Shown here piece by piece: positions 1-64,000 of a DNA stretch of 64,000 nt. Under the pieces are notes generated by a model. The model did not search any database. It had not been told where the DNA came from and saw only the letters and a list, made by a program, of their open reading frames with translations. The stretch comes from Prevotella sp. E13-17 (GTDB lineage Bacteria; Bacteroidota; Bacteroidia; Bacteroidales; Bacteroidaceae), in assembly GCF_022024035.1 (NCBI RefSeq), contig NZ_CP091787.1, forward strand, positions 1,426,001 through 1,490,000, read 5' to 3'. Made by a program: the position numbers and the translations under genes. Within the stretch, counting starts at the first letter, position 1. Each line of letters starts with the position of its first letter.

Positions 1-37
1 AACAGAATTTGCATATAAAACAAATGAGATATAGATT

Positions 38-598
38 ATGAAAAAGTATTTACTTGTTGTTCTTTGTTGCTTATTTTCGATACTTACACAAGCTCAAACT
101 GAGCATATGAAATTTATGGGTATACCCTTAAATGGTAGTATTACAGCTTTTCAGACAAAGTTACAAGCAAAAGGAATTAGATATGATGCAGAAACGAGCC
201 GACAATTAAGTGCTGGTTGTCGATGTTTTAAAGGTTCTTTTTCTGGTGAGAAGGCCAACTTCTTTGTTTATTATAACGAGAAGACAAAAATAGTATATCG
301 CGCAAAAGCTGTTATTACTTGTCTTAACAAGGATTCGGGTGAAGAAAAATTCTACACATTCCGTTCGATGTTAAAGTCTAAGTATTCTACGGGTCTTGTC
401 ACAGATAGTGAACAGGAAGGACATCCTGCACTTTCAATTTTTGTATATAATAGCAAACAAGATAAAGGTATGGGTTATGTTAATATGTACATAGCCAATT
501 CTCTTTATTCATTTATGGACGAGGTGACTTTACACATTGATTATGAGGATATAGCCAATAGTGATGTTAATCATGTGAATAATATGGATGATTTATAA
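38..598 (+). CDS. Secreted protein of unknown function
   Basis: 186 aa protein that starts with a clear Sec signal peptide: two lysines, a leucine/valine/cysteine-rich core at about residues 4-17, and a probable cleavage after TQAQ near residue 20. The mature part is a small soluble domain with no recognised catalytic motif. It ends in an acidic tail. It is probably periplasmic or cell-surface. A hairpin at 614-648, just after the stop, could end the transcript. It stands alone, with no neighbour that suggests a role. The family was not recognised. Confidence 0.7.
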   Translation: MKKYLLVVLCCLFSILTQAQTEHMKFMGIPLNGSITAFQTKLQAKGIRYDAETSRQLSAGCRCFKGSFSGEKANFFVYYNEKTKIVYRAKAVITCLNKDSGEEKFYTFRSMLKSKYSTGLVTDSEQEGHPALSIFVYNSKQDKGMGYVNMYIANSLYSFMDEVTLHIDYEDIANSDVNHVNNMDDL

Positions 599-613
599 GC
601 CCATTGTATGGTA

Positions 614-648
614 AGTATACGCAAAAGGGATGGCTCCTTTTGTGTACT
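614..648 (+). terminator. Hairpin after the first gene
   Basis: Inverted repeat: AGTATAC plus CAAAAGG on the left pairs with CCTTTTG plus GTACT on the right, 16 bases after the stop at 598. It has no clean T-run, so it is a possible terminator only. Confidence 0.35.
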
Positions 649-764
649 ATAGTAATTCCAAAGCGCATAACACGCATGGAATTGGAAAAATATAACTACT
701 AAGAAATGATATAATTTCACATTTGTCTCGTACCACGTTCCAGGTACAAAGAACAATTACGAGT

Positions 765-2321
765 ATGGTTGAGAATAAGAAAGAACCCAAATTGACCTAT
801 GCATTAAATGCATTTGGGAAAATGATCTACATTAATGATGTGGAAAGGGGACTTTCATGTAATTGTCGTTGTCCAAAGTGTAAAGAACCATTGGTTGCAA
901 GACTTGGTCATGAAGGTGGTAGACAAGCTCATTTTGCACATAAAAAAGACTCCGACTGTCATGGTTCATACATGACGGCTCTACACAAATTGGCTGAACA
1001 AATTATCGAAGAGGAAAAAGCCGTGATGGCTCCGAAGTATAAAGAAGTTGCCAAGCAAAAATTGTCATTTACAAAAGTAGAAGTGGAGTTACGAGTTGAA
1101 CGAAAGGACTTACAACCAGATGTAGTGGGAGTCACAGAAGATGGTTTACGCTGGTTTGTTGAAATTCGAAATACTCACGAAGTTGACGAAACAAAAAAGG
1201 AGAAACTAAAAGAATCAAATATCACATGTTTAGAGATTGATGTAAGAGAGCAAAAGTTAGAAAACTTAAAATCATTTATACTTGAATCTGCTGATAATAG
1301 ACAATGGATAAACAATCCCAATTATGATGCTCAAATTATTGAATTAAAGCGCAAGAGAGTGTCATTGTTGGAAGAATATTTGTTATGTTGTACAGAACTT
1401 ACAATTCCTGCGTTTGATGATTACGATAGCAGAATCATTTCAATTAAGGAATCATCTGTTCTGTCCAGATCGGATGATATGCTTTTCTCGCAAATAAAAG
1501 TTATATCGTCTGATGGTATACCTTATATATTTAACATTTGTAGCCAAGATAAATTAGCAACCATTAAACACGGGAAAGATGAAGGTGGTTGTAACGAATT
1601 GATTATAAATATAGATTGTTTTTCTATTGAAGATGATATCAATTCAAATTCACTAAATCTATCATGGTTGCATAATTATTTTAAAGAGAAGGAAATAGAA
1701 GAAAAAGTAAGAGAATACAAAAACAATCCTAACTATGAATTAAAACCATTTTCTGATTGCCTCCGTGTATGTAAGTATAGACCTTTTAAAGGTGAATGTA
1801 TATACAAAAAGGACACAGTCTCCATTCGTGGTATTTATTATGTTGTATGTAACAAAGAGAAACGTCAAAAAGATGAAAATGAATTTCAACCATATTTTGA
1901 ATCTCGTGAGAACTCTTATGCAAGCCCCAATAATGTAAAGTCTCAGAGGCAGTTAAATGGAACGTCTTCGAGTGATAATCTTCCCTTTGAAAGATATTGG
2001 ACTCCTGAAGAGTTTAACAGCATAATATCTTCAGGTTACTACGAAGATGAGACTGGTAATAGGGCAGAAATAATAAAACATGAGATAATAGCAGGGAGTT
2101 TTCTTATTCTTTATAAAGACTCAAAAAAAGTAAAGTCATATTGTCCTTACCACATAGTCAAAATATCATTTGATAGAGGAAACAAATTAAAAGATGAAAT
2201 TGCAGTTTTTGACGATATGGGAAAAGCATTATATTCTTTTTCTATTCGTTCAAAAACCATGAAAGAATACAAATCTTTGGATTATATGCAGGGGGATGAT
2301 AATGCTGGTTTGCCGTTTTGA
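765..2321 (+). CDS. CoiA-like competence/nuclease-family protein
   Basis: The frame opens at a TTG at 723, but the ATG at 765 is the better start (518 aa). The N terminus matches the CoiA family layout: a zinc-ribbon-like cluster (C32, C34, C36, C39), then the conserved AHFAHKK segment with a later Cys (C65). A restriction-type core follows, with a PD motif and an FVEIR strand near residues 115-135. CoiA proteins are tied to DNA uptake or processing in Gram-positives; in Bacteroidetes the role is unknown. Residues past about 200 are not recognised. The gene is A+T-rich compared with the core genes, so it may have been acquired. It stands alone and is followed by a terminator hairpin at 2367-2400. 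Confidence 0.6.
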   Translation: MVENKKEPKLTYALNAFGKMIYINDVERGLSCNCRCPKCKEPLVARLGHEGGRQAHFAHKKDSDCHGSYMTALHKLAEQIIEEEKAVMAPKYKEVAKQKLSFTKVEVELRVERKDLQPDVVGVTEDGLRWFVEIRNTHEVDETKKEKLKESNITCLEIDVREQKLENLKSFILESADNRQWINNPNYDAQIIELKRKRVSLLEEYLLCCTELTIPAFDDYDSRIISIKESSVLSRSDDMLFSQIKVISSDGIPYIFNICSQDKLATIKHGKDEGGCNELIINIDCFSIEDDINSNSLNLSWLHNYFKEKEIEEKVREYKNNPNYELKPFSDCLRVCKYRPFKGECIYKKDTVSIRGIYYVVCNKEKRQKDENEFQPYFESRENSYASPNNVKSQRQLNGTSSSDNLPFERYWTPEEFNSIISSGYYEDETGNRAEIIKHEIIAGSFLILYKDSKKVKSYCPYHIVKISFDRGNKLKDEIAVFDDMGKALYSFSIRSKTMKEYKSLDYMQGDDNAGLPF

Positions 2322-2366
2322 ATTGTTTTTATTCCCAGCCACGCAAGGTAATATGACGAACAATAG

Positions 2367-2400
2367 GAGAGCTTACCTCTTTATTGGGGGGTAGGCTCTC
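2367..2400 (+). terminator. Terminator hairpin after the CoiA-like gene
   Basis: GAGAGCTTACC pairs with GGTAGGCTCTC (11 bp with one wobble) around a 12-nt loop, and TCTTTC follows. It sits 45 nt after the stop at 2321. Confidence 0.6.
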
Positions 2401-2479
2401 TCTTTCAATTCGTACAACTTGCTACATCGAGGCTAGTGGCGATAATCGTACCATCGGGTGCAATTATTTATATAAACTC

Positions 2480-2510
2480 TTGGAGGTTTTAAACAAAAGT
2501 CTTATCTTTG
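2480..2510 (+). promoter_or_regulatory. Promoter of the toxin-antitoxin pair
   Basis: TTG at 2480-2482, a 20-bp spacer, then TATCTTTG at 2503-2510. This matches the Bacteroidetes primary sigma consensus. Transcription would start about 25 nt before the antitoxin ATG at 2543. Confidence 0.7.
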
Positions 2511-2542
2511 CATTCAGATGTATTACAATTGAGTTACAGAGT

Positions 2543-2797
2543 ATGGCTACAACGATTATTAGAAAGCCCGCTTCGTTCAGACTTAGGGCTGACCTCATAG
2601 AGGAATTAAAACGAAATGCTGCACGAGAGAACAGGACACTCAACAACTATGTTGAAAGTGTACTGCTAGGTATTGTATTTGATGAACCTAACGAGGTGAC
2701 TAAAGCTGCTATCAAAGAGGCTAAGTCAGGAAAGAACCCCAATAAGGTTTATGATAGTGTTGATGAACTCTTTAAGGATCTAGATTCGGATAAATGA
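2543..2797 (+). CDS. DinJ/RelB-like antitoxin
   Basis: The frame is open from 2384, but the promoter at 2480-2510 lies inside that stretch. This makes the ATG at 2543 the start and gives 84 aa. The N terminus reads as a ribbon-helix-helix: a short beta strand (ASFRLRADLIEEL) and two helices with RENRTLNNYVES. This is the usual DNA-binding and dimerisation unit of type II antitoxins. The acidic C terminus should wrap the toxin. The stop overlaps the toxin start by 4 bp (ATGA), so translation is coupled. The pair probably represses its own promoter. The exact antitoxin subfamily is uncertain. Confidence 0.75.
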   Translation: MATTIIRKPASFRLRADLIEELKRNAARENRTLNNYVESVLLGIVFDEPNEVTKAAIKEAKSGKNPNKVYDSVDELFKDLDSDK

Positions 2798-3066
2798 AAA
2801 AGCTACAACCTACTACCCAGTATAAGAAGGACTACAAGAAATATAGAAATAATCCTAGGAAGGTTGAAGCGCTTAAAGAGGTATTGAAAATGCTGATGAA
2901 TGAGCAACCTATTCCCATAGAGTATAAAGCACATATGCTCCTTGGTGAATATAAAGGCTGCATGGAATGTCACATAGAAGGGGACTTCCTGTTGATATGG
3001 ATTGACGAAGAGACCGACACTATAGAACTTGTGAGACTTGGCTCCCATTCAGAGCTATTCAAATGA
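2794..3066 (+). CDS. yafQ: YafQ-family mRNA interferase toxin
   Basis: 90 aa, the usual size for the RelE/ParE superfamily. The spacing of H47, H60, D64, W69, H85 and F89 fits the YafQ catalytic set, and the C terminus RLGSHSELF is typical of the family. YafQ cuts mRNA in the ribosomal A site. The start overlaps the antitoxin stop by 4 bp. It looks full length and all key residues appear present, so it may be active. It sits among accessory genes between the CoiA-like gene and the BspA-like gene. Confidence 0.85.
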   Translation: MKKLQPTTQYKKDYKKYRNNPRKVEALKEVLKMLMNEQPIPIEYKAHMLLGEYKGCMECHIEGDFLLIWIDEETDTIELVRLGSHSELFK

Positions 3067-3173
3067 AACTGGATTTCATATAGTTATTTATTTAAATCTG
3101 AAGGCGTGGGGTATTTGTCAATATCTGTTATGTCGGTGGACTGTCCTCTGGCATAACTGGATATCAGATAACA

Positions 3174-3212
3174 AAGCATCCCTGCTCGAAATAGAAACGG
3201 GCAGGGATGCTT
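3174..3212. terminator. Perfect 12-bp hairpin between convergent genes
   Basis: AAGCATCCCTGC (3174-3185) pairs perfectly with GCAGGGATGCTT (3201-3212) across a 15-nt loop. It lies between the yafQ end (3066) and the convergent BspA-like gene end (3305), so it could serve both. T-runs are weak on both sides. Confidence 0.5.
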
Positions 3213-3232
3213 CTGATAGATCATAAAAACTA

Positions 3233-3323
3233 TTTCATCACGACCTTGAGCTTTGCTCGAGCTCGCTCACGTTCGATAAAGCATGAGCAAGCTCTGCTTT
3301 ATTCTCACTTAATCGCGACCTTG
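3233..3323 (-). repeat. 75-bp-spaced tail repeat at the BspA-like gene end
   Basis: Read on the minus strand, the gene ends in codons for KVAIK and a stop (3305-3319). Exactly 75 bp further on, CAAGGTCG recurs and is followed by codons for VMK and a stop. A GCTC-rich palindrome (GATAAAGCA with TGCTTTATT) lies between them. The same arrangement with the same 75-bp spacing is found at the rpiB 3' end (12011-12105). Confidence 0.6.
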
Positions 3324-4582
3324 ACTGACTTTGGGCCAATCTTTACGATGGCGATAGAGCCAGGTTGTAGGTTCGTATTAATTGTAGCTGCACCACTCTG
3401 ACTGATAGCCGAACCAGCCTGAGTGCCATTGATGCCATACACATTGACATTCTCATAGCTGATGGTAGGCGTAGCACATTTCTGCGTTTCTGGCGTATCG
3501 CCACCGCCCGTTCCTTCTTCAATAAACAGGAAGTCTTTCCAACCATCAGTTGCCTTGTACTTATCTATAGTACCCTTCGGAACATACAGCGTTGCATTAT
3601 TGAATGTGTTTTGAGAGAAAGTTCCATCATAATCCGATGTCTTTCCTGTTATCTCAAACGGATTCTCTATCAAAGAAACGACAGTTGGAATATCCGCTCC
3701 ATCGAACGCTTCAGCTCCAATGCTCGTCACACCACTGCCTATGGTGACAGAGGTGAGGCCAGAGCAACCATAGAACGCATTATTTCCGATGCTCGTCACG
3801 CTATTGGGGATGGTGACTGAGGTAAGGCCAGAGCAACCATCGAACGCACCCTCTCCAATGCTCGTCACACTATTGGGAATGGTGACGGAGGTAAGGCCAG
3901 AGCAACCAAAGAACGCATAATTTCCAATGCTCGTCACGCTATTGGGGATGGTGACAGAGGTAAGGCCAGAGCATCCCTCGAACGCATGATCTCCAATGCT
4001 CGTCACACTGTTGGGGATGGTGACGGAGGTAAGGCGAGAGCAATAATAGAACGCACCATTTCCAATGCTCGTCACACTATTGGGGATGGTGACGGAGGTG
4101 AGGCCAGAGCATTGAAAGAACGCACCCTCTCCAATGCTCGTCACACTGTTGGGGATGGTGACGGAGGTAAGGCCAGAGCAACCAGAGAACACACCACCTC
4201 CAATGCTCGTCACACTATTGGGGATGGTGACAGAGGTGAGGCCAGAGCAATACATGAACGCACCATATCCAATGTTCGTTACGCTGTTGGGGATGGTGAT
4301 GGAGGTAAGGCCATCGCATTTATAGAACGCATAATCTCCAATGTTCGTCACCTTGCGTGTCCTGTTCATGTAGGTTACTTCCTCAGGTATAGCGACATTG
4401 CCTTGATATTCGTCCGAATAAGAATAAGAACTATCACCACGGAAAGTAACCCCCAATTCCGTGTCATTATTAATGTAGTTGTAATAAATGGTAACACCAT
4501 CGGCATTCTTAACTTCAATGTCGTGGGCACTAGCTACCAATGGTAGTAAAATCATAGCGAATAATAGTAATTGTATTTTCAT
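3305..4582 (-). CDS. BspA-like leucine-rich repeat surface protein
   Basis: The frame opens at 4636, but the ATG at 4582 begins a clear signal peptide (MKIQLLLFAMILLPLVASA), giving 425 aa. After a short beta-rich segment come nine full 23-residue LRR_5 (Treponema-type) repeats plus a partial tenth. The consensus is TSIGxxAFxxCSGLTSVTIPNSV. BspA-like proteins bind host or extracellular ligands. The C terminus ends QPGSIAIVKIGPKSVKVAIK, resembling the terminal segment of many Prevotella surface proteins, but the linker between CATPTISYEN and that tail is very short. The gene has its own promoter at 4716-4746 and a leader of about 127 nt. Confidence 0.85.
   Translation of the reverse strand: MKIQLLLFAMILLPLVASAHDIEVKNADGVTIYYNYINNDTELGVTFRGDSSYSYSDEYQGNVAIPEEVTYMNRTRKVTNIGDYAFYKCDGLTSITIPNSVTNIGYGAFMYCSGLTSVTIPNSVTSIGGGVFSGCSGLTSVTIPNSVTSIGEGAFFQCSGLTSVTIPNSVTSIGNGAFYYCSRLTSVTIPNSVTSIGDHAFEGCSGLTSVTIPNSVTSIGNYAFFGCSGLTSVTIPNSVTSIGEGAFDGCSGLTSVTIPNSVTSIGNNAFYGCSGLTSVTIGSGVTSIGAEAFDGADIPTVVSLIENPFEITGKTSDYDGTFSQNTFNNATLYVPKGTIDKYKATDGWKDFLFIEEGTGGGDTPETQKCATPTISYENVNVYGINGTQAGSAISQSGAATINTNLQPGSIAIVKIGPKSVKVAIK
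3728..4348 (-). repeat. 69-bp tandem repeats encoding LRR units
   Basis: Nine consecutive 69-bp units encode the 23-residue repeats of the BspA-like protein. Most variation is in the two or three codons before and after AF. Near-identical DNA makes copy number likely to change by slippage or recombination. Confidence 0.9.
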
Positions 4583-4715
4583 GTTACTATTTGTTTTAAA
4601 ATTAGTATTCAATAAAGGTCTCGCCGTCCCACTCATCGTCGATGGTGAGGTAGGAAGAAGGGTGTTTCCGTGTATTTCCGTGCGTCATAAGCGTGGGTTT
4701 TATAGTAATATGTGG

Positions 4716-4746
4716 CAAAGATATATTAATTTCTCTACATCTACAA
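4716..4746 (-). promoter_or_regulatory. Promoter of the BspA-like gene
   Basis: On the minus strand: TTG at 4746-4744, a 20-bp spacer, then TATCTTTG at 4723-4716. It predicts transcription starting near 4709 and a 127-nt leader before the ATG at 4582. Confidence 0.7.
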
Positions 4747-4961
4747 GAAATCACCCTTTTTTAGCGTTTTAGTGCACAACGGCGCTCGAGCTTGCTCGCT
4801 TGGCTTGCCAAGAACCGACCCTTTTGTATGACATCAGGGACAGGTACCAATGACACTTATCATAGATATTTAAAGCGGAATGGGTTGTAAGTGTATCATT
4901 CTCGATTTTTTTGAATCACCGGGACAGGTACTTGAATCACCGGGACAGGTACTTGATTCCC

Positions 4962-5069
4962 CAAATGAATTAGGACCTATACCAACTATTCAAGATAGTG
5001 TTTTCATACATTTGCGAATTATATTAGTCTATATTTATAGAAATGCGATGTGAATCGCTAATTCATTTG
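4962..5069. repeat. Perfect 12-bp inverted repeat, 108 bp across
   Basis: CAAATGAATTAG at 4962-4973 and its exact complement CTAATTCATTTG at 5058-5069 enclose an A+T-rich interior with no coding potential. It could be a MITE-like remnant or a regulatory stem in the Fic gene upstream region. Confidence 0.5.
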
Positions 5070-5076
5070 AGATAAA

Positions 5077-5108
5077 TTTGGGAGTGTAAGGGATTTTTTG
5101 TAATTTCG
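5077..5108 (+). promoter_or_regulatory. Probable promoter of the Fic gene
   Basis: TTTG at 5077-5080, a 20-bp spacer and TAATTTCG at 5101-5108, one base off the consensus. The transcript would carry a leader of about 215 nt before the Fic ATG at 5331. Confidence 0.5.
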
Positions 5109-5232
5109 CACTCTGAAAGATTTAGGAAAAAGAGCCAGAGTTCTTCGGATTCTCATCGAACTGCAACACGAAAAAGAATTCTCTCAAGACGAAGGCTACC
5201 AGCTCACACCGAATCGTCGTGAGCATTGGTAG
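5107..5232 (+). pseudogene. Coding-like remnant without a start codon
   Basis: One frame reads through 41 codons with protein-like composition (…KRARVLRILIELQHEKEF… to …LTPNRREHW and a TAG). It has no ATG and no long upstream opening. It may be the tail of a lost gene in the leader of the Fic gene. The family was not recognised and the call is weak. Confidence 0.25.
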
Positions 5233-5330
5233 AAAGAATCTGGAACCTGTCCCGCCGATTCTGCCGCCGATTCTTCGACAAGTTTTTGAATAGACAATTT
5301 GAATAAATCATTCGAAGACCTATAGGAAAT

Positions 5331-6338
5331 ATGTATACGCCACCATATAAAATAACGTCTGAGATTATACGTCTGATAGGCGAGATATCAGAACAGGTAG
5401 GAAGTATTATGACCCGTCTTGGAGATAATATTCCTTCTCCACAACTACGCAAGAAAAACCAGATAAAGACCATCCATTCGTCGCTGGCAATAGAGCATAA
5501 CAGCTTGTCGATTAAACAGATGACAGATATTATTGATGGCAAGCGAGTGCTAGGTGCTCCTGACGAGATTCAGGAAGTGAAAAATGCTGTCGAGGCATAT
5601 CGCCTGATGTCAGAGTTGGATGCCTTCAAAGAGAAGGACCTGTTGCGGGCTCATGAGCTGATGATGAAAGACTTGGTGCGCAATTCTGGACATTACAGAC
5701 AAGAAGGGGTGGGCGTGTTTGATGGAAAAGGTAACTGTCTGCATATGGCTCCTCCTGCTGAGCGCGTGCCACAGTTGATGGGCGACCTCTTTGAATGGGT
5801 AAAAAAGACAGATGTTCATCCGCTGGTTTGTTCGTGCGTATTCCATTATGAGTTTGAGTTCATTCATCCCTTTGTTGATGGTAACGGACGTATGGGACGC
5901 TATTGGCAAACCATGTTGTTGTCTCGTTGGAAAGGGCTCTTTGCATGGCTCCCCGTAGAGACAATAGTCAAAGAACATCAGCAAGAGTATTACAGCGTGA
6001 TTCAAAAAAGCGATCAGGTAGGCGAAAGTACACTGTTTGTAGAGTTTATGCTGCGCTGTCTGCTTAATGCGATGGATAGTTACGAGGTTGAAGAGGAGTC
6101 GGAAGTACAGGATAAAATGCAGGATAAAATACAGGATAAATTTCCTGAGGTTTCAAAGCCTACGTGGGATGTGTTTGACATTATCCACCAGAATCCAAAA
6201 GCAACGGTCAACGCTCTCTGCGAACAGTTAGGATTAAAGGAGAGACAGATATATAAGCATATCTCCGTACTGAAATCCTTGGGGCTGATAGTTCGTGTAG
6301 GCAGTAACAAAACGGGTTATTGGAAAGTTAATATTTGA
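5331..6338 (+). CDS. Fic-family AMP-transferase with winged-helix C terminus
   Basis: 335 aa. The Fic core carries the complete active motif HPFVDGNGRMGR at residues 179-190, with catalytic H179. An N-terminal SxxxE segment (S51, E55 in SLAIEHNS) matches the self-inhibitory helix of class II Fic proteins, so activity is probably held in check in cis. Fic enzymes transfer AMP or other nucleotides from NTPs to target proteins. After a QDK-rich linker (about 255-272) a winged-helix domain follows (about 278-335), common in DNA-binding Fic proteins. No separate antitoxin gene is adjacent. The target is unknown. Confidence 0.85.
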   Translation: MYTPPYKITSEIIRLIGEISEQVGSIMTRLGDNIPSPQLRKKNQIKTIHSSLAIEHNSLSIKQMTDIIDGKRVLGAPDEIQEVKNAVEAYRLMSELDAFKEKDLLRAHELMMKDLVRNSGHYRQEGVGVFDGKGNCLHMAPPAERVPQLMGDLFEWVKKTDVHPLVCSCVFHYEFEFIHPFVDGNGRMGRYWQTMLLSRWKGLFAWLPVETIVKEHQQEYYSVIQKSDQVGESTLFVEFMLRCLLNAMDSYEVEEESEVQDKMQDKIQDKFPEVSKPTWDVFDIIHQNPKATVNALCEQLGLKERQIYKHISVLKSLGLIVRVGSNKTGYWKVNI

Positions 6339-6339
6339 A

Positions 6340-6435
6340 ATGAATCATGCAGACAATCGCACTTATCGTGTTATTGTTTACCCTCAAAAAGTCAAGTTCC
6401 GCACCCTCTGCGAAGATCGTGCGGATTATATATAA
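6340..6435 (+). other. 31-codon ORF after the Fic gene
   Basis: An ATG at 6340 opens 31 codons ending in TAA (6433-6435), with a protein-like stretch (RVIVYPQKVKFRTLCEDRAD). A hairpin (CCGCAC with GTGCGG, 6399-6424) lies inside it. It may be a small gene or a gene fragment. Confidence 0.2.
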
Positions 6436-6493
6436 ATGAAAAGGTAAAAAGAGAAAAGGTATAACTAAATTGATTGAAAACATAAACTAGAAA

Positions 6494-7342
6494 ATGACAA
6501 CAGAAGAACTTAGGGCCTTGTTCCGCGATATGCAGGACAAGGGGTTGAGACCTATGCTGTGCGACACGGAGGTGCCTCTCTATGACGCGGAGGTGCCTTG
6601 TGGCGAACCTGCGCAATGCACAGGGGACTTTATGGAGTCGGTGCTGCTGCCGAAAGAACTGCTGTCCATCAAGCCGGAATTTATGGTGACGGTGAAGGGC
6701 GAGTCGATGAAAGATGCGGGCATTGCCACGGGCGACGTGGTGAAGGTGGTAGGTATAGACAAGCCTTTCGATGGTGACATCGTGCTGGCATGCATAGAGG
6801 GGGAGTACACGCTGAAGACTTACTTCGAGGACGAGGAGGGAAGGACGTGGCTGGTGCCTCAGAACGAGGACTTCAAGCCTGTGCTGCTGGATGGTAGCAG
6901 GCGGGTGAAGCTGTGTGGTAGGGTGAAGGAGATAGTGAAGAAGGCACCAAGGGTGCCAAGCAGACTTTGTGCCAGGGCGGTGAGAAGGGCGATGAAGGCA
7001 AAAGACGTAAGGCCTAAGATCAGCGAGATGAAGGTGAGTTATGTTTTCCAGGAAATAGCACCAATGATTAAGGCAGCCAGACTATGGTATGCAGTATATA
7101 GGATGATGGCGGACTATAGAGTGATTGAGGTTGAGGACTTCGATACCTTTTTATATATGTTGCAAAAGGAGGTGCCACATCATGAACATGTGCCTCTAAA
7201 GGTTGAGCTGCAAAGGTTGGCAGTACAGAGTTTTGCTAAGCCTGTGAAGTTATGGACTCCAAGTAATGCTCCCGTGAGGGGACAGCGATACAAGAGTTAT
7301 GTGGAGATTGCGAATAAGACTGAGGAATTGCTAATCTCCTAA
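6494..7342 (+). CDS. UmuD-like S24 peptidase with C-terminal extension
   Basis: 282 aa. Residues about 25-150 read as a LexA/UmuD-type S24 protease: a CG cleavage site (C36-G37 in VPCGEP), nucleophile S71 in GESMKDAG and general base K108 in YTLK. Order and spacing match UmuD rather than phage CI repressors, and no helix-turn-helix precedes the protease. About 130 extra residues follow, helical and basic, with no recognised fold. No umuC gene is adjacent. It is first in a module with a KilA-C protein and a primase-helicase. Self-cleavage on DNA damage would be the family expectation; a regulatory role here is inferred. Confidence 0.75.
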   Translation: MTTEELRALFRDMQDKGLRPMLCDTEVPLYDAEVPCGEPAQCTGDFMESVLLPKELLSIKPEFMVTVKGESMKDAGIATGDVVKVVGIDKPFDGDIVLACIEGEYTLKTYFEDEEGRTWLVPQNEDFKPVLLDGSRRVKLCGRVKEIVKKAPRVPSRLCARAVRRAMKAKDVRPKISEMKVSYVFQEIAPMIKAARLWYAVYRMMADYRVIEVEDFDTFLYMLQKEVPHHEHVPLKVELQRLAVQSFAKPVKLWTPSNAPVRGQRYKSYVEIANKTEELLIS

Positions 7343-7347
7343 AAAAA

Positions 7348-7445
7348 CTCTCAAAAACTCTCAAAAAACTCTCAAAACTCTCAAAAAATTAGCTCTTTTT
7401 TGGCGAAAACTCTCAAATAAAGGCAAAACTGCGCAAGAAACTCTC
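7348..7445 (+). repeat. Helically phased CTCTC/A-tract array
   Basis: CTCTC starts at 7348, 7358, 7369, 7378, 7410 and 7441. The first four are separated by A-tracts of 4-6 bases and steps of 10, 11 and 9 bp. The last two steps are 32 and 31 bp, about three helical turns. All sites would face one side of the helix and the DNA should bend. It lies between the S24 gene and its terminator. Confidence 0.7.
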
Positions 7446-7456
7446 ACAAACTAGTC

Positions 7457-7490
7457 GGCGATGGAAGATTACTTCCGTCGCCGTTTTTTT
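7457..7490 (+). terminator. Rho-independent terminator of the S24 gene
   Basis: GGCGATGGAAG (7457-7467), an ATTA loop and CTTCCGTCGCC (7472-7482) form an 11-bp stem with one wobble, followed by GTTTTTTT. It separates the S24 gene from the next transcript. Confidence 0.85.
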
Positions 7491-7495
7491 GTGCC

Positions 7496-7503
7496 TATCT
7501 TTG
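7496..7503 (+). promoter_or_regulatory. Probable -7 element of the KilA-C/primase operon
   Basis: TATCTTTG right after the terminator and 125 nt before the next ATG. No convincing TTG lies 20 bp upstream, where the terminator stem is. Confidence 0.45.
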
Positions 7504-7627
7504 CATCGTCGAAAGGACAAAATCCTAATGACAATGCGGTCTTTGACATGTTTACATTTACAACGCATACGCAGGTACATACGCACACCTACACACACGT
7601 ACATTCTAATAAAAATATAAAGGAAAA

Positions 7628-8002
7628 ATGACGCAGGAAGAAAAGATGATGATGCGGCAGGCGCAGGAATATATACGCGAGCTGCAGCAGAAACGTAATG
7701 CGGGCACTGAGAACTGTATGCTCTCTAGCGACTTGGCTAGGGAGATGGGTATCTCTGCCCTGGATCTACACCACTTCTTAATTGATGTGGGATTCCTCTT
7801 TCGTGAGCGAACAACTTACGAACTGAAGCTCGGCAAACGTTATGCGGGGCTTGGATATGCTAAGACTCGGAGTCACTTCCGGTACAACAAGCGGGGCGAT
7901 CTCGTTGAGACGCGCTTCCCTGTCTGGACTGAGAAGGGGCAGGAGTACATCAGAATTTTAATCATAGGAAAAGGCAGAAATGCCAAGAAGTTCAACAACT
8001 AA
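7628..8002 (+). CDS. KilA-C (phage antirepressor C-terminal) domain protein
   Basis: 124 aa, basic. After a short helix, residues about 30-112 match the KilA-C/ANT domain: LSSDLAREMGISALDLHHFL, an aromatic strand region, then the closing VWTEKGQEYI that is highly typical. In phage antirepressors this domain follows a KilA-N, BRO or RHA domain; here it stands alone. It is usually DNA-binding and counters a repressor. It sits just downstream of the S24 gene, so an antirepressor-repressor relation is plausible but inferred. Confidence 0.75.
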   Translation: MTQEEKMMMRQAQEYIRELQQKRNAGTENCMLSSDLAREMGISALDLHHFLIDVGFLFRERTTYELKLGKRYAGLGYAKTRSHFRYNKRGDLVETRFPVWTEKGQEYIRILIIGKGRNAKKFNN

Positions 8003-8015
8003 AAAACAACAAAAA

Positions 8016-8303
8016 ATGGAAAAACTTGTATTGATTCAAGCGGTGGGCGCATACGCTGAGCGCCAGTACACACGACAGGACGGCACACCGGAGTATTATC
8101 GTAGTCGTGGCGTGGTGATGAAACATGGTGGTGACACTTTCTACGGGGAGATGACGGGCGACCTGGCATCGAAGAACCGTGACACGGAGTATTTTCAGAA
8201 TCAGCCTTACGTGGTGAAGGGGTACTGGAAGCATCGCACATGGGGTGAGAACCAGGAGCGCCACGAAAACATGTTTTATATCACTGACCTGCAAGCACTT
8301 TAG
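8016..8303 (+). CDS. Small protein of the primase module, possible OB-fold
   Basis: The frame opens at 7980 inside the previous gene, but the ATG at 8016 just after its stop (8002) is the likely start, giving 95 aa. The protein is rich in beta-forming and charged residues (VLIQAVGAYAERQY, SRGVVMKHGGDTFYGEM). A small OB-fold, single-strand binding-like protein would fit its place before a primase, but no signature is clear. The family was not recognised. Confidence 0.6.
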   Translation: MEKLVLIQAVGAYAERQYTRQDGTPEYYRSRGVVMKHGGDTFYGEMTGDLASKNRDTEYFQNQPYVVKGYWKHRTWGENQERHENMFYITDLQAL

Positions 8304-8315
8304 TAATTTAAGGCC

Positions 8316-8466
8316 TACGGATGGAGAAAAAACTCCTACGGATTATACGGATTATACGGATTAAACAATCGAAATGATTAATTACAATCCGTAGCCAGAA
8401 GAAATTCGTAAAATCCGTAAAATCCGTAGGCAAAAAAGACCAGCGGAGAGAGAAAAACTCCGTAGG
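8316..8466. repeat. Mirror arrays of a 9-bp TACGGAT iteron
   Basis: TACGGAT starts at 8316, 8337, 8346 and 8355. The inverse ATCCGTA starts at 8387, 8413 and 8422, with the variant ATTCGTA at 8404 and a partial copy at 8459-8466. Inner copies on each side are exactly 9 bp apart, so the two halves form a large imperfect palindrome around an A+T-rich centre at 8362-8386. It fills most of the gap 8304-8562. Confidence 0.75.
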
Positions 8467-8562
8467 AAAACAACAACCTTTGAGTTGAAGTGAGGAGGAT
8501 ATTCTCGAGTAAATGGCCAAGGAATCCGAAACTTCTTCTCGCTTAAAATCAACTCAAAAGAA

Positions 8563-8898
8563 ATGGAAGTAATCATTAAAATCAAACTGAACGATAGTGT
8601 TATTGCCCGCATGAAAAAGGGCGAGTATGTGCAGGGTTCGCTGCACTTTGACGAAAAGACCGGCGAAAAGGCTTTCACCGCCTACGCAAGGAAGTCGAGG
8701 ACAACGGGCTATGTGCCGAGCTACAAGACCATTGCGGAGCTGGAAAACGGATGGCTGAAGGAGACCAAGACGCTCATCATACGTCGCGAGGCGTTCCAGA
8801 AGCGAGTGGGCACGGCACGCATCATGGCACAGATGGATAGAGGAAATCAGCAGGCTAAGGATGTGCTGATAGATAGGGAAATCATCGAATTTTGTTAA
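8563..8898 (+). CDS. Small basic protein of the primase module
   Basis: 111 aa, strongly basic, with an N-terminal strand-rich part (VIIKIKLNDSVIARMKKGEY) and a helical C-terminal half (EAFQKRVGTARIMAQMDRGN). It ends 17 bp before the primase-helicase gene, so the two are co-transcribed. The charge suggests nucleic acid binding. The family was not recognised. Confidence 0.65.
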   Translation: MEVIIKIKLNDSVIARMKKGEYVQGSLHFDEKTGEKAFTAYARKSRTTGYVPSYKTIAELENGWLKETKTLIIRREAFQKRVGTARIMAQMDRGNQQAKDVLIDREIIEFC

Positions 8899-8915
8899 TG
8901 TAGAAAAGAATCATT

Positions 8916-11444
8916 ATGTTTTGCATACAAGATAATCAATATGTTTCCCCAGCGGTGCCAGGCACTTTGGAAAAGCTCAACGAGGTGCTAGACTCGCCAA
9001 GGGTGAAGTGGAAGATAAGGACGATACGCAGCGTCAGACAGCCAGGAGCCATCGAGCAATGGGCAAACGACTCTGATTTTCAGAAGTTCTGCCTGAAAGA
9101 GGCTGGGAAGAAGAGAACTGGAGAGGCTTTCATGGCGCTGACTGGAGAGGAGAAGCTGGCACGATGGGCTACGGCGTTGAAGGAGAGCTTGCCACCCCTG
9201 ATATTCGGGGCTCGCGACTTCGACGAGACCCCGCTGAAGAAAGACCCCACGCGCAGCATGAAGCGCAGGGTGCTGGCTGGCATTCACCTGAGCGGACTGT
9301 TTATGTTTGACGTGGACCATGTGGACAACCCGCATGAGATCTTTGAACGTACACAGGTGGAAGGCTTCCCGTGGGAGGTGGTGATGGCACATAAGACCTC
9401 GTCGGGAAAGGGACTCAGACTGGTGTGTAAGGCTAGGGTGGAGGTAGGCAACATTGCCGACAACCAGATAGAGCTGGCACAGGCGCTGGGCGTGAAGGCA
9501 GATGCCAGTTGTATAGATGCATCGAGAATCTCTTATGCTCCCATGCGAGAGGATGTATATTACCTTAATGAGCAGGAACTCCTGAACTATTATGGTGAGT
9601 CCTTCGCACAGAAGTACGAAGAGGACTACCGACAGGGACACACGGAGCCCACAGATAAAAACCACAAGTTTGAAGAACTAAAAGAAATAACAAATGGAAC
9701 ACACAAAGAATCAGACAACCGCCTTCAATCGGAAGGAGAAGGAGGAAACCTCTATCATGGCGTTGAATACGCCAAAATATGTGAAGCGTGGCAGGCCGCG
9801 CAAGGTGGAGCCCCAGCCTCAGGAGATCGCCACCGAACCATGTTGCAGTTGGCTCTCGACCTTAGGTATATCTGCGACAACCAGCCTGAAATGGTCGACA
9901 GGGTGCTTAGACTGTGTGGATTTGTGCAGGACGTCATCCGCGAACGAGGCGACAAGGAAGTCACCGACATTGCTCATACGGCTTGTGAGCGAAAACTATA
10001 CAAGGACATCCCCAAGAGGATGCAGGGGGTGCTTGAAAGTGTGGGTATTCATGCAGGCAAGTCCGATGCAGCTGCAAAGCCTGTGGGAGCAGTTGAAGTG
10101 CCTTACGAACAGTTCGCTGCGAGGCTGGAACCTCTCCTTTGCGCCCCTTATGCGGAAGCCTGTAAGGGAGTGAGCAGACACAACTGGCTGGGGGCGGTGA
10201 TGGCCTCGGGTGCTATGTACTGTACGCTGATGACACGTTGCTGGTATAAGCACTTCAACGGGGCTCGCCAAAGGATGAACCCTCAGGTATTGATTATTGG
10301 CGACCCTGCCAGCGGAAAGAGTTTTGCCAAGGACCTGGACGACCAGATTATGAGTGCGATGAGGGCGCAGGACGAGGAGGTGCGTGCGCAGGAGACGCGC
10401 TACAAGCAGGAACAGAAGAAGCGTGGCACCAGCTCGAAGGCGCAGAAGCAGGACGCACTGGTGGAGCCCGAGGGTATGATACGCTATCTGCCCACGAAGA
10501 CTTCTAACAACATCTTCTTCCGACGCCTGAAGAGGGCCAAGGAGGTGGTGGATGGCGAGGTGCTGCCCATGCATCTTTATATGTTTGACTCGGAGCTCGA
10601 CTCTTCCATCTCGGCACAGAGTGGGGGGGCATGGATAGGTAAGCACGACCTGGAATTGAAGGCTTTCCATAATGAGCTCTCGGGTGTGGACTATGCCAAT
10701 GGTGACTCGATCAACGACATCTTGCCTGTGTATTGGAACAGCGTCACCACGGGCACCCAGATATCGCTCTACAAGAAGTTCACCATGCGTAACATCAACG
10801 ATGGTCTTTGCTCGCGTGTGGCAATTTTCCAGATGGAGGTGGCGCACTATCAGATGGTGAAGAAAAAGATGGTGGACTGGCAGGCTAACGAGGCGCTGAA
10901 GCAATGGGGCTTCCGCTTCGAACAGCTACATGGCGAACTGCCTCTGGAACGACTCACCGACCATGTGTATGAGCTCTGCGAGCTATCGGCACAGGAGGCA
11001 GAGGCTGCCGATGACCACGTGCTGGACTATCTGAGAAAGCGTGCCGTGTTCTATGCCACCTGGTTCACCGTGCCTCGCATCATGGCTAGACAGTATGAGC
11101 AGTATAAGAAGACGGGACAGCTAGACATCAGCGATGACGACCTGAAGTTCTCCACGCTTATCTATGATGCCGTGATCTATTTCCAAGACCACTTCTTCGG
11201 ACAGATGCTGCAGGACTCTTGGGACAACGCTGCCCGCGAGTTTGTGCCACGCAGAAAGAATTCGAGGAATGCCGATGCCTACAGGGATTTGCCCGAGACG
11301 TTTTGTATAAACGACGTGATGGCTATTCTCGATATTGAGAAAAATTCCGCTAATCAGCAATGTAATAGGTGGCTCAAGCATGGCTTTGTGGAGCGCGTGA
11401 AGCAGGGCAAATACAAGAAGGTCATCAAGGAAATCATGAGTTAG
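8916..11444 (+). CDS. BT4734-type primase fused to helicase-like ATPase
   Basis: 842 aa. The N-terminal third has the layout of the BT4734 branch of archaeo-eukaryotic primases: acidic motif FDVDH (131-135), SSGKGLRL (162-169) and a third acidic site in CIDASRISYAP (D201). The middle has Walker A GDPASGKS (about 462-469) and an acidic FDSELDSS segment, as in DUF3987-type helicases. A winged helix closes the protein (about 790-842). Such proteins initiate replication of mobile elements in Bacteroidetes. Here the neighbours are small DNA-binding-type proteins and a lysozyme. No integrase, relaxase or capsid gene is seen. Confidence 0.85.
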   Translation: MFCIQDNQYVSPAVPGTLEKLNEVLDSPRVKWKIRTIRSVRQPGAIEQWANDSDFQKFCLKEAGKKRTGEAFMALTGEEKLARWATALKESLPPLIFGARDFDETPLKKDPTRSMKRRVLAGIHLSGLFMFDVDHVDNPHEIFERTQVEGFPWEVVMAHKTSSGKGLRLVCKARVEVGNIADNQIELAQALGVKADASCIDASRISYAPMREDVYYLNEQELLNYYGESFAQKYEEDYRQGHTEPTDKNHKFEELKEITNGTHKESDNRLQSEGEGGNLYHGVEYAKICEAWQAAQGGAPASGDRHRTMLQLALDLRYICDNQPEMVDRVLRLCGFVQDVIRERGDKEVTDIAHTACERKLYKDIPKRMQGVLESVGIHAGKSDAAAKPVGAVEVPYEQFAARLEPLLCAPYAEACKGVSRHNWLGAVMASGAMYCTLMTRCWYKHFNGARQRMNPQVLIIGDPASGKSFAKDLDDQIMSAMRAQDEEVRAQETRYKQEQKKRGTSSKAQKQDALVEPEGMIRYLPTKTSNNIFFRRLKRAKEVVDGEVLPMHLYMFDSELDSSISAQSGGAWIGKHDLELKAFHNELSGVDYANGDSINDILPVYWNSVTTGTQISLYKKFTMRNINDGLCSRVAIFQMEVAHYQMVKKKMVDWQANEALKQWGFRFEQLHGELPLERLTDHVYELCELSAQEAEAADDHVLDYLRKRAVFYATWFTVPRIMARQYEQYKKTGQLDISDDDLKFSTLIYDAVIYFQDHFFGQMLQDSWDNAAREFVPRRKNSRNADAYRDLPETFCINDVMAILDIEKNSANQQCNRWLKHGFVERVKQGKYKKVIKEIMS

Positions 11445-11481
11445 GTAACTAATAAACAATAACCAATAAACATTAAACAAA

Positions 11482-11901
11482 ATGAGTTTACCAAGAGGAA
11501 TCAGAAACAACAACCCACTGAACATCCGTCGGTCTAAAGATAAATGGCAGGGGCTCAGAGCCCAGCAGACAGACGCTGCGTTCTGTCAGTTTGAAACAAT
11601 GGCGTATGGCTGGCGCGCAGCCTTCGTGCTGCTCACACGCACGTACTACCACACATATCGGCTGTTTACCATCCGAAACATCATCAGGCGGTGGGCACCG
11701 CCAGGCGAGAACAATACGGAGGCGTATATCGCCAACGTGAGCCGACTGACGGGCATCGACCCCAACGAGCCGCTGGGCATTCCCAGCGACCAGCCCGCCC
11801 GCTGGATGGCACTGGCTGTGGCGATGGCGATTCATGAGAATGGGACGGACTCTCTGGACTACTTCGCCATGCTGCAGGGGTGGGAGATGAGGATGGAGTG
11901 A
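11482..11901 (+). CDS. P5-like lysozyme/structural protein
   Basis: 139 aa. It starts LPRGIRNNNPLNIRRS, the hallmark of small proteins annotated as structural protein P5, which have a lysozyme-like fold. FxTMAYGWRAAF and the WAPPGENNTEAYIANVS segment are also typical. No signal peptide is present. Bacteroidales often pair this gene with BT4734 primase genes; whether it cuts peptidoglycan for transfer or lysis is unknown. It ends the module, 37 bp after the primase-helicase gene. Confidence 0.75.
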   Translation: MSLPRGIRNNNPLNIRRSKDKWQGLRAQQTDAAFCQFETMAYGWRAAFVLLTRTYYHTYRLFTIRNIIRRWAPPGENNTEAYIANVSRLTGIDPNEPLGIPSDQPARWMALAVAMAIHENGTDSLDYFAMLQGWEMRME

Positions 11902-11968
11902 CGAGCCCACTTAATTTCTACTGAGCCGAGCAAAGTCATCATCGCTTGAGCCCTACTGAATGCATGAT

Positions 11969-12000
11969 AAAAAAGAAAGCGGGGCTCGATGGCCTCGCTT
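11969..12000 (-). terminator. Terminator of the tkt-rpiB transcript
   Basis: On the minus strand AAGCGAGGC and GCCCCGCTT form a 9-bp stem with one wobble and a 6-nt loop (11977-12000), followed by CTTTTTT. It lies about 90 bp past the rpiB stop. Confidence 0.8.
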
Positions 12001-12010
12001 CCGGTTCTTT

Positions 12011-12105
12011 CTCACTTAATCGCAACCTTGATTTTTTCAAAATCTAAATTGCTCACGCTCGAAAATAAATGCAAGCTTTATTGCGCTCACTTAATCGCAA
12101 TTTTG
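12011..12105 (-). repeat. 75-bp-spaced tail repeat at the rpiB end
   Basis: The last codons of rpiB (KIAIK and TGA) and the segment exactly 75 bp downstream (codons for KIKVAIK and TGA) are near copies. A GCTC-containing stretch with the small palindrome AATAAA/TTTATT lies between them. It matches the 3' end of the BspA-like gene in sequence and spacing. Confidence 0.6.
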
Positions 12106-12527
12106 TCAACGCGCTTTTGATGACGGCCGCCTTCGAAGCTGGCGGTGAAAAACTCGTCCATGATCTTGCGTGCCATGTTGTTGTCGATGAAGCGTCCGGG
12201 CATCACAAGCACGTTGGCATCGTTGTGCTGACGAATGAGATGGGCAATCTCTGGTATCCAGCACAAACCGGCACGCACTTTCTGGTGCTTGTTGAGCGTC
12301 ATGGAGATGCCCTCGCCGCTGCCACAGATGGCTATGCCGGGATATACCTCGCCCTTCTCGATGCCTTCGCCCAAGGCATGGCCAAAGTCGGGATAATCTA
12401 CGCTGGCATCGCTATAGGTGCCGTAGTCCTTGTAGGGATAGCCCTTCTCCTCGAGATATTCGAGTACGAACTTTTTAAGTGCAAAACCTGCGTGGTCGCA
12501 GGCTACGCCAACAGTCTTTACTTCCAT
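12087..12527 (-). CDS. rpiB: Ribose 5-phosphate isomerase B
   Basis: 146 aa, the normal size. It interconverts ribulose 5-phosphate and ribose 5-phosphate. ACDHAGF at the N terminus, CGSGEG with the active-site Cys near residue 69, and GGRHQKRVDKI near the C terminus are all typical of RpiB. It follows tkt with a 95-bp gap that holds a strong hairpin. The extreme C terminus (KIAIK) coincides with the repeated tail element, so the last few residues may have come with that element. Confidence 0.93.
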   Translation of the reverse strand: MEVKTVGVACDHAGFALKKFVLEYLEEKGYPYKDYGTYSDASVDYPDFGHALGEGIEKGEVYPGIAICGSGEGISMTLNKHQKVRAGLCWIPEIAHLIRQHNDANVLVMPGRFIDNNMARKIMDEFFTASFEGGRHQKRVDKIAIK

Positions 12528-12558
12528 AAGCTATAGGTATTAAATTATAAAAAACAAA

Positions 12559-12606
12559 GAGACACAGACGTACAGAGATTTTTTATACTCTGTGCCTCTG
12601 TATCTC
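12559..12606 (-). other. Intercistronic hairpin between tkt and rpiB
   Basis: Arms at 12559-12577 and 12588-12606 pair over 19 positions with two mismatches and one wobble around a 10-nt loop. It may stabilise the tkt mRNA or tune rpiB expression. Confidence 0.6.
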
Positions 12607-12622
12607 TATGTGGATTAAACTA

Positions 12623-14635
12623 TTATGCCAGCAGTTTCTTTACCTGCTCATAAACATTCTGACCTGTGTAGCCCAGCTTCTCATCAAGCACTTTGTAGGG
12701 TGCAGAGAAACCGAAGCTCTCAAGACCCCATACGCATCCGTCGGCACCAACCAGACCTTCGAGGGTGACGGGCAGACCTGCGGTGAGGCCGAACTTCTTC
12801 TTGCCGGCAGGCAGCACGCTCTGCTGATACTCCTTGCTCTGTGAGCGGAAGAGACCTTCAGAGGGTACGCTGACGATGCGAACCTTCACACCATCCTTGC
12901 GCAGCAGGTCGGCACCAGCCTCGAGGGTGGCTACCTCTGAACCTGAAGCCAGCAGGATGACATCGTAGTTCTCGTCTGAGCCAGCAACTACATAGGCACC
13001 CTTGGTGGCCTGTGTGTAGTCGTTGCCAGCGGGCAGCATGTCAATGTTCTGACGAGAGAAGATGAGGGCTGTTGGGGTAGAGGTGTTCTCCATTGCCATG
13101 CGCCAGCATACGGTGGTCTCCTCGGCATCGGCAGGACGTACCACGAGCATAGAGTTCTTGCCGTGGTGGTTCTTCAGTTTCTCCATCAGTCGGATCTGTG
13201 CCTCCTGCTCTACAGGCTCATGGGTAGGTCCGTCTTCACCAACACGGAAGGCATCGTGGGTCCAGATGAACTTCACGGGAAGCTCCATCAGGGCTGCCAT
13301 ACGCACGGCAGGCTTCATGTAGTCTGAGAATACGAAGAAGGTGCCGCAAGCAGGGATGACACCTCCGTGCAGAGCCATACCGATGCAGCAGCAAGCCATG
13401 GTGAGTTCGGCTACGCCTGCCTCGAAGAAGGCACCGCTGAAGTCGCCGCGAACCAGGTCGTGGGTCTTCTTGAGGAAACCATCGGTCTTATCTGAGTTAG
13501 AGAGGTCGGCAGAAGCACAAATCATGTTGGGCACCTGCTCGGCAAGCAGGCCCAGAACGGTAGCTGAGGCTGCACGGGTAGCGGCACCGGCCTTCTGCTC
13601 AATCTTGCTCCAGTCAATCTTTGGAGCCTTGCCGCTGAACCACTCTTCGAGTTGTGCGGCCTTCTCGGGATTGGCCTTTGCCCAAGCAGCCTTTTCGGCA
13701 TAGCGCTCGGCCACAATCTTCTTCAGTTCCTCACGACGCTTAGCATACATCTCTTTAACCTCGGGGAAGATCTGGAAGGGATTTTCGGGATCGGCCCCCA
13801 GGTTCTTCATCGTGTTGATATAGGCATCGCCACCAAGAGGTGCACCGTGGGTAGCGCAGTTGCTCTCGTATGATGTGTTGTCGGCCTTGCGGGCTCCCTT
13901 ACCCATCACGCAGTGGCCAATGATAAGGCTGGGGCGCTCTTTTTCTGCCTGTGCCTTCTTGATGGCCTCGCGAATCTGGTCAACATCGTTACCATTGATG
14001 GTCTGTACGTACCAGCCCCAAGACTCATACTTCTTGGCTGTATCCTCGCAAGTCACAACCTCGGTCTTTGTAGAGAGTTGGATGTCGTTGGCATCATAGA
14101 ACATGATGAGGTTGTCCAAACCCAGATTTCCGGCAATACGACCAGCGCCCTGAGAAATCTCCTCCTGTACGCCACCATCGCTGATGTAAGCGTAGATGGT
14201 CTGATTCATGACATTGCCCAGACGAGCCTTCAGGAACTTGGCTGCAATGGCAGCACCCACGGCAAAGGTGTGGCCCTGGCCCAGAGGACCGGAGGTGTTC
14301 TCAATGCCGCGCTCAATCTCGCGCTCGGGGTGACCAGGGGTTACGGAGCCCCACTGGCGCAGGTTCTTCAGGTCATCGATGCTGAACTTACCAATGAGTG
14401 CCAACTGAGAGTAGAGCATTGGTGCCATGTGACCGGGATCAAGGAAGAAGCGGTCGCGACCTTCCCATGCGGGGTTCTCAGGGTCGTACACCAGGAACTC
14501 GCTGTAGAGGGTGTTGATGAAGTCGGCACCACCCATGGCACCACCAGGGTGACCACTCTTGGCTTTCTCGACCATAGATGCAGCAAGGATGCGGATGTTG
14601 TCCGCTGCAAGGTTCATAATCTTGTTGTCGTTCAT
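12623..14635 (-). CDS. tkt: Transketolase
   Basis: 670 aa, full length. It moves two-carbon units between pentose phosphate pathway sugars using thiamine diphosphate. The N-terminal SGHPGGAMGGADF, the ISDGGVQEE...YDAND cofactor site near residue 155, and THDAFRVGEDGPTHEPVEQ in the pyrimidine domain are all clear. It lies next to the arabinose genes because xylulose 5-phosphate from arabinose enters this enzyme. It has its own promoter (14669-14699) inside the araB-tkt gap and leads rpiB. Confidence 0.96.
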   Translation of the reverse strand: MNDNKIMNLAADNIRILAASMVEKAKSGHPGGAMGGADFINTLYSEFLVYDPENPAWEGRDRFFLDPGHMAPMLYSQLALIGKFSIDDLKNLRQWGSVTPGHPEREIERGIENTSGPLGQGHTFAVGAAIAAKFLKARLGNVMNQTIYAYISDGGVQEEISQGAGRIAGNLGLDNLIMFYDANDIQLSTKTEVVTCEDTAKKYESWGWYVQTINGNDVDQIREAIKKAQAEKERPSLIIGHCVMGKGARKADNTSYESNCATHGAPLGGDAYINTMKNLGADPENPFQIFPEVKEMYAKRREELKKIVAERYAEKAAWAKANPEKAAQLEEWFSGKAPKIDWSKIEQKAGAATRAASATVLGLLAEQVPNMICASADLSNSDKTDGFLKKTHDLVRGDFSGAFFEAGVAELTMACCCIGMALHGGVIPACGTFFVFSDYMKPAVRMAALMELPVKFIWTHDAFRVGEDGPTHEPVEQEAQIRLMEKLKNHHGKNSMLVVRPADAEETTVCWRMAMENTSTPTALIFSRQNIDMLPAGNDYTQATKGAYVVAGSDENYDVILLASGSEVATLEAGADLLRKDGVKVRIVSVPSEGLFRSQSKEYQQSVLPAGKKKFGLTAGLPVTLEGLVGADGCVWGLESFGFSAPYKVLDEKLGYTGQNVYEQVKKLLA

Positions 14636-14668
14636 AATACTATAATGAATAAATGTCTAATTTGTCTG

Positions 14669-14699
14669 CAAAGTTACGCAAAATAGTTGAATAGACAAA
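14669..14699 (-). promoter_or_regulatory. Promoter of tkt-rpiB
   Basis: On the minus strand: TTTG at 14699-14696, a 19-bp spacer and TAACTTTG at 14676-14669. It lies 34 nt before the tkt ATG, so tkt can be expressed apart from the arabinose genes. Confidence 0.75.
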
Positions 14700-14719
14700 G
14701 AAATGGGCGCGATAATGCT

Positions 14720-16312
14720 TTATTTCTTGTTGTCAACGGCGCTTTGCTCAATGGGCAGGCAACGCTTGTAGTTCTCGATATAGCGCTCAAAACCAGCCAC
14801 ATCTTCGGCGGTGGGAGCAATGCTGACGCCCTTGTTGCCGGCAAAGACCACGGTCTCGAGGTAGTCGGCAAGGCTGAGTTTGTTGGTGTTGTTCACCATG
14901 AAGCCAGCCAGCAGTGCAATGCCCCAGGCACCCCCTTCGCCAGCGGTCTCCATGACGGAGATGGGGCTGTTGAGGGCGGCAGCCAGCATGCGCTGACCCA
15001 CACCGGCGGTCTTGAAGTAGCCGCCATGACCTGTGATGCGATCTACCTTGATGTTCTCTTGCTTGAAAAGAATGTCGTTGCCGATCTTCAGCACACCGAT
15101 GGCACCGTAGAGGTGGGCACGCATGAAGTTGGCAAGATTGAACTTGTCGTTGGCAGAACGGATAAACATGGGACGTCCCTCAGCAAGTCCTGTCACGGGT
15201 TCGCCAGAGACATAGTTGAAGGCCATCAGTCCGCCGCAGTCGGCGTCGCCCTCGAGGGCACGGTTGAACAGTTTGCCGTAGAGTTCGTTCATATCTACGG
15301 GGATGCCCAGCAGCTGCTGGTACTCCTTGAACAGACCTACCCATGCGTTGATGTCGCTGGTGCAGTTGTTGCAATGCACCATGGCCACGAGAGAGCCATC
15401 GGGGGTTGTCACCATATCGATCATCTCGTAGGGCTTAGACAGTTCCTTCTCAAGTACAATCATTGAGAACGAAGATGTGCCGGCAGAGACGTTTCCAGTG
15501 CGCTGTTTGACGGCATTGGTGGCTACCATGCCAGTACCTGCGTCGCCCTCGGGAGGACAAACAGGGATGCCTGCTTTGAGGTGGCCAGACACGTCGAGTT
15601 TCTTGGCGCCCTCGGGAGTGAGGAAACCGGCATTCTCGCCTGCATTCAGTGATTTAGGCAGTATGTCGAGCAACTTCCATGAGAAGCCTTTTGGAGCAAT
15701 CAGCTCGTCGAATTTCTTGACCATCACGGCATCGTAGGTCTTGGTCTTGGGATCTACGGGAATCATTCCAGAAGCGTCGCCTACACCCAGAACAAACTGA
15801 CCTGTCACCTGCCAATGCACATAGCCGGCGAGGGTGGTCAGATACTTGATGTCGCCTACGTGCTCCTCGTTGTCGAGGATGGCCTCATAGAGGTGGCTGA
15901 TGCTCCAGCGCAGAGGGATGTTGTAGTTGAAAAGTTCGGAGAGTTTAGCGGCAGCCTTGCCAGTGTTGGTATTGCGCCAGGTGCGGAAGGGTACCAAGAT
16001 GTCTTGTTTCTCGTTGAAGGCCATATAGCCGTGCATCATGGCAGAGAAACCGATGGCAGCGAGACTCTCAATCTCGCAGTCGTATTGCTTCTGCACGTCC
16101 TTGCGCAGCTCGGCATAGCAGTCTTGCAGGCCATACCAGATGGCTTCGGTAGAGTAGGTCCAAAGACCGTCCACCAACTGGTTTTCCCATTCGTGTGAGC
16201 CTTGTGCTATAGGCTTATTGTTCTCGTCGATGAGAACAGCCTTGATGCGGGTAGAGCCAAACTCGATACCGAGAATTGCTTTGCCTGCTTCTATTGTCTG
16301 TTTTGGTGTCAT
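14720..16312 (-). CDS. araB: L-ribulokinase (FGGY carbohydrate kinase)
   Basis: The frame opens at 16387, but the ATG at 16312 is preferred because the upstream stretch holds the right arm and loop of an intercistronic hairpin. This gives 530 aa. ILGIEFGSTRIKAVLID is the FGGY phosphate-binding start and TGHGGYFKT with ETAGEGGAWGIALLAG is the C-terminal ATP site. The family also includes xylulokinases; position between araA and tkt makes L-ribulose the likely substrate, as in the Bacteroides arabinose cluster. It phosphorylates L-ribulose for AraD. Confidence 0.8.
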   Translation of the reverse strand: MTPKQTIEAGKAILGIEFGSTRIKAVLIDENNKPIAQGSHEWENQLVDGLWTYSTEAIWYGLQDCYAELRKDVQKQYDCEIESLAAIGFSAMMHGYMAFNEKQDILVPFRTWRNTNTGKAAAKLSELFNYNIPLRWSISHLYEAILDNEEHVGDIKYLTTLAGYVHWQVTGQFVLGVGDASGMIPVDPKTKTYDAVMVKKFDELIAPKGFSWKLLDILPKSLNAGENAGFLTPEGAKKLDVSGHLKAGIPVCPPEGDAGTGMVATNAVKQRTGNVSAGTSSFSMIVLEKELSKPYEMIDMVTTPDGSLVAMVHCNNCTSDINAWVGLFKEYQQLLGIPVDMNELYGKLFNRALEGDADCGGLMAFNYVSGEPVTGLAEGRPMFIRSANDKFNLANFMRAHLYGAIGVLKIGNDILFKQENIKVDRITGHGGYFKTAGVGQRMLAAALNSPISVMETAGEGGAWGIALLAGFMVNNTNKLSLADYLETVVFAGNKGVSIAPTAEDVAGFERYIENYKRCLPIEQSAVDNKK

Positions 16313-16342
16313 AGTGATTCTTGTCGTTAATAGAAAACAAAG

Positions 16343-16408
16343 GCACGAAGGAACGAAGGTTGGTGGCTGCCTCGGTCGAAGCCCCATCGTATCTTCGTTT
16401 CTTCGTGC
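16343..16408 (-). other. Intercistronic hairpin between araA and araB
   Basis: Arms at 16343-16358 and 16393-16408 pair over 16 positions with one mismatch around a 34-nt loop. It lies wholly in the 106-bp araA-araB gap and may act as an mRNA stabiliser or partial terminator. Confidence 0.6.
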
Positions 16409-16418
16409 TTAGATACAA

Positions 16419-17960
16419 TTATTTCAATGCTTTGTTAAGCATGAAGTAAACCTCGTTGTTGCGGAGTGTCTGCTTGAAATCAGCAATATTGGTCTGCTTG
16501 TTGATCTTGACATACTCGATGCCCAGTATCTCGGCAAAGTCTTCCCAATACTCCTCGTTGATGTCATAAGAGAAGGCGCTGTGGTGAGTACCGCCAGCTA
16601 GGATCCATGCTGCTGCACCAATCTCGAAGCTGGGCTGAGGAATCCACAGAGCAGATGCTACGGGGAGCTTAGGCATAGGTTTGGGCTCAATGCACTCTAC
16701 CTCCTGAGTAATCAAGCGGAAACGGTTGCCCAGGTCAACAACGGTAGCCTTGATACCAGCACCAGTCTTTGAGGTGAATACCAGGCGGGCGGTCTGCTGC
16801 TTGCGGATGCCGATGCCGAGGAAGTGAACCTCAAGTTTGGGCTTGTCGGTAGCAATGAGTGGACAAACCTCGAGCATGTGGCTCTGCAGGCAAGAACTCT
16901 TGTCGCCGGCAAAGTTGAGCGTGTAGTCCTCGAGGAATGAGCAACCGGTAGGCATGCCCTGCTGGATGACCCATAGTGTGCGATAGAGGCAAGCCGTCTT
17001 CCAGTCACCCTCGGCACCGAAGCCGTAGCCTTCCTGCATCAAACGTTGTGATGCCAAGCCAGGAATCTGGTCGAAGCCACAGAAGTTGGGATCGTCGATG
17101 TTGGCATCGCCTAAGTCGTCGAAGTTTGTTGTGAAGGCTGTTGCACCCTCGTCTTTCAGCACGCGGCGCAGAGCAATCTCGGCCTTGGCTGCGTTCTTCA
17201 CCTTCTCCCAGTAAACCTGCTCGCCACTCTCGTCAATCTTGATGGTGTATGCCTTCTTATACTCCTCAACCAAAGCATCGGCCTCGGCATCGGTCACCTT
17301 TTTGAAGTACTCCATCAGAGAGCTGACGGGATAGTAGTCAACATGGTAGCCCAGACGCTGCTCGAACTCAACACGGTCGCCATCGGTAACGGCTACATTG
17401 TTCATGTTCATACCGAACATCAGACAGCGCACGTTGTGAGCATCGGCAACACCAGCTGCCACGCGAGCCCAAACGGCAATTTGCTTCTGTGCTTTCTCGT
17501 CCTTCCAGTAGCCGCAAACCACCTTGCGGGCAACACGCATGCGAGTGCAGATATGGCCGAACTCAATGTCGCCGTGAGCACTCTGGTTCAGGTTCATGAA
17601 GTCCATGTCGATGTCGCTCCAGGGAATCTCGGCGTTATACTGTGTGTGGAAGTGGAGAAGAGGCTTCTGCAGCTGCTGCAGACCCTTGATCCACATCTTG
17701 GCGGGCGAGAAGGTGTGCATCCATGTGATGATACCTACACACTTCTCATCGTTGTTGGCAGCCAGCATGATCTGCTCTACTTCCTTAGAACTGTTGGCAG
17801 TGCCCTTATATACAATCTTGACGGGGATGTTGCCGCTTTTGTTCAGACCGTCAACCATCTCCTTAGAGTGTCCATCAACTGCAACTACAGCGTCGCCTCC
17901 ATACAGGAGCTGAGCGCCAGTTACCCACCAAATCTCGAAATTGTCAAATGCTTTAATCAT
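16419..17960 (-). CDS. araA: L-arabinose isomerase
   Basis: 513 aa, close to the usual 500. It converts L-arabinose to L-ribulose with Mn2+. WWVTGAQLLYG at the N terminus, ITWMHTFSPAKMWI and LLHFHTQYNAEIPW are family hallmarks, and the Glu and His metal ligands lie in the middle and C-terminal parts (for example AGGTHHSAFS). It is the third step-gene of the minus-strand arabinose block. A 147-bp gap with repeated GTAGCTT motifs separates it from araD, so it may have extra control. Confidence 0.95.
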   Translation of the reverse strand: MIKAFDNFEIWWVTGAQLLYGGDAVVAVDGHSKEMVDGLNKSGNIPVKIVYKGTANSSKEVEQIMLAANNDEKCVGIITWMHTFSPAKMWIKGLQQLQKPLLHFHTQYNAEIPWSDIDMDFMNLNQSAHGDIEFGHICTRMRVARKVVCGYWKDEKAQKQIAVWARVAAGVADAHNVRCLMFGMNMNNVAVTDGDRVEFEQRLGYHVDYYPVSSLMEYFKKVTDAEADALVEEYKKAYTIKIDESGEQVYWEKVKNAAKAEIALRRVLKDEGATAFTTNFDDLGDANIDDPNFCGFDQIPGLASQRLMQEGYGFGAEGDWKTACLYRTLWVIQQGMPTGCSFLEDYTLNFAGDKSSCLQSHMLEVCPLIATDKPKLEVHFLGIGIRKQQTARLVFTSKTGAGIKATVVDLGNRFRLITQEVECIEPKPMPKLPVASALWIPQPSFEIGAAAWILAGGTHHSAFSYDINEEYWEDFAEILGIEYVKINKQTNIADFKQTLRNNEVYFMLNKALK

Positions 17961-17988
17961 AATATTGTTAGTGTTTAATTAATAATTA

Positions 17989-18083
17989 GTAGCTTGATTT
18001 GATTAATCAATATGTAGCTTTTTGAATTAACAAAGTTGTTCCTTTACTTGAATAAAGTAGCTTGTAGAATATCAAAGTAGCTG
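17989..18083 (-). promoter_or_regulatory. Possible control region upstream of araA
   Basis: The araD-araA gap holds GTAGCTT starting at 17989, 18014 and 18057, with GTAGCTG at 18077, and the perfect 12-bp palindrome TTGATTAATCAA at 17999-18010. These are operator candidates for AraR or another regulator. The assignment is inference. Confidence 0.35.
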
Positions 18084-18107
18084 TCTTGTCTCTTCTTTTT
18101 AAGCATC

Positions 18108-18818
18108 TTAATGCTTCTGGCCCTTCTGACCATAGTAGGCATTGGGTCCGTGTTTGCGCATGTAATGCTTCTCCACCAGTAGCGGGTTCATGGTGAGATT
18201 GGGATTCACCGAGAATGCAATGAAGGCCATCTTGGCACATTGCTCCATCACCTTGGCGTTGTAAACGGCATTGTCGGGCGAGGTGCCCCATGAGAAAGGA
18301 CCGTGATTCTTTACCAGCACAGCAGGTGTGTGGTCGGGATTGATTTTGCGGATGTTTAGTATCTCATCGACGATGACATTACCCGTCTCCAACTCATATT
18401 GTCCCTTAACCTCGGCTTCGGTCATATCGCGTGTGCAGGGGATGTCCTGATAGAAATAGTCGGCATGGGTGGTGCCAATGTTGGGGATGTCGCGTCCAGC
18501 CTGTGCGAATGCAGTGGCATAGGTGGAGTGGGTGTGAACCACGCCCTGGATATTGGGGAATGCCTTATATAATATAAGGTGTGTGGGCGTGTCGCTCGAT
18601 GGATTGAGTTCGCCTTCTACAACCTTGCCGGTTTCGAGGTCAACGACTACCATATCTTCTGCCTTCATCTCGTCGTAGCTCACACCACTGGGCTTGATGA
18701 CGACAAGACCCTTTTCGCGGTCTATACCTGACACATTACCCCATGTAAAGATAACAAGTCCTTGCTTCACAAGGTCAAGATTGGCCTTGAATACTTTTTG
18801 TTTTAGTGATTCTAACAT
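18108..18818 (-). CDS. araD: L-ribulose-5-phosphate 4-epimerase
   Basis: 236 aa, typical. It is a class II aldolase-fold zinc enzyme that makes D-xylulose 5-phosphate from L-ribulose 5-phosphate. VFTWGNVSG and [12 protein letters not shown] form the phosphate site. [17 protein letters not shown] holds the two zinc histidines, and [12 protein letters not shown] the third. It follows araR with a 37-bp gap and ends before the araA control region. Confidence 0.95.
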
Positions 18819-18855
18819 GATTGTTATTCGTTTAAATGAGAAAAACCTCTGTTTG

Positions 18856-19530
18856 TTATAGTTTGAAGTTCGGGTCTTCCGAGTATGCTTTTTTGTTGAA
18901 CCGATAAAGGGCCGCTCCGCGTTTGGAAGTCACTTTATCGATGAGTTCGGTCTTCTCTATGAAATCCATTTCCTTGACTCGTTTTCGGAAGTTGCGCTTG
19001 TCAATCTCTTCGCCCAGCACGGCCTCATAGAGCTTTTGCAACTGTGTGAGCGTGAAGAGTGGGGGAAGCAGACGGAAACTGATGGGCTCTGTCTTAATCT
19101 TCTGCCGCATCATGCGGAGGGCCTTATCCACCATCTCGTTGTGGTCGGAATACAAATGTGGCAACTCGTTGATGTCAACCCATTCAACGCCATGTTCCAA
19201 ACGGAGTTTCTCGTCGTAGTCCTTGACGTTGATAAGTGCGTAGTAGGCAATCGATATGACGCGCTCACCGGGATCGCGGTCAACAGCACCAAAGGCGCCC
19301 ACCTGCCGCATATATAGTTTGTTGAGTCCTGTCAGCTCGTACAGCGTGTTGGTTGCACTTTCATCGATACTCTCGTCGGGGCCGACGAAGCCTCCGTAGA
19401 GGCTCCATTCGCCACGACCTGGGTCCATCTTACGACGACCGATGAGTATTTTCAGTTTGCCATTCTCGAAACCAAAGATGATGCAGTCAACTGACACCCA
19501 TGCTTTAGCATGTTCTTGATAGAATGTCAT
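18856..19530 (-). CDS. araR: Nudix-family arabinose regulator AraR
   Basis: 224 aa. An N-terminal Nudix fold (about 8-140) is joined to a C-terminal winged helix (about 150-215, ending [12 protein letters not shown]). The Nudix box at 47-69 is degenerate: [20 protein letters not shown] lacks the REx2E2 catalytic glutamates, so it should sense rather than hydrolyse. This is the design of the NrtR-related AraR of Bacteroides, where L-arabinose releases the protein from DNA. Its place inside the arabinose block supports the call. Confidence 0.88.
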
Positions 19531-19545
19531 TATAATCTTCTTTTA

Positions 19546-21291
19546 TTACCAGAAATATACGTAGAAACAAGCGCAGAGGCCGATAACAACCAGTGTGCCG
19601 ATGATATCCCATGCCCCCCAACTCTCTTTGATAGACTTCTTGAAGTCTGACGAGAATGTGATGGCATCAACCTGTGCCTTAGAGGGAGCAGGTGTGAAGC
19701 AGCTGACTACCACCATCAACAGGATGATGAATACCAGCAGCCAACACTCGAAGATAAGCCAGTTGGTCTGCCAGAACCAAGCTGTGTTCTCCCACAAAGC
19801 TCCATCCATCACGGCCTTACCAGAATCAGTGATGACGTTGGTGACAAGGCGCAGCATACCGATGAGGAAGCCGCCAATCAAACCCCACTCACCTGCCTTA
19901 GGTGTGATCTTCTTAGAGAAGATACCCAGCGTGAACACGGCCACCATAGCTGGTGCAATCAGCGACTGGATGTCCTGCAGATAAGAATAAAGGTTACCCA
20001 TGTTCATCATGATAGGCATCCATGCCAGACCCAGCAGCACGACAACAACTGTAGCCATACGACCAACGAATACGTAATGAGCCTCGCTCATACCTTTCTT
20101 CATAGGCTTATAGAAGTCCTCGGTGAAGAGGGTGGCACAGCTGTTGAAGAAGGCTGCCAGTGATGCAACAAGGGCGCATACGAAACCGATGGTTACGATA
20201 CCTTTTACACCTGCGGGCAAGATGTTCTTCACCATCATGGCAAATGCTCCGTCGGTTGACTCGTGGTTGGTGATGTCCATCACGATACCGCTATCGGGAT
20301 TCTGCGAGAGTGCATAGGCAATCATACCAGGGATGAGGAACATGAAGCAAGGTAGGATTTTGAAGAAACCTGCTGCGATAGTTCCACGACGGGCACGCTT
20401 GATAACCTCTGCATTGTCCTCGCCAGGCACCTGACCCAATACACGCTGTACGATGTGCTGGTCGGTACACCAGTACCAGAAACCAATGATAGAGGCACCA
20501 AGGAAGACTACGTAACCAGGGAACTGCGGATACATGGGGTCGCCTGGATCTGTGTGGAACATGTGTGTGGTTCCGAAACCATCGTGAGCGGCATTACATG
20601 CAGCCATCATGTTTTCCCAACCGGTAACGATGCTGCCATCGCCCAGTGCTGACAATCCGAGGAAGAGCACCAGGAATGAACCAATGATAAGAATGGGGGT
20701 CTGGATGGTTGAGAGGGTCATCACACCCTTCATGCCACCAAACACGGTGAACACAGCTGTGATGACAATCAAACCAATGGCACCATACCAGAAAGGAATG
20801 CCTAACAAGAATTTGAAGAAGATACCACCAGTGAAGGCTGTGACTGAAACCTTTGTCAGTACGTAGGCCACAAGGGTGATAATGCTGAGCCATGAACCTG
20901 TGCGCTGGGTGTAGCGGAACTTCAGGAAGTCGGGCATGGTGATAATCTTACCCATCTTGTTGATTAGCAACTGGTAGAAGGGAACGAACAGCCATCCGAG
21001 AATCAGGATCATCCACCCCTGCATTTCCCAGTGGGCCATACCTACACCATCTTTTGCGCCAGTACCAGCCAGGCCTACAAGGTGCTCAGAACCGATGTTG
21101 GCAGCAAAGATTGCCATACCGATTACGTACCAAGGTTCGCCCTTACCAAAAAGGTAGGCAGATGAGTCTTCACCCTGCTGCGCTTTCTTATCTTTCCAGA
21201 TGGCATACCATACGGCTGCCACTACTCCTAAAAGGCCGACGGCAAGAATGGTCCAGTCGAGCCATATAAATTCATGAGAACTCCAATTCAT
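19546..21291 (-). CDS. araP: Sodium/L-arabinose symporter (SSS family)
   Basis: 581 aa with about 14 predicted membrane helices. The N-terminal FIWLDWTILAVGLLGVVAAVWY, the GEPWYVIGMAIFAANIGSEHLVGLAGTG segment and the later RRGTIAAGFFK loop mark the solute:sodium symporter family. It would bring L-arabinose across the inner membrane with Na+. The substrate is inferred from the surrounding ara genes. It follows the mutarotase gene by 53 bp. Confidence 0.85.
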   Translation of the reverse strand: MNWSSHEFIWLDWTILAVGLLGVVAAVWYAIWKDKKAQQGEDSSAYLFGKGEPWYVIGMAIFAANIGSEHLVGLAGTGAKDGVGMAHWEMQGWMILILGWLFVPFYQLLINKMGKIITMPDFLKFRYTQRTGSWLSIITLVAYVLTKVSVTAFTGGIFFKFLLGIPFWYGAIGLIVITAVFTVFGGMKGVMTLSTIQTPILIIGSFLVLFLGLSALGDGSIVTGWENMMAACNAAHDGFGTTHMFHTDPGDPMYPQFPGYVVFLGASIIGFWYWCTDQHIVQRVLGQVPGEDNAEVIKRARRGTIAAGFFKILPCFMFLIPGMIAYALSQNPDSGIVMDITNHESTDGAFAMMVKNILPAGVKGIVTIGFVCALVASLAAFFNSCATLFTEDFYKPMKKGMSEAHYVFVGRMATVVVVLLGLAWMPIMMNMGNLYSYLQDIQSLIAPAMVAVFTLGIFSKKITPKAGEWGLIGGFLIGMLRLVTNVITDSGKAVMDGALWENTAWFWQTNWLIFECWLLVFIILLMVVVSCFTPAPSKAQVDAITFSSDFKKSIKESWGAWDIIGTLVVIGLCACFYVYFW

Positions 21292-21344
21292 AGTTGTATT
21301 AGTAATTATTGTAGTTAGTTTGTTTGTAGTTTTTCGAGACTCCC

Positions 21345-22526
21345 TTATTTCACAGAGAACTTGAATACCAAGTGACTGTAGTACTTCTCACCAGGATTCA
21401 GGAATGGACTTGGCCACTCGGGATGGTTGGGTGAGTTGGGGTACTTCTGGCTCTCAAGACATACTGAAGGACGCTGGGGGTACTTCAGTCCGCCCTTGCG
21501 AACCTTGTCCTGCTCGCCATTGATACCCTGGAAGTTACCAGTGTAAACCTGCATACCGGGCTCGTTGGTGAATGCCTCGAGCAGAATGCCTGTCTTGGGA
21601 GAGTAGAGCGAAGCAGCTACCTGAGTGTCGTCGCCCTTACCATCTTTATAGGTATTCAGAATCCAGTTGTGGTCGAAACCATTACCAAACTTCACTTGCT
21701 CGAAGTCCATGCGCAGAGAGTCCTGAATGGCATGAGCTGTGCGGAAGTCCATAGGTGTGCCGGCTACCTCACAAATCTCGCCTGTGGGCATGAATGTAGA
21801 GTCAGCGGGTGTGAACTTGTCGGCATTGATGTAGAGTTCCATGTCCATAGCGGGCTTGGTGGGGTCGCCGTTCAAGTTGAAATATGAGTGGTTGGTCATG
21901 TTGACGATGGTGGGCTGGTCGGTTTCTGCCTCCATCTTGATGTCAATAGCATTATCGCTGGTCAGCGTATAGGTAACGGTGGCTTTAACCTCTCCGGGGA
22001 AATTGTTGTCGCCATCGGGGCTGACGAGCGTGAGTTTCAATGTCGTAGAGTCAATCTGCTCGGCATCAAAAATCTGATACTGCCATCCGGTGGGACCACC
22101 GTGCAAGCAATGTCCGAAATTGTTCTGGGGTAACTGAATGGTTGAGTCGCCAATGCAGAACTGACCATTCTTAATACGGTTGGCGTAGCGGCCAATAGAT
22201 GCACCGAAGTCGCTGCCGAAGTTTTTGGCATCGGCATACTGGGCAATGTTGTCGTAGCCCAAGACTACGTCGGTGAGCTTGCCGTCACGATCGGGAACCA
22301 TCAGCGAAACGATGCGAGCACCAAAATTGGTGATGCATGCCTCTACGCCATTCTCGTTGACGAGGGTGTAGAGCTTCACGGGTTTCTCATTGATAACGGT
22401 GTCGAACTTTTCGGGGTTGAGGCCCGAAACGGTCAGATTTGCAGCTTCTTGGCTGCCACTACATGCACAAAACACGAGCGCCATTGATGCGCCGAGTCCG
22501 AACAAACTAGCTTTTAATGCTTTCAT
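21345..22526 (-). CDS. Lipoprotein aldose 1-epimerase (mutarotase)
   Basis: 393 aa. The signal peptide ends near a lipobox Cys (C20 or C22 in LVFCACSG), so the enzyme is a periplasm-facing lipoprotein. The GalM fold is clear: NFGARIVSLMVPDRDG, GRYANRIKNG, catalytic His in NFGHCLHGG and in MTNHSYFNLNG, and a late Glu in the PSVCLESQKYPNSPN segment. It would speed anomer exchange of arabinose before uptake. It is first in the arabinose operon and the Bacteroidetes-type promoter at 22580-22611 lies just upstream. Confidence 0.9.
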   Translation of the reverse strand: MKALKASLFGLGASMALVFCACSGSQEAANLTVSGLNPEKFDTVINEKPVKLYTLVNENGVEACITNFGARIVSLMVPDRDGKLTDVVLGYDNIAQYADAKNFGSDFGASIGRYANRIKNGQFCIGDSTIQLPQNNFGHCLHGGPTGWQYQIFDAEQIDSTTLKLTLVSPDGDNNFPGEVKATVTYTLTSDNAIDIKMEAETDQPTIVNMTNHSYFNLNGDPTKPAMDMELYINADKFTPADSTFMPTGEICEVAGTPMDFRTAHAIQDSLRMDFEQVKFGNGFDHNWILNTYKDGKGDDTQVAASLYSPKTGILLEAFTNEPGMQVYTGNFQGINGEQDKVRKGGLKYPQRPSVCLESQKYPNSPNHPEWPSPFLNPGEKYYSHLVFKFSVK

Positions 22527-22579
22527 TGGTTTTGGGTTTTAATTATATTAAATCTGTTGTAGGTTTCTCAATTTGGGTG

Positions 22580-22611
22580 TAAAATTACAACATTCTTTTA
22601 AATTAGCCAAA
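22580..22611 (-). promoter_or_regulatory. Promoter of the arabinose operon
   Basis: On the minus strand: TTTG at 22611-22608, a 20-bp spacer and TAATTTTA at 22587-22580 (last base off consensus). It lies about 50 nt before the mutarotase ATG. Confidence 0.6.
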
Positions 22612-22777
22612 TATATTCCTGTGTTTTTTGCGACTTATTGTTTATTTTAACAATATCGGTTCGCTGCCGTACTTGTGTTAAATATAGGGATGTGTATTCT
22701 TCTTTCCACGTTTCATTCTGTTAGGCTGTTCCTTTTGATACTCAACGCTTCTCTTTGCTTTTAGCCTTTTGAAAAAA

Positions 22778-22809
22778 TTTGGTGGTTCCGAAAATATATA
22801 TTACCTTTG
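22778..22809 (+). promoter_or_regulatory. Promoter of the DMP19-smpB-metH operon
   Basis: TTTG at 22778-22781, a 20-bp spacer and TACCTTTG at 22802-22809. The ATG at 22814 is only 4 nt past the -7 element, so the transcript may be leaderless or nearly so. Confidence 0.75.
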
Positions 22810-22813
22810 CACT

Positions 22814-23320
22814 ATGAAACAGATTATCGTAAAAGATGCCGATTTGAGCAATGCTGCTCTTGAGGGAATGGATGCTTTTTTGCAGGTCTTCATTGATGCA
22901 TTACGTGAAGCCGTTGGTGGTGAGCCAAGTGCCGAAGCTATTCAGGAATTGAATGCCGACCAAATGACTCTGCTGTGTTGGGACACTTTGCATCAGGAAG
23001 TGATGGATGGCGGCTTTGTGCAGTTAATACATAACGGCTATGGTCCTTTCATCTTTAAGAATCCTTTTGCCAAGGCGCTTAATAAAATGTGGCACATGCG
23101 TGACTTGTCGAAGATGCTTTACGAGGTACACACCTTGTGGCTCGAAAATCGTGAGGCATTAGAAGCAGACTGTACCGACGAGGAATTTATGGCACTGTTC
23201 GAGCAGTATCCGCAGTTCGACGACTACGATGATATGTTTGTTGAAAACGAAGAGATGTGGACAGAGCAGATTGCCCACTATGTAGATGAGAACATTGAGA
23301 AATTCGCAACGGTAGAATGA
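22814..23320 (+). CDS. DMP19-family (DUF4375) protein
   Basis: The frame is open from 22769, but the promoter at 22778-22809 makes the ATG at 22814 the start (168 aa). It is strongly acidic (long Asp/Glu runs near the C terminus). [22 protein letters not shown] is typical of the DMP19 family, whose Neisseria member mimics DNA and sequesters a repressor. Whether the DNA-mimic role holds here is unknown. The stop overlaps the smpB start by 4 bp. Confidence 0.75.
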
Positions 23321-23799
23321 ATAAGCAAGAACAGGAGCTCCGCAAAAAGAGTCCCGTACAAATTAAAAATAAAAAAGCGGCTTTCGAATACTTCTTTATT
23401 GAGGAGTTTACGGCTGGCATTGTGCTGACAGGCACAGAGATTAAGTCGATAAGAGCAGGAAAGGCCAGTCTGGTGGACACCTATTGTACGATTATTCACG
23501 GTGAAATGTGGGTGAAAGGAATGTCTGTCAGTCCTTACTTTTATGGCTCGTATAATAACCACGAACAGAAGCGCGATCGGAAGTTGTTGCTGACACGTCG
23601 TGAGATTAGCCGACTGGAGAGTGCTACCAAACAGACCGGCTACACGATAGTGCCTACGTTGGTGTTTATCGACGAGAATGGGCGCGCCAAGATGGATCTG
23701 GCTTTGTGTAAGGGTAAGAAAGCCTATGACAAACGTCAAACGCTAAAGGAAAAAGAAGACAGACGCGAAATGGATCGCGCAATGAAGGTTTATAAATGA
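23317..23799 (+). CDS. smpB: SsrA-binding protein SmpB
   Basis: 160 aa. It binds tmRNA and delivers it to stalled ribosomes for trans-translation. Family segments are clear: [34 protein letters not shown] at the start and [20 protein letters not shown] at the C terminus. It overlaps its upstream and downstream genes by 4 bp each, implying coupled translation. Confidence 0.96.
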
Positions 23800-26504
23800 T
23801 ACACAACGAAATTACTAAACGAATACTCGTGCTCGACGGTGCTATGGGAACCGTTGTCCAGGAGTATGGACTTGACGAGAAAGACTATAGAGGTGAGCGT
23901 TTTCAGAATATTGAGGGACAGCTGAAAGGCAACAATGATGTACTTTGCCTGACACGTCCTGACGTGATAGCCGATATTCATCGGAGATACCTTGAGGCGG
24001 GGGCTGATATTATCACCACCAACACGTTTAATGCGCAACGTATCTCGCAAAGCGACTATCATCTGCAATCATATGCAAAAGAGATAAATATGGCTGGTGC
24101 CCGACTGGCTCGTCAGTGTGCCGATGCATTCTCTACGCCAGAGAGGCCACGCTTCGTAGCTGGTTCTGTAGGTCCCACCAACAAGACTTGTTCTATGTCG
24201 CCAGACGTGTCGGATCCCGCACGTCGTGAATTAACGTACGATGAACTGTTCGACGCTTATACTGAACAGATAGAAGGACTGATAGAGGGTGGGGTGGATC
24301 TGTTGCTTATTGAGACCATCTTCGACTCGCTGAATGCAAAGGTCGCCATTGATGCTGCAGTTCAGGTACGTGGCAATCGTGATATCCCCATTATGCTCTC
24401 TGTGACAGTTAGCGATGCAGCTGGTCGCACATTGAGCGGACAAACATTGGATGCCTTTATGGCTTCGGTGTCTTCTTATCCTATCTTCAGCATCGGACTG
24501 AACTGCTCGTTTGGTGCCCGCCAGATGAAGCCATATCTTAAGGAACTGGCACGCAGGGCTCCCTATTATGTGAGTGCTTATCCTAATGCGGGACTGCCAA
24601 ACTCTTTAGGACTCTACGACGAGACGCCTGCGTCGATGGCTCCTCAGATTGCCGAGTTTATCAACGAGCAGCTGGTGAACATCGTGGGTGGCTGTTGTGG
24701 TACGACACCTGATTTTATACGTGAATATGTACCCTTGACGAAGGGAAAGACACCTCGCCGGCCAGCCCAGAAGTCAGCTCAAATACAGCTTTCTGGACTC
24801 GACTTGCTTGAGCCTATGGCCTTTACTAATGTGGGCGAGCGCTGTAATGTGGCTGGCTCGCGTAAGTTTCTGCGGTTGATTAAAGAAAAGAACTATGAGG
24901 AAGCGCTGCAGATAGCGCGTAAGCAGGTGGATGATGGTGCTATGGTACTGGACATCAATATGGATGATGCCCTGTTGGATGCAAAGGCTGAGATGGTGAT
25001 GTTTCTCAATCTGATAGCCTCAGAACCAGAGATTGCTCGAGTGCCGGTGATGATCGACTCCAGTAAATGGGAAGTCATCATGGCTGGTTTGAAATGTGTG
25101 CAGGGCAAAAGTATCGTGAACAGTATATCGCTGAAAGAAGGCGAGGAGGTGTTCTTGCGTCATGCTGCCGATGTAAAGCGCATGGGTGCTGCTGTCGTTG
25201 TGATGTGTTTCGATGAGAAGGGGCAGGCCACAACCTATGAACGTCGAATTGAGATTGCCGAGAGAGCCTATCGACTGATGACAGAGAAGTTGGCTTTTGC
25301 TCCACAAGATATTATCTTCGATCCTAATGTGTTGGCTGTTGCCACCGGTATAGAGGAACATAATGCTTATGCGCTCGACTTTATTCGTGCGGCAGAATGG
25401 ATTAAGAAGAACTTGCCTGGTGCCCATGTTAGTGGTGGCGTGAGCAATCTTTCGTTCTCGTTTCGTGGTAATAACTATATCCGTGAGGCCATGCATGCGG
25501 TGTTCCTCTATCATGGTGTTCATGTGGGTATGGACTTCGGTATTGTAAATCCTTCTACAAAAGTAACTTATAATGATATTCCAAAAGAGCTGCTTGAGCT
25601 TTTGGAGGATGTGGTTCTGAACCGACGTCAGGATGCTGCAGAGCGCTTGTTGAACTCGGAATATGTAGTCAATAAAGACGTTGTACAAGGCAACGAAAAG
25701 ATGCAGGCAACCGTCTTGGAACAGCGTAGTGTGGAGGAACGATTGCAAGACGCATTGATTCGTGGTACCAACGAGACCTTAGCAGCCGACTTGCAAGAGG
25801 CTGTCGGAAAGTATCCTCGTGCTGTGGACATCATCGAGGGTCCTTTGATGGCGGGCATGAACGAGGTGGGGCGCCGCTTTGGTGAGGGTAAGATGTTCTT
25901 GCCTCAGGTTGTCAAGACGGCAAGAACCATGAAGCAGGCGGTGGAAATACTGCAACCATTTATTGATTCTGGAAAGCAAGGCAATTCGACAAAAACAGGA
26001 AAGGTGCTTTTGGCCACAGTAAAGGGCGACGTACACGATATAGGCAAGAATATTGTGAGTGTTATCATGGCCTGCAATGGCTATGAAGTGATAGACCTGG
26101 GAGTGATGGTGCCTGCCGACCAGATTGTACAAAAGGCGATAGATGAACAGGTGGATATGATTGGTCTCTCTGGTCTCATAACCCCAAGTCTTGAAGAAAT
26201 GGTGAATGTTGCCAAAGAACTGCGTGAGGCAGGGCTTGACATACCCATCATGATTGGTGGTGCGACTACGAGTGAACTGCATGTGGCACTAAAGATAGCA
26301 CCGGTCTATGGCGGCCCTGTGGTATGGTTGAAGGATGCCTCTCAAAATCCTATTGTTGCGCAACGACTGATGAAAGAGACTGAGACTTATTCAACAGAGT
26401 TGAACGAAGAGTATGAACACATGCGCGAACAGTATAATAACGAGCGACAGCAGCTGCTATCTTTAGAGGAGGCACGTCGTCATAAACCCAATTTGTTTGA
26501 ATGA
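23796..26504 (+). CDS. metH: Cobalamin-dependent methionine synthase
   Basis: 902 aa. It methylates homocysteine from methyltetrahydrofolate. Order of domains: homocysteine-binding (1 to about 310, zinc Cys in NCSFG and GGCCGTT), pterin-binding (about 335-610), cap (about 625-715) and B12-binding (about 720-875, with the cobalt-ligand His in [10 protein letters not shown]). The C-terminal S-adenosylmethionine reactivation domain of E. coli MetH (about 1227 aa in total) is missing. Reactivation would need a separate protein not found in this window. It overlaps its neighbours by 4 bp on each side. Confidence 0.95.
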
Positions 26505-27121
26505 TACGAAACATTATTTTTGATCTCGGAGGTGTCATTATCACCTTGGATCAATCGCAGTCTGTAAGGCGATTTGAGGCGTTGGGACTGAAAGATGCAG
26601 AACAGCGACTGAATGCTTATACACAGGAAGGAATCTTTGGAGATCTGGAAGGTGGAAAGATAGATGCTGAGATGTTCAGAAAAGAATTTTCTAAACTGGT
26701 GGGGCATGAGGTGACTCATGAGCAATGTGCTTATGCTTGGCAGGGGTATGCCAAGGAATTGCCTGTTCGTAATCTAGAGACTTTGACTCGTCTGCGTCAG
26801 GAGGGCTATCGTCTGCTGCTCTTGTCCAATACCAATCCATATATGATGGAGTGGGTGGGGTCGGACAAGTTTGACGGACGCGGCCATAGCGTGGATTACT
26901 ATTTCGACAATATGTATCTCAGTTACCGTATGAAACTGATGAAGCCTAACCCCGAAATATTCACTCGGTTGTTGATGGCTGAGCATATATCACCAGAAGA
27001 ATGCTTGTTTCTTGATGATGGTCCTCGCAATGTGGCAGCAGCCAGTCAGATAGGCATTAATACGTTCTGTCCTGAGAATGGGGCAGACTGGACACAGGAT
27101 ATTTATCAATTTTTAAAATGA
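26501..27121 (+). CDS. HAD-family hydrolase
   Basis: 206 aa. Motif I is IIFDLGGVII, with nucleophile D8 but Gly in place of the usual second Asp, as in the subfamily IA haloacid dehalogenase-like or epoxide hydrolase-like members. Motif II is LLLSNTNP, motif III has Lys in MKLMKPNPEIF, and motif IV is CLFLDDGPRN. An alpha-helical cap lies at about 17-85. It is probably a small-molecule phosphatase; the substrate is unknown. It overlaps metH and the next gene by 4 bp. Confidence 0.88.
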   Translation: MIRNIIFDLGGVIITLDQSQSVRRFEALGLKDAEQRLNAYTQEGIFGDLEGGKIDAEMFRKEFSKLVGHEVTHEQCAYAWQGYAKELPVRNLETLTRLRQEGYRLLLLSNTNPYMMEWVGSDKFDGRGHSVDYYFDNMYLSYRMKLMKPNPEIFTRLLMAEHISPEECLFLDDGPRNVAAASQIGINTFCPENGADWTQDIYQFLK

Positions 27122-28599
27122 GAAACATACTATTACTACTTGCTTTGCTGCTGACATCTGCGGCAAATGCACAACAGAAAAGGGAATTCCGTGGTGCGTG
27201 GATACAATGTGTCAACGGACAGTTTCAAGGTATGGGCACTAAGAAGATGCAAGAGACCTTGAGGTATCAGTTAGATGAGTTGCAGAAAGATGGTGTGAAT
27301 GCAATCATCTTCCAGGTACGTCCAGAGTGTGATGCACTCTATCCCAGTAAGTTAGAGCCTTGGAGCCGATTCCTCACCGGACAGCAGGGCAAGGCCCCAA
27401 GTCCTTATTGGGACCCTCTGCAGTGGATGATCGACCAGTGTCACGCACGTGGCATGGAACTGCACGCATGGATCAATCCCTATCGTGCAAAGACTAAGGG
27501 TACTATGGCGTTGGCTTCGAGCCATGTGGCTGTTCAGCATCCTGAGCGCTGTTTTGACTATGATGGATTGAAAATCTTGAATCCTGGCATCCCTGAGAAC
27601 CGTGACTTCATCTGTCTGGTCGCTAAGGATATCGTTTCGCGCTATGACATCGATGGTATTCATATGGACGACTATTTCTATCCTTATCCTGCTCCTGGTC
27701 AGGTAATCCCTGATGAAGCCCAGCATCGTCTGTATTCTAATGGTATTGCGGATAGAGGAGATTGGCGCAGATATAACGTGAACCTGTTTATCAAACAGTT
27801 CTATGAGACCGTTCACGAAACGAAGCCTTGGGTGAAGGTCGGTATTTCGCCATTCGGTATCTATCGTAATAAGAAGAATGCCGCTATCGGTAGTAATACA
27901 AATGGTCTGCAAAACTATGATGACCTTTATGCCGATGTGTTGCTGTGGATTAATAATGGTTGGCTGGATTATTGTGTTCCTCAGATATATTGGGAAATAG
28001 GAAACCGCGCTGCTGACTATGACACTTTGATTCGTTGGTGGAATCAGTATGCTGCTGGACGTCCCTTGTTTATTGGCGAGGATATAGAAAGAACCGTCAA
28101 ACATGCCGATCCCAGTCATCCTCAGCAGAATCAACAGCCAGCCAAGCAACGTCTGCATCAGCAGATGCGCAACGTGAAGGGAACGGTGTTGTGGTATGCA
28201 AAAGCTGCAGTAGATAATACAGGCAACTATGCTACACAGTTGCGCCAGAATTATTGGCGTTATCCTGCACTGCAGCCCGAGATGCCTTTCTTGGATAAGA
28301 AGGCTCCAGGCAAACCTCGTAAGGTGAAGCCCGTGTGGACTCAGGATGGCTATGTGCTGTTTTGGACTGCTCCAAAGGGCAAACAGTGGGGGGATGTGGC
28401 CACAAAGTATGTGGTGTATTGTTTTGCTAAGGGAGAGAAGTTGAATATCAACGATCCTTCAAAGATTGTGACGATTACGTCGAATACATTCTATAAGCTG
28501 CCTTACAAACAGGGCCATCAGGCATATACCTATGTGGTGACAGCTCTTGACCGCATGCAAAATGAGAGTAAGGTTGCAAAGAAGAAGGTGAAACTATAG
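27118..28599 (+). CDS. Family 10 glycosylhydrolase-like (GHL10) secreted protein
   Basis: 493 aa with a signal peptide (MRNILLLLALLLTSAANAQ). REFRGAWIQCVNGQFQG opens the GHL10/DUF187 TIM-barrel, with AIIFQVRPECDALYPS, AWINPYRAKT and IHMDDYFYPYP as later strand segments. The last ~110 residues read as a fibronectin III-like domain. Related proteins act on peptidoglycan or complex sugars. It is last in the DMP19-smpB-metH-HAD block and is followed by the terminator at 28650-28680. Confidence 0.85.
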   Translation: MRNILLLLALLLTSAANAQQKREFRGAWIQCVNGQFQGMGTKKMQETLRYQLDELQKDGVNAIIFQVRPECDALYPSKLEPWSRFLTGQQGKAPSPYWDPLQWMIDQCHARGMELHAWINPYRAKTKGTMALASSHVAVQHPERCFDYDGLKILNPGIPENRDFICLVAKDIVSRYDIDGIHMDDYFYPYPAPGQVIPDEAQHRLYSNGIADRGDWRRYNVNLFIKQFYETVHETKPWVKVGISPFGIYRNKKNAAIGSNTNGLQNYDDLYADVLLWINNGWLDYCVPQIYWEIGNRAADYDTLIRWWNQYAAGRPLFIGEDIERTVKHADPSHPQQNQQPAKQRLHQQMRNVKGTVLWYAKAAVDNTGNYATQLRQNYWRYPALQPEMPFLDKKAPGKPRKVKPVWTQDGYVLFWTAPKGKQWGDVATKYVVYCFAKGEKLNINDPSKIVTITSNTFYKLPYKQGHQAYTYVVTALDRMQNESKVAKKKVKL

Positions 28600-28649
28600 A
28601 GTGTGCTTTGCAACTGAGCCCCAAAACTCTAAAGCTTATATAAAGTAGA

Positions 28650-28680
28650 AGCCCTGCCGAAAGGCAGGGCTCTATTGTTT
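28650..28680. terminator. Bidirectional terminator
   Basis: AGCCCTGCC, a GAAA loop and GGCAGGGCT (28650-28671) form a perfect 9-bp stem, followed by CTATTGTTTGTTT. It lies between convergent genes ending at 28599 and 28712. Confidence 0.85.
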
Positions 28681-28711
28681 GTTTGGAATAAGTGTTTTGT
28701 TTGTAAGTTGG

Positions 28712-28975
28712 TTAAGCTTCAGCTGTTGGAATTACTGAAACAACGCTCTTGTCGCGCTTGCCCTTGTGGAAGTTTACTGTTCCATCAATGAGAGCGTACA
28801 GAGTATCGTCTTTACCAATACCAACACCGTTACCGGGATTGTGCTTTGTACCGCGCTGGCGAACGATAATGTTGCCTGCTTCTACTTTCTGGCCACCCCA
28901 GATCTTAACGCCAAGTCGCTGAGCAGCACTCTCGCGACCGTTCTTAGAACTACCTACACCTTTTTTATGTGCCAT
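28712..28975 (-). CDS. rpmA: Ribosomal protein L27
   Basis: 87 aa. [23 protein letters not shown] at the N terminus and [22 protein letters not shown] are the family hallmarks. L27 lies near the peptidyl transferase centre of the 50S subunit. It has the short N terminus (no cleaved Firmicutes-type leader). It follows rplU by 19 bp in the usual L21-L27 operon. Confidence 0.97.
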
Positions 28976-28994
28976 TTTCTGTTCCTCCTACGTT

Positions 28995-29312
28995 TTAAGC
29001 GACTACCTGCTTGATTACTACTTCTGTGAACTGTTCGCGGTGACCGTTCTTCTTACGGAAGTCCTTGCGGCGCTTCATCTTGAAAACGATGACTTTGTCG
29101 CCCTTTACGAGCGGGTTCACTACTTCTACTACTACCTTTGCACCTTCTACGGTGGGTGCGCCAACCTTGACAGCGCCGTCGGCATCTACGAGCAGCACTT
29201 TGTCAAATTCAACAGTCTTGCCTGCCTCTACATCCTTGATGTGATGTACGAAGAGCTTTTTGCCCTCCTCAGCCTTGAACTGCTGACCCTGAATTTCTAC
29301 AATTGCGTACAT
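28995..29312 (-). CDS. rplU: Ribosomal protein L21
   Basis: 105 aa. [22 protein letters not shown] and [21 protein letters not shown] are the L21 signature segments. It binds 23S rRNA in the 50S subunit and leads the rplU-rpmA operon. Two good promoters in tandem lie upstream at 29401-29430 and 29583-29614. Confidence 0.97.
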
Positions 29313-29400
29313 GATGTTTTATTTGTAAATAGGGGTTTTTCCGCAAGGCGGTGTACGTTCGTACACACTTCACCCAGCCTCCACGGACTCTTTCGGGGTG

Positions 29401-29430
29401 CAAAGGTACTGCTTTTATTCCATTATTCAA
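29401..29430 (-). promoter_or_regulatory. Proximal promoter of rplU-rpmA
   Basis: On the minus strand: TTG at 29430-29428, a 19-bp spacer and TACCTTTG at 29408-29401. It predicts a leader of about 83 nt. Confidence 0.75.
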
Positions 29431-29494
29431 GGTGTGTGATTGATATTTTTTATTAGTATTAGTATTATTTAACTTAAAATCCTTATATAAAGCG

Positions 29495-29524
29495 AAAGCG
29501 ATGGGCTTCACAGCCAATCGCTTT
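29495..29524 (-). other. Hairpin in the distal rplU leader
   Basis: AAAGCGATGGGC and GCCAATCGCTTT pair around a TTCACA loop (one bulge or mismatch). It lies only in the longer transcript from the promoter at 29583-29614 and has no T-run, so it may be a leader element and not a terminator. Confidence 0.45.
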
Positions 29525-29582
29525 ATCTTCAATAGGTATTAGCTCTTTTAAGGTAAAAAGATTGTTTTCAGGATAACGTTGA

Positions 29583-29614
29583 CAAAGGTATGTTTTTTTT
29601 TTGAACCTTCCAAA
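29583..29614 (-). promoter_or_regulatory. Distal promoter of rplU-rpmA
   Basis: On the minus strand: TTTG at 29614-29611, a 20-bp spacer and TACCTTTG at 29590-29583. The 384-bp gap 29313-29696 holds this promoter, the proximal promoter and the hairpin at 29495-29524, and no gene. Confidence 0.75.
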
Positions 29615-29696
29615 CTTTTCTTTAATTATTTTTTAATTTTTTTATTGTGTGGGAACACAATCTCTTGATTTATGTTTATAAGTCGTAAATAATAGC

Positions 29697-31430
29697 TTAT
29701 TTCTTGTTTTTATTTAACTTTTTGAGTCTGCGTTTGGCATCTCCGCACTCTGGATAGAGTTCTAAAGCTTTCTGGTAATTGCGAATGGCGGCCTCTGTCA
29801 TGTGCTCCTGCTCGCACTCTTTACCTAATAGCGTATATTCTGCAGCTAAGCGTCTTAAGATGCTTTGTTGGGCATCAAGTTGGGCTTTGAGTGTAGTTAT
29901 TTCTGCTTTCTGTTTGTTGATGATTTGTAATTTGTGTCGTATGTAGCGCTGTGCAGTAGGCTTCTCAATGTCGTAGCGGCAGTGGATAGCTTTGAAGAAG
30001 TTTTCCAGAAATCGCTTGAAATCGCCATGATCGAATGCTTGGATGGCATCGCGGTATTCTCGGTCGGCCTTGCCTGCTTGCAGAGCTTGATTGATGAGTG
30101 CCTGATTGTTGTACTGTCGGGCAAACTGTACGACTTCGGCTCTTACGAAGATGTCTTGTTGACGAATAGGTGCCACCAGTGAGATGCCTTGTAGTGAGGT
30201 GCATCGCGACAGGGCTACATAGGTCTGCCCTCCAGCGAAGGCTCCGCCGGTGAAGTCAATAGACACTTTGTTGAAGGTGAGTCCCTGACTCTTATGGACG
30301 GTGATGGCCCATGCCAGTCGGATAGGAAACTGTTCGTAGGTGCCCAGCAGTTGTTCTTCAATCTTCTGCTCCTTCTCATTGAAAGTATAGCGCATGTTCT
30401 CCCATACTTCGCGCTCTACGTCGAACTCATGGCCTTCTTCGTCGGCAATGCTGATGATCCCCGTCTCCTCGTCGATACCTGTGATGATGCCAAGTGTGCC
30501 GTTGACCCAACGTTTCTCTTTGTCGTTTTTGATAAAGATGATTTGTGCGCCCAGCTTGACTTGCAGTTCCATGGGGGTTGGGAGTGATGATTCAGGGAAG
30601 TCTCCTTTGATGTTGCCATAGAACACGCTTGGCAGGCCTTCAAGTTTGTTGAGGTGTTGTTCGTTGATATAGTCAACAGTGTCTCTGCGTGTGGCCAGTG
30701 TGATGGACAGGCTGTGGTCTTGGTCTGCAGCTTCGCCTTCGGTATATCTGACTCTGGCGTTAAGCGCAGTCAGGTCTTGCCTCGTGGTCTGATTTTGCCT
30801 TATGCGGTCGAGCATGGCAATGAAGTGACTGTCTTTCTGCCTATAGACCTTGATAAGTTCGATGCTTACGAGTTGAATGTTCTGCCATACCTTAGCATTG
30901 AAGAAGTATGCAGAAGGATAGAAAGGATACATCAGTTGGCGTTCTTCCTCCTTGAGTACGGGTTCCAGCTGATAGATGTCGCCTACGAGCAGAAGTTGCT
31001 TACCGCCAAATGGCTCGTTGTTCCGGGTGTAGATACGCAGCACTTTGTCGATGAAGTCAATAATGTCTGCACGTACCATTGATATCTCATCGATGATGAT
31101 AAGTTCTACCTCACGAATCAGTTTTCTTTGTTCACTCGTGTATTTCAGAGTTTCTTTGATGTGCCGCCGGTCATATCTGGTATCGTTGGGGAGTAGTGGA
31201 TGAAACGGCAGCTTGAAGAAACTGTGCAATGTAGAGCCACCGGCATTGATAGCCGCAATGCCCGTAGGTGCCAAGATGACATTCTTTTTCTTTGTATGCT
31301 TGGCTACGTAACGCAGAAATGTAGATTTACCGGTGCCCGCTTTTCCCGTGAGAAAAAGTGAGCACCGGGTATAGTTGATGATTTGAAGGGCATCTTGCCA
31401 CTCCTTATTGTCTAAGTCAAGTTCTTCCAT
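29697..31430 (-). CDS. PIF1-like helicase/AAA ATPase with TPR-like tail
   Basis: 577 aa. Walker A GKAGTGKS (29-36), Walker B IIIDEISMV (about 110-120), GDIYQLEPV and the C-terminal WAITVHKSQGLTF with TYVALSRC (helicase motifs V-VI) define a PIF1/RecD2-like superfamily 1B helicase. It should move 5' to 3' on DNA. A C-terminal helical tail (about 480-577, AAIRNYQKALELYPECGDAK) looks like a coiled coil plus one TPR unit. It lies 9 bp after the penicillin-binding protein gene. Confidence 0.85.
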   Translation of the reverse strand: MEELDLDNKEWQDALQIINYTRCSLFLTGKAGTGKSTFLRYVAKHTKKKNVILAPTGIAAINAGGSTLHSFFKLPFHPLLPNDTRYDRRHIKETLKYTSEQRKLIREVELIIIDEISMVRADIIDFIDKVLRIYTRNNEPFGGKQLLLVGDIYQLEPVLKEEERQLMYPFYPSAYFFNAKVWQNIQLVSIELIKVYRQKDSHFIAMLDRIRQNQTTRQDLTALNARVRYTEGEAADQDHSLSITLATRRDTVDYINEQHLNKLEGLPSVFYGNIKGDFPESSLPTPMELQVKLGAQIIFIKNDKEKRWVNGTLGIITGIDEETGIISIADEEGHEFDVEREVWENMRYTFNEKEQKIEEQLLGTYEQFPIRLAWAITVHKSQGLTFNKVSIDFTGGAFAGGQTYVALSRCTSLQGISLVAPIRQQDIFVRAEVVQFARQYNNQALINQALQAGKADREYRDAIQAFDHGDFKRFLENFFKAIHCRYDIEKPTAQRYIRHKLQIINKQKAEITTLKAQLDAQQSILRRLAAEYTLLGKECEQEHMTEAAIRNYQKALELYPECGDAKRRLKKLNKNKK

Positions 31431-31439
31431 GTAGCGGTG

Positions 31440-33860
31440 TTATTCCGTTGTTGATGGGATGTTTTCTTCCGTTGCAGGTGCTTCGGCAGCATCAATAGCC
31501 TCATGTGCTTGTTCGTCGGTGGCCGTTGAGTCTTCCTGAAGACTGTCGGGCACTTCATAGTAGTATCCTCCCTCGTACATACTCGGGGTAATAGTGTTAT
31601 CGTGACATGGATTGAACTTGGCACGATAATCTTTAAAGGCAGGATCGCTTAGCACTGCTTTATAGAATCTGCCGCAAATGGGCAATGCGGTGACGCCGCC
31701 TTGGCCAAGTGCACCGGTGCGGAAGTGGATGGCTCGGTATTCGCCACCGACCCATGCACCGCAAACAAGTTTTGGACTGACGCCAACAAACCAAGCGTCA
31801 GAGTGGTTGTTGGATGTGCCGGTCTTGCCGCCAAAATCGGTGTCGGCAAACTGATTGACATATTGATTCAGTGCCCAGCTGGTGCCGTGTAGGCCTCCCA
31901 TCAACATCTGTTGCATAAAGAAGGCACTGCGATAGCTTACAGCCTCCTGTGTTTTCTCTTTGACCTTGTAGATTTCGTTGCCATCGCGATCCAGGATGCG
32001 GGTCACAAAAACAGGCTCGTGCATTTGTCCATCGTTGGCGATGGTGGCATAAGAGTTTACCAGTTCCAGCAGGTTTACGTCGCTTGCACCGAGTGCCAAG
32101 GCTGGCACAGCCTGAAGCTTGCTCTTTATACCCATGCGGTGAGCTGTTTTTGCTACGTTGTCAATGCCTACTTCTTGTCCCAGTCTGGCAGCGATAGTGT
32201 TGACACTCTTTGCAAATGCAGCTTTCAGTGACATGTTGGCTCCAGAGGTGATGCCATCGGCATTGTGGGGCATCCAGTTAACCTCTTGGTTTTTCTCTTT
32301 GTCCCAAACTTTGATGCTGAGATAGGTGTCTGCGCGTGTATCGACAGGAGTGAGACCTTGGTTCATTGCTTCTGTATAGACAAAGAGCTTAAAGGTTGAA
32401 CCAGGTTGACGCATGGCGGTCACCTTGTCGTATTTCCATGATTTGAAATCCAAGTCGCCAACCCATGCTTTGATGTGTCCGGTGTGCGGCTCCATGGCCA
32501 CAAAGCCACAGTGCATGAAGTGCACCATATAGCGAATGCTGTCCATGGTGCTCATCTCGCGCTCAATCTCTCCATCGTAGCTAAACAACTTTACGGGGTG
32601 GGGCTGGTTCATATAGTATTCGATAGAGTCGGGATCGTTAGGGAATTTGTTTTTAAGAGACTTGTATTGTGATGTTCTCTTTGCAATATTCTCAATGAAA
32701 TTGGGTATCTCCCGATATTGCTCATCGCGCCAGGGATTGGTGTTGCCCCAGTGATTGTTAAAGTTGGTCTGCACATGCTTCATTTGCTCCAAAGCAGCAT
32801 TCTCGGCATATTTCTGCATACGAGTGTCAATGGTAGTATAGATTTTCAATCCATCGGTGTATATATCGTATCCATTCTCGTTGCACCAGTCTTTCATGTG
32901 GTTGGCCAGTGCCTCACGGAAATAGTTGGCCTGTCCGTCGTAGGCATTCTCTACAGAATAGTCCAAATCGATTGGTTTAGCGATGAGCGTGTCAAACTGT
33001 TCGCTGGTCAGGTGTCCGTGCTGGAGCATGTTGTCAAGTACTACGTTTCTGCGGTTCAGACTATTCTGTGGGTTCAATCTGGGATTGTAGTATGTCGTGG
33101 CTTTCAGCATGCCAACCAAGATAGCTGCTTGTTCGGGCTTTAGATTTCTAGGCGCAATGCCAAAGTAGGTCTTGCAGGCCGTTTTAATTCCATAGGCATT
33201 AGAACCGAAATCTACTGTGTTGGCATACATGGTCAGTATCTCGTCCTTGTCGAAGTTGGCTTCGAGCTTGACGGCTGTGATCCACTCCTTCGTTTTCATT
33301 ATCAGCATCTTAACACCAGGAATGTTCCCAAGCAGTCCCGTAGAATATTCGGTGCGAACGCGGAACAGATTCTTGGCCAGCTGCTGTGTGATTGTTGAAG
33401 CACCGCGCGCCTCACCGTGGATGATATAGTCCTTTAAAGCGGCGCCAAACGCAGGGAAATCAATGCCAAAATGATGATAATAGCGCTCGTCTTCAGTGTC
33501 AATCAGGGCTTGCCAGAATACGGGGTTGACATCTTCAAAGGTGACGGGCGTCCTGTTCTCGCTGAAAAACTTTCCGATCAACACACCATCGGCACTGTAT
33601 ATCTCGGATGCTTGTGCCGGACGCGTGTTGATGATTGTTGACATGCTGGGCGATTTGCCAAACAGCCAAAACAAATTGATATCCACAGCTCCCATGTATA
33701 ACAGCATCAAAACGATAAAAGAGGCTATTCCAGAAACTGTTTTGATGTACCAAGGTCGTCCCTTGAATATGCTAATGTACCAAGAAACGAATTTTTTGAA
33801 GTATGACTTCCCCTTTCCGATGAGTTGTTTCGTTTTATTTACGACTTCTGTTTTATTCAT
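31440..33860 (-). CDS. Class A penicillin-binding protein 1A
   Basis: 806 aa. A cytoplasmic start and one membrane helix (about 42-62, [16 protein letters not shown]) are followed by the GT51 glycosyltransferase ([24 protein letters not shown]) and the transpeptidase (SxxK in QPGSTFK; SVN; KTGTSN). It polymerises and crosslinks peptidoglycan in the periplasm. The C-terminal tail is rich in Glu and Ala. The start overlaps the end of miaA by 4 bp. Confidence 0.95.
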
Positions 33861-34777
33861 GACTGCTGAATGATATAATTATATATGTCGTTTTCTGCGT
33901 TCTGGATTTGCTTGCTGTTGTCGAGCGTGAACCACTTTATCTCAGGATCTTTCTTGTACCAGGTGAGTTGTTTGCGGGCGTATCTTCGAGTGTTGCCTTT
34001 AATTCGTTCGATGGCTTCATCGAGCGACCATGTCCCGTCTAAGTAGGTGAATAGTTCTTTATAGCCAACCGTATTCAATGCGTTAAGCTCTCTCTTGGAG
34101 TATAGATGTTGGGCTTCCTCAAGAAAACCTGCTTGCATCATTTCATCTACACGTTGGTTGATGCGGCGGTATAGTTCTTCGCGTTCTCGTGTTAGACCGA
34201 TTTTTATGATGCCGAAGGGACGTTCTCGCTTCAGATTGGTTCGGAACGAGGAGTAGGTGCGGCCTGTCATGTGGCATATCTCCAGGGCATGTACCACACG
34301 GCGTGGGTTCTGTTTGTCCACAATAGCATAGTGCTCGGGGTCCAAACGTTTCAGTTCGTTGCAGAGATTCTCTAAACCTTCTTCTGCCAGTCGCTGTTTC
34401 ATCAGTGTGCGGGTCTCGTTGTCAACCGTAGGGATGTCGTCAATACCGTTGCACACGGCGTCTATATACATCATACTGCCACCAGTGAGAAGCGCATAAT
34501 CGGATGTCTTGAAGAGTTCTTGAAGTAGTGTCATGACTTCCTCTTCATACATGGATGCGCTGTAATAATCCTGCAGGTCCAGTTGGCCGACAAAATAATG
34601 TCGCACCTGCTGAAGTTGTGCTTCAGTAGGTGCGGCAGTGCCAATAGGTAGATCTCGGAATATCTGTCTGGAGTCAGCATTGATGATTGGAATGCCAAAT
34701 CTCTTGGCAATATCAATGCACAACTCTGTCTTTCCGACTGCTGTTGGGCCAGTGATGACTATCAGCTTTTTTGCCAA
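33857..34777 (-). CDS. miaA: tRNA dimethylallyltransferase
   Basis: 306 aa. It adds a dimethylallyl group to A37 of tRNAs that read UNN codons. P-loop [28 protein letters not shown] and GTLKxR-type downstream segments are typical ([17 protein letters not shown] near the C terminus). It lies 7 bp after lpxA and overlaps the next gene by 4 bp. Confidence 0.95.
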
Positions 34778-34784
34778 AGTCTTC

Positions 34785-35558
34785 TTATCTTATTACGCCT
34801 CGTTTTGAATTTTCAAAGAATGAGCAGATATATTCCACTTCTTTTGAGTCGGGATATTTTGCTCGTGCCTCAGCAATGCCTTCTTTCAGGATGCCCTGAG
34901 AGTAGATAATGCGATAGGTGTCATGAATCATATCGATGGTCTCGTTGGAGAAACCGCGACGACGCAGACCTATAAGATTCAGGCCTGCGTAGCGGATGGG
35001 CTCCTTGCCTGCAATGATGTAGGGAGGTATGTCCTGGCTTGTGCGGCTTCCGCCTTGTATCATGACGTAGCCGCCAATACGACAGAACTGATGAAACAGT
35101 ACTTCTGCAGAAATGATAGCGCAGTCATCGACTTCAACCTCACCTGCAAACTTTGTAGAGTTGCCGATGATGCAACCGTTGCCGATAATACAATCGTGGG
35201 CGATGTGCATATTCTCCATCAACAGATTGTTTGAGCCAACGACGGTCTTTCCACGACTTGCTGTTCCGCGACTAATAGTCACGTTCTCGCGGATAGAGTT
35301 GTTATCGCCAACTTCGCATGTCGTTTCCTCACCTTTGAACTTCAGGTCCTGTGGCTTTGTGGAAATGGATGCGCCAGGGAATATCTCGTTGCCGTTGCCA
35401 ATGCGTGCTCCGGTGTGTATGGTGACGTTGTTCAATAGATGATTATTATCGCCAATCACCACGTTCTTGTCAATCACGCAGAAGGGGCCAATAATATTAT
35501 TGTCGCCCAACTTTGCCTCGGGATCGACGACGGCTAAGGGATGTATTTGATTTGCCAT
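34785..35558 (-). CDS. lpxA: UDP-N-acetylglucosamine acyltransferase LpxA
   Basis: 257 aa. It catalyses the first step of lipid A synthesis in the cytoplasm. Left-handed beta-helix hexapeptides run through about residue 190 ([21 protein letters not shown]...), with the catalytic His in [12 protein letters not shown], and the helical C-terminal domain follows. It is third of the lpxD-lpxC/fabZ-lpxA run. Confidence 0.96.
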
Positions 35559-35599
35559 TATTTCTATTGTTCTATATATAATATGATAACTTCAATTTA

Positions 35600-36982
35600 T
35601 CACTTGTTCTTTACAATTTGAGCAGTGAACGTTGCTTCAGACACAATCTTGTCGCCAACAAAAGCATAGCCATGCATGGTGGAAATACCATGACGGAGCG
35701 GGGCCATCAAATCGACTTTGAAGATTAGCGTGTCGCCTGGCACTACCTTCTGACGGAACTTCACACCGTCAATCTTCATAAAGTAGGTTGACCAGCGTTC
35801 TGGCTCCTCCACACTGTTGAGCACCAACAGACCACCGCACTGTGCCATGGCTTCAATCTGCAGAACGCCAGGCATAACGGGCTCCTGAGGGAAGTGACCA
35901 GTGAAGAATGGCTCGTTAGATGTGATGTTCTTGACACCGACAATGCTGGTTGGTCCAATCTCAATCACTTTGTCAACCAGCTGCATGGGGTAGCGGTGTG
36001 GCAACAGTTCGCGGATGCGGTTGACATCCATGACGGGTTCTTCGTTGGGATCGTAGGCTGGAGCCTGAATCTCGTGCTTGCGAATCTCCTTGCGCATTTC
36101 GCGTGCGAACTTATTATTAATGGTGTGGCCAGGACGTGTAGCAACAATGCGTCCTTTCACGGGTTTGCCAATCAGGGCCATGTCGCCAATAACGTCGAGT
36201 AGCTTATGACGTGTGCACTCGTTGTCCCATACCAATGGCTTGTGCTGAATGTAGCCTAACTCTGTGGCGTCGCGATGCTCCACGTGCAGCATGTCTGCCA
36301 ATGTGTCCAGGCGCTCTTGAGTTGTCTGACGCTCATAGATGACGATTGCGTTGTCAAGGTCACCGCCTTTAATCAGGTTGGCCTGAAGCAGAGGTTCTAT
36401 ATCACGTACGAATACGAATGTGCGCGCTGCTGCAATATCTTCAGGGTACTTCTTGATATCGTCGAGTGTGGCAAACTGGCTGTGAATGAACTTCGACTCG
36501 AACGAGCACATGGCTGTCAGTGTGAATTCATCATCGGGAAGGATGGTGATGCACGAGCCGGTGGTCTCGTCTTTTACTTCAATCTTTTTGCGAATGATAT
36601 AGTAGTCTTTGGGAGCATTTTGCTCCTCAATGCCTATCTCGTTAATCTTCTCAACATATTTAATGGCAGAACCGTCAAGTATAGGGAACTCAGGACCGTT
36701 TACCTGAATCAGACAGTTGTCAACGCCCAGAGCGTAAAGAGCAGAAAGGGCATGCTCAATGGTTGAAACTCTGATATCGCCCTTGCCCAATACCGTGCCA
36801 CGTTGTGTGTCAACAACATTTTCTGCAATGGCATCGATGATTGGCATACCGTCAAGGTCGATTCGCTGTATCTTATAGCCGTGGTTCTCTGGTGCGGGAT
36901 TGAATGTTACTGTCAGGCTTAAACCTGTGTGAAGTCCTTTTCCGCAAAGCGAGAAACTGCCTTTTATAGTTTTCTGTTTCAT
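35600..36982 (-). CDS. lpxC/fabZ: Bifunctional LpxC/FabZ
   Basis: 460 aa fusion. The N-terminal ~300 residues are the zinc deacetylase LpxC (TIEHALSALYALGVDNCLI; HKLLDVIGDMALIG with the metal His and Asp), the committed step of lipid A synthesis. The C-terminal ~150 residues are the FabZ 3-hydroxyacyl-ACP dehydratase (LPHRYPMQLVDKVIE; GHFPQEPVMPGVLQIEAMAQ). This fusion is a known Bacteroidetes trait. It lies 3 bp after lpxD. Confidence 0.96.
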   Translation of the reverse strand: MKQKTIKGSFSLCGKGLHTGLSLTVTFNPAPENHGYKIQRIDLDGMPIIDAIAENVVDTQRGTVLGKGDIRVSTIEHALSALYALGVDNCLIQVNGPEFPILDGSAIKYVEKINEIGIEEQNAPKDYYIIRKKIEVKDETTGSCITILPDDEFTLTAMCSFESKFIHSQFATLDDIKKYPEDIAAARTFVFVRDIEPLLQANLIKGGDLDNAIVIYERQTTQERLDTLADMLHVEHRDATELGYIQHKPLVWDNECTRHKLLDVIGDMALIGKPVKGRIVATRPGHTINNKFAREMRKEIRKHEIQAPAYDPNEEPVMDVNRIRELLPHRYPMQLVDKVIEIGPTSIVGVKNITSNEPFFTGHFPQEPVMPGVLQIEAMAQCGGLLVLNSVEEPERWSTYFMKIDGVKFRQKVVPGDTLIFKVDLMAPLRHGISTMHGYAFVGDKIVSEATFTAQIVKNK

Positions 36983-36985
36983 ACT

Positions 36986-38020
36986 TTATTTATTTGCTTT
37001 TAGTTCTGCTAATTCTTTTTTTAGTTGATTCAGTTCTCGATACATGTCAGGAAGCTTTTTCATGACGGCCGAAGCTCTGAAGAATACTTTGGGATCCATG
37101 GCTGGCGAACCGATAAGCTGCTCGTTGCCCTTGGTATTGCTGATGACGCCACACTGGGCCCCGACGAATGTCTTGTCTGCCACGTGGATGTGTCCGGCAA
37201 AGCCAGCCTGACCACCAACCATACACCAAGAACCAATCTTGGTGCTGCCTGCCATGCCGACCTGTGCCGACATAACGGTGTTTTCGCCAATCTCGCAGTT
37301 GTGGGCCACCTGAATCAGGTTGTCCAACTTCACACCTTTATGTACCACAGTGGCACCCATCGTAGAACGGTCAACACATGTGTTGGCTCCAATCTCTACG
37401 TTGTCCTCAATAATGACGATACCAATCTGCGGAATCTTGTCGTAGCCTTCGGTGCTTGGAGCAAAGCCAAAGCCGTCGGCACCAATCACGCTACCTGCGT
37501 GGATGGTGACGTTGTTGCCGATACGACAGCCCTGATATATTGTGACGTTGGGATAGAAGAGACATTTCTCTCCAACCTTTACGCCATCGCCAATGACTAC
37601 ATGGGGATAAATCTGTGCACCGTCGCCAATCACGGCACCATCGCCGATGCAGGCAAAGGCACCGATATATACATCTTTGCCGATGGTGGCCTTAGGCGAA
37701 ACGAATGCCAGTGTGTCAATGCCAGTCTTCTTGGGCTTGATAGACTCGTAGATCTGCAGCAGCTTTGCCACGGCCTCGTAAGCGTTCTTCACGCGGATGA
37801 GTGTGGCAGAAACTTCCTGTTCCAGCTCTAAGTCTTCGTTGACCAATACGATGGTTGACTTGGTTTCGTAAAGATAATGTGTGTATTTTGGATTTGATAG
37901 GAATGAAATAGCTCCTTCCTGTCCTTCTTCAATCTTTGCAAAGGTATGGACGGCTGCGGCCTCGTTGCCTTCTACTCGTCCGCCAATCAGATCAGCTATT
38001 TGTTTAGCAGTAAACTCCAT
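36986..38020 (-). CDS. lpxD: UDP-3-O-acylglucosamine N-acyltransferase LpxD
   Basis: 344 aa. It adds the second acyl chain in lipid A synthesis. An N-terminal uridine-binding domain (about 1-100, [14 protein letters not shown]) is followed by hexapeptide beta-helix repeats with the catalytic His in [13 protein letters not shown] short coiled coil ends the protein. It leads the lpxD-lpxC/fabZ-lpxA genes and follows the HD gene by 44 bp. Confidence 0.96.
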
Positions 38021-38064
38021 AATATCTACTAGTTTTTCAAATTAGACTGCAAATATAAACATTT

Positions 38065-39288
38065 TTATTGAATTCGCTGATAACAGAGATAATATTTTCG
38101 TATTTTTTTAGAAAGAAGTGCTACATTTAGTATCTCTGAGGCTTCTGCGATGTCTTTTATACTGCCGTCTTTGTATAAAATATCTATTGAATCATCATCA
38201 ACCGAATACATGTCTTTTTGTATTTCGCTGACGTTGATCATGTAGTGTGTGTCTTCTTTTGCGATTCCCATCTGTTGGGCAATGCTCATGCGAAGTTCTT
38301 CTAGTCTTTCTTCAGATATTGGTGTCTCATGAACTTCAACCTTGAAGACGCATCTGTCAAGCATGTCTTTTGCCAGTGTGGACAGTATCTTGTCCTCGTG
38401 ATACTTCCATGCTTTCATGGCGCTCCAAATGTCGGAGTCGTCCAAGTCTTCATACATCTGCAATGCCTCGCTGTGAGTTTCAAACCACTGTCGGTCAACA
38501 TTGTTGTTCAGGAAGTAGGCGAGGGCCGGTGAGGCAAACACCTCTTTGCCCTGTCGCACCAAATCCTTGGCTCTTGTTAGCATGCTCACCAGCACTTTCT
38601 CATAGGCTACAGTGGTCTTGTGCAGGTAAACTTGCCAATACATCAGTCTTCTTGTGGTGAGGTAGTTCTCAAGTGAGTAGATGCCTTTTTGCTCAATGAC
38701 CAAACGGTCATCGACCACGTTCAGCATTTTGATGATTCTGGCTGAACCGATATTTCCCTCTGTGACGCCAGTGTAGAACGAGTCGCGACGCAGATAGTCC
38801 AGTCGATCCATGTCCAGTTGACTGGAAATCAACTGGTGAAGAAATTTCTTCGGATATTCGTTCTTGAAGACGGAAATGGCCAAGTTTAGCTGACCGCCCA
38901 TGTCTCGATTGATTTGTTCCATCATCATCAGTGAGATATCTTCATGCGATATGCCAGAGATGAGCGTGTTTTCCAATACGTGCGAAAAGGGGGCATGCCC
39001 GATGTCGTGCATCAGGATTGCCGCTTTGACAGCTTCGGCTTCGGAATCAAAGATGAAATGACCTTTTTGCTGGAGCGACAGTATGGCTTCACTCATGAGG
39101 TGGAAGGCACCGAGTGAATGCAGAAATCGTGTGTGGCGGGCACCGGGATATACGACCGATGTCAGTCCTAATTGGTTAATTCTGTTTAGACGTTGAAACA
39201 GAGGATGCTTTACTATGCCGTAAAGCAATCCTCTTGGTATCTGGATAAACCCGAAGACGGGGTCATTGATAATCTTTGTTTCGTTCAT
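38065..39288 (-). CDS. HD-domain phosphohydrolase
   Basis: 407 aa. The HD metal site is clear: H52-type TRFLHSLGAFHLM, then ILMHDIGHAPFSHVLE and the later QLDMDRLDYLRRDS. The family resembles deoxynucleotide triphosphohydrolases of the SAMHD1/dGTPase type; the substrate is not certain. It lies 11 bp after pyrF in the long minus-strand block. Confidence 0.88.
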   Translation of the reverse strand: MNETKIINDPVFGFIQIPRGLLYGIVKHPLFQRLNRINQLGLTSVVYPGARHTRFLHSLGAFHLMSEAILSLQQKGHFIFDSEAEAVKAAILMHDIGHAPFSHVLENTLISGISHEDISLMMMEQINRDMGGQLNLAISVFKNEYPKKFLHQLISSQLDMDRLDYLRRDSFYTGVTEGNIGSARIIKMLNVVDDRLVIEQKGIYSLENYLTTRRLMYWQVYLHKTTVAYEKVLVSMLTRAKDLVRQGKEVFASPALAYFLNNNVDRQWFETHSEALQMYEDLDDSDIWSAMKAWKYHEDKILSTLAKDMLDRCVFKVEVHETPISEERLEELRMSIAQQMGIAKEDTHYMINVSEIQKDMYSVDDDSIDILYKDGSIKDIAEASEILNVALLSKKIRKYYLCYQRIQ

Positions 39289-39299
39289 CCATTTGTTCT

Positions 39300-40127
39300 T
39301 TACATGCCAATCTTAGCAAGTTCTGAAGCCATCTCTTGCTGAAGTTCTTTGGCTTTCTGGCCAGCCACTTCTGCAAAGTTCTCTTCCTGAGAAGCATAGA
39401 TAATGCCGCGAGAAGAGTTGACCAGCAGACCACAGTCCTTGTTCATACCGTATTTGCATACTTCTTGCAGACTGCCACCTTGTGCGCCAACGCCAGGCAC
39501 TAACAGGAAGTGACTGGGAGCCACCTTGCGGATGTCTTCGAACATCTGTCCCTGAGTGGCACCAACCACGTACATCATGTTCTCGTCGTTGCCCCATTTC
39601 TGTGAAGTCTTCAACACTTTCTCAAAGAGACGCTCGCCCTGTTCGTCGGCCGTCAGCTGGAAGTCGTGGGAACCCTTATTGCTGGTCAGTGCAAGCAGAA
39701 TAACCCATTTGCCGTCATAGCCCAAGAACGGTGTGACAGAGTCTTCGCCCATATAGGGAGCAACAGTTAGAGAATCTACGTCATACTCCTCAAAGAAAGT
39801 GCGTGCGTACATGGCTGATGTGTTGCCGATATCACCACGCTTAGCGTCTGCCACGATGAAATGATGAGGATATTCCTTCTTGAGGAAAGCAATGGTCTTC
39901 TCGAACGAAATCATCCCTTTCACGCCAAAAGCCTCATAGAATGCCAGATTAGGCTTGTATGCAACGCAGTAGGGGGCAGTGGCTTCGATGATGGCCTTAT
40001 TGAAGGCGAAGATGGGGTCCTCTTCTTTTAACAGGTGCTGAGGTATCTTCTTCAGGTCTGTGTCAAGACCGACACACAGAAAAGAGTGTTTCTCTTTTAT
40101 TTGCTGGATAAGTTCCTGTCTAGTCAT
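39300..40127 (-). CDS. pyrF: Orotidine 5'-phosphate decarboxylase
   Basis: 275 aa, the longer type 2 form. It makes UMP in pyrimidine synthesis. [14 protein letters not shown] opens the barrel, and [19 protein letters not shown] holds the catalytic Lys-Asp pair. [12 protein letters not shown] binds phosphate. It lies 7 bp after prfA. Confidence 0.95.
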
Positions 40128-40134
40128 ATGCTTT

Positions 40135-41250
40135 TTATAATTCGTTTTCTTTCATGCGTTCTGCGTTCTCTGCTACGGTCAAGGCGTCAATCATGGCTTG
40201 AATGTCGCCCCCCAGAAATCCTTGTAAATCGTGAGTAGTATAACCGATACGGTGGTCGGTGACACGGCCTTGTGGGAAGTTGTAGGTGCGGATCTTCGCC
40301 GAGCGGTCGCCAGTGCTGACCAATGTCTTGCGGCGACTTGCTATGTCGTCCATGTATTTCTGGTGTTCTTTGTCGTAGATGAAGGTGTAGAGACGGGAAA
40401 GTGCGCGTTCCTTATTCTTGGGTTGGTCGCGTGTCTCCGTACATTCAATCAGGATTTCCTCTGTCTCACCTGTATTGGGATTCTTCCACATATAGCGCAG
40501 GCGAACACCCGATTCTACCTTGTTGACGTTCTGACCGCCAGCACCGCTCGAGCGGAAGGTGTCCCATTTGATTTCGCCTTCATTGATATGAACCTCGAAT
40601 TTGTCGGCTTCTGGCAATACGGCAACTGTTGCAGCACTAGTCTGCATGCGTCCGTTAGACTCGGTGACGGGCACTCGCTGCACGCGGTGAACGCCCGATT
40701 CGTATTTCAGCGTGCCATATACGTCGGTACCACTTACGGCGAAGTCAATTTCCTTATACCCCCCCACAGCACCTTCGTTGAAGTCGGTGACGCTGAGTTG
40801 CCAACCTTTGGCCTCACAGTAGTTCTTGTACATCTTAAACAGATCCCCGGCAAATAGACAGGCTTCGTCGCCGCCAGTTCCTGCGCGAATCTCCATCTGC
40901 ACGTTCTTTGCATCCTCGGGGTCTTTAGGTATCAGGGCAATCTTGATTTCCTCTTCGAGTTGTGGCTGTAGCGCCTCGTTGGTTGACAGCTCTTCACGGG
41001 CCATCTCTTTCATTTCGGGGTCGTCTTCGTTGGCCAGTATATCCTTTGCCTCCTTGATGCTGTTTAGGCAGTTGATATAACGCTTGCGTGCGTCCATGAT
41101 GTCGCCCAGGTCTTTGTACTCTTTCGTCAGTTTCACGAATCGCTGTTGGTCTGCAATCACTGCAGGGTCAGTAATCAGAGTTGATACCTCTTCGAAGCGA
41201 CTTTCCAGTCCGTCCAGCTTTTGCAAAATGCTGTTTGTTGTTTCTGCCAT
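40135..41250 (-). CDS. prfA: Peptide chain release factor 1
   Basis: 371 aa. It ends translation at UAA and UAG. The stop-codon reading tripeptide is PVT (PxT type, in [12 protein letters not shown]) and the GGQ loop is [16 protein letters not shown], both diagnostic of RF1 rather than RF2. It heads the prfA-pyrF-HD-lpx block. TAACTTTG (41287-41280) on the minus strand, 30 nt before the start, is the likely -7 element, though the nearest TTTG is only 16 bp further. Confidence 0.96.
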
Positions 41251-41398
41251 TTTTATCTATACTTCTTTTAATTTGGGTGCAAAGTTACGAAAAAAGGTTG
41301 TAACAAAAGACGGAATTTGGAGAATTAACGCAGAATGACCGTAAATAAAAGGTAATCAAGGGAAAAACGGGGAAGTTCAGTTTTAGGCTGAATGCAAA

Positions 41399-41515
41399 TC
41401 AGTAGTCAGCCAATCGAAAATAGCTGATAGCATCAAGAGCCTGTTCTGCCTTATTGGTATCAGCAATCATCAGACCTCAGCCTTGCAGTGTCTGAATCTG
41501 CTGTGCTAGCGTCAT
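41399..41515 (-). pseudogene. Broken Abi-family (Abi_2) gene fragment
   Basis: Minus-strand frame from an ATG at 41515 reads MTLAQQIQTLQG, a TGA stop (41479-41477), then GLMIADTNKAEQALDAISYF and RLADY, and another TGA where Abi proteins often have Trp. The order matches the N terminus of Abi-type phage-exclusion proteins (AbiD/AbiF group). Two in-frame stops and the lack of the rest of the domain show decay. The gap 41251-41924 (674 bp) holds this fragment and the RNA candidate at 41700-41873. Confidence 0.6.
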
Positions 41516-41666
41516 TGCTTGTTAGGTATATCTATATACAAAAAATGTCCCGCTGGTACGCTGTTCTTATGGGAAGCGGGCGGGATTTGTCGGTGAAAAG
41601 ATAGTGCATTTTCTTGAATCTACAAACAATTCTGAAGATTTATTGTTGAAATACGAGTAAAAAGTA

Positions 41667-41695
41667 TTTGAAATCGAAAACTTTTCGTAATTTTG
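41667..41695 (+). promoter_or_regulatory. Promoter of the structured RNA candidate
   Basis: TTTG at 41667-41670 and TAATTTTG at 41688-41695, with a 17-bp spacer, a little short. It places transcription start near 41700, at the base of the predicted RNA fold. Confidence 0.55.
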
Positions 41696-41699
41696 CAGT

Positions 41700-41873
41700 G
41701 TGTTTTCGAAAGAGGCACAAGACATATTGCTCTATAGCTTCACAATCACCACCGCGAACGAAAGAGCAACAACTATTATAGGAGCTGCCCCCAATATGGG
41801 CGCAGATTTCCCATATATAGTTGTGGTTTGTGGTGAACCGTGAAGCGTATGGCGAAAGTCTGCGCCTCTTTTG
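41700..41873 (+). ncRNA. ssrS: Rod-like structured RNA, possible 6S RNA
   Basis: Nested complements form a long rod: AAAGAGGC (41709) with GCCTCTTT (41864); AGAC (41720) with GTCT (41858); GCTTCAC (41737) with GTGAAGC (41840); TCACCAC (41746) with GTGGTGA (41830); ACAACTAT (41769) with ATAGTTGT (41817); and a CTGC/GCAG hairpin at 41785-41805. Internal loops of 16-20 nt separate the stems, and TTTT follows the closing stem. Size (about 170 nt), closing stem and asymmetric bulges fit 6S RNA, which binds RNA polymerase. It could also be a 5' leader of the next gene, whose ATG is at 41925. Confidence 0.55.
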
Positions 41874-41924
41874 ATGGAAATTGCAAAGTATGGTTACTCA
41901 AAAACTAAGATTAAATACAGAACT

Positions 41925-43037
41925 ATGAAGAAGTTTGTATTATTACTGGCATTTGCCATTTGTAGCTCCTATGGTTTTGCACAGGAGCCAGTGCTCTCCT
42001 TCAATGGAGATTTGTATTTCATCCCAGGCTCCATGACTAAAGAAGGAGAGGCTTTCCTTGTGTCGGTGAACACTTTCGACAGGAAAGGTTTTACCATTTA
42101 TGACGGCGACTTTAACACGGTCAGGGATTTCACAGACCCTGCCATGGGGCAGCCTTATCAGGAGCGCGTCGTCACACTGACACGCGTTTGCGACCTCGGC
42201 AACAGTGGCGGATCGATTACAAGAGCAGCTGCAAGCGATGAATGGACGGTTGTGGACGACCAGACCAACGAATATACAACGAGTTCGACAATCAATAGCT
42301 TTGAGTTGTATTCCGACAACAACAGCTATCATTCTCGTCACCTCTATGTAAGCCAGACATTGTTCGACGATGACGATGATTTCGAATATGTGCGGTCAAG
42401 ACAAACCATTGTGCCCGTCAGCATGAAATATGCAGACTACGTCAAGGAGCATTCGACTGGCAATGACGGCAATATTCTCTCACCATCTTACGGCGACGAG
42501 AAGCTTGACTCCATCATGAGGGAAAGCGGAGCCGACAACTATGAGTGGTTTTGGGATGATGAAAGTGGCAAACGACTGCTCAGGCTTTACAAACATGAGC
42601 ATTATGGTGGAATCTATACCGAAGGAGTGGAGATTGCGACATTAGATGGAACGGTCAAGGCATTCCTGCCGGGCATATCCTACATCTCTTCAGCCTATTA
42701 TTTCAGAGGGAAATGCTATGTCCAGGGATATGGCAGCGACAACAGCCGCGTATTATATCTTTTAGGAAACGATGCAACAGGGATTAGGGAAGTAAGCCGT
42801 TCCAAGGCTGATTTCTCAATAAGAAGAGTGGGTAGTAATATAGTCTTTGACAATGAAACCGGCGGACAGTTGACGCTTGTAGTTTCTGCTATGGACGGCA
42901 AGGTGGTAAGGTCGCTGAATGCAAAACGAGGCAGTAATCAGCTCTCTGTCAGCGGGCTAATGAGTGGTGTTTATAACGTCACGCTCTATCAGCAGTCCAG
43001 CCCTGTAAAGTCTTCAAAAATCATCATAAAGAACTAG
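41925..43037 (+). CDS. Secreted protein with T9SS-type C-terminal domain
   Basis: The frame opens at 41871, but the ATG at 41925 starts a signal peptide (KKFVLLLAFAICSSYGFAQ), giving 370 aa. The body is beta-rich with acidic patches and no known catalytic motif. The last ~75 residues have the form of a type A sorting domain: strand GSNIVFDNETGGQLTLVVSA, then GKVVRSLNA, LMSGVYNVTLYQ and a short basic end. Such domains send proteins through the type IX system to the cell surface. The function of the body is not recognised. Confidence 0.75.
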   Translation: MKKFVLLLAFAICSSYGFAQEPVLSFNGDLYFIPGSMTKEGEAFLVSVNTFDRKGFTIYDGDFNTVRDFTDPAMGQPYQERVVTLTRVCDLGNSGGSITRAAASDEWTVVDDQTNEYTTSSTINSFELYSDNNSYHSRHLYVSQTLFDDDDDFEYVRSRQTIVPVSMKYADYVKEHSTGNDGNILSPSYGDEKLDSIMRESGADNYEWFWDDESGKRLLRLYKHEHYGGIYTEGVEIATLDGTVKAFLPGISYISSAYYFRGKCYVQGYGSDNSRVLYLLGNDATGIREVSRSKADFSIRRVGSNIVFDNETGGQLTLVVSAMDGKVVRSLNAKRGSNQLSVSGLMSGVYNVTLYQQSSPVKSSKIIIKN

Positions 43038-43058
43038 TGGCGTCCGATAAAAACACTT

Positions 43059-43172
43059 CAAGAGGCCGCTTGGGCGTACACGAACAATGGGTATATTCCA
43101 GAAACAGATACGTGTACTTTGAGAATGGGAAACTATCAGTCATTCGGGACTGAAGTGACTTACTATAAATAA
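43059..43172 (+). other. Coding-like fragment after the T9SS gene
   Basis: One frame reads 37 codons (EAAWAYTNNGYIPETDTC, LRMGNYQSFGTEVTYYK) to a TAA with no start codon. It resembles the C-terminal end of a secreted protein, so it may be gene debris. Apart from this and the promoter at 43425-43456, I see nothing in the gap 43038-43481. Confidence 0.25.
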
Positions 43173-43424
43173 GAAAAGGTATAGGAGCATAGAATGCACC
43201 AACATTAGAAAAAAGGCAAGACTGCTAGCAATGGTATCGCCTTGGATTATGCGCATGTAAGCTCTTCACTCATATGTTGGTAAACCATCTCCTACGCTTT
43301 ATAAATCTAATCTAAGGTGTGGGAGATTTCTAATAACATTAGTATTGGTTTGTATCATAATTATTGCATTTTACTCTCATAATTAATGTTTGTGGGTTAT
43401 TAAATAAATATTTTTGCGAAAATA

Positions 43425-43456
43425 TTTGTTCGATTGAAAACTGTTGCTTATCTTTG
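43425..43456 (+). promoter_or_regulatory. Promoter of the type IV restriction cassette
   Basis: TTTG at 43425-43428, a 20-bp spacer and TATCTTTG at 43449-43456. Transcription would start about 20 nt before the ATG at 43482. Confidence 0.8.
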
Positions 43457-43481
43457 CACCCATAATCGAAACAGCAAAAAT

Positions 43482-44528
43482 ATGATGCAACTTAACGAGA
43501 AACTATTGAAAGAGCTTCCACGTATATTGAATATGACGAATGGGGCTATATCGGAGAAGTCTAACATTGCTATATCAACATGGTATAGAATAGTCCAGAC
43601 TCCATCCAAAATATCAGTACATCAACTAATTGATCTGGCCAATGGCCTGCATATTCCAGTAAGTCGATTCTTTTCATCTGAATACTTTGATGAGATAGGT
43701 AAGCGTGAGGATTATATCGTATGTGACAGTTTTAAAGAATGCTATTATAATGGAGAAGCGATTCAAAAAGTTGTCAGATCAGGCGTTGTCTCTTCATATA
43801 AAGATGCTGCTACTTCCGTGGGGGTTCATCCTAACCGTGTTAAAGAATCACTTCTTGCGGTACATCGTCTTCCTGTTACTCGCCTACTTAATTTCTGCAA
43901 CGCATTCACTCTGAATTTTTTTGAATTTGTAGTTGACCCTAATCTCCAAACAGATTCAGGCGTACTTGATAGTCGTTTGGGTATCCCACTATTGGTAAAG
44001 CCATATAAACATAATTTAGCAGAAGAATATCTTTCGGAAATGAAGAAGATGAAGGCTCAGCTCCTAAATGCCCAATTGGAACTTGATGCAGTACGTCGTA
44101 ATCAAAGTAACAATAATGATATGGGAAAAAATGTAATCAAAGCACCTGTGACTTGGTTCTTTGGTATCCGTTTCTTATATGCATATAAAGACATGAGCGA
44201 GCCAGTACGCGCATGGTTTCAAATGCTCGTAAAGAAAGAACGGCCTCATGAAACATTCTTCTTCGCTAAAACCGGTAATGAATACAACACCATATGTTTC
44301 TATACAGATGATGGCATTAAGTTTTTCGAAGCCGGATGCCAACCTCCACTATCTGATTGTTTGTTCCGTGAAAGGATAATGGTAGGAAAGATTTGTGCAC
44401 ATACTCTAGATGACAATCCAGAAACTATAGAATTCTCTGCTGACTTGGTTGCCAATCTCAGAGAGGACAGAAAGGACACTGCGGACTTTGCATTGTTCAG
44501 GAAAGAAATGATACAAAAGTTTAGTTAA
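43482..44528 (+). CDS. Double-HTH regulator-like protein of the restriction cassette
   Basis: The promoter at 43425-43456 overlaps the longer open frame (from 43434), so the ATG at 43482 is the start (348 aa). Two helix-turn-helix-like segments are visible: residues about 8-62 (NGAISEKSNIAISTWYRIVQ) and about 95-150 (YKDAATSVGVHPNRVKESLL). A coiled coil follows (about 185-210, EEYLSEMKKMKAQLLNAQL), then a C-terminal domain of about 115 residues with no recognised fold. It is A+T-rich like the next three genes and lies 86 bp before mcrB, so control of the cassette is the likely role. Confidence 0.65.
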   Translation: MMQLNEKLLKELPRILNMTNGAISEKSNIAISTWYRIVQTPSKISVHQLIDLANGLHIPVSRFFSSEYFDEIGKREDYIVCDSFKECYYNGEAIQKVVRSGVVSSYKDAATSVGVHPNRVKESLLAVHRLPVTRLLNFCNAFTLNFFEFVVDPNLQTDSGVLDSRLGIPLLVKPYKHNLAEEYLSEMKKMKAQLLNAQLELDAVRRNQSNNNDMGKNVIKAPVTWFFGIRFLYAYKDMSEPVRAWFQMLVKKERPHETFFFAKTGNEYNTICFYTDDGIKFFEAGCQPPLSDCLFRERIMVGKICAHTLDDNPETIEFSADLVANLREDRKDTADFALFRKEMIQKFS

Positions 44529-44614
44529 GGCGTAATTGCGAAATGGTGTGATATTCATAGTTATATATGATATAATCTCAGTATAAGAAATCTTAAATAG
44601 GCAACATTATAAAG

Positions 44615-46588
44615 ATGAAAGAAAACAATAATGCGGGCGAATTGGTTAATGGAAAATTCCAATTTGTTTCTTTAGGGAAGAATCTGCTTAACCAAAAGGC
44701 ATGGTTGCTCATTATTAAATTTATGAGAGAGGAACTTGAACACGCATTGGCCTCTCAAGGTGTGGATAGTATTTCCTGCTTAGAGGACACGTCCTCATTC
44801 CACATTTGCAAAGAAAACAGTGAGGAAAATAGTAAAGGAGATATAATCTTTCATGTTACTAATTCCGTCATAAAAGATTTGAAATCCCACAACATTAGAG
44901 AAATATTTGAAGAACCAGAGATCCCCATTGTAACCATTGGAAATTTAAGAATCAACTTTTGGGTAAATATGACTATTTTCCCCAAAAAAGTAGATTTTGT
45001 TGTTATCAAAGAAGTTGCAGAGCATTATTCTAATTGGATATTGGATGTTACCCCCGATTCTTTTACTTGTTCGTATTCAATTCCGTTCTTTCTATTTGTT
45101 TCATGTTACATCCAGGACAAACATTATATTGATACAACTTTTCGTGATTTGCGAGACTTTTTTTCTCCTGAGAGATATTCAACATTTTCAGATTTCGAAA
45201 AACGAGTTCTAAGACCTGTTAAAGAGGATTATGATAGGGCTTATGAAAAAGGAGAAAGTGAGTTTACATTTACGTATAAGACAAAAGACAAAACCCCTAT
45301 TGGGAAAAAGGGTTCTGCGTTAATAAACATAGAACTAATCAACGCAGCGCCTAAAAAACGACGTGAACCCCATATTAACTATAGCGCATTACAAGCAATG
45401 GAAAAGAACAATAAGTTTAACAAGTACATACAATTGTTAGAGGTAAACAAGAATCTTATCTTGACTGGTGCACCAGGAACAGGAAAAACATTCTTGGCAA
45501 GAGAAATAGCAAAGGCCATGGGGTGTATGGAGGAACAAATTGGTTTTATACAGTTCCACCCAAACTATGACTATACTGATTTTATTGAAGGGTTGAGGCC
45601 TATCTCTGATAAAAATGGAAATATCGGCTTCAAGAGGCAAAATGGGGCATTCAAAGAATTCTGCAAACTAGCTATTAGCCAATGCGTTCAACCAACAAAA
45701 ACAGAGTCGGAGGCAGTGCTGCAGAAATTCAAAATAATGCTTAGAAAGAAAGGGAGAATAGAAATAAGAGGTATCTATTTTATGATAGATGAAGGGGAAA
45801 CAATACACTTCATCTATCATCGTACCAGTTATGTTCTACGGGACAAAGACCTTTTAGAATATATTAGTGACAAAGATAACTGCCTCTATAACGCTTTTAC
45901 TAAGTTAGTGGGAGATTATGCTGTTGCCAATTATTTTGTTCCAACTAATCTAAAGAATGAAGACATAAAGAAATTCGTATTTGTCATCGATGAAATTAAC
46001 CGTGGTGAAATAAACAAGATATTTGGGGAGGCATTTTCCTCTATAGATTCCGGCTACCGTGGCGAGAAAGGTAAGGTGCAAACTCAATACCAGAATATGA
46101 TTGATAATGACGATGTGTTTAAGGATGGCTTCTACGTCCCAGAAAATGTCTATATCATTGGTACGATGAATGACATTGACCGCAGTGTGGAGAGTATGGA
46201 CTTTGCAATGCGCCGTCGTTTTGCATTTGTAGAAGTAACAACAGAAGAGAGTTATCAGAATATGATTGCAGAAAGTAATGATTATGATAAAAACGAAAAG
46301 GTGGAAATCAAGAAGAGAATGTCAGCCTTGAACAAATCCATTCTCATGCCAGAACTCAAGCTGGGCGAAGCTTACCAAATTGGTGCAGCATATTTCCGCA
46401 AATACCTTAACTATAAACATCTGGGAATGGAGCAGGCCTTCAAAATGTTGTGGAACTATCATTTGAAAGGACTCCTCTTTGAATACCTACGAGGTAATCA
46501 GAATGCAAAAGCCTATTTGGATGAATTGGAAAAGGCTTATAACAAAAAGCATGAAACGAATGATGAAACTGATAAAGACAACGGATAA
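44615..46588 (+). CDS. mcrB: McrB-like AAA+ GTPase with Rep_3-like N-terminal domain
   Basis: 657 aa. Walker A GAPGTGKT (285-292), Walker B FVFVIDEINRGEINK, and the McrB sensor-type MNDIDRSVESMDFAMRRRF place it in the McrB branch of AAA+ motors, which use GTP to drive McrC. An insert of about 100 residues lies between Walker A and B. The N terminus (about 15-245) does not look like the McrB methyl-reader domain; it resembles the two winged helices of Rep_3 plasmid initiators, most clearly FRDLRDFFSPE, STFSDFEKRVLRPVKEDYDR and the closing strand pair. It overlaps mcrC by about 29 bp. Confidence 0.85.
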   Translation: MKENNNAGELVNGKFQFVSLGKNLLNQKAWLLIIKFMREELEHALASQGVDSISCLEDTSSFHICKENSEENSKGDIIFHVTNSVIKDLKSHNIREIFEEPEIPIVTIGNLRINFWVNMTIFPKKVDFVVIKEVAEHYSNWILDVTPDSFTCSYSIPFFLFVSCYIQDKHYIDTTFRDLRDFFSPERYSTFSDFEKRVLRPVKEDYDRAYEKGESEFTFTYKTKDKTPIGKKGSALINIELINAAPKKRREPHINYSALQAMEKNNKFNKYIQLLEVNKNLILTGAPGTGKTFLAREIAKAMGCMEEQIGFIQFHPNYDYTDFIEGLRPISDKNGNIGFKRQNGAFKEFCKLAISQCVQPTKTESEAVLQKFKIMLRKKGRIEIRGIYFMIDEGETIHFIYHRTSYVLRDKDLLEYISDKDNCLYNAFTKLVGDYAVANYFVPTNLKNEDIKKFVFVIDEINRGEINKIFGEAFSSIDSGYRGEKGKVQTQYQNMIDNDDVFKDGFYVPENVYIIGTMNDIDRSVESMDFAMRRRFAFVEVTTEESYQNMIAESNDYDKNEKVEIKKRMSALNKSILMPELKLGEAYQIGAAYFRKYLNYKHLGMEQAFKMLWNYHLKGLLFEYLRGNQNAKAYLDELEKAYNKKHETNDETDKDNG

Positions 46589-47900
46589 CAACGGAAGGGG
46601 TGAACCTTTCGACGCTGCTTTGCACTTGGGGAACTTGAAAAAGTTGTCTGCAAAACCTCTGTGCGAGCTTGATCTTGCTGAACATCCCAACTTGCTGATA
46701 TTCCCTTCAGATTTCAAAGTCAATGGTGATGACATCGGCAATCAGCACATCTTTACAATAGACGAGAATCGTCTTTTGACAGGAAATATCATGGGATTCA
46801 TCGGTTATAACAACACACAGGTTAGCATTCGTTCACGTTTCGCCACGAATGATACTAATGACTACTTTCTGCACTACATGCTCCAGCGTGTTTTCGCTAT
46901 CAATCTATTTGATCTCAAGTTTGGAACTAACAATGAGGGGGTATTCAATTTCCTCATCTATCTCTTCCCGGAATTTTTAAAGCGTGCTATACGTCAAGGT
47001 GTCTATAAAGAATACCAAACGAGAAATTACAATGATGCTAACGTGAAAGGAAGGATAGATATTGCTAGGCATATCCGTCAAAACATTTCTTTTACTGGGA
47101 AAATAGCATACACAACAAGAGAATATTCAACTGACAACCATGTTACCCAACTTGTTCGGCATACTATTGAATATCTAGCCGTCCATCCTTTGGGTAGCAA
47201 TGTCCTCTATAACGATGAGGAAACTCGTAATGCAGTAAGCGGAATATGTCAAGCAACGCCAACATATAATCGTAAAGAACTTCGGAGTGTCATCAATTGC
47301 AACCTCCGGCCTTTAAGCCACCCATTTTTCATAGAATACCGTAACTTGCAACTTCTCTGCTTGCAAATACTTCAACATGAAGAAATAAGGTATGGTAACG
47401 ATAATAATAATCAAATATATGGCATCCTTTATGACGGTGCATGGTTGTGGGAAGAGTATTTAAATACCGTGTTAAGGGATATTGGGTTTCTGCATCCTAA
47501 AAACAAAATAGGTGAAGGTGGAATACATATATTCACAGACAAAGTTGGCCGTGAGAAAGCGATGCCTGATTATCATAGGTCAGACATAGTGCTTGATGCA
47601 AAATACAAGCGATATTCAGACTGGAGTGCAGTGTCACGCGATGACAGGAACCAATTAATAGCCTATATGCATTTGTATAATACAGTAAATAGCGGCTTTA
47701 TAGTGCCACTGGAAAATTCTGACATTAAAATGACAAGGTCTCTTAGTGGTCGTGGAGGGACAATGTCAATTATTGGAATGAATGTTTCTACAATCTGCGA
47801 CAATTTTAAAGATTTCTGTTCGCATATGGCAAAGGAAGAAAAGTTGCTTAAAGAGAAAATCGCTCAGATTTGTGATTGTAGCCGTATAGAACACACGTAA
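46560..47900 (+). CDS. mcrC: McrC-like nuclease subunit
   Basis: The frame is open from 46479 inside mcrB, but the ATG pair at 46560-46565 is the likely start, giving 447 aa and a 29-bp overlap. A beta-rich N-terminal half (FIGYNNTQVSIRSRF) is followed by the C-terminal PD-(D/E)xK nuclease: MPDYHRSDIVLDAKYK with D337 and the D346-A-K348 site. McrC is the nuclease subunit that stimulates McrB and cuts DNA carrying modified cytosine or other marks. The key residues are present. Confidence 0.87.
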   Translation: MMKLIKTTDNNGRGEPFDAALHLGNLKKLSAKPLCELDLAEHPNLLIFPSDFKVNGDDIGNQHIFTIDENRLLTGNIMGFIGYNNTQVSIRSRFATNDTNDYFLHYMLQRVFAINLFDLKFGTNNEGVFNFLIYLFPEFLKRAIRQGVYKEYQTRNYNDANVKGRIDIARHIRQNISFTGKIAYTTREYSTDNHVTQLVRHTIEYLAVHPLGSNVLYNDEETRNAVSGICQATPTYNRKELRSVINCNLRPLSHPFFIEYRNLQLLCLQILQHEEIRYGNDNNNQIYGILYDGAWLWEEYLNTVLRDIGFLHPKNKIGEGGIHIFTDKVGREKAMPDYHRSDIVLDAKYKRYSDWSAVSRDDRNQLIAYMHLYNTVNSGFIVPLENSDIKMTRSLSGRGGTMSIIGMNVSTICDNFKDFCSHMAKEEKLLKEKIAQICDCSRIEHT

Positions 47901-47986
47901 AGAAATAGAGGCAACTAAAAATAGTAGGAACTGAAAACCATTTATTGTATAAAATGGTGACAAAAGAGATTATTAACAAAAAATGA

Positions 47987-49054
47987 ATGATTATGAATAA
48001 TCCAACACGCACAACAAACAGACTTCACTTTGAAGATTTTCCTTGGCAACGTTTCGAAGAGCTGGTTTTTGAAATAGTTTACAGAAAATATAAATGGGGT
48101 GAACTTTCTCCAATAGGTCAAAAGGGGAAAGATGGCGGAGTAGACATTTGGGGTGTTGACACGGAAGAAACTACTTGGTACATTCAATGTAAGAATCATC
48201 AGTCTTTCACAAAGGCAGACGCACAGGCTGCAATTGACAAGATTGTTGGCAATTACGAAATTGCCAAGAGCTGTATGCTGCTCATTGCTCTTGCTTGCAA
48301 CATTACTACTGATACACTCCAATTCATAAAATCATATAGTGAGGAAAGAGGATTCAACGGAAGTGATGTGTGGGTTGGGACGAAACTTGAAACGATGCTT
48401 TATAGTGACTATAAAGATTTGCTATATAAGTTTTTTGGTATAGAGACAGAGCACAATAGGAACATTAAAAAAGTTGTTAACGGAAACAAGGTGAGGCAGG
48501 AAGTCGAAAAGATATTGCTGCAGAAAGTCAATTGGACACCAGAGATAAGAATGGAAATAGCCAGAGATCCTTCAAAACAATTCAGATTTGAAAAGGTTGT
48601 TATACGTTCTGTTGATGATGTTGATGATTCCTATGGTGAGAATGCCAGCTATTGTGAGATCTGTCCTTATCAATTAACTGACGTTGGTATTGAGTTCCTG
48701 GATTTATATTGGGACAATTACAGAATAGCAATTGACATAGATACTAAATGTTGGAGAAGAATAAAGGACGATGACAATTTGCAGGAAAACGAATTTGACA
48801 TACGTGCTGAGCATGTGGCTCTCCTTCCATATTATTGTATTATAAGCATTATGGAGAAAGGAGATGATTATTCTGACTATCCTGTTCTAATCTGTGGATT
48901 TGAGTTTAATAACACTCCGTTTTTACGCTACTATTATAAACACAAGGCATCAAAAGTCGATTTAGTTGAGGGGAAACCATTAAGTATTTCAGATTTATCC
49001 ATGCTAATAGATGAGATTGAAAAGGAATATGTTGATGATATCAGTAATACCTGA
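47987..49054 (+). CDS. Mrr-like restriction endonuclease
   Basis: 355 aa. The N-terminal domain (about 14-125) is a PD-(D/E)xK nuclease of the Mrr type: Glu in FEELVFEIVYRKY (24-25), D53 in KGKDGGVDIWG and Q67-x-K69 in WYIQCKNH. Residues 130-355 form a second domain, beta-rich and acidic, not recognised. It follows mcrC by 86 bp on the same strand with similar A+T-rich DNA, so it probably belongs to the cassette as a second nuclease. Confidence 0.75.
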   Translation: MIMNNPTRTTNRLHFEDFPWQRFEELVFEIVYRKYKWGELSPIGQKGKDGGVDIWGVDTEETTWYIQCKNHQSFTKADAQAAIDKIVGNYEIAKSCMLLIALACNITTDTLQFIKSYSEERGFNGSDVWVGTKLETMLYSDYKDLLYKFFGIETEHNRNIKKVVNGNKVRQEVEKILLQKVNWTPEIRMEIARDPSKQFRFEKVVIRSVDDVDDSYGENASYCEICPYQLTDVGIEFLDLYWDNYRIAIDIDTKCWRRIKDDDNLQENEFDIRAEHVALLPYYCIISIMEKGDDYSDYPVLICGFEFNNTPFLRYYYKHKASKVDLVEGKPLSISDLSMLIDEIEKEYVDDISNT

Positions 49055-49058
49055 AAAC

Positions 49059-49684
49059 TATTTTTCAGAATCAACACTCAGCCATCTGAAGCCACAGCAA
49101 GGCTTGTTAGAGCGTTACCAATGTCGTGCGATTGATGTGACGCTGGCTGCCAAGTTGACGCTAACGTATGGCAAGTATCATCTTGCGTTGCTTCACAGGC
49201 TGCTAGCTATGAGCGAGGAGCAGACAACGTATCAGCAGGCAGAGCAACAGTCGGGCAATGATGCGCTCGACCTTAGTCGCTTCGCTTGCGAAGAATCAGA
49301 TGACCATTTTCCATTCGTCGCCAGCGGACTTCTTGCGTCCCTATGGTAGCAAGCGACCTGAGGTCGAGCGTATGCACACACAAGAGGAAAGTACAGATGA
49401 ATCTATCGCCACATATAGGGAGTTCAAACGGCTCTTAGAGGAATATGCCGACGAATACTTTGTGCCAAGCGTGGTGGAGGAGTTCTGCAAGAGGGTGTAT
49501 GCTCTTAGGATTATGTTTGCCCCTTGGCTTACGCCGTACCCCCGATTAACGGGGGGGCTCAAAGGTACCAGCAAGGCAGGATAGATTACGACACCTTTTG
49601 CCAGGAATTCCAAGAACTTAGTTCTTAAGACTCGCTACGTTCATATAAGCGGCAAAGCCGAGCGGGACGAACGGTAAGCGCACA
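49059..49684 (+). pseudogene. Truncated and interrupted copy 1 of an unknown gene
   Basis: The frame YFSESTLSHLKPQQGL...EEQTTYQQ (49059-49238) matches copy 2 (50729 onward) almost throughout. It then departs for about 327 bp, and the match resumes at 49566 with YQQGRIDYDTFCQEFQELSS and a stop at 49626-49628. The 44-bp block at 49622-49665 is identical to one after copy 2. The inserted part holds the inverted repeat CGCTCGACCT/AGGTCGAGCG (49264 and 49361), an ORF-like stretch, and a CCCCCG/CGGGGG hairpin (49539-49555). The 5' end is missing, cut by the Mrr-like gene end at 49054. Further debris follows up to 49743. Confidence 0.55.
49622..49665 (+). repeat. 44-bp direct repeat, left copy
   Basis: Identical over 44 bp to 50956-50999, starting TTCTTAAGACTCGCTACG and ending GCCGAGCGG. 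It lies about 80 bp left of the zeta-toxin pair. Confidence 0.85.
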
Positions 49685-49743
49685 CCCCTCAACGGCAGAC
49701 GGCTCAGAATGTATATCGCCTCGATGCGCGAGGTGGTGGATTT

Positions 49744-50352
49744 CTACAAGTCTTTAGGATTTAAATCGTTGAATGACTGTTCAAATTGTTGCTTGAACCA
49801 CAATGGTGGGTTGTCTTCAATTTTGTGAATACGGCTCTTCGCGATGTGCAGGGCGACAATATGGCCATAGTCTGAGTTCCCATCAACAAAAGTCAGATTC
49901 TCGAATATGTGCAGATGCTGCTTGGCCTTTGCAAGACCCTCTGTGAAGTTGAAACGTATCACTTCGTCTGTTACATCATGCCCGCCAGTTTGCGCTCTTA
50001 ACTTTACTCTGCTAACGCTTTCATCTTCTGAAAGCAGTCCAAAATAGCATAAGGAAATTTTGAACTGTGCCGCCTTGAACTCATTTACCATGTTGACTAC
50101 CATATCGCTGGAAAAATTGGTCTCGAAAGCGAAATCTGTTCTATCCTCTAATGCTTTCGCCTTCTGTTTTTCCAATTCTGAAGCTACAGTGCCGCTAACC
50201 CAGCGGTCAGGCCAGTCAGGGTGTTCTCTGCGTAGATTCAGCATGAGTTTGTCGCCGTCGAAGGAATGTGTGCTTACGTAGAGTGGACACAAGCGGCTTT
50301 TCCCTGCTCCATTTGGACCGGCAATGATGGTGAGTTCAGGGCGACGTTCCAT
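49744..50352 (-). CDS. Zeta-toxin-like kinase
   Basis: 202 aa. P-loop GPNGAGKS (12-19), the DGD near 32-34, and FETN (76-79) match the zeta-toxin/UDP-sugar kinase family, which phosphorylates UDP-N-acetylglucosamine and so blocks wall synthesis. Residues after about 110 are less typical. Its start overlaps the stop of the next-upstream gene by 1 bp (TAATG), so the two are translated together. The pair is enclosed by direct repeats. Confidence 0.8.
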   Translation of the reverse strand: MERRPELTIIAGPNGAGKSRLCPLYVSTHSFDGDKLMLNLRREHPDWPDRWVSGTVASELEKQKAKALEDRTDFAFETNFSSDMVVNMVNEFKAAQFKISLCYFGLLSEDESVSRVKLRAQTGGHDVTDEVIRFNFTEGLAKAKQHLHIFENLTFVDGNSDYGHIVALHIAKSRIHKIEDNPPLWFKQQFEQSFNDLNPKDL

Positions 50353-50633
50353 TATCGTGCAATAAGATAGGAATAACGTCCCTGGCCAGGTTGCGCTGTG
50401 CGATGAAGCACGTGATATGTACGTGTCTTGCGGTCAAGGCTCACGCGATCCTCGCTGCCGTCAGGGTTTGCAAGGTAAATATTTCCCTCTTTATCGAAAA
50501 AAGGTACAGAAACACCTTGCTGCCATGCCTCTAAGTAGATTTTCTCCACTTCTTGACGCACAGCCTCGTTCACCTCCTTGACGGTCTTTCCGTTGGGCAG
50601 TTCAATATTTTCCAGTTCCTTATATGTGCACAT
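50352..50633 (-). CDS. Small partner protein, probable antitoxin
   Basis: 93 aa, acidic in the first half (ELPNGKTVKEVNEAVRQEVEKIYLEAW), then a beta-rich basic half (YLANPDGSEDRVSLDRKTRTYHVL). It precedes the zeta-like kinase with a TAATG overlap. Antitoxins of zeta proteins are small helical partners; the match to epsilon is not clear, so the role comes from gene order. Confidence 0.6.
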   Translation of the reverse strand: MCTYKELENIELPNGKTVKEVNEAVRQEVEKIYLEAWQQGVSVPFFDKEGNIYLANPDGSEDRVSLDRKTRTYHVLHRTAQPGQGRYSYLIAR

Positions 50634-50653
50634 AAAAACACTTTCGTTGTTGT

Positions 50654-50962
50654 TTGGTCACAAAATTACTAATTTTTCTTGAGAACAGAGGAATATTCGG
50701 CGGAAATTACCAAAATTTAATAAAAAAATACTTCTCTGAAACAACGCTCAATCACTTTAAACCCCAACAGGGATTGACAGAGCGTTATCAACGACGTGCC
50801 ATTGATGTGACGCTGGCTGCCAAGTTGACGCTGACGTATGGCAAGTATCATCTGGCTATGCTTCACAGACAGTTGGCCATGAGCGAGGAACAGACAACGT
50901 ATCAGCAGGGCAGGATAAACTATGCGATGTTCTGCCTCGAATATCTGGAACTCAATTCTTAA
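50654..50962 (+). CDS. Unknown protein, copy 2 of the duplicated gene
   Basis: 102 aa if the ATG at 50654 is used. The part from 50729 (YFSETTLNHFKPQQGLTERY to YLELNS) is the clear homologue of copy 1 and is mostly helical (RAIDVTLAAKLTLTYGKYHLAM). The first 25 codons are unlike copy 1. The 44-bp repeat at 50956-50999 overlaps its stop. No family was recognised; it may be a fragment too. Confidence 0.45.
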   Translation: MVTKLLIFLENRGIFGGNYQNLIKKYFSETTLNHFKPQQGLTERYQRRAIDVTLAAKLTLTYGKYHLAMLHRQLAMSEEQTTYQQGRINYAMFCLEYLELNS

Positions 50963-50999
50963 GACTCGCTACGTTCATATAAGCGGCAAAGCCGAGCGG
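50956..50999 (+). repeat. 44-bp direct repeat, right copy
   Basis: Identical over 44 bp to 49622-49665. Together with the surrounding ~180-bp homology the two copies enclose the zeta-toxin pair. Confidence 0.85.
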
Positions 51000-51090
51000 T
51001 ACCTTTACGCATGATAATGGACTACAAAAGCGGCTGGGTTGTTCATCATCGGGTGTTCTGTTCTTGGTCGGGATAGGAACGGTTTCGCAC

Positions 51091-51350
51091 TGTCATAGTG
51101 CTGCTTTCGTCTTGTTATAGTTTCGCTTTTGCGTTGTCATAGCTTTACTTTTGATGTCCGTCCAGCCCCTAGAAGTGGCGCATCCAGCCCCTGGAACGGG
51201 TCGTTTTAGCCCCTGGATACGGTCCTTCTAAGGGCTGGGTGTAGAGCATCCAGGGGCTAGACCAGAAATGATAGCTTCGGTTTTAGACTTTAGAAACGCC
51301 TCTTCTAGACTTTAGAATACGTGCATTTAGACTTAAAAACGACCTTCTCT
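51091..51350. repeat. 22-bp periodic degenerate array
   Basis: An AG anchor recurs with A at 51097, 51119, 51141, 51164, 51186, 51208, 51230, 51252, 51273, then 51285, 51307 and 51329. Most steps are 22 bp. The core changes along the array: TGTCATAG (three units), CCAGCCCCTGG-like (five units, two in reversed sense), then TAGACTTTAGAA (three units). Each core is followed by about 10 bp that differ between units. 22 is not a multiple of three, so it is not coding. The gap 50963-51355 holds this array and nothing else recognised. Confidence 0.7.
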
Positions 51351-51355
51351 GAATT

Positions 51356-51571
51356 CTAATCCCTTACTCCACAGTCTATTTTTACTTGGCAGTAGGCGTT
51401 TTTCTTGGTTTTTCGATGATGTCGTTGTAGCCATAGGCTGTTTGTTGGTTGTACTTCAGAAAAAAGGCAAACTAGTTTCCCTTTTTCTGAAGCACGATTG
51501 ACAGACAGATGAGCTTGTAGCTCATCAACAACAATATCAGCGGCTTTTATGAGGTTTTTGTTATTCAACAA
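51356..51571 (-). CDS. Small ORF beside the 22-bp array
   Basis: 71 aa from an ATG at 51571. The N-terminal half has a helix (NLIKAADIVVDELQAHLSV) and the rest is basic. It lies just past the purM terminator (51582-51622) and directly abuts the array on its 3' side. No family was recognised and it may not be expressed. Confidence 0.3.
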   Translation of the reverse strand: MLNNKNLIKAADIVVDELQAHLSVNRASEKGKLVCLFSEVQPTNSLWLQRHHRKTKKNAYCQVKIDCGVRD

Positions 51572-51581
51572 GGTGTTCTAT

Positions 51582-51622
51582 AAAAACAAAAAAAGCAGAC
51601 TCTCCAAATGGTAGCCTGCTTT
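51582..51622 (-). terminator. Terminator of the purM operon
   Basis: On the minus strand AAAGCAGGCT and AGTCTGCTTT form a 10-bp stem with one mismatch (51592-51622), followed by TTTTTTTGTTTT. It lies about 25 bp past the purM stop. Confidence 0.8.
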
Positions 51623-51647
51623 CTTTAATTGAGGGGAGATTCCTCAT

Positions 51648-52811
51648 TTAGTAATTAAATTCTCCAAATTCGCTCTTGATGGTGAGACTCTTCTTGCCTT
51701 CTTCGATGTGACCCACAATCTGTGCATCGATGTTGAAAGATTTAGAGAGTTCGATAACTTTTTGGGCAACCTCTGGGCGAACATAGATTTCCATGCGATG
51801 ACCCATGTTGAATACTTGATACATCTCCTTCCAATCGGTGCCGGAACATTCGTGAATGGCACGGAAAAGTGGTGGCACGGGGAACATGTTGTCCTTGATG
51901 ACGCGACAGTTTTCGCTGACAAAATGTAGTACCTTGGTCTGAGCACCACCAGTGCAGTGCACCATGCCGTGGATTTCGGGACGCAGCTCGTCGAGCAGCT
52001 TCTTGATGACGGGAGCATAGGTGCGGGTGGGCGAGAGCACCAACTGACCAGCATTGACAGGAGAACCGTCAACGCTGTCTGTGAGCTTATATTTTCCGCT
52101 GTAAACCAACTCGTCGGGCACTGCGTGGTCAAAACTTTCGGGGTAGTTCTCTGCCAGATATTTGGCAAATACGTCATGACGTGCCGAGGTGAGTCCGTTG
52201 CTGCCCATACCGCCATTGTAGCGTTTCTCATAGGTTGCCTGACCTGTTGACGAGAGACCAACGATGACGTCGCCAGGACGGATGTTGGCATTGTCAATGA
52301 CATCGTTGCGCTTCATGCGGCAGGTCACGGTAGAGTCCACAATGATGGTGCGTACCAAGTCGCCCACATCGGCTGTCTCGCCACCAGTGGGGTAGATGCC
52401 AATGCCCATCTCGCGCAGCTCGGACAGCAATTCGTCCGTACCATTTATGATGGCCGAGATGACTTCACCCGGCACCAACATCTTGTTGCGTCCGATGGTA
52501 GAAGAAACGAGAATGTTATCGACGGCACCTACGCAAAGAAGGTCGTCGGTGTTCATCACGATGGCATCCTGCGCAATACCTTTCCATACCGACAGGTCGC
52601 CCGTTTCTTTCCAGTACATGTATGCCAGTGAAGACTTAGTGCCAGCACCGTCGGCATGCATGATGTTACAATACTCGGGGTCACCACCCAGAATGTCTGG
52701 GATAATCTTACAGAAGGCTTGAGGAAAAATACCCTTGTCAATGTTCTTGATGGCGTTGTGTACGTCCTCTTTTGCGGCACTTACTCCGCGTTGCATGTAA
52801 CGATTGTTCAT
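51648..52811 (-). CDS. purM: Phosphoribosylformylglycinamidine cyclo-ligase
   Basis: 387 aa, longer than the ~345 of E. coli but typical of Bacteroidetes. It makes aminoimidazole ribotide in purine synthesis using ATP. HADGAGTKSSLAYMYWKETG is the N-terminal phosphate site, AQDAIVMNTDDLLCVGA and GGETADVGDLVRTI are further AIR synthase signatures, and HCTGGAQTKVLHF lies in the C-terminal half. It is last in the purC-to-purM block. Confidence 0.93.
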   Translation of the reverse strand: MNNRYMQRGVSAAKEDVHNAIKNIDKGIFPQAFCKIIPDILGGDPEYCNIMHADGAGTKSSLAYMYWKETGDLSVWKGIAQDAIVMNTDDLLCVGAVDNILVSSTIGRNKMLVPGEVISAIINGTDELLSELREMGIGIYPTGGETADVGDLVRTIIVDSTVTCRMKRNDVIDNANIRPGDVIVGLSSTGQATYEKRYNGGMGSNGLTSARHDVFAKYLAENYPESFDHAVPDELVYSGKYKLTDSVDGSPVNAGQLVLSPTRTYAPVIKKLLDELRPEIHGMVHCTGGAQTKVLHFVSENCRVIKDNMFPVPPLFRAIHECSGTDWKEMYQVFNMGHRMEIYVRPEVAQKVIELSKSFNIDAQIVGHIEEGKKSLTIKSEFGEFNY

Positions 52812-52829
52812 TGAAACTATTGATGATTT

Positions 52830-53405
52830 TTAGAATTTAACTTCTGGTGCTTTTTCTGCTCCTGCGGCAGCTTCAAACTTGTCCATCTTCTCGAAGCCGA
52901 ACATACCGGCAAGGATGTTGTTGGGGAAACGGCGGATGTTGATGTTGTATGCCTGCACAGACTCGTTATACTTGTTGCGAGCCTCGTTGATGCGGTTCTC
53001 TGTGCCTTCCAGTTGTACCTGTAAATCGCGGAAGTTCTCGTTGGCCTTCAGGTCTGGATAAGCCTCGTGGACAGCCAGCAGACGGCTCAGTGCGCTTGAC
53101 AGTTCGCCCTGCGCCTGTTGATATGCTTTGATGTTATCTGCATCAAGTGTGATACTTGTTGCCTTCGAGCGGGCGCTGACCACACCCTCCAGCGTTTCTT
53201 TTTCGTGGGCGGCATAGCCTTTGACAACCTCTACAAGGTTTGGAATCAGATCAGCTCTGCGCTGATAGGCAGATTGTATGTAGGCCAACTGTGTCGTGGT
53301 CTCTTCTTCTGCAGATACCATGCCGTTATATGTTCCTTTTACCCATATTACCAACAGCATGGTAACCACGGCAACAATGATGAGAATAACATAACTTTTT
53401 TTCAT
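52830..53405 (-). CDS. lemA: LemA-family membrane protein
   Basis: 191 aa. A single N-terminal membrane helix (about 4-22, SYVILIIVAVVTMLLVIWV) precedes the LemA helical domain (YNGMVSAEEETTTQLAYIQSAYQRRADLIPNLVEVVKGY). The family's role is unknown, but it often lies with TPM-domain genes as here. It is 28 bp after the TPM gene. Confidence 0.92.
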   Translation of the reverse strand: MKKSYVILIIVAVVTMLLVIWVKGTYNGMVSAEEETTTQLAYIQSAYQRRADLIPNLVEVVKGYAAHEKETLEGVVSARSKATSITLDADNIKAYQQAQGELSSALSRLLAVHEAYPDLKANENFRDLQVQLEGTENRINEARNKYNESVQAYNINIRRFPNNILAGMFGFEKMDKFEAAAGAEKAPEVKF

Positions 53406-53433
53406 AACTGTTATTGTTTAATGATTATTTTAT

Positions 53434-54690
53434 TTACCAACTTGAGGTGGCACCGCCGCCACCAGAACTTCCACCGCTGAAACCTCCGCCAAAGCTGCCA
53501 CCGCCAAAGTTGCCACCGCCAAAGCTGCCACCGCCACCAAAGCCTCCGCTGCCAGGGATAATGACGACGGAGGGCGTCTGTCTGGTGAATGGGTTGGCTA
53601 ACACATGGTGGTATGCATAGGTCTTTAGGTTCCATCCATGACGGGCACTAATGAAGAAATATAACACAGTCCATCCTATGAATAAAAGGAAGTAAAGGGT
53701 GAATATTACTGACGGCGCATCAGATTCAATGCTCTTGGCAGGTCTTTCTAATTGTTTCAGATAGGGCAGGTCCTTCTTTTGCAGAAGGTTATAGATGGCA
53801 ACCGACCAATACAGCATGGCACTGTCGGGCTGCTCAACCTTCATGCAGGGTTTGATATAATCCTCTTGTAGTCTGAAGCATTCTACGTCTGTCAAGTCGG
53901 CTTCCAGAGAGCGGCCGGTATGTGTGCGTATCAGATGATCTTTGTAGGCTAAAACGAAGACCAGTCCGCGGTCGTCTTTTCCAACCTTATATGTATCAAA
54001 GATGTCCTGCGCAAAGCGGAAGATGTCTTGGTCTTTTACATGGTTGACAATGATGACGGCAGACTCTATCCCCAGTTCGTCATCCAGTCTTTTCATTTGC
54101 CTGTTGAGCAGTTCTTCTGTCTGGGGCGATATAATGTTGTCGGGGTTTGACACATAGCGACTGCCATCTGTCAGATGTGGCATCGGTATGCTTTGTGCTG
54201 TCCATTCCTTGTCTGTGGGCAGATTGGCTTCGTGGTTGATTTCTGATTGGATGATACTGTAGCTACATGCCGTCAGCTGGGCGATGAGCCCCACGACCAT
54301 CACAACCTTCCATAGTCTAGAGATGGTGCGTTCGGAACCTTTTGTGTCGTCCCATTCCTTCAACACCTCTTTTATTTGGAGTGAGAGGGCTGCTCTATTT
54401 TTCAGGTATAGCGTTTCGTAGTTTTGCCTGATGCTCTCCTTCGAAGGGCTTGTCAGCCTGGTAAAAATGGTTTGCTGACTGGTGATGGACCTCAGATCCT
54501 GCTTGTATGATTGTTCGAGTGTCTTCACCTGATTGTTGAAACGAGAAGCACAAAGAAACAGTTCTTCCTTCTTTCGCTTAATCAGGGCCGTCGCATTTGC
54601 GCTCGTTTTCAGGTCTGCCGTCAGGCAACCTAAAATGATAACCGCAAATGTGCTGGCATATATTCCAAAGACACTCCAAACTTCTGCCAT
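53434..54690 (-). CDS. TPM-domain protein with glycine-rich tail
   Basis: 418 aa. An N-terminal helix (about 5-24) and a long helical region lead to a second helix (about 128-147). The TPM domain follows (about 165-320; YVSNPDNIISPQTEELLNRQM, GLVFVLAYKDHLIRTHTGRSLE), then a third helix (about 340-362) and a tail of GGG, FGGG and GSSGGGG repeats ending in SSW. The tail is like that of other TPM proteins. TPM domains have reported phosphatase activity; the role here is unknown. The ~150-residue N-terminal extension is less common. It lies 11 bp after aroE. Confidence 0.85.
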   Translation of the reverse strand: MAEVWSVFGIYASTFAVIILGCLTADLKTSANATALIKRKKEELFLCASRFNNQVKTLEQSYKQDLRSITSQQTIFTRLTSPSKESIRQNYETLYLKNRAALSLQIKEVLKEWDDTKGSERTISRLWKVVMVVGLIAQLTACSYSIIQSEINHEANLPTDKEWTAQSIPMPHLTDGSRYVSNPDNIISPQTEELLNRQMKRLDDELGIESAVIIVNHVKDQDIFRFAQDIFDTYKVGKDDRGLVFVLAYKDHLIRTHTGRSLEADLTDVECFRLQEDYIKPCMKVEQPDSAMLYWSVAIYNLLQKKDLPYLKQLERPAKSIESDAPSVIFTLYFLLFIGWTVLYFFISARHGWNLKTYAYHHVLANPFTRQTPSVVIIPGSGGFGGGGSFGGGNFGGGSFGGGFSGGSSGGGGATSSW

Positions 54691-54701
54691 TATTCTATTG
54701 C

Positions 54702-55451
54702 TTATTTCTCACGTCCAGTCCAAAACTCCCAGCTGGCAAAGGCCTGTAACAGTAGCATTTCTAGGCCGTTCTTTACGGTGGCACCTCTTTCTGCGCCTTT
54801 CTTCATGAAGAGCGTCTCGTCGGGGTTGTAGATAAGATCATAGAGGATATTATGCTCGTCAAGGGCTTCGTAGGGCAGGTCGGGGCATTCGTCTGTCTTT
54901 GGATACATGCCCAGCGGCGTACAGTTTACAATCACATTGTACTCCTTGACCACTTCGGGTGTGATGTTTTCGTATTGAATGGTGTCTGGGCGCTGGTATC
55001 TGCTCACATATATAGACTCAAGTCCGAGCGACTTCAGTCCGTAGGCAATGGCTTTTGAGGCACCGCCAGTGCCAAGAATAAGTGCTTTCGAGTGATAGCT
55101 TTCCAGAAGTGGCTCTATGCTTTGGGTGAAACCTATCACGTCCGAGTTGTAGCCTTTAAGAATGATTTTTTTGCCTTCGTGCAAGACACGTATCACGTTG
55201 ACTGCACCGATGGCGCGTGCCTCAGGACTGATATAGTCCAGAAACTCCATGACTTTTTCTTTGTAGGGGATGGTCACGTTGAGGCCTTTGAGGTCGGGAT
55301 TGGAATTTAGAACTTCTGCCAAGTCGTCGATGGTTGGTATCTCGAAGTTGAAATACTTGGCGTTGATACCTTCGTCAGCAAACCGCTGGTTGTGGTAACT
55401 GATTGAGAACGAGTGTCCCAAGGGGTAACCTATAAGTCCGTACTTATCCAT
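54702..55451 (-). CDS. aroE: Shikimate dehydrogenase
   Basis: 249 aa, on the short side (E. coli 272). It reduces dehydroshikimate with NADPH. GLIGYPLGHSFSISYHN at the start, NVTIPYKEKVMEFLD with the catalytic Lys and the Rossmann ALILGTGGASKAIAYGL are hallmarks. It lies between menG and the TPM gene. Confidence 0.94.
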   Translation of the reverse strand: MDKYGLIGYPLGHSFSISYHNQRFADEGINAKYFNFEIPTIDDLAEVLNSNPDLKGLNVTIPYKEKVMEFLDYISPEARAIGAVNVIRVLHEGKKIILKGYNSDVIGFTQSIEPLLESYHSKALILGTGGASKAIAYGLKSLGLESIYVSRYQRPDTIQYENITPEVVKEYNVIVNCTPLGMYPKTDECPDLPYEALDEHNILYDLIYNPDETLFMKKGAERGATVKNGLEMLLLQAFASWEFWTGREK

Positions 55452-55466
55452 GATCGTTGTCTTGTT

Positions 55467-56204
55467 TTACTTAGTTGCTGTGTATAGTGTGCAAATGCCG
55501 AATGTGAGTCGTCTGAAAGAGGTTTGGGAAAATCCTGCTTGTCGCAGAATGTCCATCATGCGTTCGCCTTGAGGGAATGCCTCGATGGTCTTTGTCAAGT
55601 AAGAGTAGGCATTGCCATCCTTGGAGATTAAACGCCCGTATAGGGGGAGGATGGAGTGCGAATAGAGGCGGAATAGTGGCCTCATAGGGAAGCTAACGGG
55701 TGTGGTCAGCTCTACGATGCTGAGATGCCCGCCAGGTTTCAGCACGCGACACATCTCTTTGAGCCCTTTGTCCAAATCGGCAAAGTTGCGGATGCCGAAG
55801 GCCGCAGTTACGGCATCAAACGAATTGTCTTCGTAGCTGAGGTGCAGACAGTCTTCTTTCTCAAACGAGATGGTCTGCTCGAGTCCCAACCGCTCTACCT
55901 TTTCCTTGCCAATCTTCATCATGCCCTCGCTGATGTCTGTGCCTATCAGTTTGACGGGCTTCAGCATCTGTGCCGATAGAATGGCAAAGTCGCCAGTGCC
56001 AGTGGCAATGTCGAGGATGATTTGGGGGTGGTGGGGAGCCAGTGTCTTGATGGCCCTCTTCCTCCAGCTTCGGTCTATATCCCACGACAGACGGTGGTTG
56101 AGCGTATCATAGGTAGGGGCGATGTTGTCGAACATCGCCTCTACCTGTTTGGCTTTTTCTCCCTCGTGATAGGGTTTTATCGTTTCTTGTTGGTACATAA
56201 CCAT
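55467..56204 (-). CDS. menG: Demethylmenaquinone methyltransferase
   Basis: 245 aa. It performs the last step of menaquinone synthesis with S-adenosylmethionine, as expected for an anaerobe without ubiquinone. [32 protein letters not shown] and [15 protein letters not shown] mark the UbiE/MenG family. Its start overlaps the purC end by 28 bp; a second Met at residue 3 could also serve as start. Confidence 0.94.
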
Positions 56205-57133
56205 TCTGTTACGTTCTTCTCGATGCGCTGAGCAATGTCGCCAGTCTCGGCAGCACGGTCGAACTTCTCGCCTACGATGTGCTCGAAGAGCTCGATGTAG
56301 CGCTCCGAAACGCTTTCGGCATACTCATCGGTAATCTCAGGCATCTGTTGTCCGGGCTCGTTCATAAAGTTGTGCTCAATCAGCCACTGACGCACAAACT
56401 CCTTAGAGAGCTGACGCTGAGGCTCTCCCTTCTCCAACTTCTCCTCGTAACCATCGGCATAGAAATAACGGCTTGAGTCAGGAGTGTGGATTTCATCGAT
56501 GAGATATACTTTGCCATCTCTTTTGCCAAATTCGTATTTGGTATCTACCAAAATCAGACCCTGCTTGGCTGCAATCTGCTGTCCGCGTGCGAAAAGCTTG
56601 CGCGTATAGTCCTCCATGATGGCATAGTCCTCTGCCGAAACAATGCCCTGAGCAATGATTTCCTCCTTTGAGATATTCATGTCGTGACCCTCGTCAGCCT
56701 TGGTTGTCGGCGTGATGATTGGCTCGGGGAAACGCTCGTTCTCGCGCATGCCGTCGGGCAGTTTAACGCCGCACAGCTCGCGACAGCCATTCTTGTACTC
56801 GCGCCACGCTGAGCCTGTGAGGATGGAACGGATAATCATCTCAACACGAAAACCTTCACACTTGAGACCTACGGTCACCATGGGGTCGGGAGTGGCCAAC
56901 TTCCAGTTTGGACAGATGTCGGTAGTAGCATCCAGGAATTTTGCTGCAATCTGGTTCAGCACCTGACCTTTGAAAGGGATACCTTTGGGAAGCACCACAT
57001 CGAAAGCCGAGATACGGTCGGTTGCCACCATAATCATGAGGTCGTCGTTGATGTTGTAAACATCGCGAACTTTTCCGTGATAAACACTCTTTTGTCCATC
57101 GAAATGGAAGTCAGTACTTGTTAACGCTTTCAT
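56177..57133 (-). CDS. purC: SAICAR synthase
   Basis: 318 aa, the longer Bacteroidetes type. It joins aspartate to CAIR in purine synthesis with [49 protein letters not shown] and [13 protein letters not shown] are the family blocks. TAACTTTG on the minus strand (57185-57178) lies 44 nt before the start as the likely -7 element. It leads purC-menG-aroE-TPM-lemA-purM. Confidence 0.95.
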
Positions 57134-57240
57134 TTTTTTACCTAATTTAGTTACCTATTGTCTCAATATATTGTTTGCAAAGTTACAAAAAATATGGATT
57201 CCTTCTATATACTATTGTGAAAAATATATGTTATCCGCCT

Positions 57241-58182
57241 TTAGCCTTCCTTGTCGAAGGCCTCGTAGGCATTCACGATTTTAGTCACCAGCTTATGTCT
57301 GACGATGTCTTTCTGGGTAAGATTGACAACCCCGATGCCTTCCACACCGTTCAGAATGTGTAAGGCCTCAACAAGACCGCTCTTCTGAGAGTGGGGCAGG
57401 TCTATTTGGGTCATGTCGCCAGTGATGATCATTTTGGTGTTCCATCCCATGCGTGTCAGGAACATGCGAATCTGCGCGGGGGTGGTGTTCTGTGCCTCGT
57501 CGAGAATGACAATGGCGTCGTTCAGTGTGCGTCCGCGCATAAAAGCTAAGGGGGCAATCTGGATGACACGCTTTTCCATCATGTCTTGCAATTTTACTTG
57601 TGGAATCATGTCTTCCAACGCATCGTAAAGAGGTTGTAGGTATGGGTCAATCTTGTCTTTCATGTCGCCGGGCAGAAAGCCGAGTTTCTCACCTGCTTCG
57701 ACAGCGGGACGACTGAGGATAATTTTCTTTGCCTCTTTGTCTTTTAAGGCTTTGACAGCCAATGCTATTGATAGATAAGTCTTACCCGTTCCTGCAGGTC
57801 CTACGGCAAAGACCATATCGTTCTCGTTATAGGCGTTGATCAGCTTCTGCTGATTCTCGCTTCTTGCCTTGATGGCTCTGCCGGAAAGCGCATAAACTAC
57901 TACACCTTCTGGTATCTCATCGCGTGTCCTTTTGCCTTTCACGATGTCGATAATGTCTTCTTCTTTCAGTGAGTTGAATCTCAACACGTGAAGCCTGATT
58001 TTCTCTGCACTCTCTTCGAATGAAGCCATCTGTTCCTCGTCGCCCATGATGCGCATCACGTTGTCGCGAGCCACGATGCGCAACTTCGGATAGAGCGCCT
58101 TAAGCATTTGCAAATGGGCGTTGCCAACGCCGTAAAAGACCACAGGGTCAATATCCTCTAAAACGATATGTTTCTCTGTCAA
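57241..58182 (-). CDS. phoH: PhoH-like ATPase
   Basis: 313 aa. Walker A GPAGTGKT (128-135) and NDAIVILDEAQNTTPAQIRMFLTRMG with GDMTQIDLP define the PhoH family, cytosolic ATPases linked to RNA metabolism. The N-terminal ~110 residues contain a PhoH-type small alpha/beta segment. It has its own promoter at 58209-58240 and is divergent from the next gene. Confidence 0.93.
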   Translation of the reverse strand: MTEKHIVLEDIDPVVFYGVGNAHLQMLKALYPKLRIVARDNVMRIMGDEEQMASFEESAEKIRLHVLRFNSLKEEDIIDIVKGKRTRDEIPEGVVVYALSGRAIKARSENQQKLINAYNENDMVFAVGPAGTGKTYLSIALAVKALKDKEAKKIILSRPAVEAGEKLGFLPGDMKDKIDPYLQPLYDALEDMIPQVKLQDMMEKRVIQIAPLAFMRGRTLNDAIVILDEAQNTTPAQIRMFLTRMGWNTKMIITGDMTQIDLPHSQKSGLVEALHILNGVEGIGVVNLTQKDIVRHKLVTKIVNAYEAFDKEG

Positions 58183-58208
58183 GATTGTAAGTGTTTAGAA
58201 TTTGCGTG

Positions 58209-58240
58209 CAAAGTTAATAACTTTCGTTGACTCTTGCAAA
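58209..58240 (-). promoter_or_regulatory. Promoter of phoH
   Basis: On the minus strand: TTTG at 58240-58237, a 20-bp spacer and TAACTTTG at 58216-58209. It lies 27 nt before the phoH ATG. Confidence 0.75.
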
Positions 58241-58335
58241 AATTAAGCTAAAAAAATAGGCTTATTATTTTTCCTTATAGTTGTTCTTTTGTTTCGTTAT
58301 TTTTTATTAATTTTGCGCTCAAAATCTACAGGGCA

Positions 58336-59163
58336 ATGAATAGCAGGAAAAAGATAAACAAGAATAGTAAAAGATATATTCAGTGGTTTGGTATCGTTGT
58401 TATTGTATTGGCACTTGTGCGTTGTGTCTTTTTGGGCGAGTCTGTCAGTCCCGAGTTTCAGGATTGTCAAGATGTTGTAGCATCAGATGCTGTTGATAGC
58501 CTTGAAGACTCATCGTTTCGGGCGGATGCAAAAGTGCAGACACCTACAGATTCTCCTGTACCCTCGGTTTCGAAAACCATCGATTGGAGTAAGTCTCACC
58601 GCATTCGTGGCGTTGCCAGCTTCGATAAAGCCTTTCCTGATAGCAATCATGTGCAATTATTGTCTGCCAAGCAATGGGGTGTTTCGCCTGTAAAAGACCG
58701 CGAGGATGCCGAGCGTCGCAAGTGTGAGTTAGTGTATATAGGCTCTTCACCTTATTATATTATTAAGCCACTCACGTCAAGCATTCCTTATCTTGTTCCC
58801 CATGCAGCGCTTCTCCTCGAGGATATCGGTCGTAATTTTATGGACAGTCTTCAGGTGAAAGGTCTCCCTTTGCACTATATTGTCGTGACCAGTGTGCTTC
58901 GTTCTGAGTATGATGTGAAGCGCTTGCGTCGTCACAATGGTAATGCCACCGAGCAGTCGTGTCATCTTTATGGCACAACTTTCGATGTCAACTACAACCT
59001 CTATGCAAAAGTGACCGACCCGACAGAGTGTCCTAAGCCCGACTATGGCGAGGCTCGCTATAAGCAGGTTTTAAGCGAGGTGCTCAACGATTTGCGGCAG
59101 CAAGGTCGTTGCTATGTGAAATACGAGCGCAAGCAACCCTGTTTTCATATTACAGTCAGATAG
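58336..59163 (+). CDS. DUF5715-like secreted protein, possible M15-type peptidase
   Basis: 275 aa. One N-terminal membrane helix or signal anchor (about 14-32, YIQWFGIVVIVLALVRC) is followed by a low-complexity linker and a globular domain from about 85. SVLRSEYDVKRLRRHN, CHLYGTTFDVNYN and the closing CFHITVR keep an H-x6-D and a late His, the order of the zinc ligands in D-Ala-D-Ala peptidases of the M15 type. It may act on peptidoglycan in the periplasm. It is divergent from phoH. TAATTTTG at 58308-58315 is a possible -7 element. Confidence 0.7.
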   Translation: MNSRKKINKNSKRYIQWFGIVVIVLALVRCVFLGESVSPEFQDCQDVVASDAVDSLEDSSFRADAKVQTPTDSPVPSVSKTIDWSKSHRIRGVASFDKAFPDSNHVQLLSAKQWGVSPVKDREDAERRKCELVYIGSSPYYIIKPLTSSIPYLVPHAALLLEDIGRNFMDSLQVKGLPLHYIVVTSVLRSEYDVKRLRRHNGNATEQSCHLYGTTFDVNYNLYAKVTDPTECPKPDYGEARYKQVLSEVLNDLRQQGRCYVKYERKQPCFHITVR

Positions 59164-59310
59164 GCTTAAAATTGCTTAAAACTTTTTTGTATTCAAGAAA
59201 AAGTTGTACCTTTGTTCGCTGAAAGTTAATAGGCAAAACGCGTCAGCGGGCCTTAAAATGCCCTTCTCGTTGATTTTTGTCTCAAAATAAATTAGTAAAA
59301 TAAGATAAAA

Positions 59311-61875
59311 GTGGATCAGACTTTTGACAACGACAGAATTTTAAAGATTAACATTGAAGAGGAGATGAAGTCGTCTTATATCGACTACTCCATGTCGGTA
59401 ATTGTGGCTCGTGCTCTTCCTGATGTTCGTGACGGATTCAAACCAGTACACCGTCGTATCCTCTATGGTATGATGGGAATTGGAAATACCAGTGACAAAC
59501 CCCACAAGAAATGTGCACGTGTCGTAGGTGAGGTGCTTGGTAAGTATCACCCCCACGGCGACTCGTCTGTATATGGAGCTCTGGTGCGCATGGGACAGGA
59601 ATGGAACATGCGTTACACACTGGTTGACGGCCAGGGCAACTTCGGTTCTGTTGACGGTGACTCACCTGCAGCCATGCGTTATACAGAGTGCCGTCTTTCC
59701 AAGATGGGTGAACATATCATGGACGACATAGAGAAGGATACCGTGGATATGGACCCCAACTTCGACAATACCCTCGAAGAGCCAAGCGTCATGCCGACCA
59801 AGGTGCCCAACCTGCTGGTCAATGGCGGTAATGGTATTGCTGTCGGTATGGCAACCAATATGCCTACTCATAACTTGCGTGAGGTGATTGATGGATGCTG
59901 TGCATTTATTGACAATCCCGATATTGACACCGAGGGACTGATGCAATATATCCCTGGTCCCGATTTCCCTACAGGCGCATATATCTATGGACTACAAGGC
60001 GTCAAGGATGCCTATGAGACCGGTCGTGGTCGCATCGTGATGCGTGCAAAGGCTGAGATCGAGAGTGGCGAAGCTCACGACAAGATCGTTGTGACCGAGA
60101 TTCCCTATGGCGTGAACAAGGCCGACCTTGTGGCTTATATTGCCGACCTGGCCAACCAGCACAAGATTGAGGGTATCTCTAATGTCAACGACGAGTCTGG
60201 TCGTCAGGGTATGCGTATCGTGGTTGACTGCAAGCGCGATGCCAATGCCAACGTTATCTTGAATAAGTTGTTCAAGATGACCGCCCTGCAGAGCTCATTC
60301 TCTGTGAACAACATTGCTCTGGTGCCCATCCCTGGTACCCATGGCAAGATGCGTCCAAAGTTGCTATCGCTGAAAGAGTGCGTACGCTACTTTATCGAGC
60401 ATCGCCACGAGGTGACTATCCGTCGCACCAAGTTTGACCTGAAGAAAGCGCAAGAGCGTGCGCATATTCTGGAAGGCTTAATCATCGCCGTCAACAATAT
60501 CGATGAGGTTGTGCATATCATCCGTCAGTCTGCCACTCCTTCAGATGCTCAGCGCAATTTGGAGAAGCGTTTCGACCTGGACGAGCTTCAGTCAAAGGCT
60601 ATCGTTGATATGCGTCTGAGTCAGCTCACAGGTCTGCGTGTTGATCAGCTGCATCAGGAGTACGACGAACTGATGAAACTCATCGCCGACTTGGAGGAAA
60701 TCCTGAACAACCCTGAGCGTTGCAAGGAAGTGATGAAGAACGACCTGCTGGAAGTGAAAGAGAAGTATGGCGACGAGCGTAAGACCGAGATTATTCCTTT
60801 CGATCATGAGTTCAACGCTGAAGACTTCTATCCTAACGACCCCGTGGTGATTACCATCAGCCACATGGGTTACATCAAGCGCACACCGCTGAGCGAGTTC
60901 CATGAGCAGAGCCGTGGTGGTGTAGGTGCCAAGGCAGCTCGCCATCGTGACAATGACTTCACCGAGTATATCTATCCTGCTACCATGCACAACACCTTGC
61001 TGTTCTTCACTCAGAAGGGTCGTTGCTACTGGCAGAAGTGCTACGAAATTCCCGAGGGCGACAAGAACTCCAAGGGGCGTGCCATTCAGAATATGCTGAA
61101 CATTGAGCCCGACGATGCTATCAATGCAGTACTCCGTATCAGCAAGTTCGACGACGAGGAATTCCTGAACAGTCACTATGTGATGTTTGCCACCAAGAAT
61201 GGTATCGTGAAGAAGACCTGTCTGAACCAGTACAAGAACGTACGTTCTGCCGGTGTGATAGCCATCAATATCAACGAGGGCGACCAGGTAGTCAGTGTTC
61301 GTCTGACCAATGGCAACAACGAGATTATCATGGCCAACCGCAATGGTCGTGCTGTTCGATTCAATGAGAATACCGTACGCACTATGGGACGTGTGTCAAC
61401 GGGTGTTATCGGTATGCGTCTTGACGATGGCGATGATGAGGTTGTAGGCATGGTATGCGTCAACGATCCTCAGACTGAGACCATTATGGTAGTTTCCGAG
61501 AATGGTTATGGAAAGCGTTCAGACATCGAGGATTATCGTATCACCAACCGTGGTACCAAGGGTGTTAAGACTCTTGCCATCACCGAGAAGACTGGTCGAT
61601 TGGTAGCCATTAAGGTTGTGACCGACGAGAACGACCTGATGATTATCAACAAGAGTGGTATCCTGATTCGTCTGAACGTCAGTGAAGTTCGTGTCATGGG
61701 GCGTGCCACACAGGGCGTTCGCCTGATCAACCTGACAAAGAAGAACGACACCATCGCCAGTGTCTGCAAGGTGCAGAAGTCTGATGCAGAAGACTTGCCC
61801 GAGGAGATCGCAGAAGATGTTGATGCTTCTGAAGTTTCTCAGTCACAGGAAACGCCAGATAATGACAATGAATAA
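59311..61875 (+). CDS. gyrA: DNA gyrase subunit A
   Basis: 854 aa, starting with GTG at 59311. It cuts and rejoins DNA for negative supercoiling. Catalytic Tyr Y124 lies in AAMRYTE. The quinolone region reads [10 protein letters not shown] (80-89), with the sensitive Ser at 85 and Gly in place of the E. coli D87. The GyrA box of the C-terminal propeller is QSRGGVGAK, off the usual Q-R-R-G-G-R-G. The tail is acidic. TACCTTTG at 59207-59214 is the likely -7 element, followed by a leader of about 90 nt. Confidence 0.94.
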
Positions 61876-61897
61876 ACCGTTTAACTAACAATTTATT

Positions 61898-63142
61898 ATG
61901 AAGATGAAAAAGTTAATGACCATGGCCCTGATGGCAGCAGCTGCCACCACAGCCTTTGCTCAGGATGCCGTTGTGAAAGATGCAAAGAAGCTCCTCGCAA
62001 GTAAGGATTTCGATGCGGCTATCGCTAAGTTGGCACCAGCTCTCACATCCGAAGAGACTCTCAACAAAGAGGCAGCCTGGAAATTGCAGTCGGATATCTG
62101 CTATGATAAGTTTATGGCTATTCAAACCATCGATGCACAGAACCAGCTAACCAAGCAGAACACTCCTTACGATACCCTTGGTATGTATAAGGCGGCTGTA
62201 GGCGCATGGGAAGCTGCTCTGAAGTGCGACGAATTGGATCAGTTGCCCGACGCAAAGGGTAAGGTTAAACTTAAGTACCGTGGTGCTGCTCAGGGCCGTT
62301 TCAAGAACCACGGCATTGCCCTGGTTCAAGCAGGTCAGTTCTTCTATAACCAGAAGGACCTCAATGAAGCTCTGAAAGACTGGGAACTCTATCTGAATAT
62401 GCGTAATACCTCAATCTTCAATGGTGTGAAGGACTTCCCTCAAGATCCTTTCTTCTACGACATTGCCTACTATGCAGCATTCCTTTCTTATCAACAGAAA
62501 GACTATGTGAAGGCCGAGCGCTATGCCCGTCTGACCGCCATGGATCCTGCCAAGGCCGATGAAGCAAAGGAGATTCTGCTCTTCTCTCAGAAAGAAAACT
62601 GCAAGACTGCTGCCGATACGTTGGCATTTATCAATCACTTGAAGGAGATGCACAAGGCAGAACCCGCCGAGCAGCGCTACTTCAACCTGTTGGTTGAGTT
62701 CTATGCTAAGGCAAGCAACGACGAGATGCGTGCTTTCGCTGAAGAGGAGATTGCTGCCGATGCCAACAACAAGACCGCTTGGTTCCTGAAGGGTTATGCC
62801 GACATGCAGGACGAGAAGTGGGATGCAGCTATTGAGGACTATAAGAAGACCATCGAGATTGATCCCGCCTATATCGAGGGCAACTTCAACCTGGGTGTTT
62901 GCTATAACTCAAAGGCACGTGCGCTGCAGGACGAATTGGCCGACAAGCGCACAGGTACAATCACCGTTGCCAACTTCGAGAAGGTGAAGGAGGTACTTGC
63001 CGTATCTAAGGGTTATTTGGAAAAGGCACGCGAGCTTGATCCATTGCGCGAAAAGTGCAACTGGGCATATCCTCTCTGGCAGGTTTACTATGCCTTGAAG
63101 ATGGAGAAAGAGGCTGCCGAGATGGAAGCACTGAACAAGTAA
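61898..63142 (+). CDS. Secreted TPR protein
   Basis: 414 aa. A signal peptide (MKMKKLMTMALMAAAATTAFAQ) is followed by helical repeats. At least two TPR-type units are clear near the C-terminal half (AWFLKGYADMQDEKWDAAIEDYKKTIEIDPAYIEGNFNLGVCYNS). It is probably periplasmic or outer-membrane attached. It follows gyrA by 22 bp. Confidence 0.8.
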   Translation: MKMKKLMTMALMAAAATTAFAQDAVVKDAKKLLASKDFDAAIAKLAPALTSEETLNKEAAWKLQSDICYDKFMAIQTIDAQNQLTKQNTPYDTLGMYKAAVGAWEAALKCDELDQLPDAKGKVKLKYRGAAQGRFKNHGIALVQAGQFFYNQKDLNEALKDWELYLNMRNTSIFNGVKDFPQDPFFYDIAYYAAFLSYQQKDYVKAERYARLTAMDPAKADEAKEILLFSQKENCKTAADTLAFINHLKEMHKAEPAEQRYFNLLVEFYAKASNDEMRAFAEEEIAADANNKTAWFLKGYADMQDEKWDAAIEDYKKTIEIDPAYIEGNFNLGVCYNSKARALQDELADKRTGTITVANFEKVKEVLAVSKGYLEKARELDPLREKCNWAYPLWQVYYALKMEKEAAEMEALNK

Positions 63143-63160
63143 AGCAAAAAAACACACTCA

Positions 63161-64000
63161 ATGACGAAGCAAATCATTTCGACGTTGCTTCTCTTACTAT
63201 CAATAACACCGTGCCTGATGGCTCAGAAGAAAGAGCTCAGTCAGGCACGGTCTTATATCAAGAGCGGCAACTATGACGGAGCAGATCAGCTGATGATGAA
63301 TCTGCTCAAAGACACGGCAAATAAAAACAACGAGAAGGTCTATCTGACGTTGTACGACGCAGTGCGCGGAAAATATAATCAGGGTAACGAGAAATTCTAT
63401 CTGAAGCAGTCATTAGATACGGCTGCCTTTTTCGGAAATGTGAACCGCATGTTTATGATCCTCGAGACGCTCGACAGTGTTGATGCCCGCCCCGACAAGA
63501 AGGGACGTGTGGCACCTTCGTATCGCAAGCGTCATGCTTCGCAGATGGATGCACAGCGCTCCAACCTCTTCAACGGTGGTGTGTTCCATGTGCGAAAAGG
63601 CAATTGGAAAGATGCCTTCAATTTCTTTCAGACCTACATCGAATGTAGGAATCAACCTCTTTTCACTGGCTATGACTATAATGCCCGCGACAAGAGATTG
63701 CCCGAGGCTGCTTATTGGGCCACGTTCAGTGCCTACAAGCAGCACGACCCTGAGTTGACTCTACGCTATCAGCATACGGCTCTACTTGACTCTGCACGTG
63801 CTGCATTCACGCTGCAGTATGTGGCCGAGGCCTACCTGTGGCAAAACAATCGCACTCTTTATCTAGCCACCCTCCAGGAGGGCTTCCGTCGTTTCCCACT
63901 GTTTGCCTATTTCTTTCCACGTCTGATAGATGAATATACCCGCCTGGGACAGCACGATAGGGCGCTGGCAGCAGCTGATAGCGCCATTGCGGTGAACGAT
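63161..64000 (+). CDS. Secreted TPR-like protein, cut by window edge
   Basis: The frame starts at the ATG at 63161, 18 bp after the previous stop, and stays open to 64000 (280 codons), so the gene continues outside. The signal peptide is MTKQIISTLLLLLSITPCLMA. Helical repeats follow (SQARSYIKSGNYDGADQLMM; HDRALAAADSAIAVND), like the gene before it. The two may be functional partners. Confidence 0.75.
   Translation, partial: MTKQIISTLLLLLSITPCLMAQKKELSQARSYIKSGNYDGADQLMMNLLKDTANKNNEKVYLTLYDAVRGKYNQGNEKFYLKQSLDTAAFFGNVNRMFMILETLDSVDARPDKKGRVAPSYRKRHASQMDAQRSNLFNGGVFHVRKGNWKDAFNFFQTYIECRNQPLFTGYDYNARDKRLPEAAYWATFSAYKQHDPELTLRYQHTALLDSARAAFTLQYVAEAYLWQNNRTLYLATLQEGFRRFPLFAYFFPRLIDEYTRLGQHDRALAAADSAIAVND

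Follow-up and report, generated by a model that had tools for sequence, protein, structure and literature searches.

An McrBC-type system whose McrB motor carries a predicted N-terminal module related to Rep_3 plasmid initiators

What does a domain that resembles a plasmid replication initiator do at the head of a restriction motor? The question is raised by an mcrB-like gene in the window, the 64,000-nucleotide stretch analysed here (positions 1426001-1490000 of G000, a genome of 3.45 Mb in a single contig), for which a preliminary description had claimed Rep_3-like tandem winged helices in front of an McrB-type AAA+ core. The reading preferred here, at a probability of about 0.5, is that of a type IV-like McrBC system in which the N terminus would be an exchangeable specificity module, a tandem winged helix derived from a Rep_3 initiator and leaning to sequence as its target. 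The features of the locus are collected in Table 1.

Table 1. Features of the mcrBC locus and its neighbours (window coordinates)
Feature	Position	Strand	Evidence
Upstream regulator-like gene	43434..44528	+	34.7% identity, E 4e-38, to the gene upstream of mcrB at L021
mcrB-like gene, 657 aa: Rep_3-like N terminus and McrB-type AAA+ motor	44615..46588	+	ORF, AAA_5, Rep3_C, McrB structures
WH1-like half, ~residues 20-145	44672..45049	+	register with Rep_3 WH1, model
WH2 half, Rep3_C, ~residues 150-245	45062..45349	+	PF21205 23.3 bits on fragment; hhalign 98%
WH2 recognition-helix candidate, residues 191-211	45185..45247	+	helix in model; invariant columns in A3, A4
Walker A GAPGTGKT, residues 285-292	45467..45490	+	motif
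Variable insert in motor between Walker A and Walker B, ~residues 351-451, possible second specificity module	45665..45967	+	similarity grouping
Walker B region IDEINRGE, residues 458-465	45986..46009	+	motif
NxxD McrB signature, residues 519-522 (TMNDIDR at 517)	46169..46180	+	motif
mcrC gene, overlaps mcrB end	46551..47900	+	PF10117 E 3.1e-48
McrC catalytic motif PD...DAK	47565..47609	+	motif
Mrr_cat gene directly behind mcrC	47987-49054	+	27.9 bits, cut-off 21
Zeta-toxin-like gene	49744-50633	-	PF06414 25.6 bits, cut-off 22.3
186-nt direct repeat, 83% identical	49054-49239 and 50724-50909		two copies

The motor begins at about residue 256. It is matched by AAA_5 in Pfam and, in a structure database search, by E. 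coli McrB structures (6hz4, E 4.1e-40), and it contains the NxxD motif, described in part of the published McrBC census as clade-defining for McrB (PMC11090510). The adjoining McrC has the PF10117 domain and a PD-(D/E)xK nuclease motif, seen as PDYHRSDIVLDAKYK; its ORF opens at 46479, and the start within 46551-46563 is a guess. With both Walker motifs also in place, the claimed McrB-type core is borne out.

The relation of the N terminus to initiators is carried by its second winged helix (WH2). Searched alone, residues 1-262 match Rep3_C (PF21205) at 23.3 bits (Pfam cut-off 21.1), while the whole protein reaches only 18.8 bits, below the cut-off. At looser thresholds Rep3_C is matched by all 16 members of set A1 and all six of A3; both McrB N-terminal subfamilies match it. 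As circularity was to be avoided, independent Rep_3 ORFs were gathered via PF01051; an HMM of 27 of these gave the window N terminus 54.8 bits, against a maximum of 6.7 bits among 2000 shuffles, and with the nearest lineage removed (20 ORFs) the score was 52.0 bits and the shuffle maximum 8.4. In hhalign, the N terminus aligned with Rep_3 profiles at 98.1% and 97.9%, and 40 column-shuffled decoys reached at most 1.6%. When 399 genomes of the family were searched with a profile, 12 matches emerged: the window, a divergent McrB (G609) that scored 195 bits, and ten ORFs of 383-508 codons that look like stand-alone initiators. Among 72,556 plasmid records, tblastn of the N terminus matched eight at E <= 10, seven of them annotated as replication initiation protein, with weak E-values (0.03-8); in PHROG, a match to replication initiation was likewise weak (phrog_4402, E 0.0064). 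Profile comparison argues firmly for a relation between WH2 of the McrB N terminus and Rep_3 initiators.

Searches further afield gave little more. At order level there were five weak matches besides the window: L004, the one that resembles an initiator by eye, two that are a DNA polymerase I-like protein, and a remainder that is apparently unrelated. In the PDB, residues 1-250 as a single sequence matched nothing at E <= 10, and the A3 profile gave just two chance-like matches (E 0.34 and 0.56). The A3 profile found one locus (L090) in genome contigs; no relative was confirmed with A3 in viral contigs, or with the A2 profile in genome and viral contigs. Tblastn gave no match for the divergent N terminus in plasmids or for that of the window in phages. 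PF21205 is matched at E <= 0.01 in 25 of 395 genomes of the phylum; 24 of the 26 loci tried yielded an ORF, and the sole one with a P-loop (L111) has a 26-position, 18.4-bit match that was taken as chance.

The first winged helix (WH1) is in register with that of Rep_3 once anchored to WH2. Compared alone with Rep_3 it did not reach significance, and PF01051, which covers WH1, is absent from the N-terminus matches at E <= 1 and from the G000 genome. An AlphaFold model of the N terminus, made from an alignment that contained zero Rep_3 sequences, is similar to RepE, pi and RctB across residues 12-245, initiators being its best fold matches, and a tandem winged-helix fold is supported by this model. 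A full-length model from A1 was set aside (mean pLDDT 44.5, residues 1-292 mostly below 50). The tandem winged helices of the preliminary description have thus held up, WH2 by profile statistics (52-55 bits) and the tandem arrangement by the modelled fold, in the comparison of model and profiles with Rep_3 initiators that it had proposed. The contrary outcome it had named, a match to a known modified-base reader with none to Rep_3, was not what Pfam gave at E <= 1: Rep3_C was the sole match, with none for DUF3578, YTH-like, EVE or ADAM domains, a missing match being no disproof, nor for a DpnI-type 6mA-reading winged helix.

Initiator winged helices are described, in part of a paper on initiators, as reading iteron base triplets in the major groove, the proteins forming dimers and one domain serving oligomerisation (PMC4980987). 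In the McrB module, the densest run of residues invariant between the two N-terminal types (S192-E195, R197, L199, P201-K203, D205, D207) falls in helix 191-211, which aligns by eye, via a Rep_3 ORF, with the RepE segment DFRRRFLQ. As the residues invariant between the two subfamilies, at 38-39% identity, crowd this helix, retained DNA recognition is favoured; and since the WH2 recognition helix is the best conserved part of the module, its target is probably fixed and DNA-borne. The charge of the module pulls against a plain iteron binder, to judge by composition: the pI is 5.2-7.0 in all 19 McrB N termini versus 7.7-9.6 in all 27 Rep_3 ORFs, and the median net charge over the aligned region is -5.5 (six McrB N termini) versus +7 (27 Rep_3 ORFs). 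The difference lies mostly outside WH2, where the net charge is about 0 versus +3. With the conserved helix weighed against the charge, a DNA reader of some kind is the probable role of the module, an estimate that adds that of the modification reader considered below to that of the full statement.

The Rep-like N terminus is rare. The preliminary description had proposed a hunt for other McrB proteins that share it, and this turned up 18 protein clusters besides that of the window, in two types: the main one with 15 homologues at 82-90% identity and a second with three. The motor alone was also searched, and the best 120 of at least 8000 scored proteins were compared, N termini being delimited by a Walker A pattern in 119 of 121 proteins among the matches listed. 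The N termini of these 119 form groups of 59, 18 (Rep-like), 15, 5, 3, 2, 1 and 1. Among the matches listed, the 18 Rep-like N termini score 32-68 bits with the Rep_3 HMM and no other exceeds 4.5. Between the window and the second type (P0017-P0019) identity is 38-40% in the N terminus and 78-89% in the C-terminal half of the motor; in five relatives with different N termini that half is still 70-77% identical. The N-terminal module, by these identities, looks exchangeable on one motor lineage. A further 15 of the 119 have fewer than 40 residues ahead of the motor (P0025, P0031, P0038-P0041 and others), and may be truncated gene calls or motors with a separate reader protein.

A second position in the motor also varies. 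Inserts in GTPase domains are considered likely to encode specificity domains in part of the McrBC census (PMC11090510). Among the 119 listed relatives the inserts fall by similarity into several groups that vary independently of the N termini, and three of these groups account for the 19 Rep-like N termini, with 10, 7 and 2 proteins; the boundaries were set by pattern and the grouping is rough. With two candidate specificity positions that vary independently, the N terminus and the insert, this motor lineage allows swap tests of target choice.

The surroundings are those of an insertion. In 24 of 29 relatives with the locus (60 genomes searched) purM lies no more than about 760 bases from prfA, and of the other five loci, three have full flanks but no purM. 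Here the prfA-purM gap is 10.4 kb (window 41250-51648) and contains the mcrBC system; gene order indicates that this gap is an insertion site for a defence-like block. The gene upstream of mcrB has no Pfam match, its HTH character being seen by eye only. At the divergent homologue (L021), a 35%-identical gene precedes mcrB, which is followed by McrC (75.8% identical); Mrr and zeta-like genes were not found in the 14 kb stretch around it. In the window, the zeta-like gene and the small gene before it are probably a toxin-antitoxin-like pair, judged by sequence. The 186-nt repeat has no further copies across the genome and no Rfam match; by eye, L021 has a similar peptide reading behind its mcrC, at 3443-3910. 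The ORF at 41871-43037 (+) has an apparent type IX secretion C-terminal sorting segment, again by eye.

No convincing iterons were found near mcrB: the stretch 43000-44700 contains a single 15-nt pair, at a spacing of 108 nt, and 46550-48000 contains none. The N terminus, being fused to a motor, is not an initiator that stands alone next to an iteron array. In the nearest lineage of stand-alone initiators a tandem 22-nt pair lies upstream at some loci and is absent at others, so no target is proposed. This lineage is chromosomally placed in the genus (L011-L018, L045, L048, L052, L054, L057); in the two-contig genomes G443, G908 and G861 it is on the contig that does not carry prfA, and it is perhaps a second-chromosome initiator. 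PF01051 has no match in G000 and, in G609, none that exceeds the cut-off. This says little, because only 33 of 150 genomes of the genus have one, and avoidance of Rep_3 by the host was accordingly given little weight.

Several other accounts have to be set against the preferred one. Common descent would be dispensed with if the likeness to Rep_3 were due to chance or were that of winged helices in general, and this is very improbable: the WH2 scores far exceed those of the 2000 shuffles and 40 decoys, with Rep_3 ORFs gathered independently, both subfamilies match Rep3_C, and seven of eight plasmid matches, weak as their E-values of 0.03-8 are, carry the initiator annotation. A module that meets protein, pairing with a plasmid initiator through WH1 and so sensing or poisoning replication, would suit the acidic module and basic initiators, as well as the dimerisation of initiators, which have an oligomerising domain (noted in part of PMC4980987); it is improbable, the best conserved element being the DNA-recognition helix of WH2 and not WH1. 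The insert between Walker A and Walker B could instead be the true reader, with the N-terminal module a scaffold or non-specific DNA clamp. Such inserts are thought likely specificity domains in part of the census (PMC11090510), and several groups of them occur in the 119 listed relatives, three with Rep-like N termini (10, 7, 2); but the grouping is rough, with boundaries set by pattern, and members of the main type keep 83-91% identity in the Rep-like N terminus despite changing inserts, which suggests a module with a job of its own. We regard this account as unlikely.

Less easily set aside, though still doubtful, is a modification-dependent type IV enzyme, in which the winged helices would act like those of DpnI and recognise a base that carries a methyl group or another modification, the initiator ancestry being incidental. 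In the part of PMC11037411 that bears on this, winged-helix domains are established 6mA readers, NTD-wH-NTPase proteins, usually with an McrC-like partner, are listed as putative type IV systems, and the McrBC prototypes act on modified DNA. Against it, Pfam gives Rep3_C alone for the window N terminus at E <= 1, and initiators are the best matches of the predicted N-terminus model.

In the preferred reading, an initiator-derived specificity module, the winged helices would bind double-stranded DNA at preferred sites, onto which they would load the McrB ring; translocation by the ring and cutting by McrC would follow. The leading candidate for a target is an iteron-like sequence of incoming plasmids, and the next a modified base. 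More narrowly, and tentatively, the head may be a captured initiator that finds incoming plasmids by their iteron array, loads McrB there and lets McrC cut, no DNA modification being needed. The McrB motor requires more than one loading, and an iteron array would suit it because it offers several sites side by side. Were this so, plasmids would be known by their origin, an element hard for them to lose; and a head that still reads origin-like DNA would mean origin-targeting anti-plasmid restriction, a principle unlike the sensing of base modification. Even otherwise, an initiator fold has been recruited as an McrB module that looks exchangeable.

An initiator-derived McrB head was not found mentioned in the open-licence literature, and the words "winged", "Rep_3" and "plasmid" are all absent from the text of the McrBC census (PMC11090510). 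Like McrBC of E. coli, the system has an AAA+ motor with Walker A/B and NxxD and a neighbouring McrC with PF10117 and PD...DAK; unlike it, the window's protein has a Rep_3-like N terminus, no modified-base reader recognised by Pfam, and an extra insert in the motor. With Rep_3 initiators of the RepE-pi-TrfA type it shares the WH2 profile match and the tandem winged-helix model, but its module is acidic, fused to an AAA+ restriction motor and without convincing iterons alongside, and the gene is on a 3.45 Mb single contig that has no PF01051 match. Rep proteins were described in 2014, in part of a paper, as having no AAA+ motor (PMC4081077). Close to it, too, are the putative type IV systems of NTD-wH-NTPase and McrC, which also combine an N-terminal part, a winged helix, an McrB-like NTPase and McrC. 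McrB-like motors that bear a winged helix and have McrC as neighbour have already been listed, as putatively 6mA-dependent and uncharacterised; that set was sought as DpnI-like 6mA readers, with no relation to Rep_3 mentioned in the part of the paper concerned, and by description, which is the level of the comparison, the present system has the same parts and may overlap with that set (PMC11037411).
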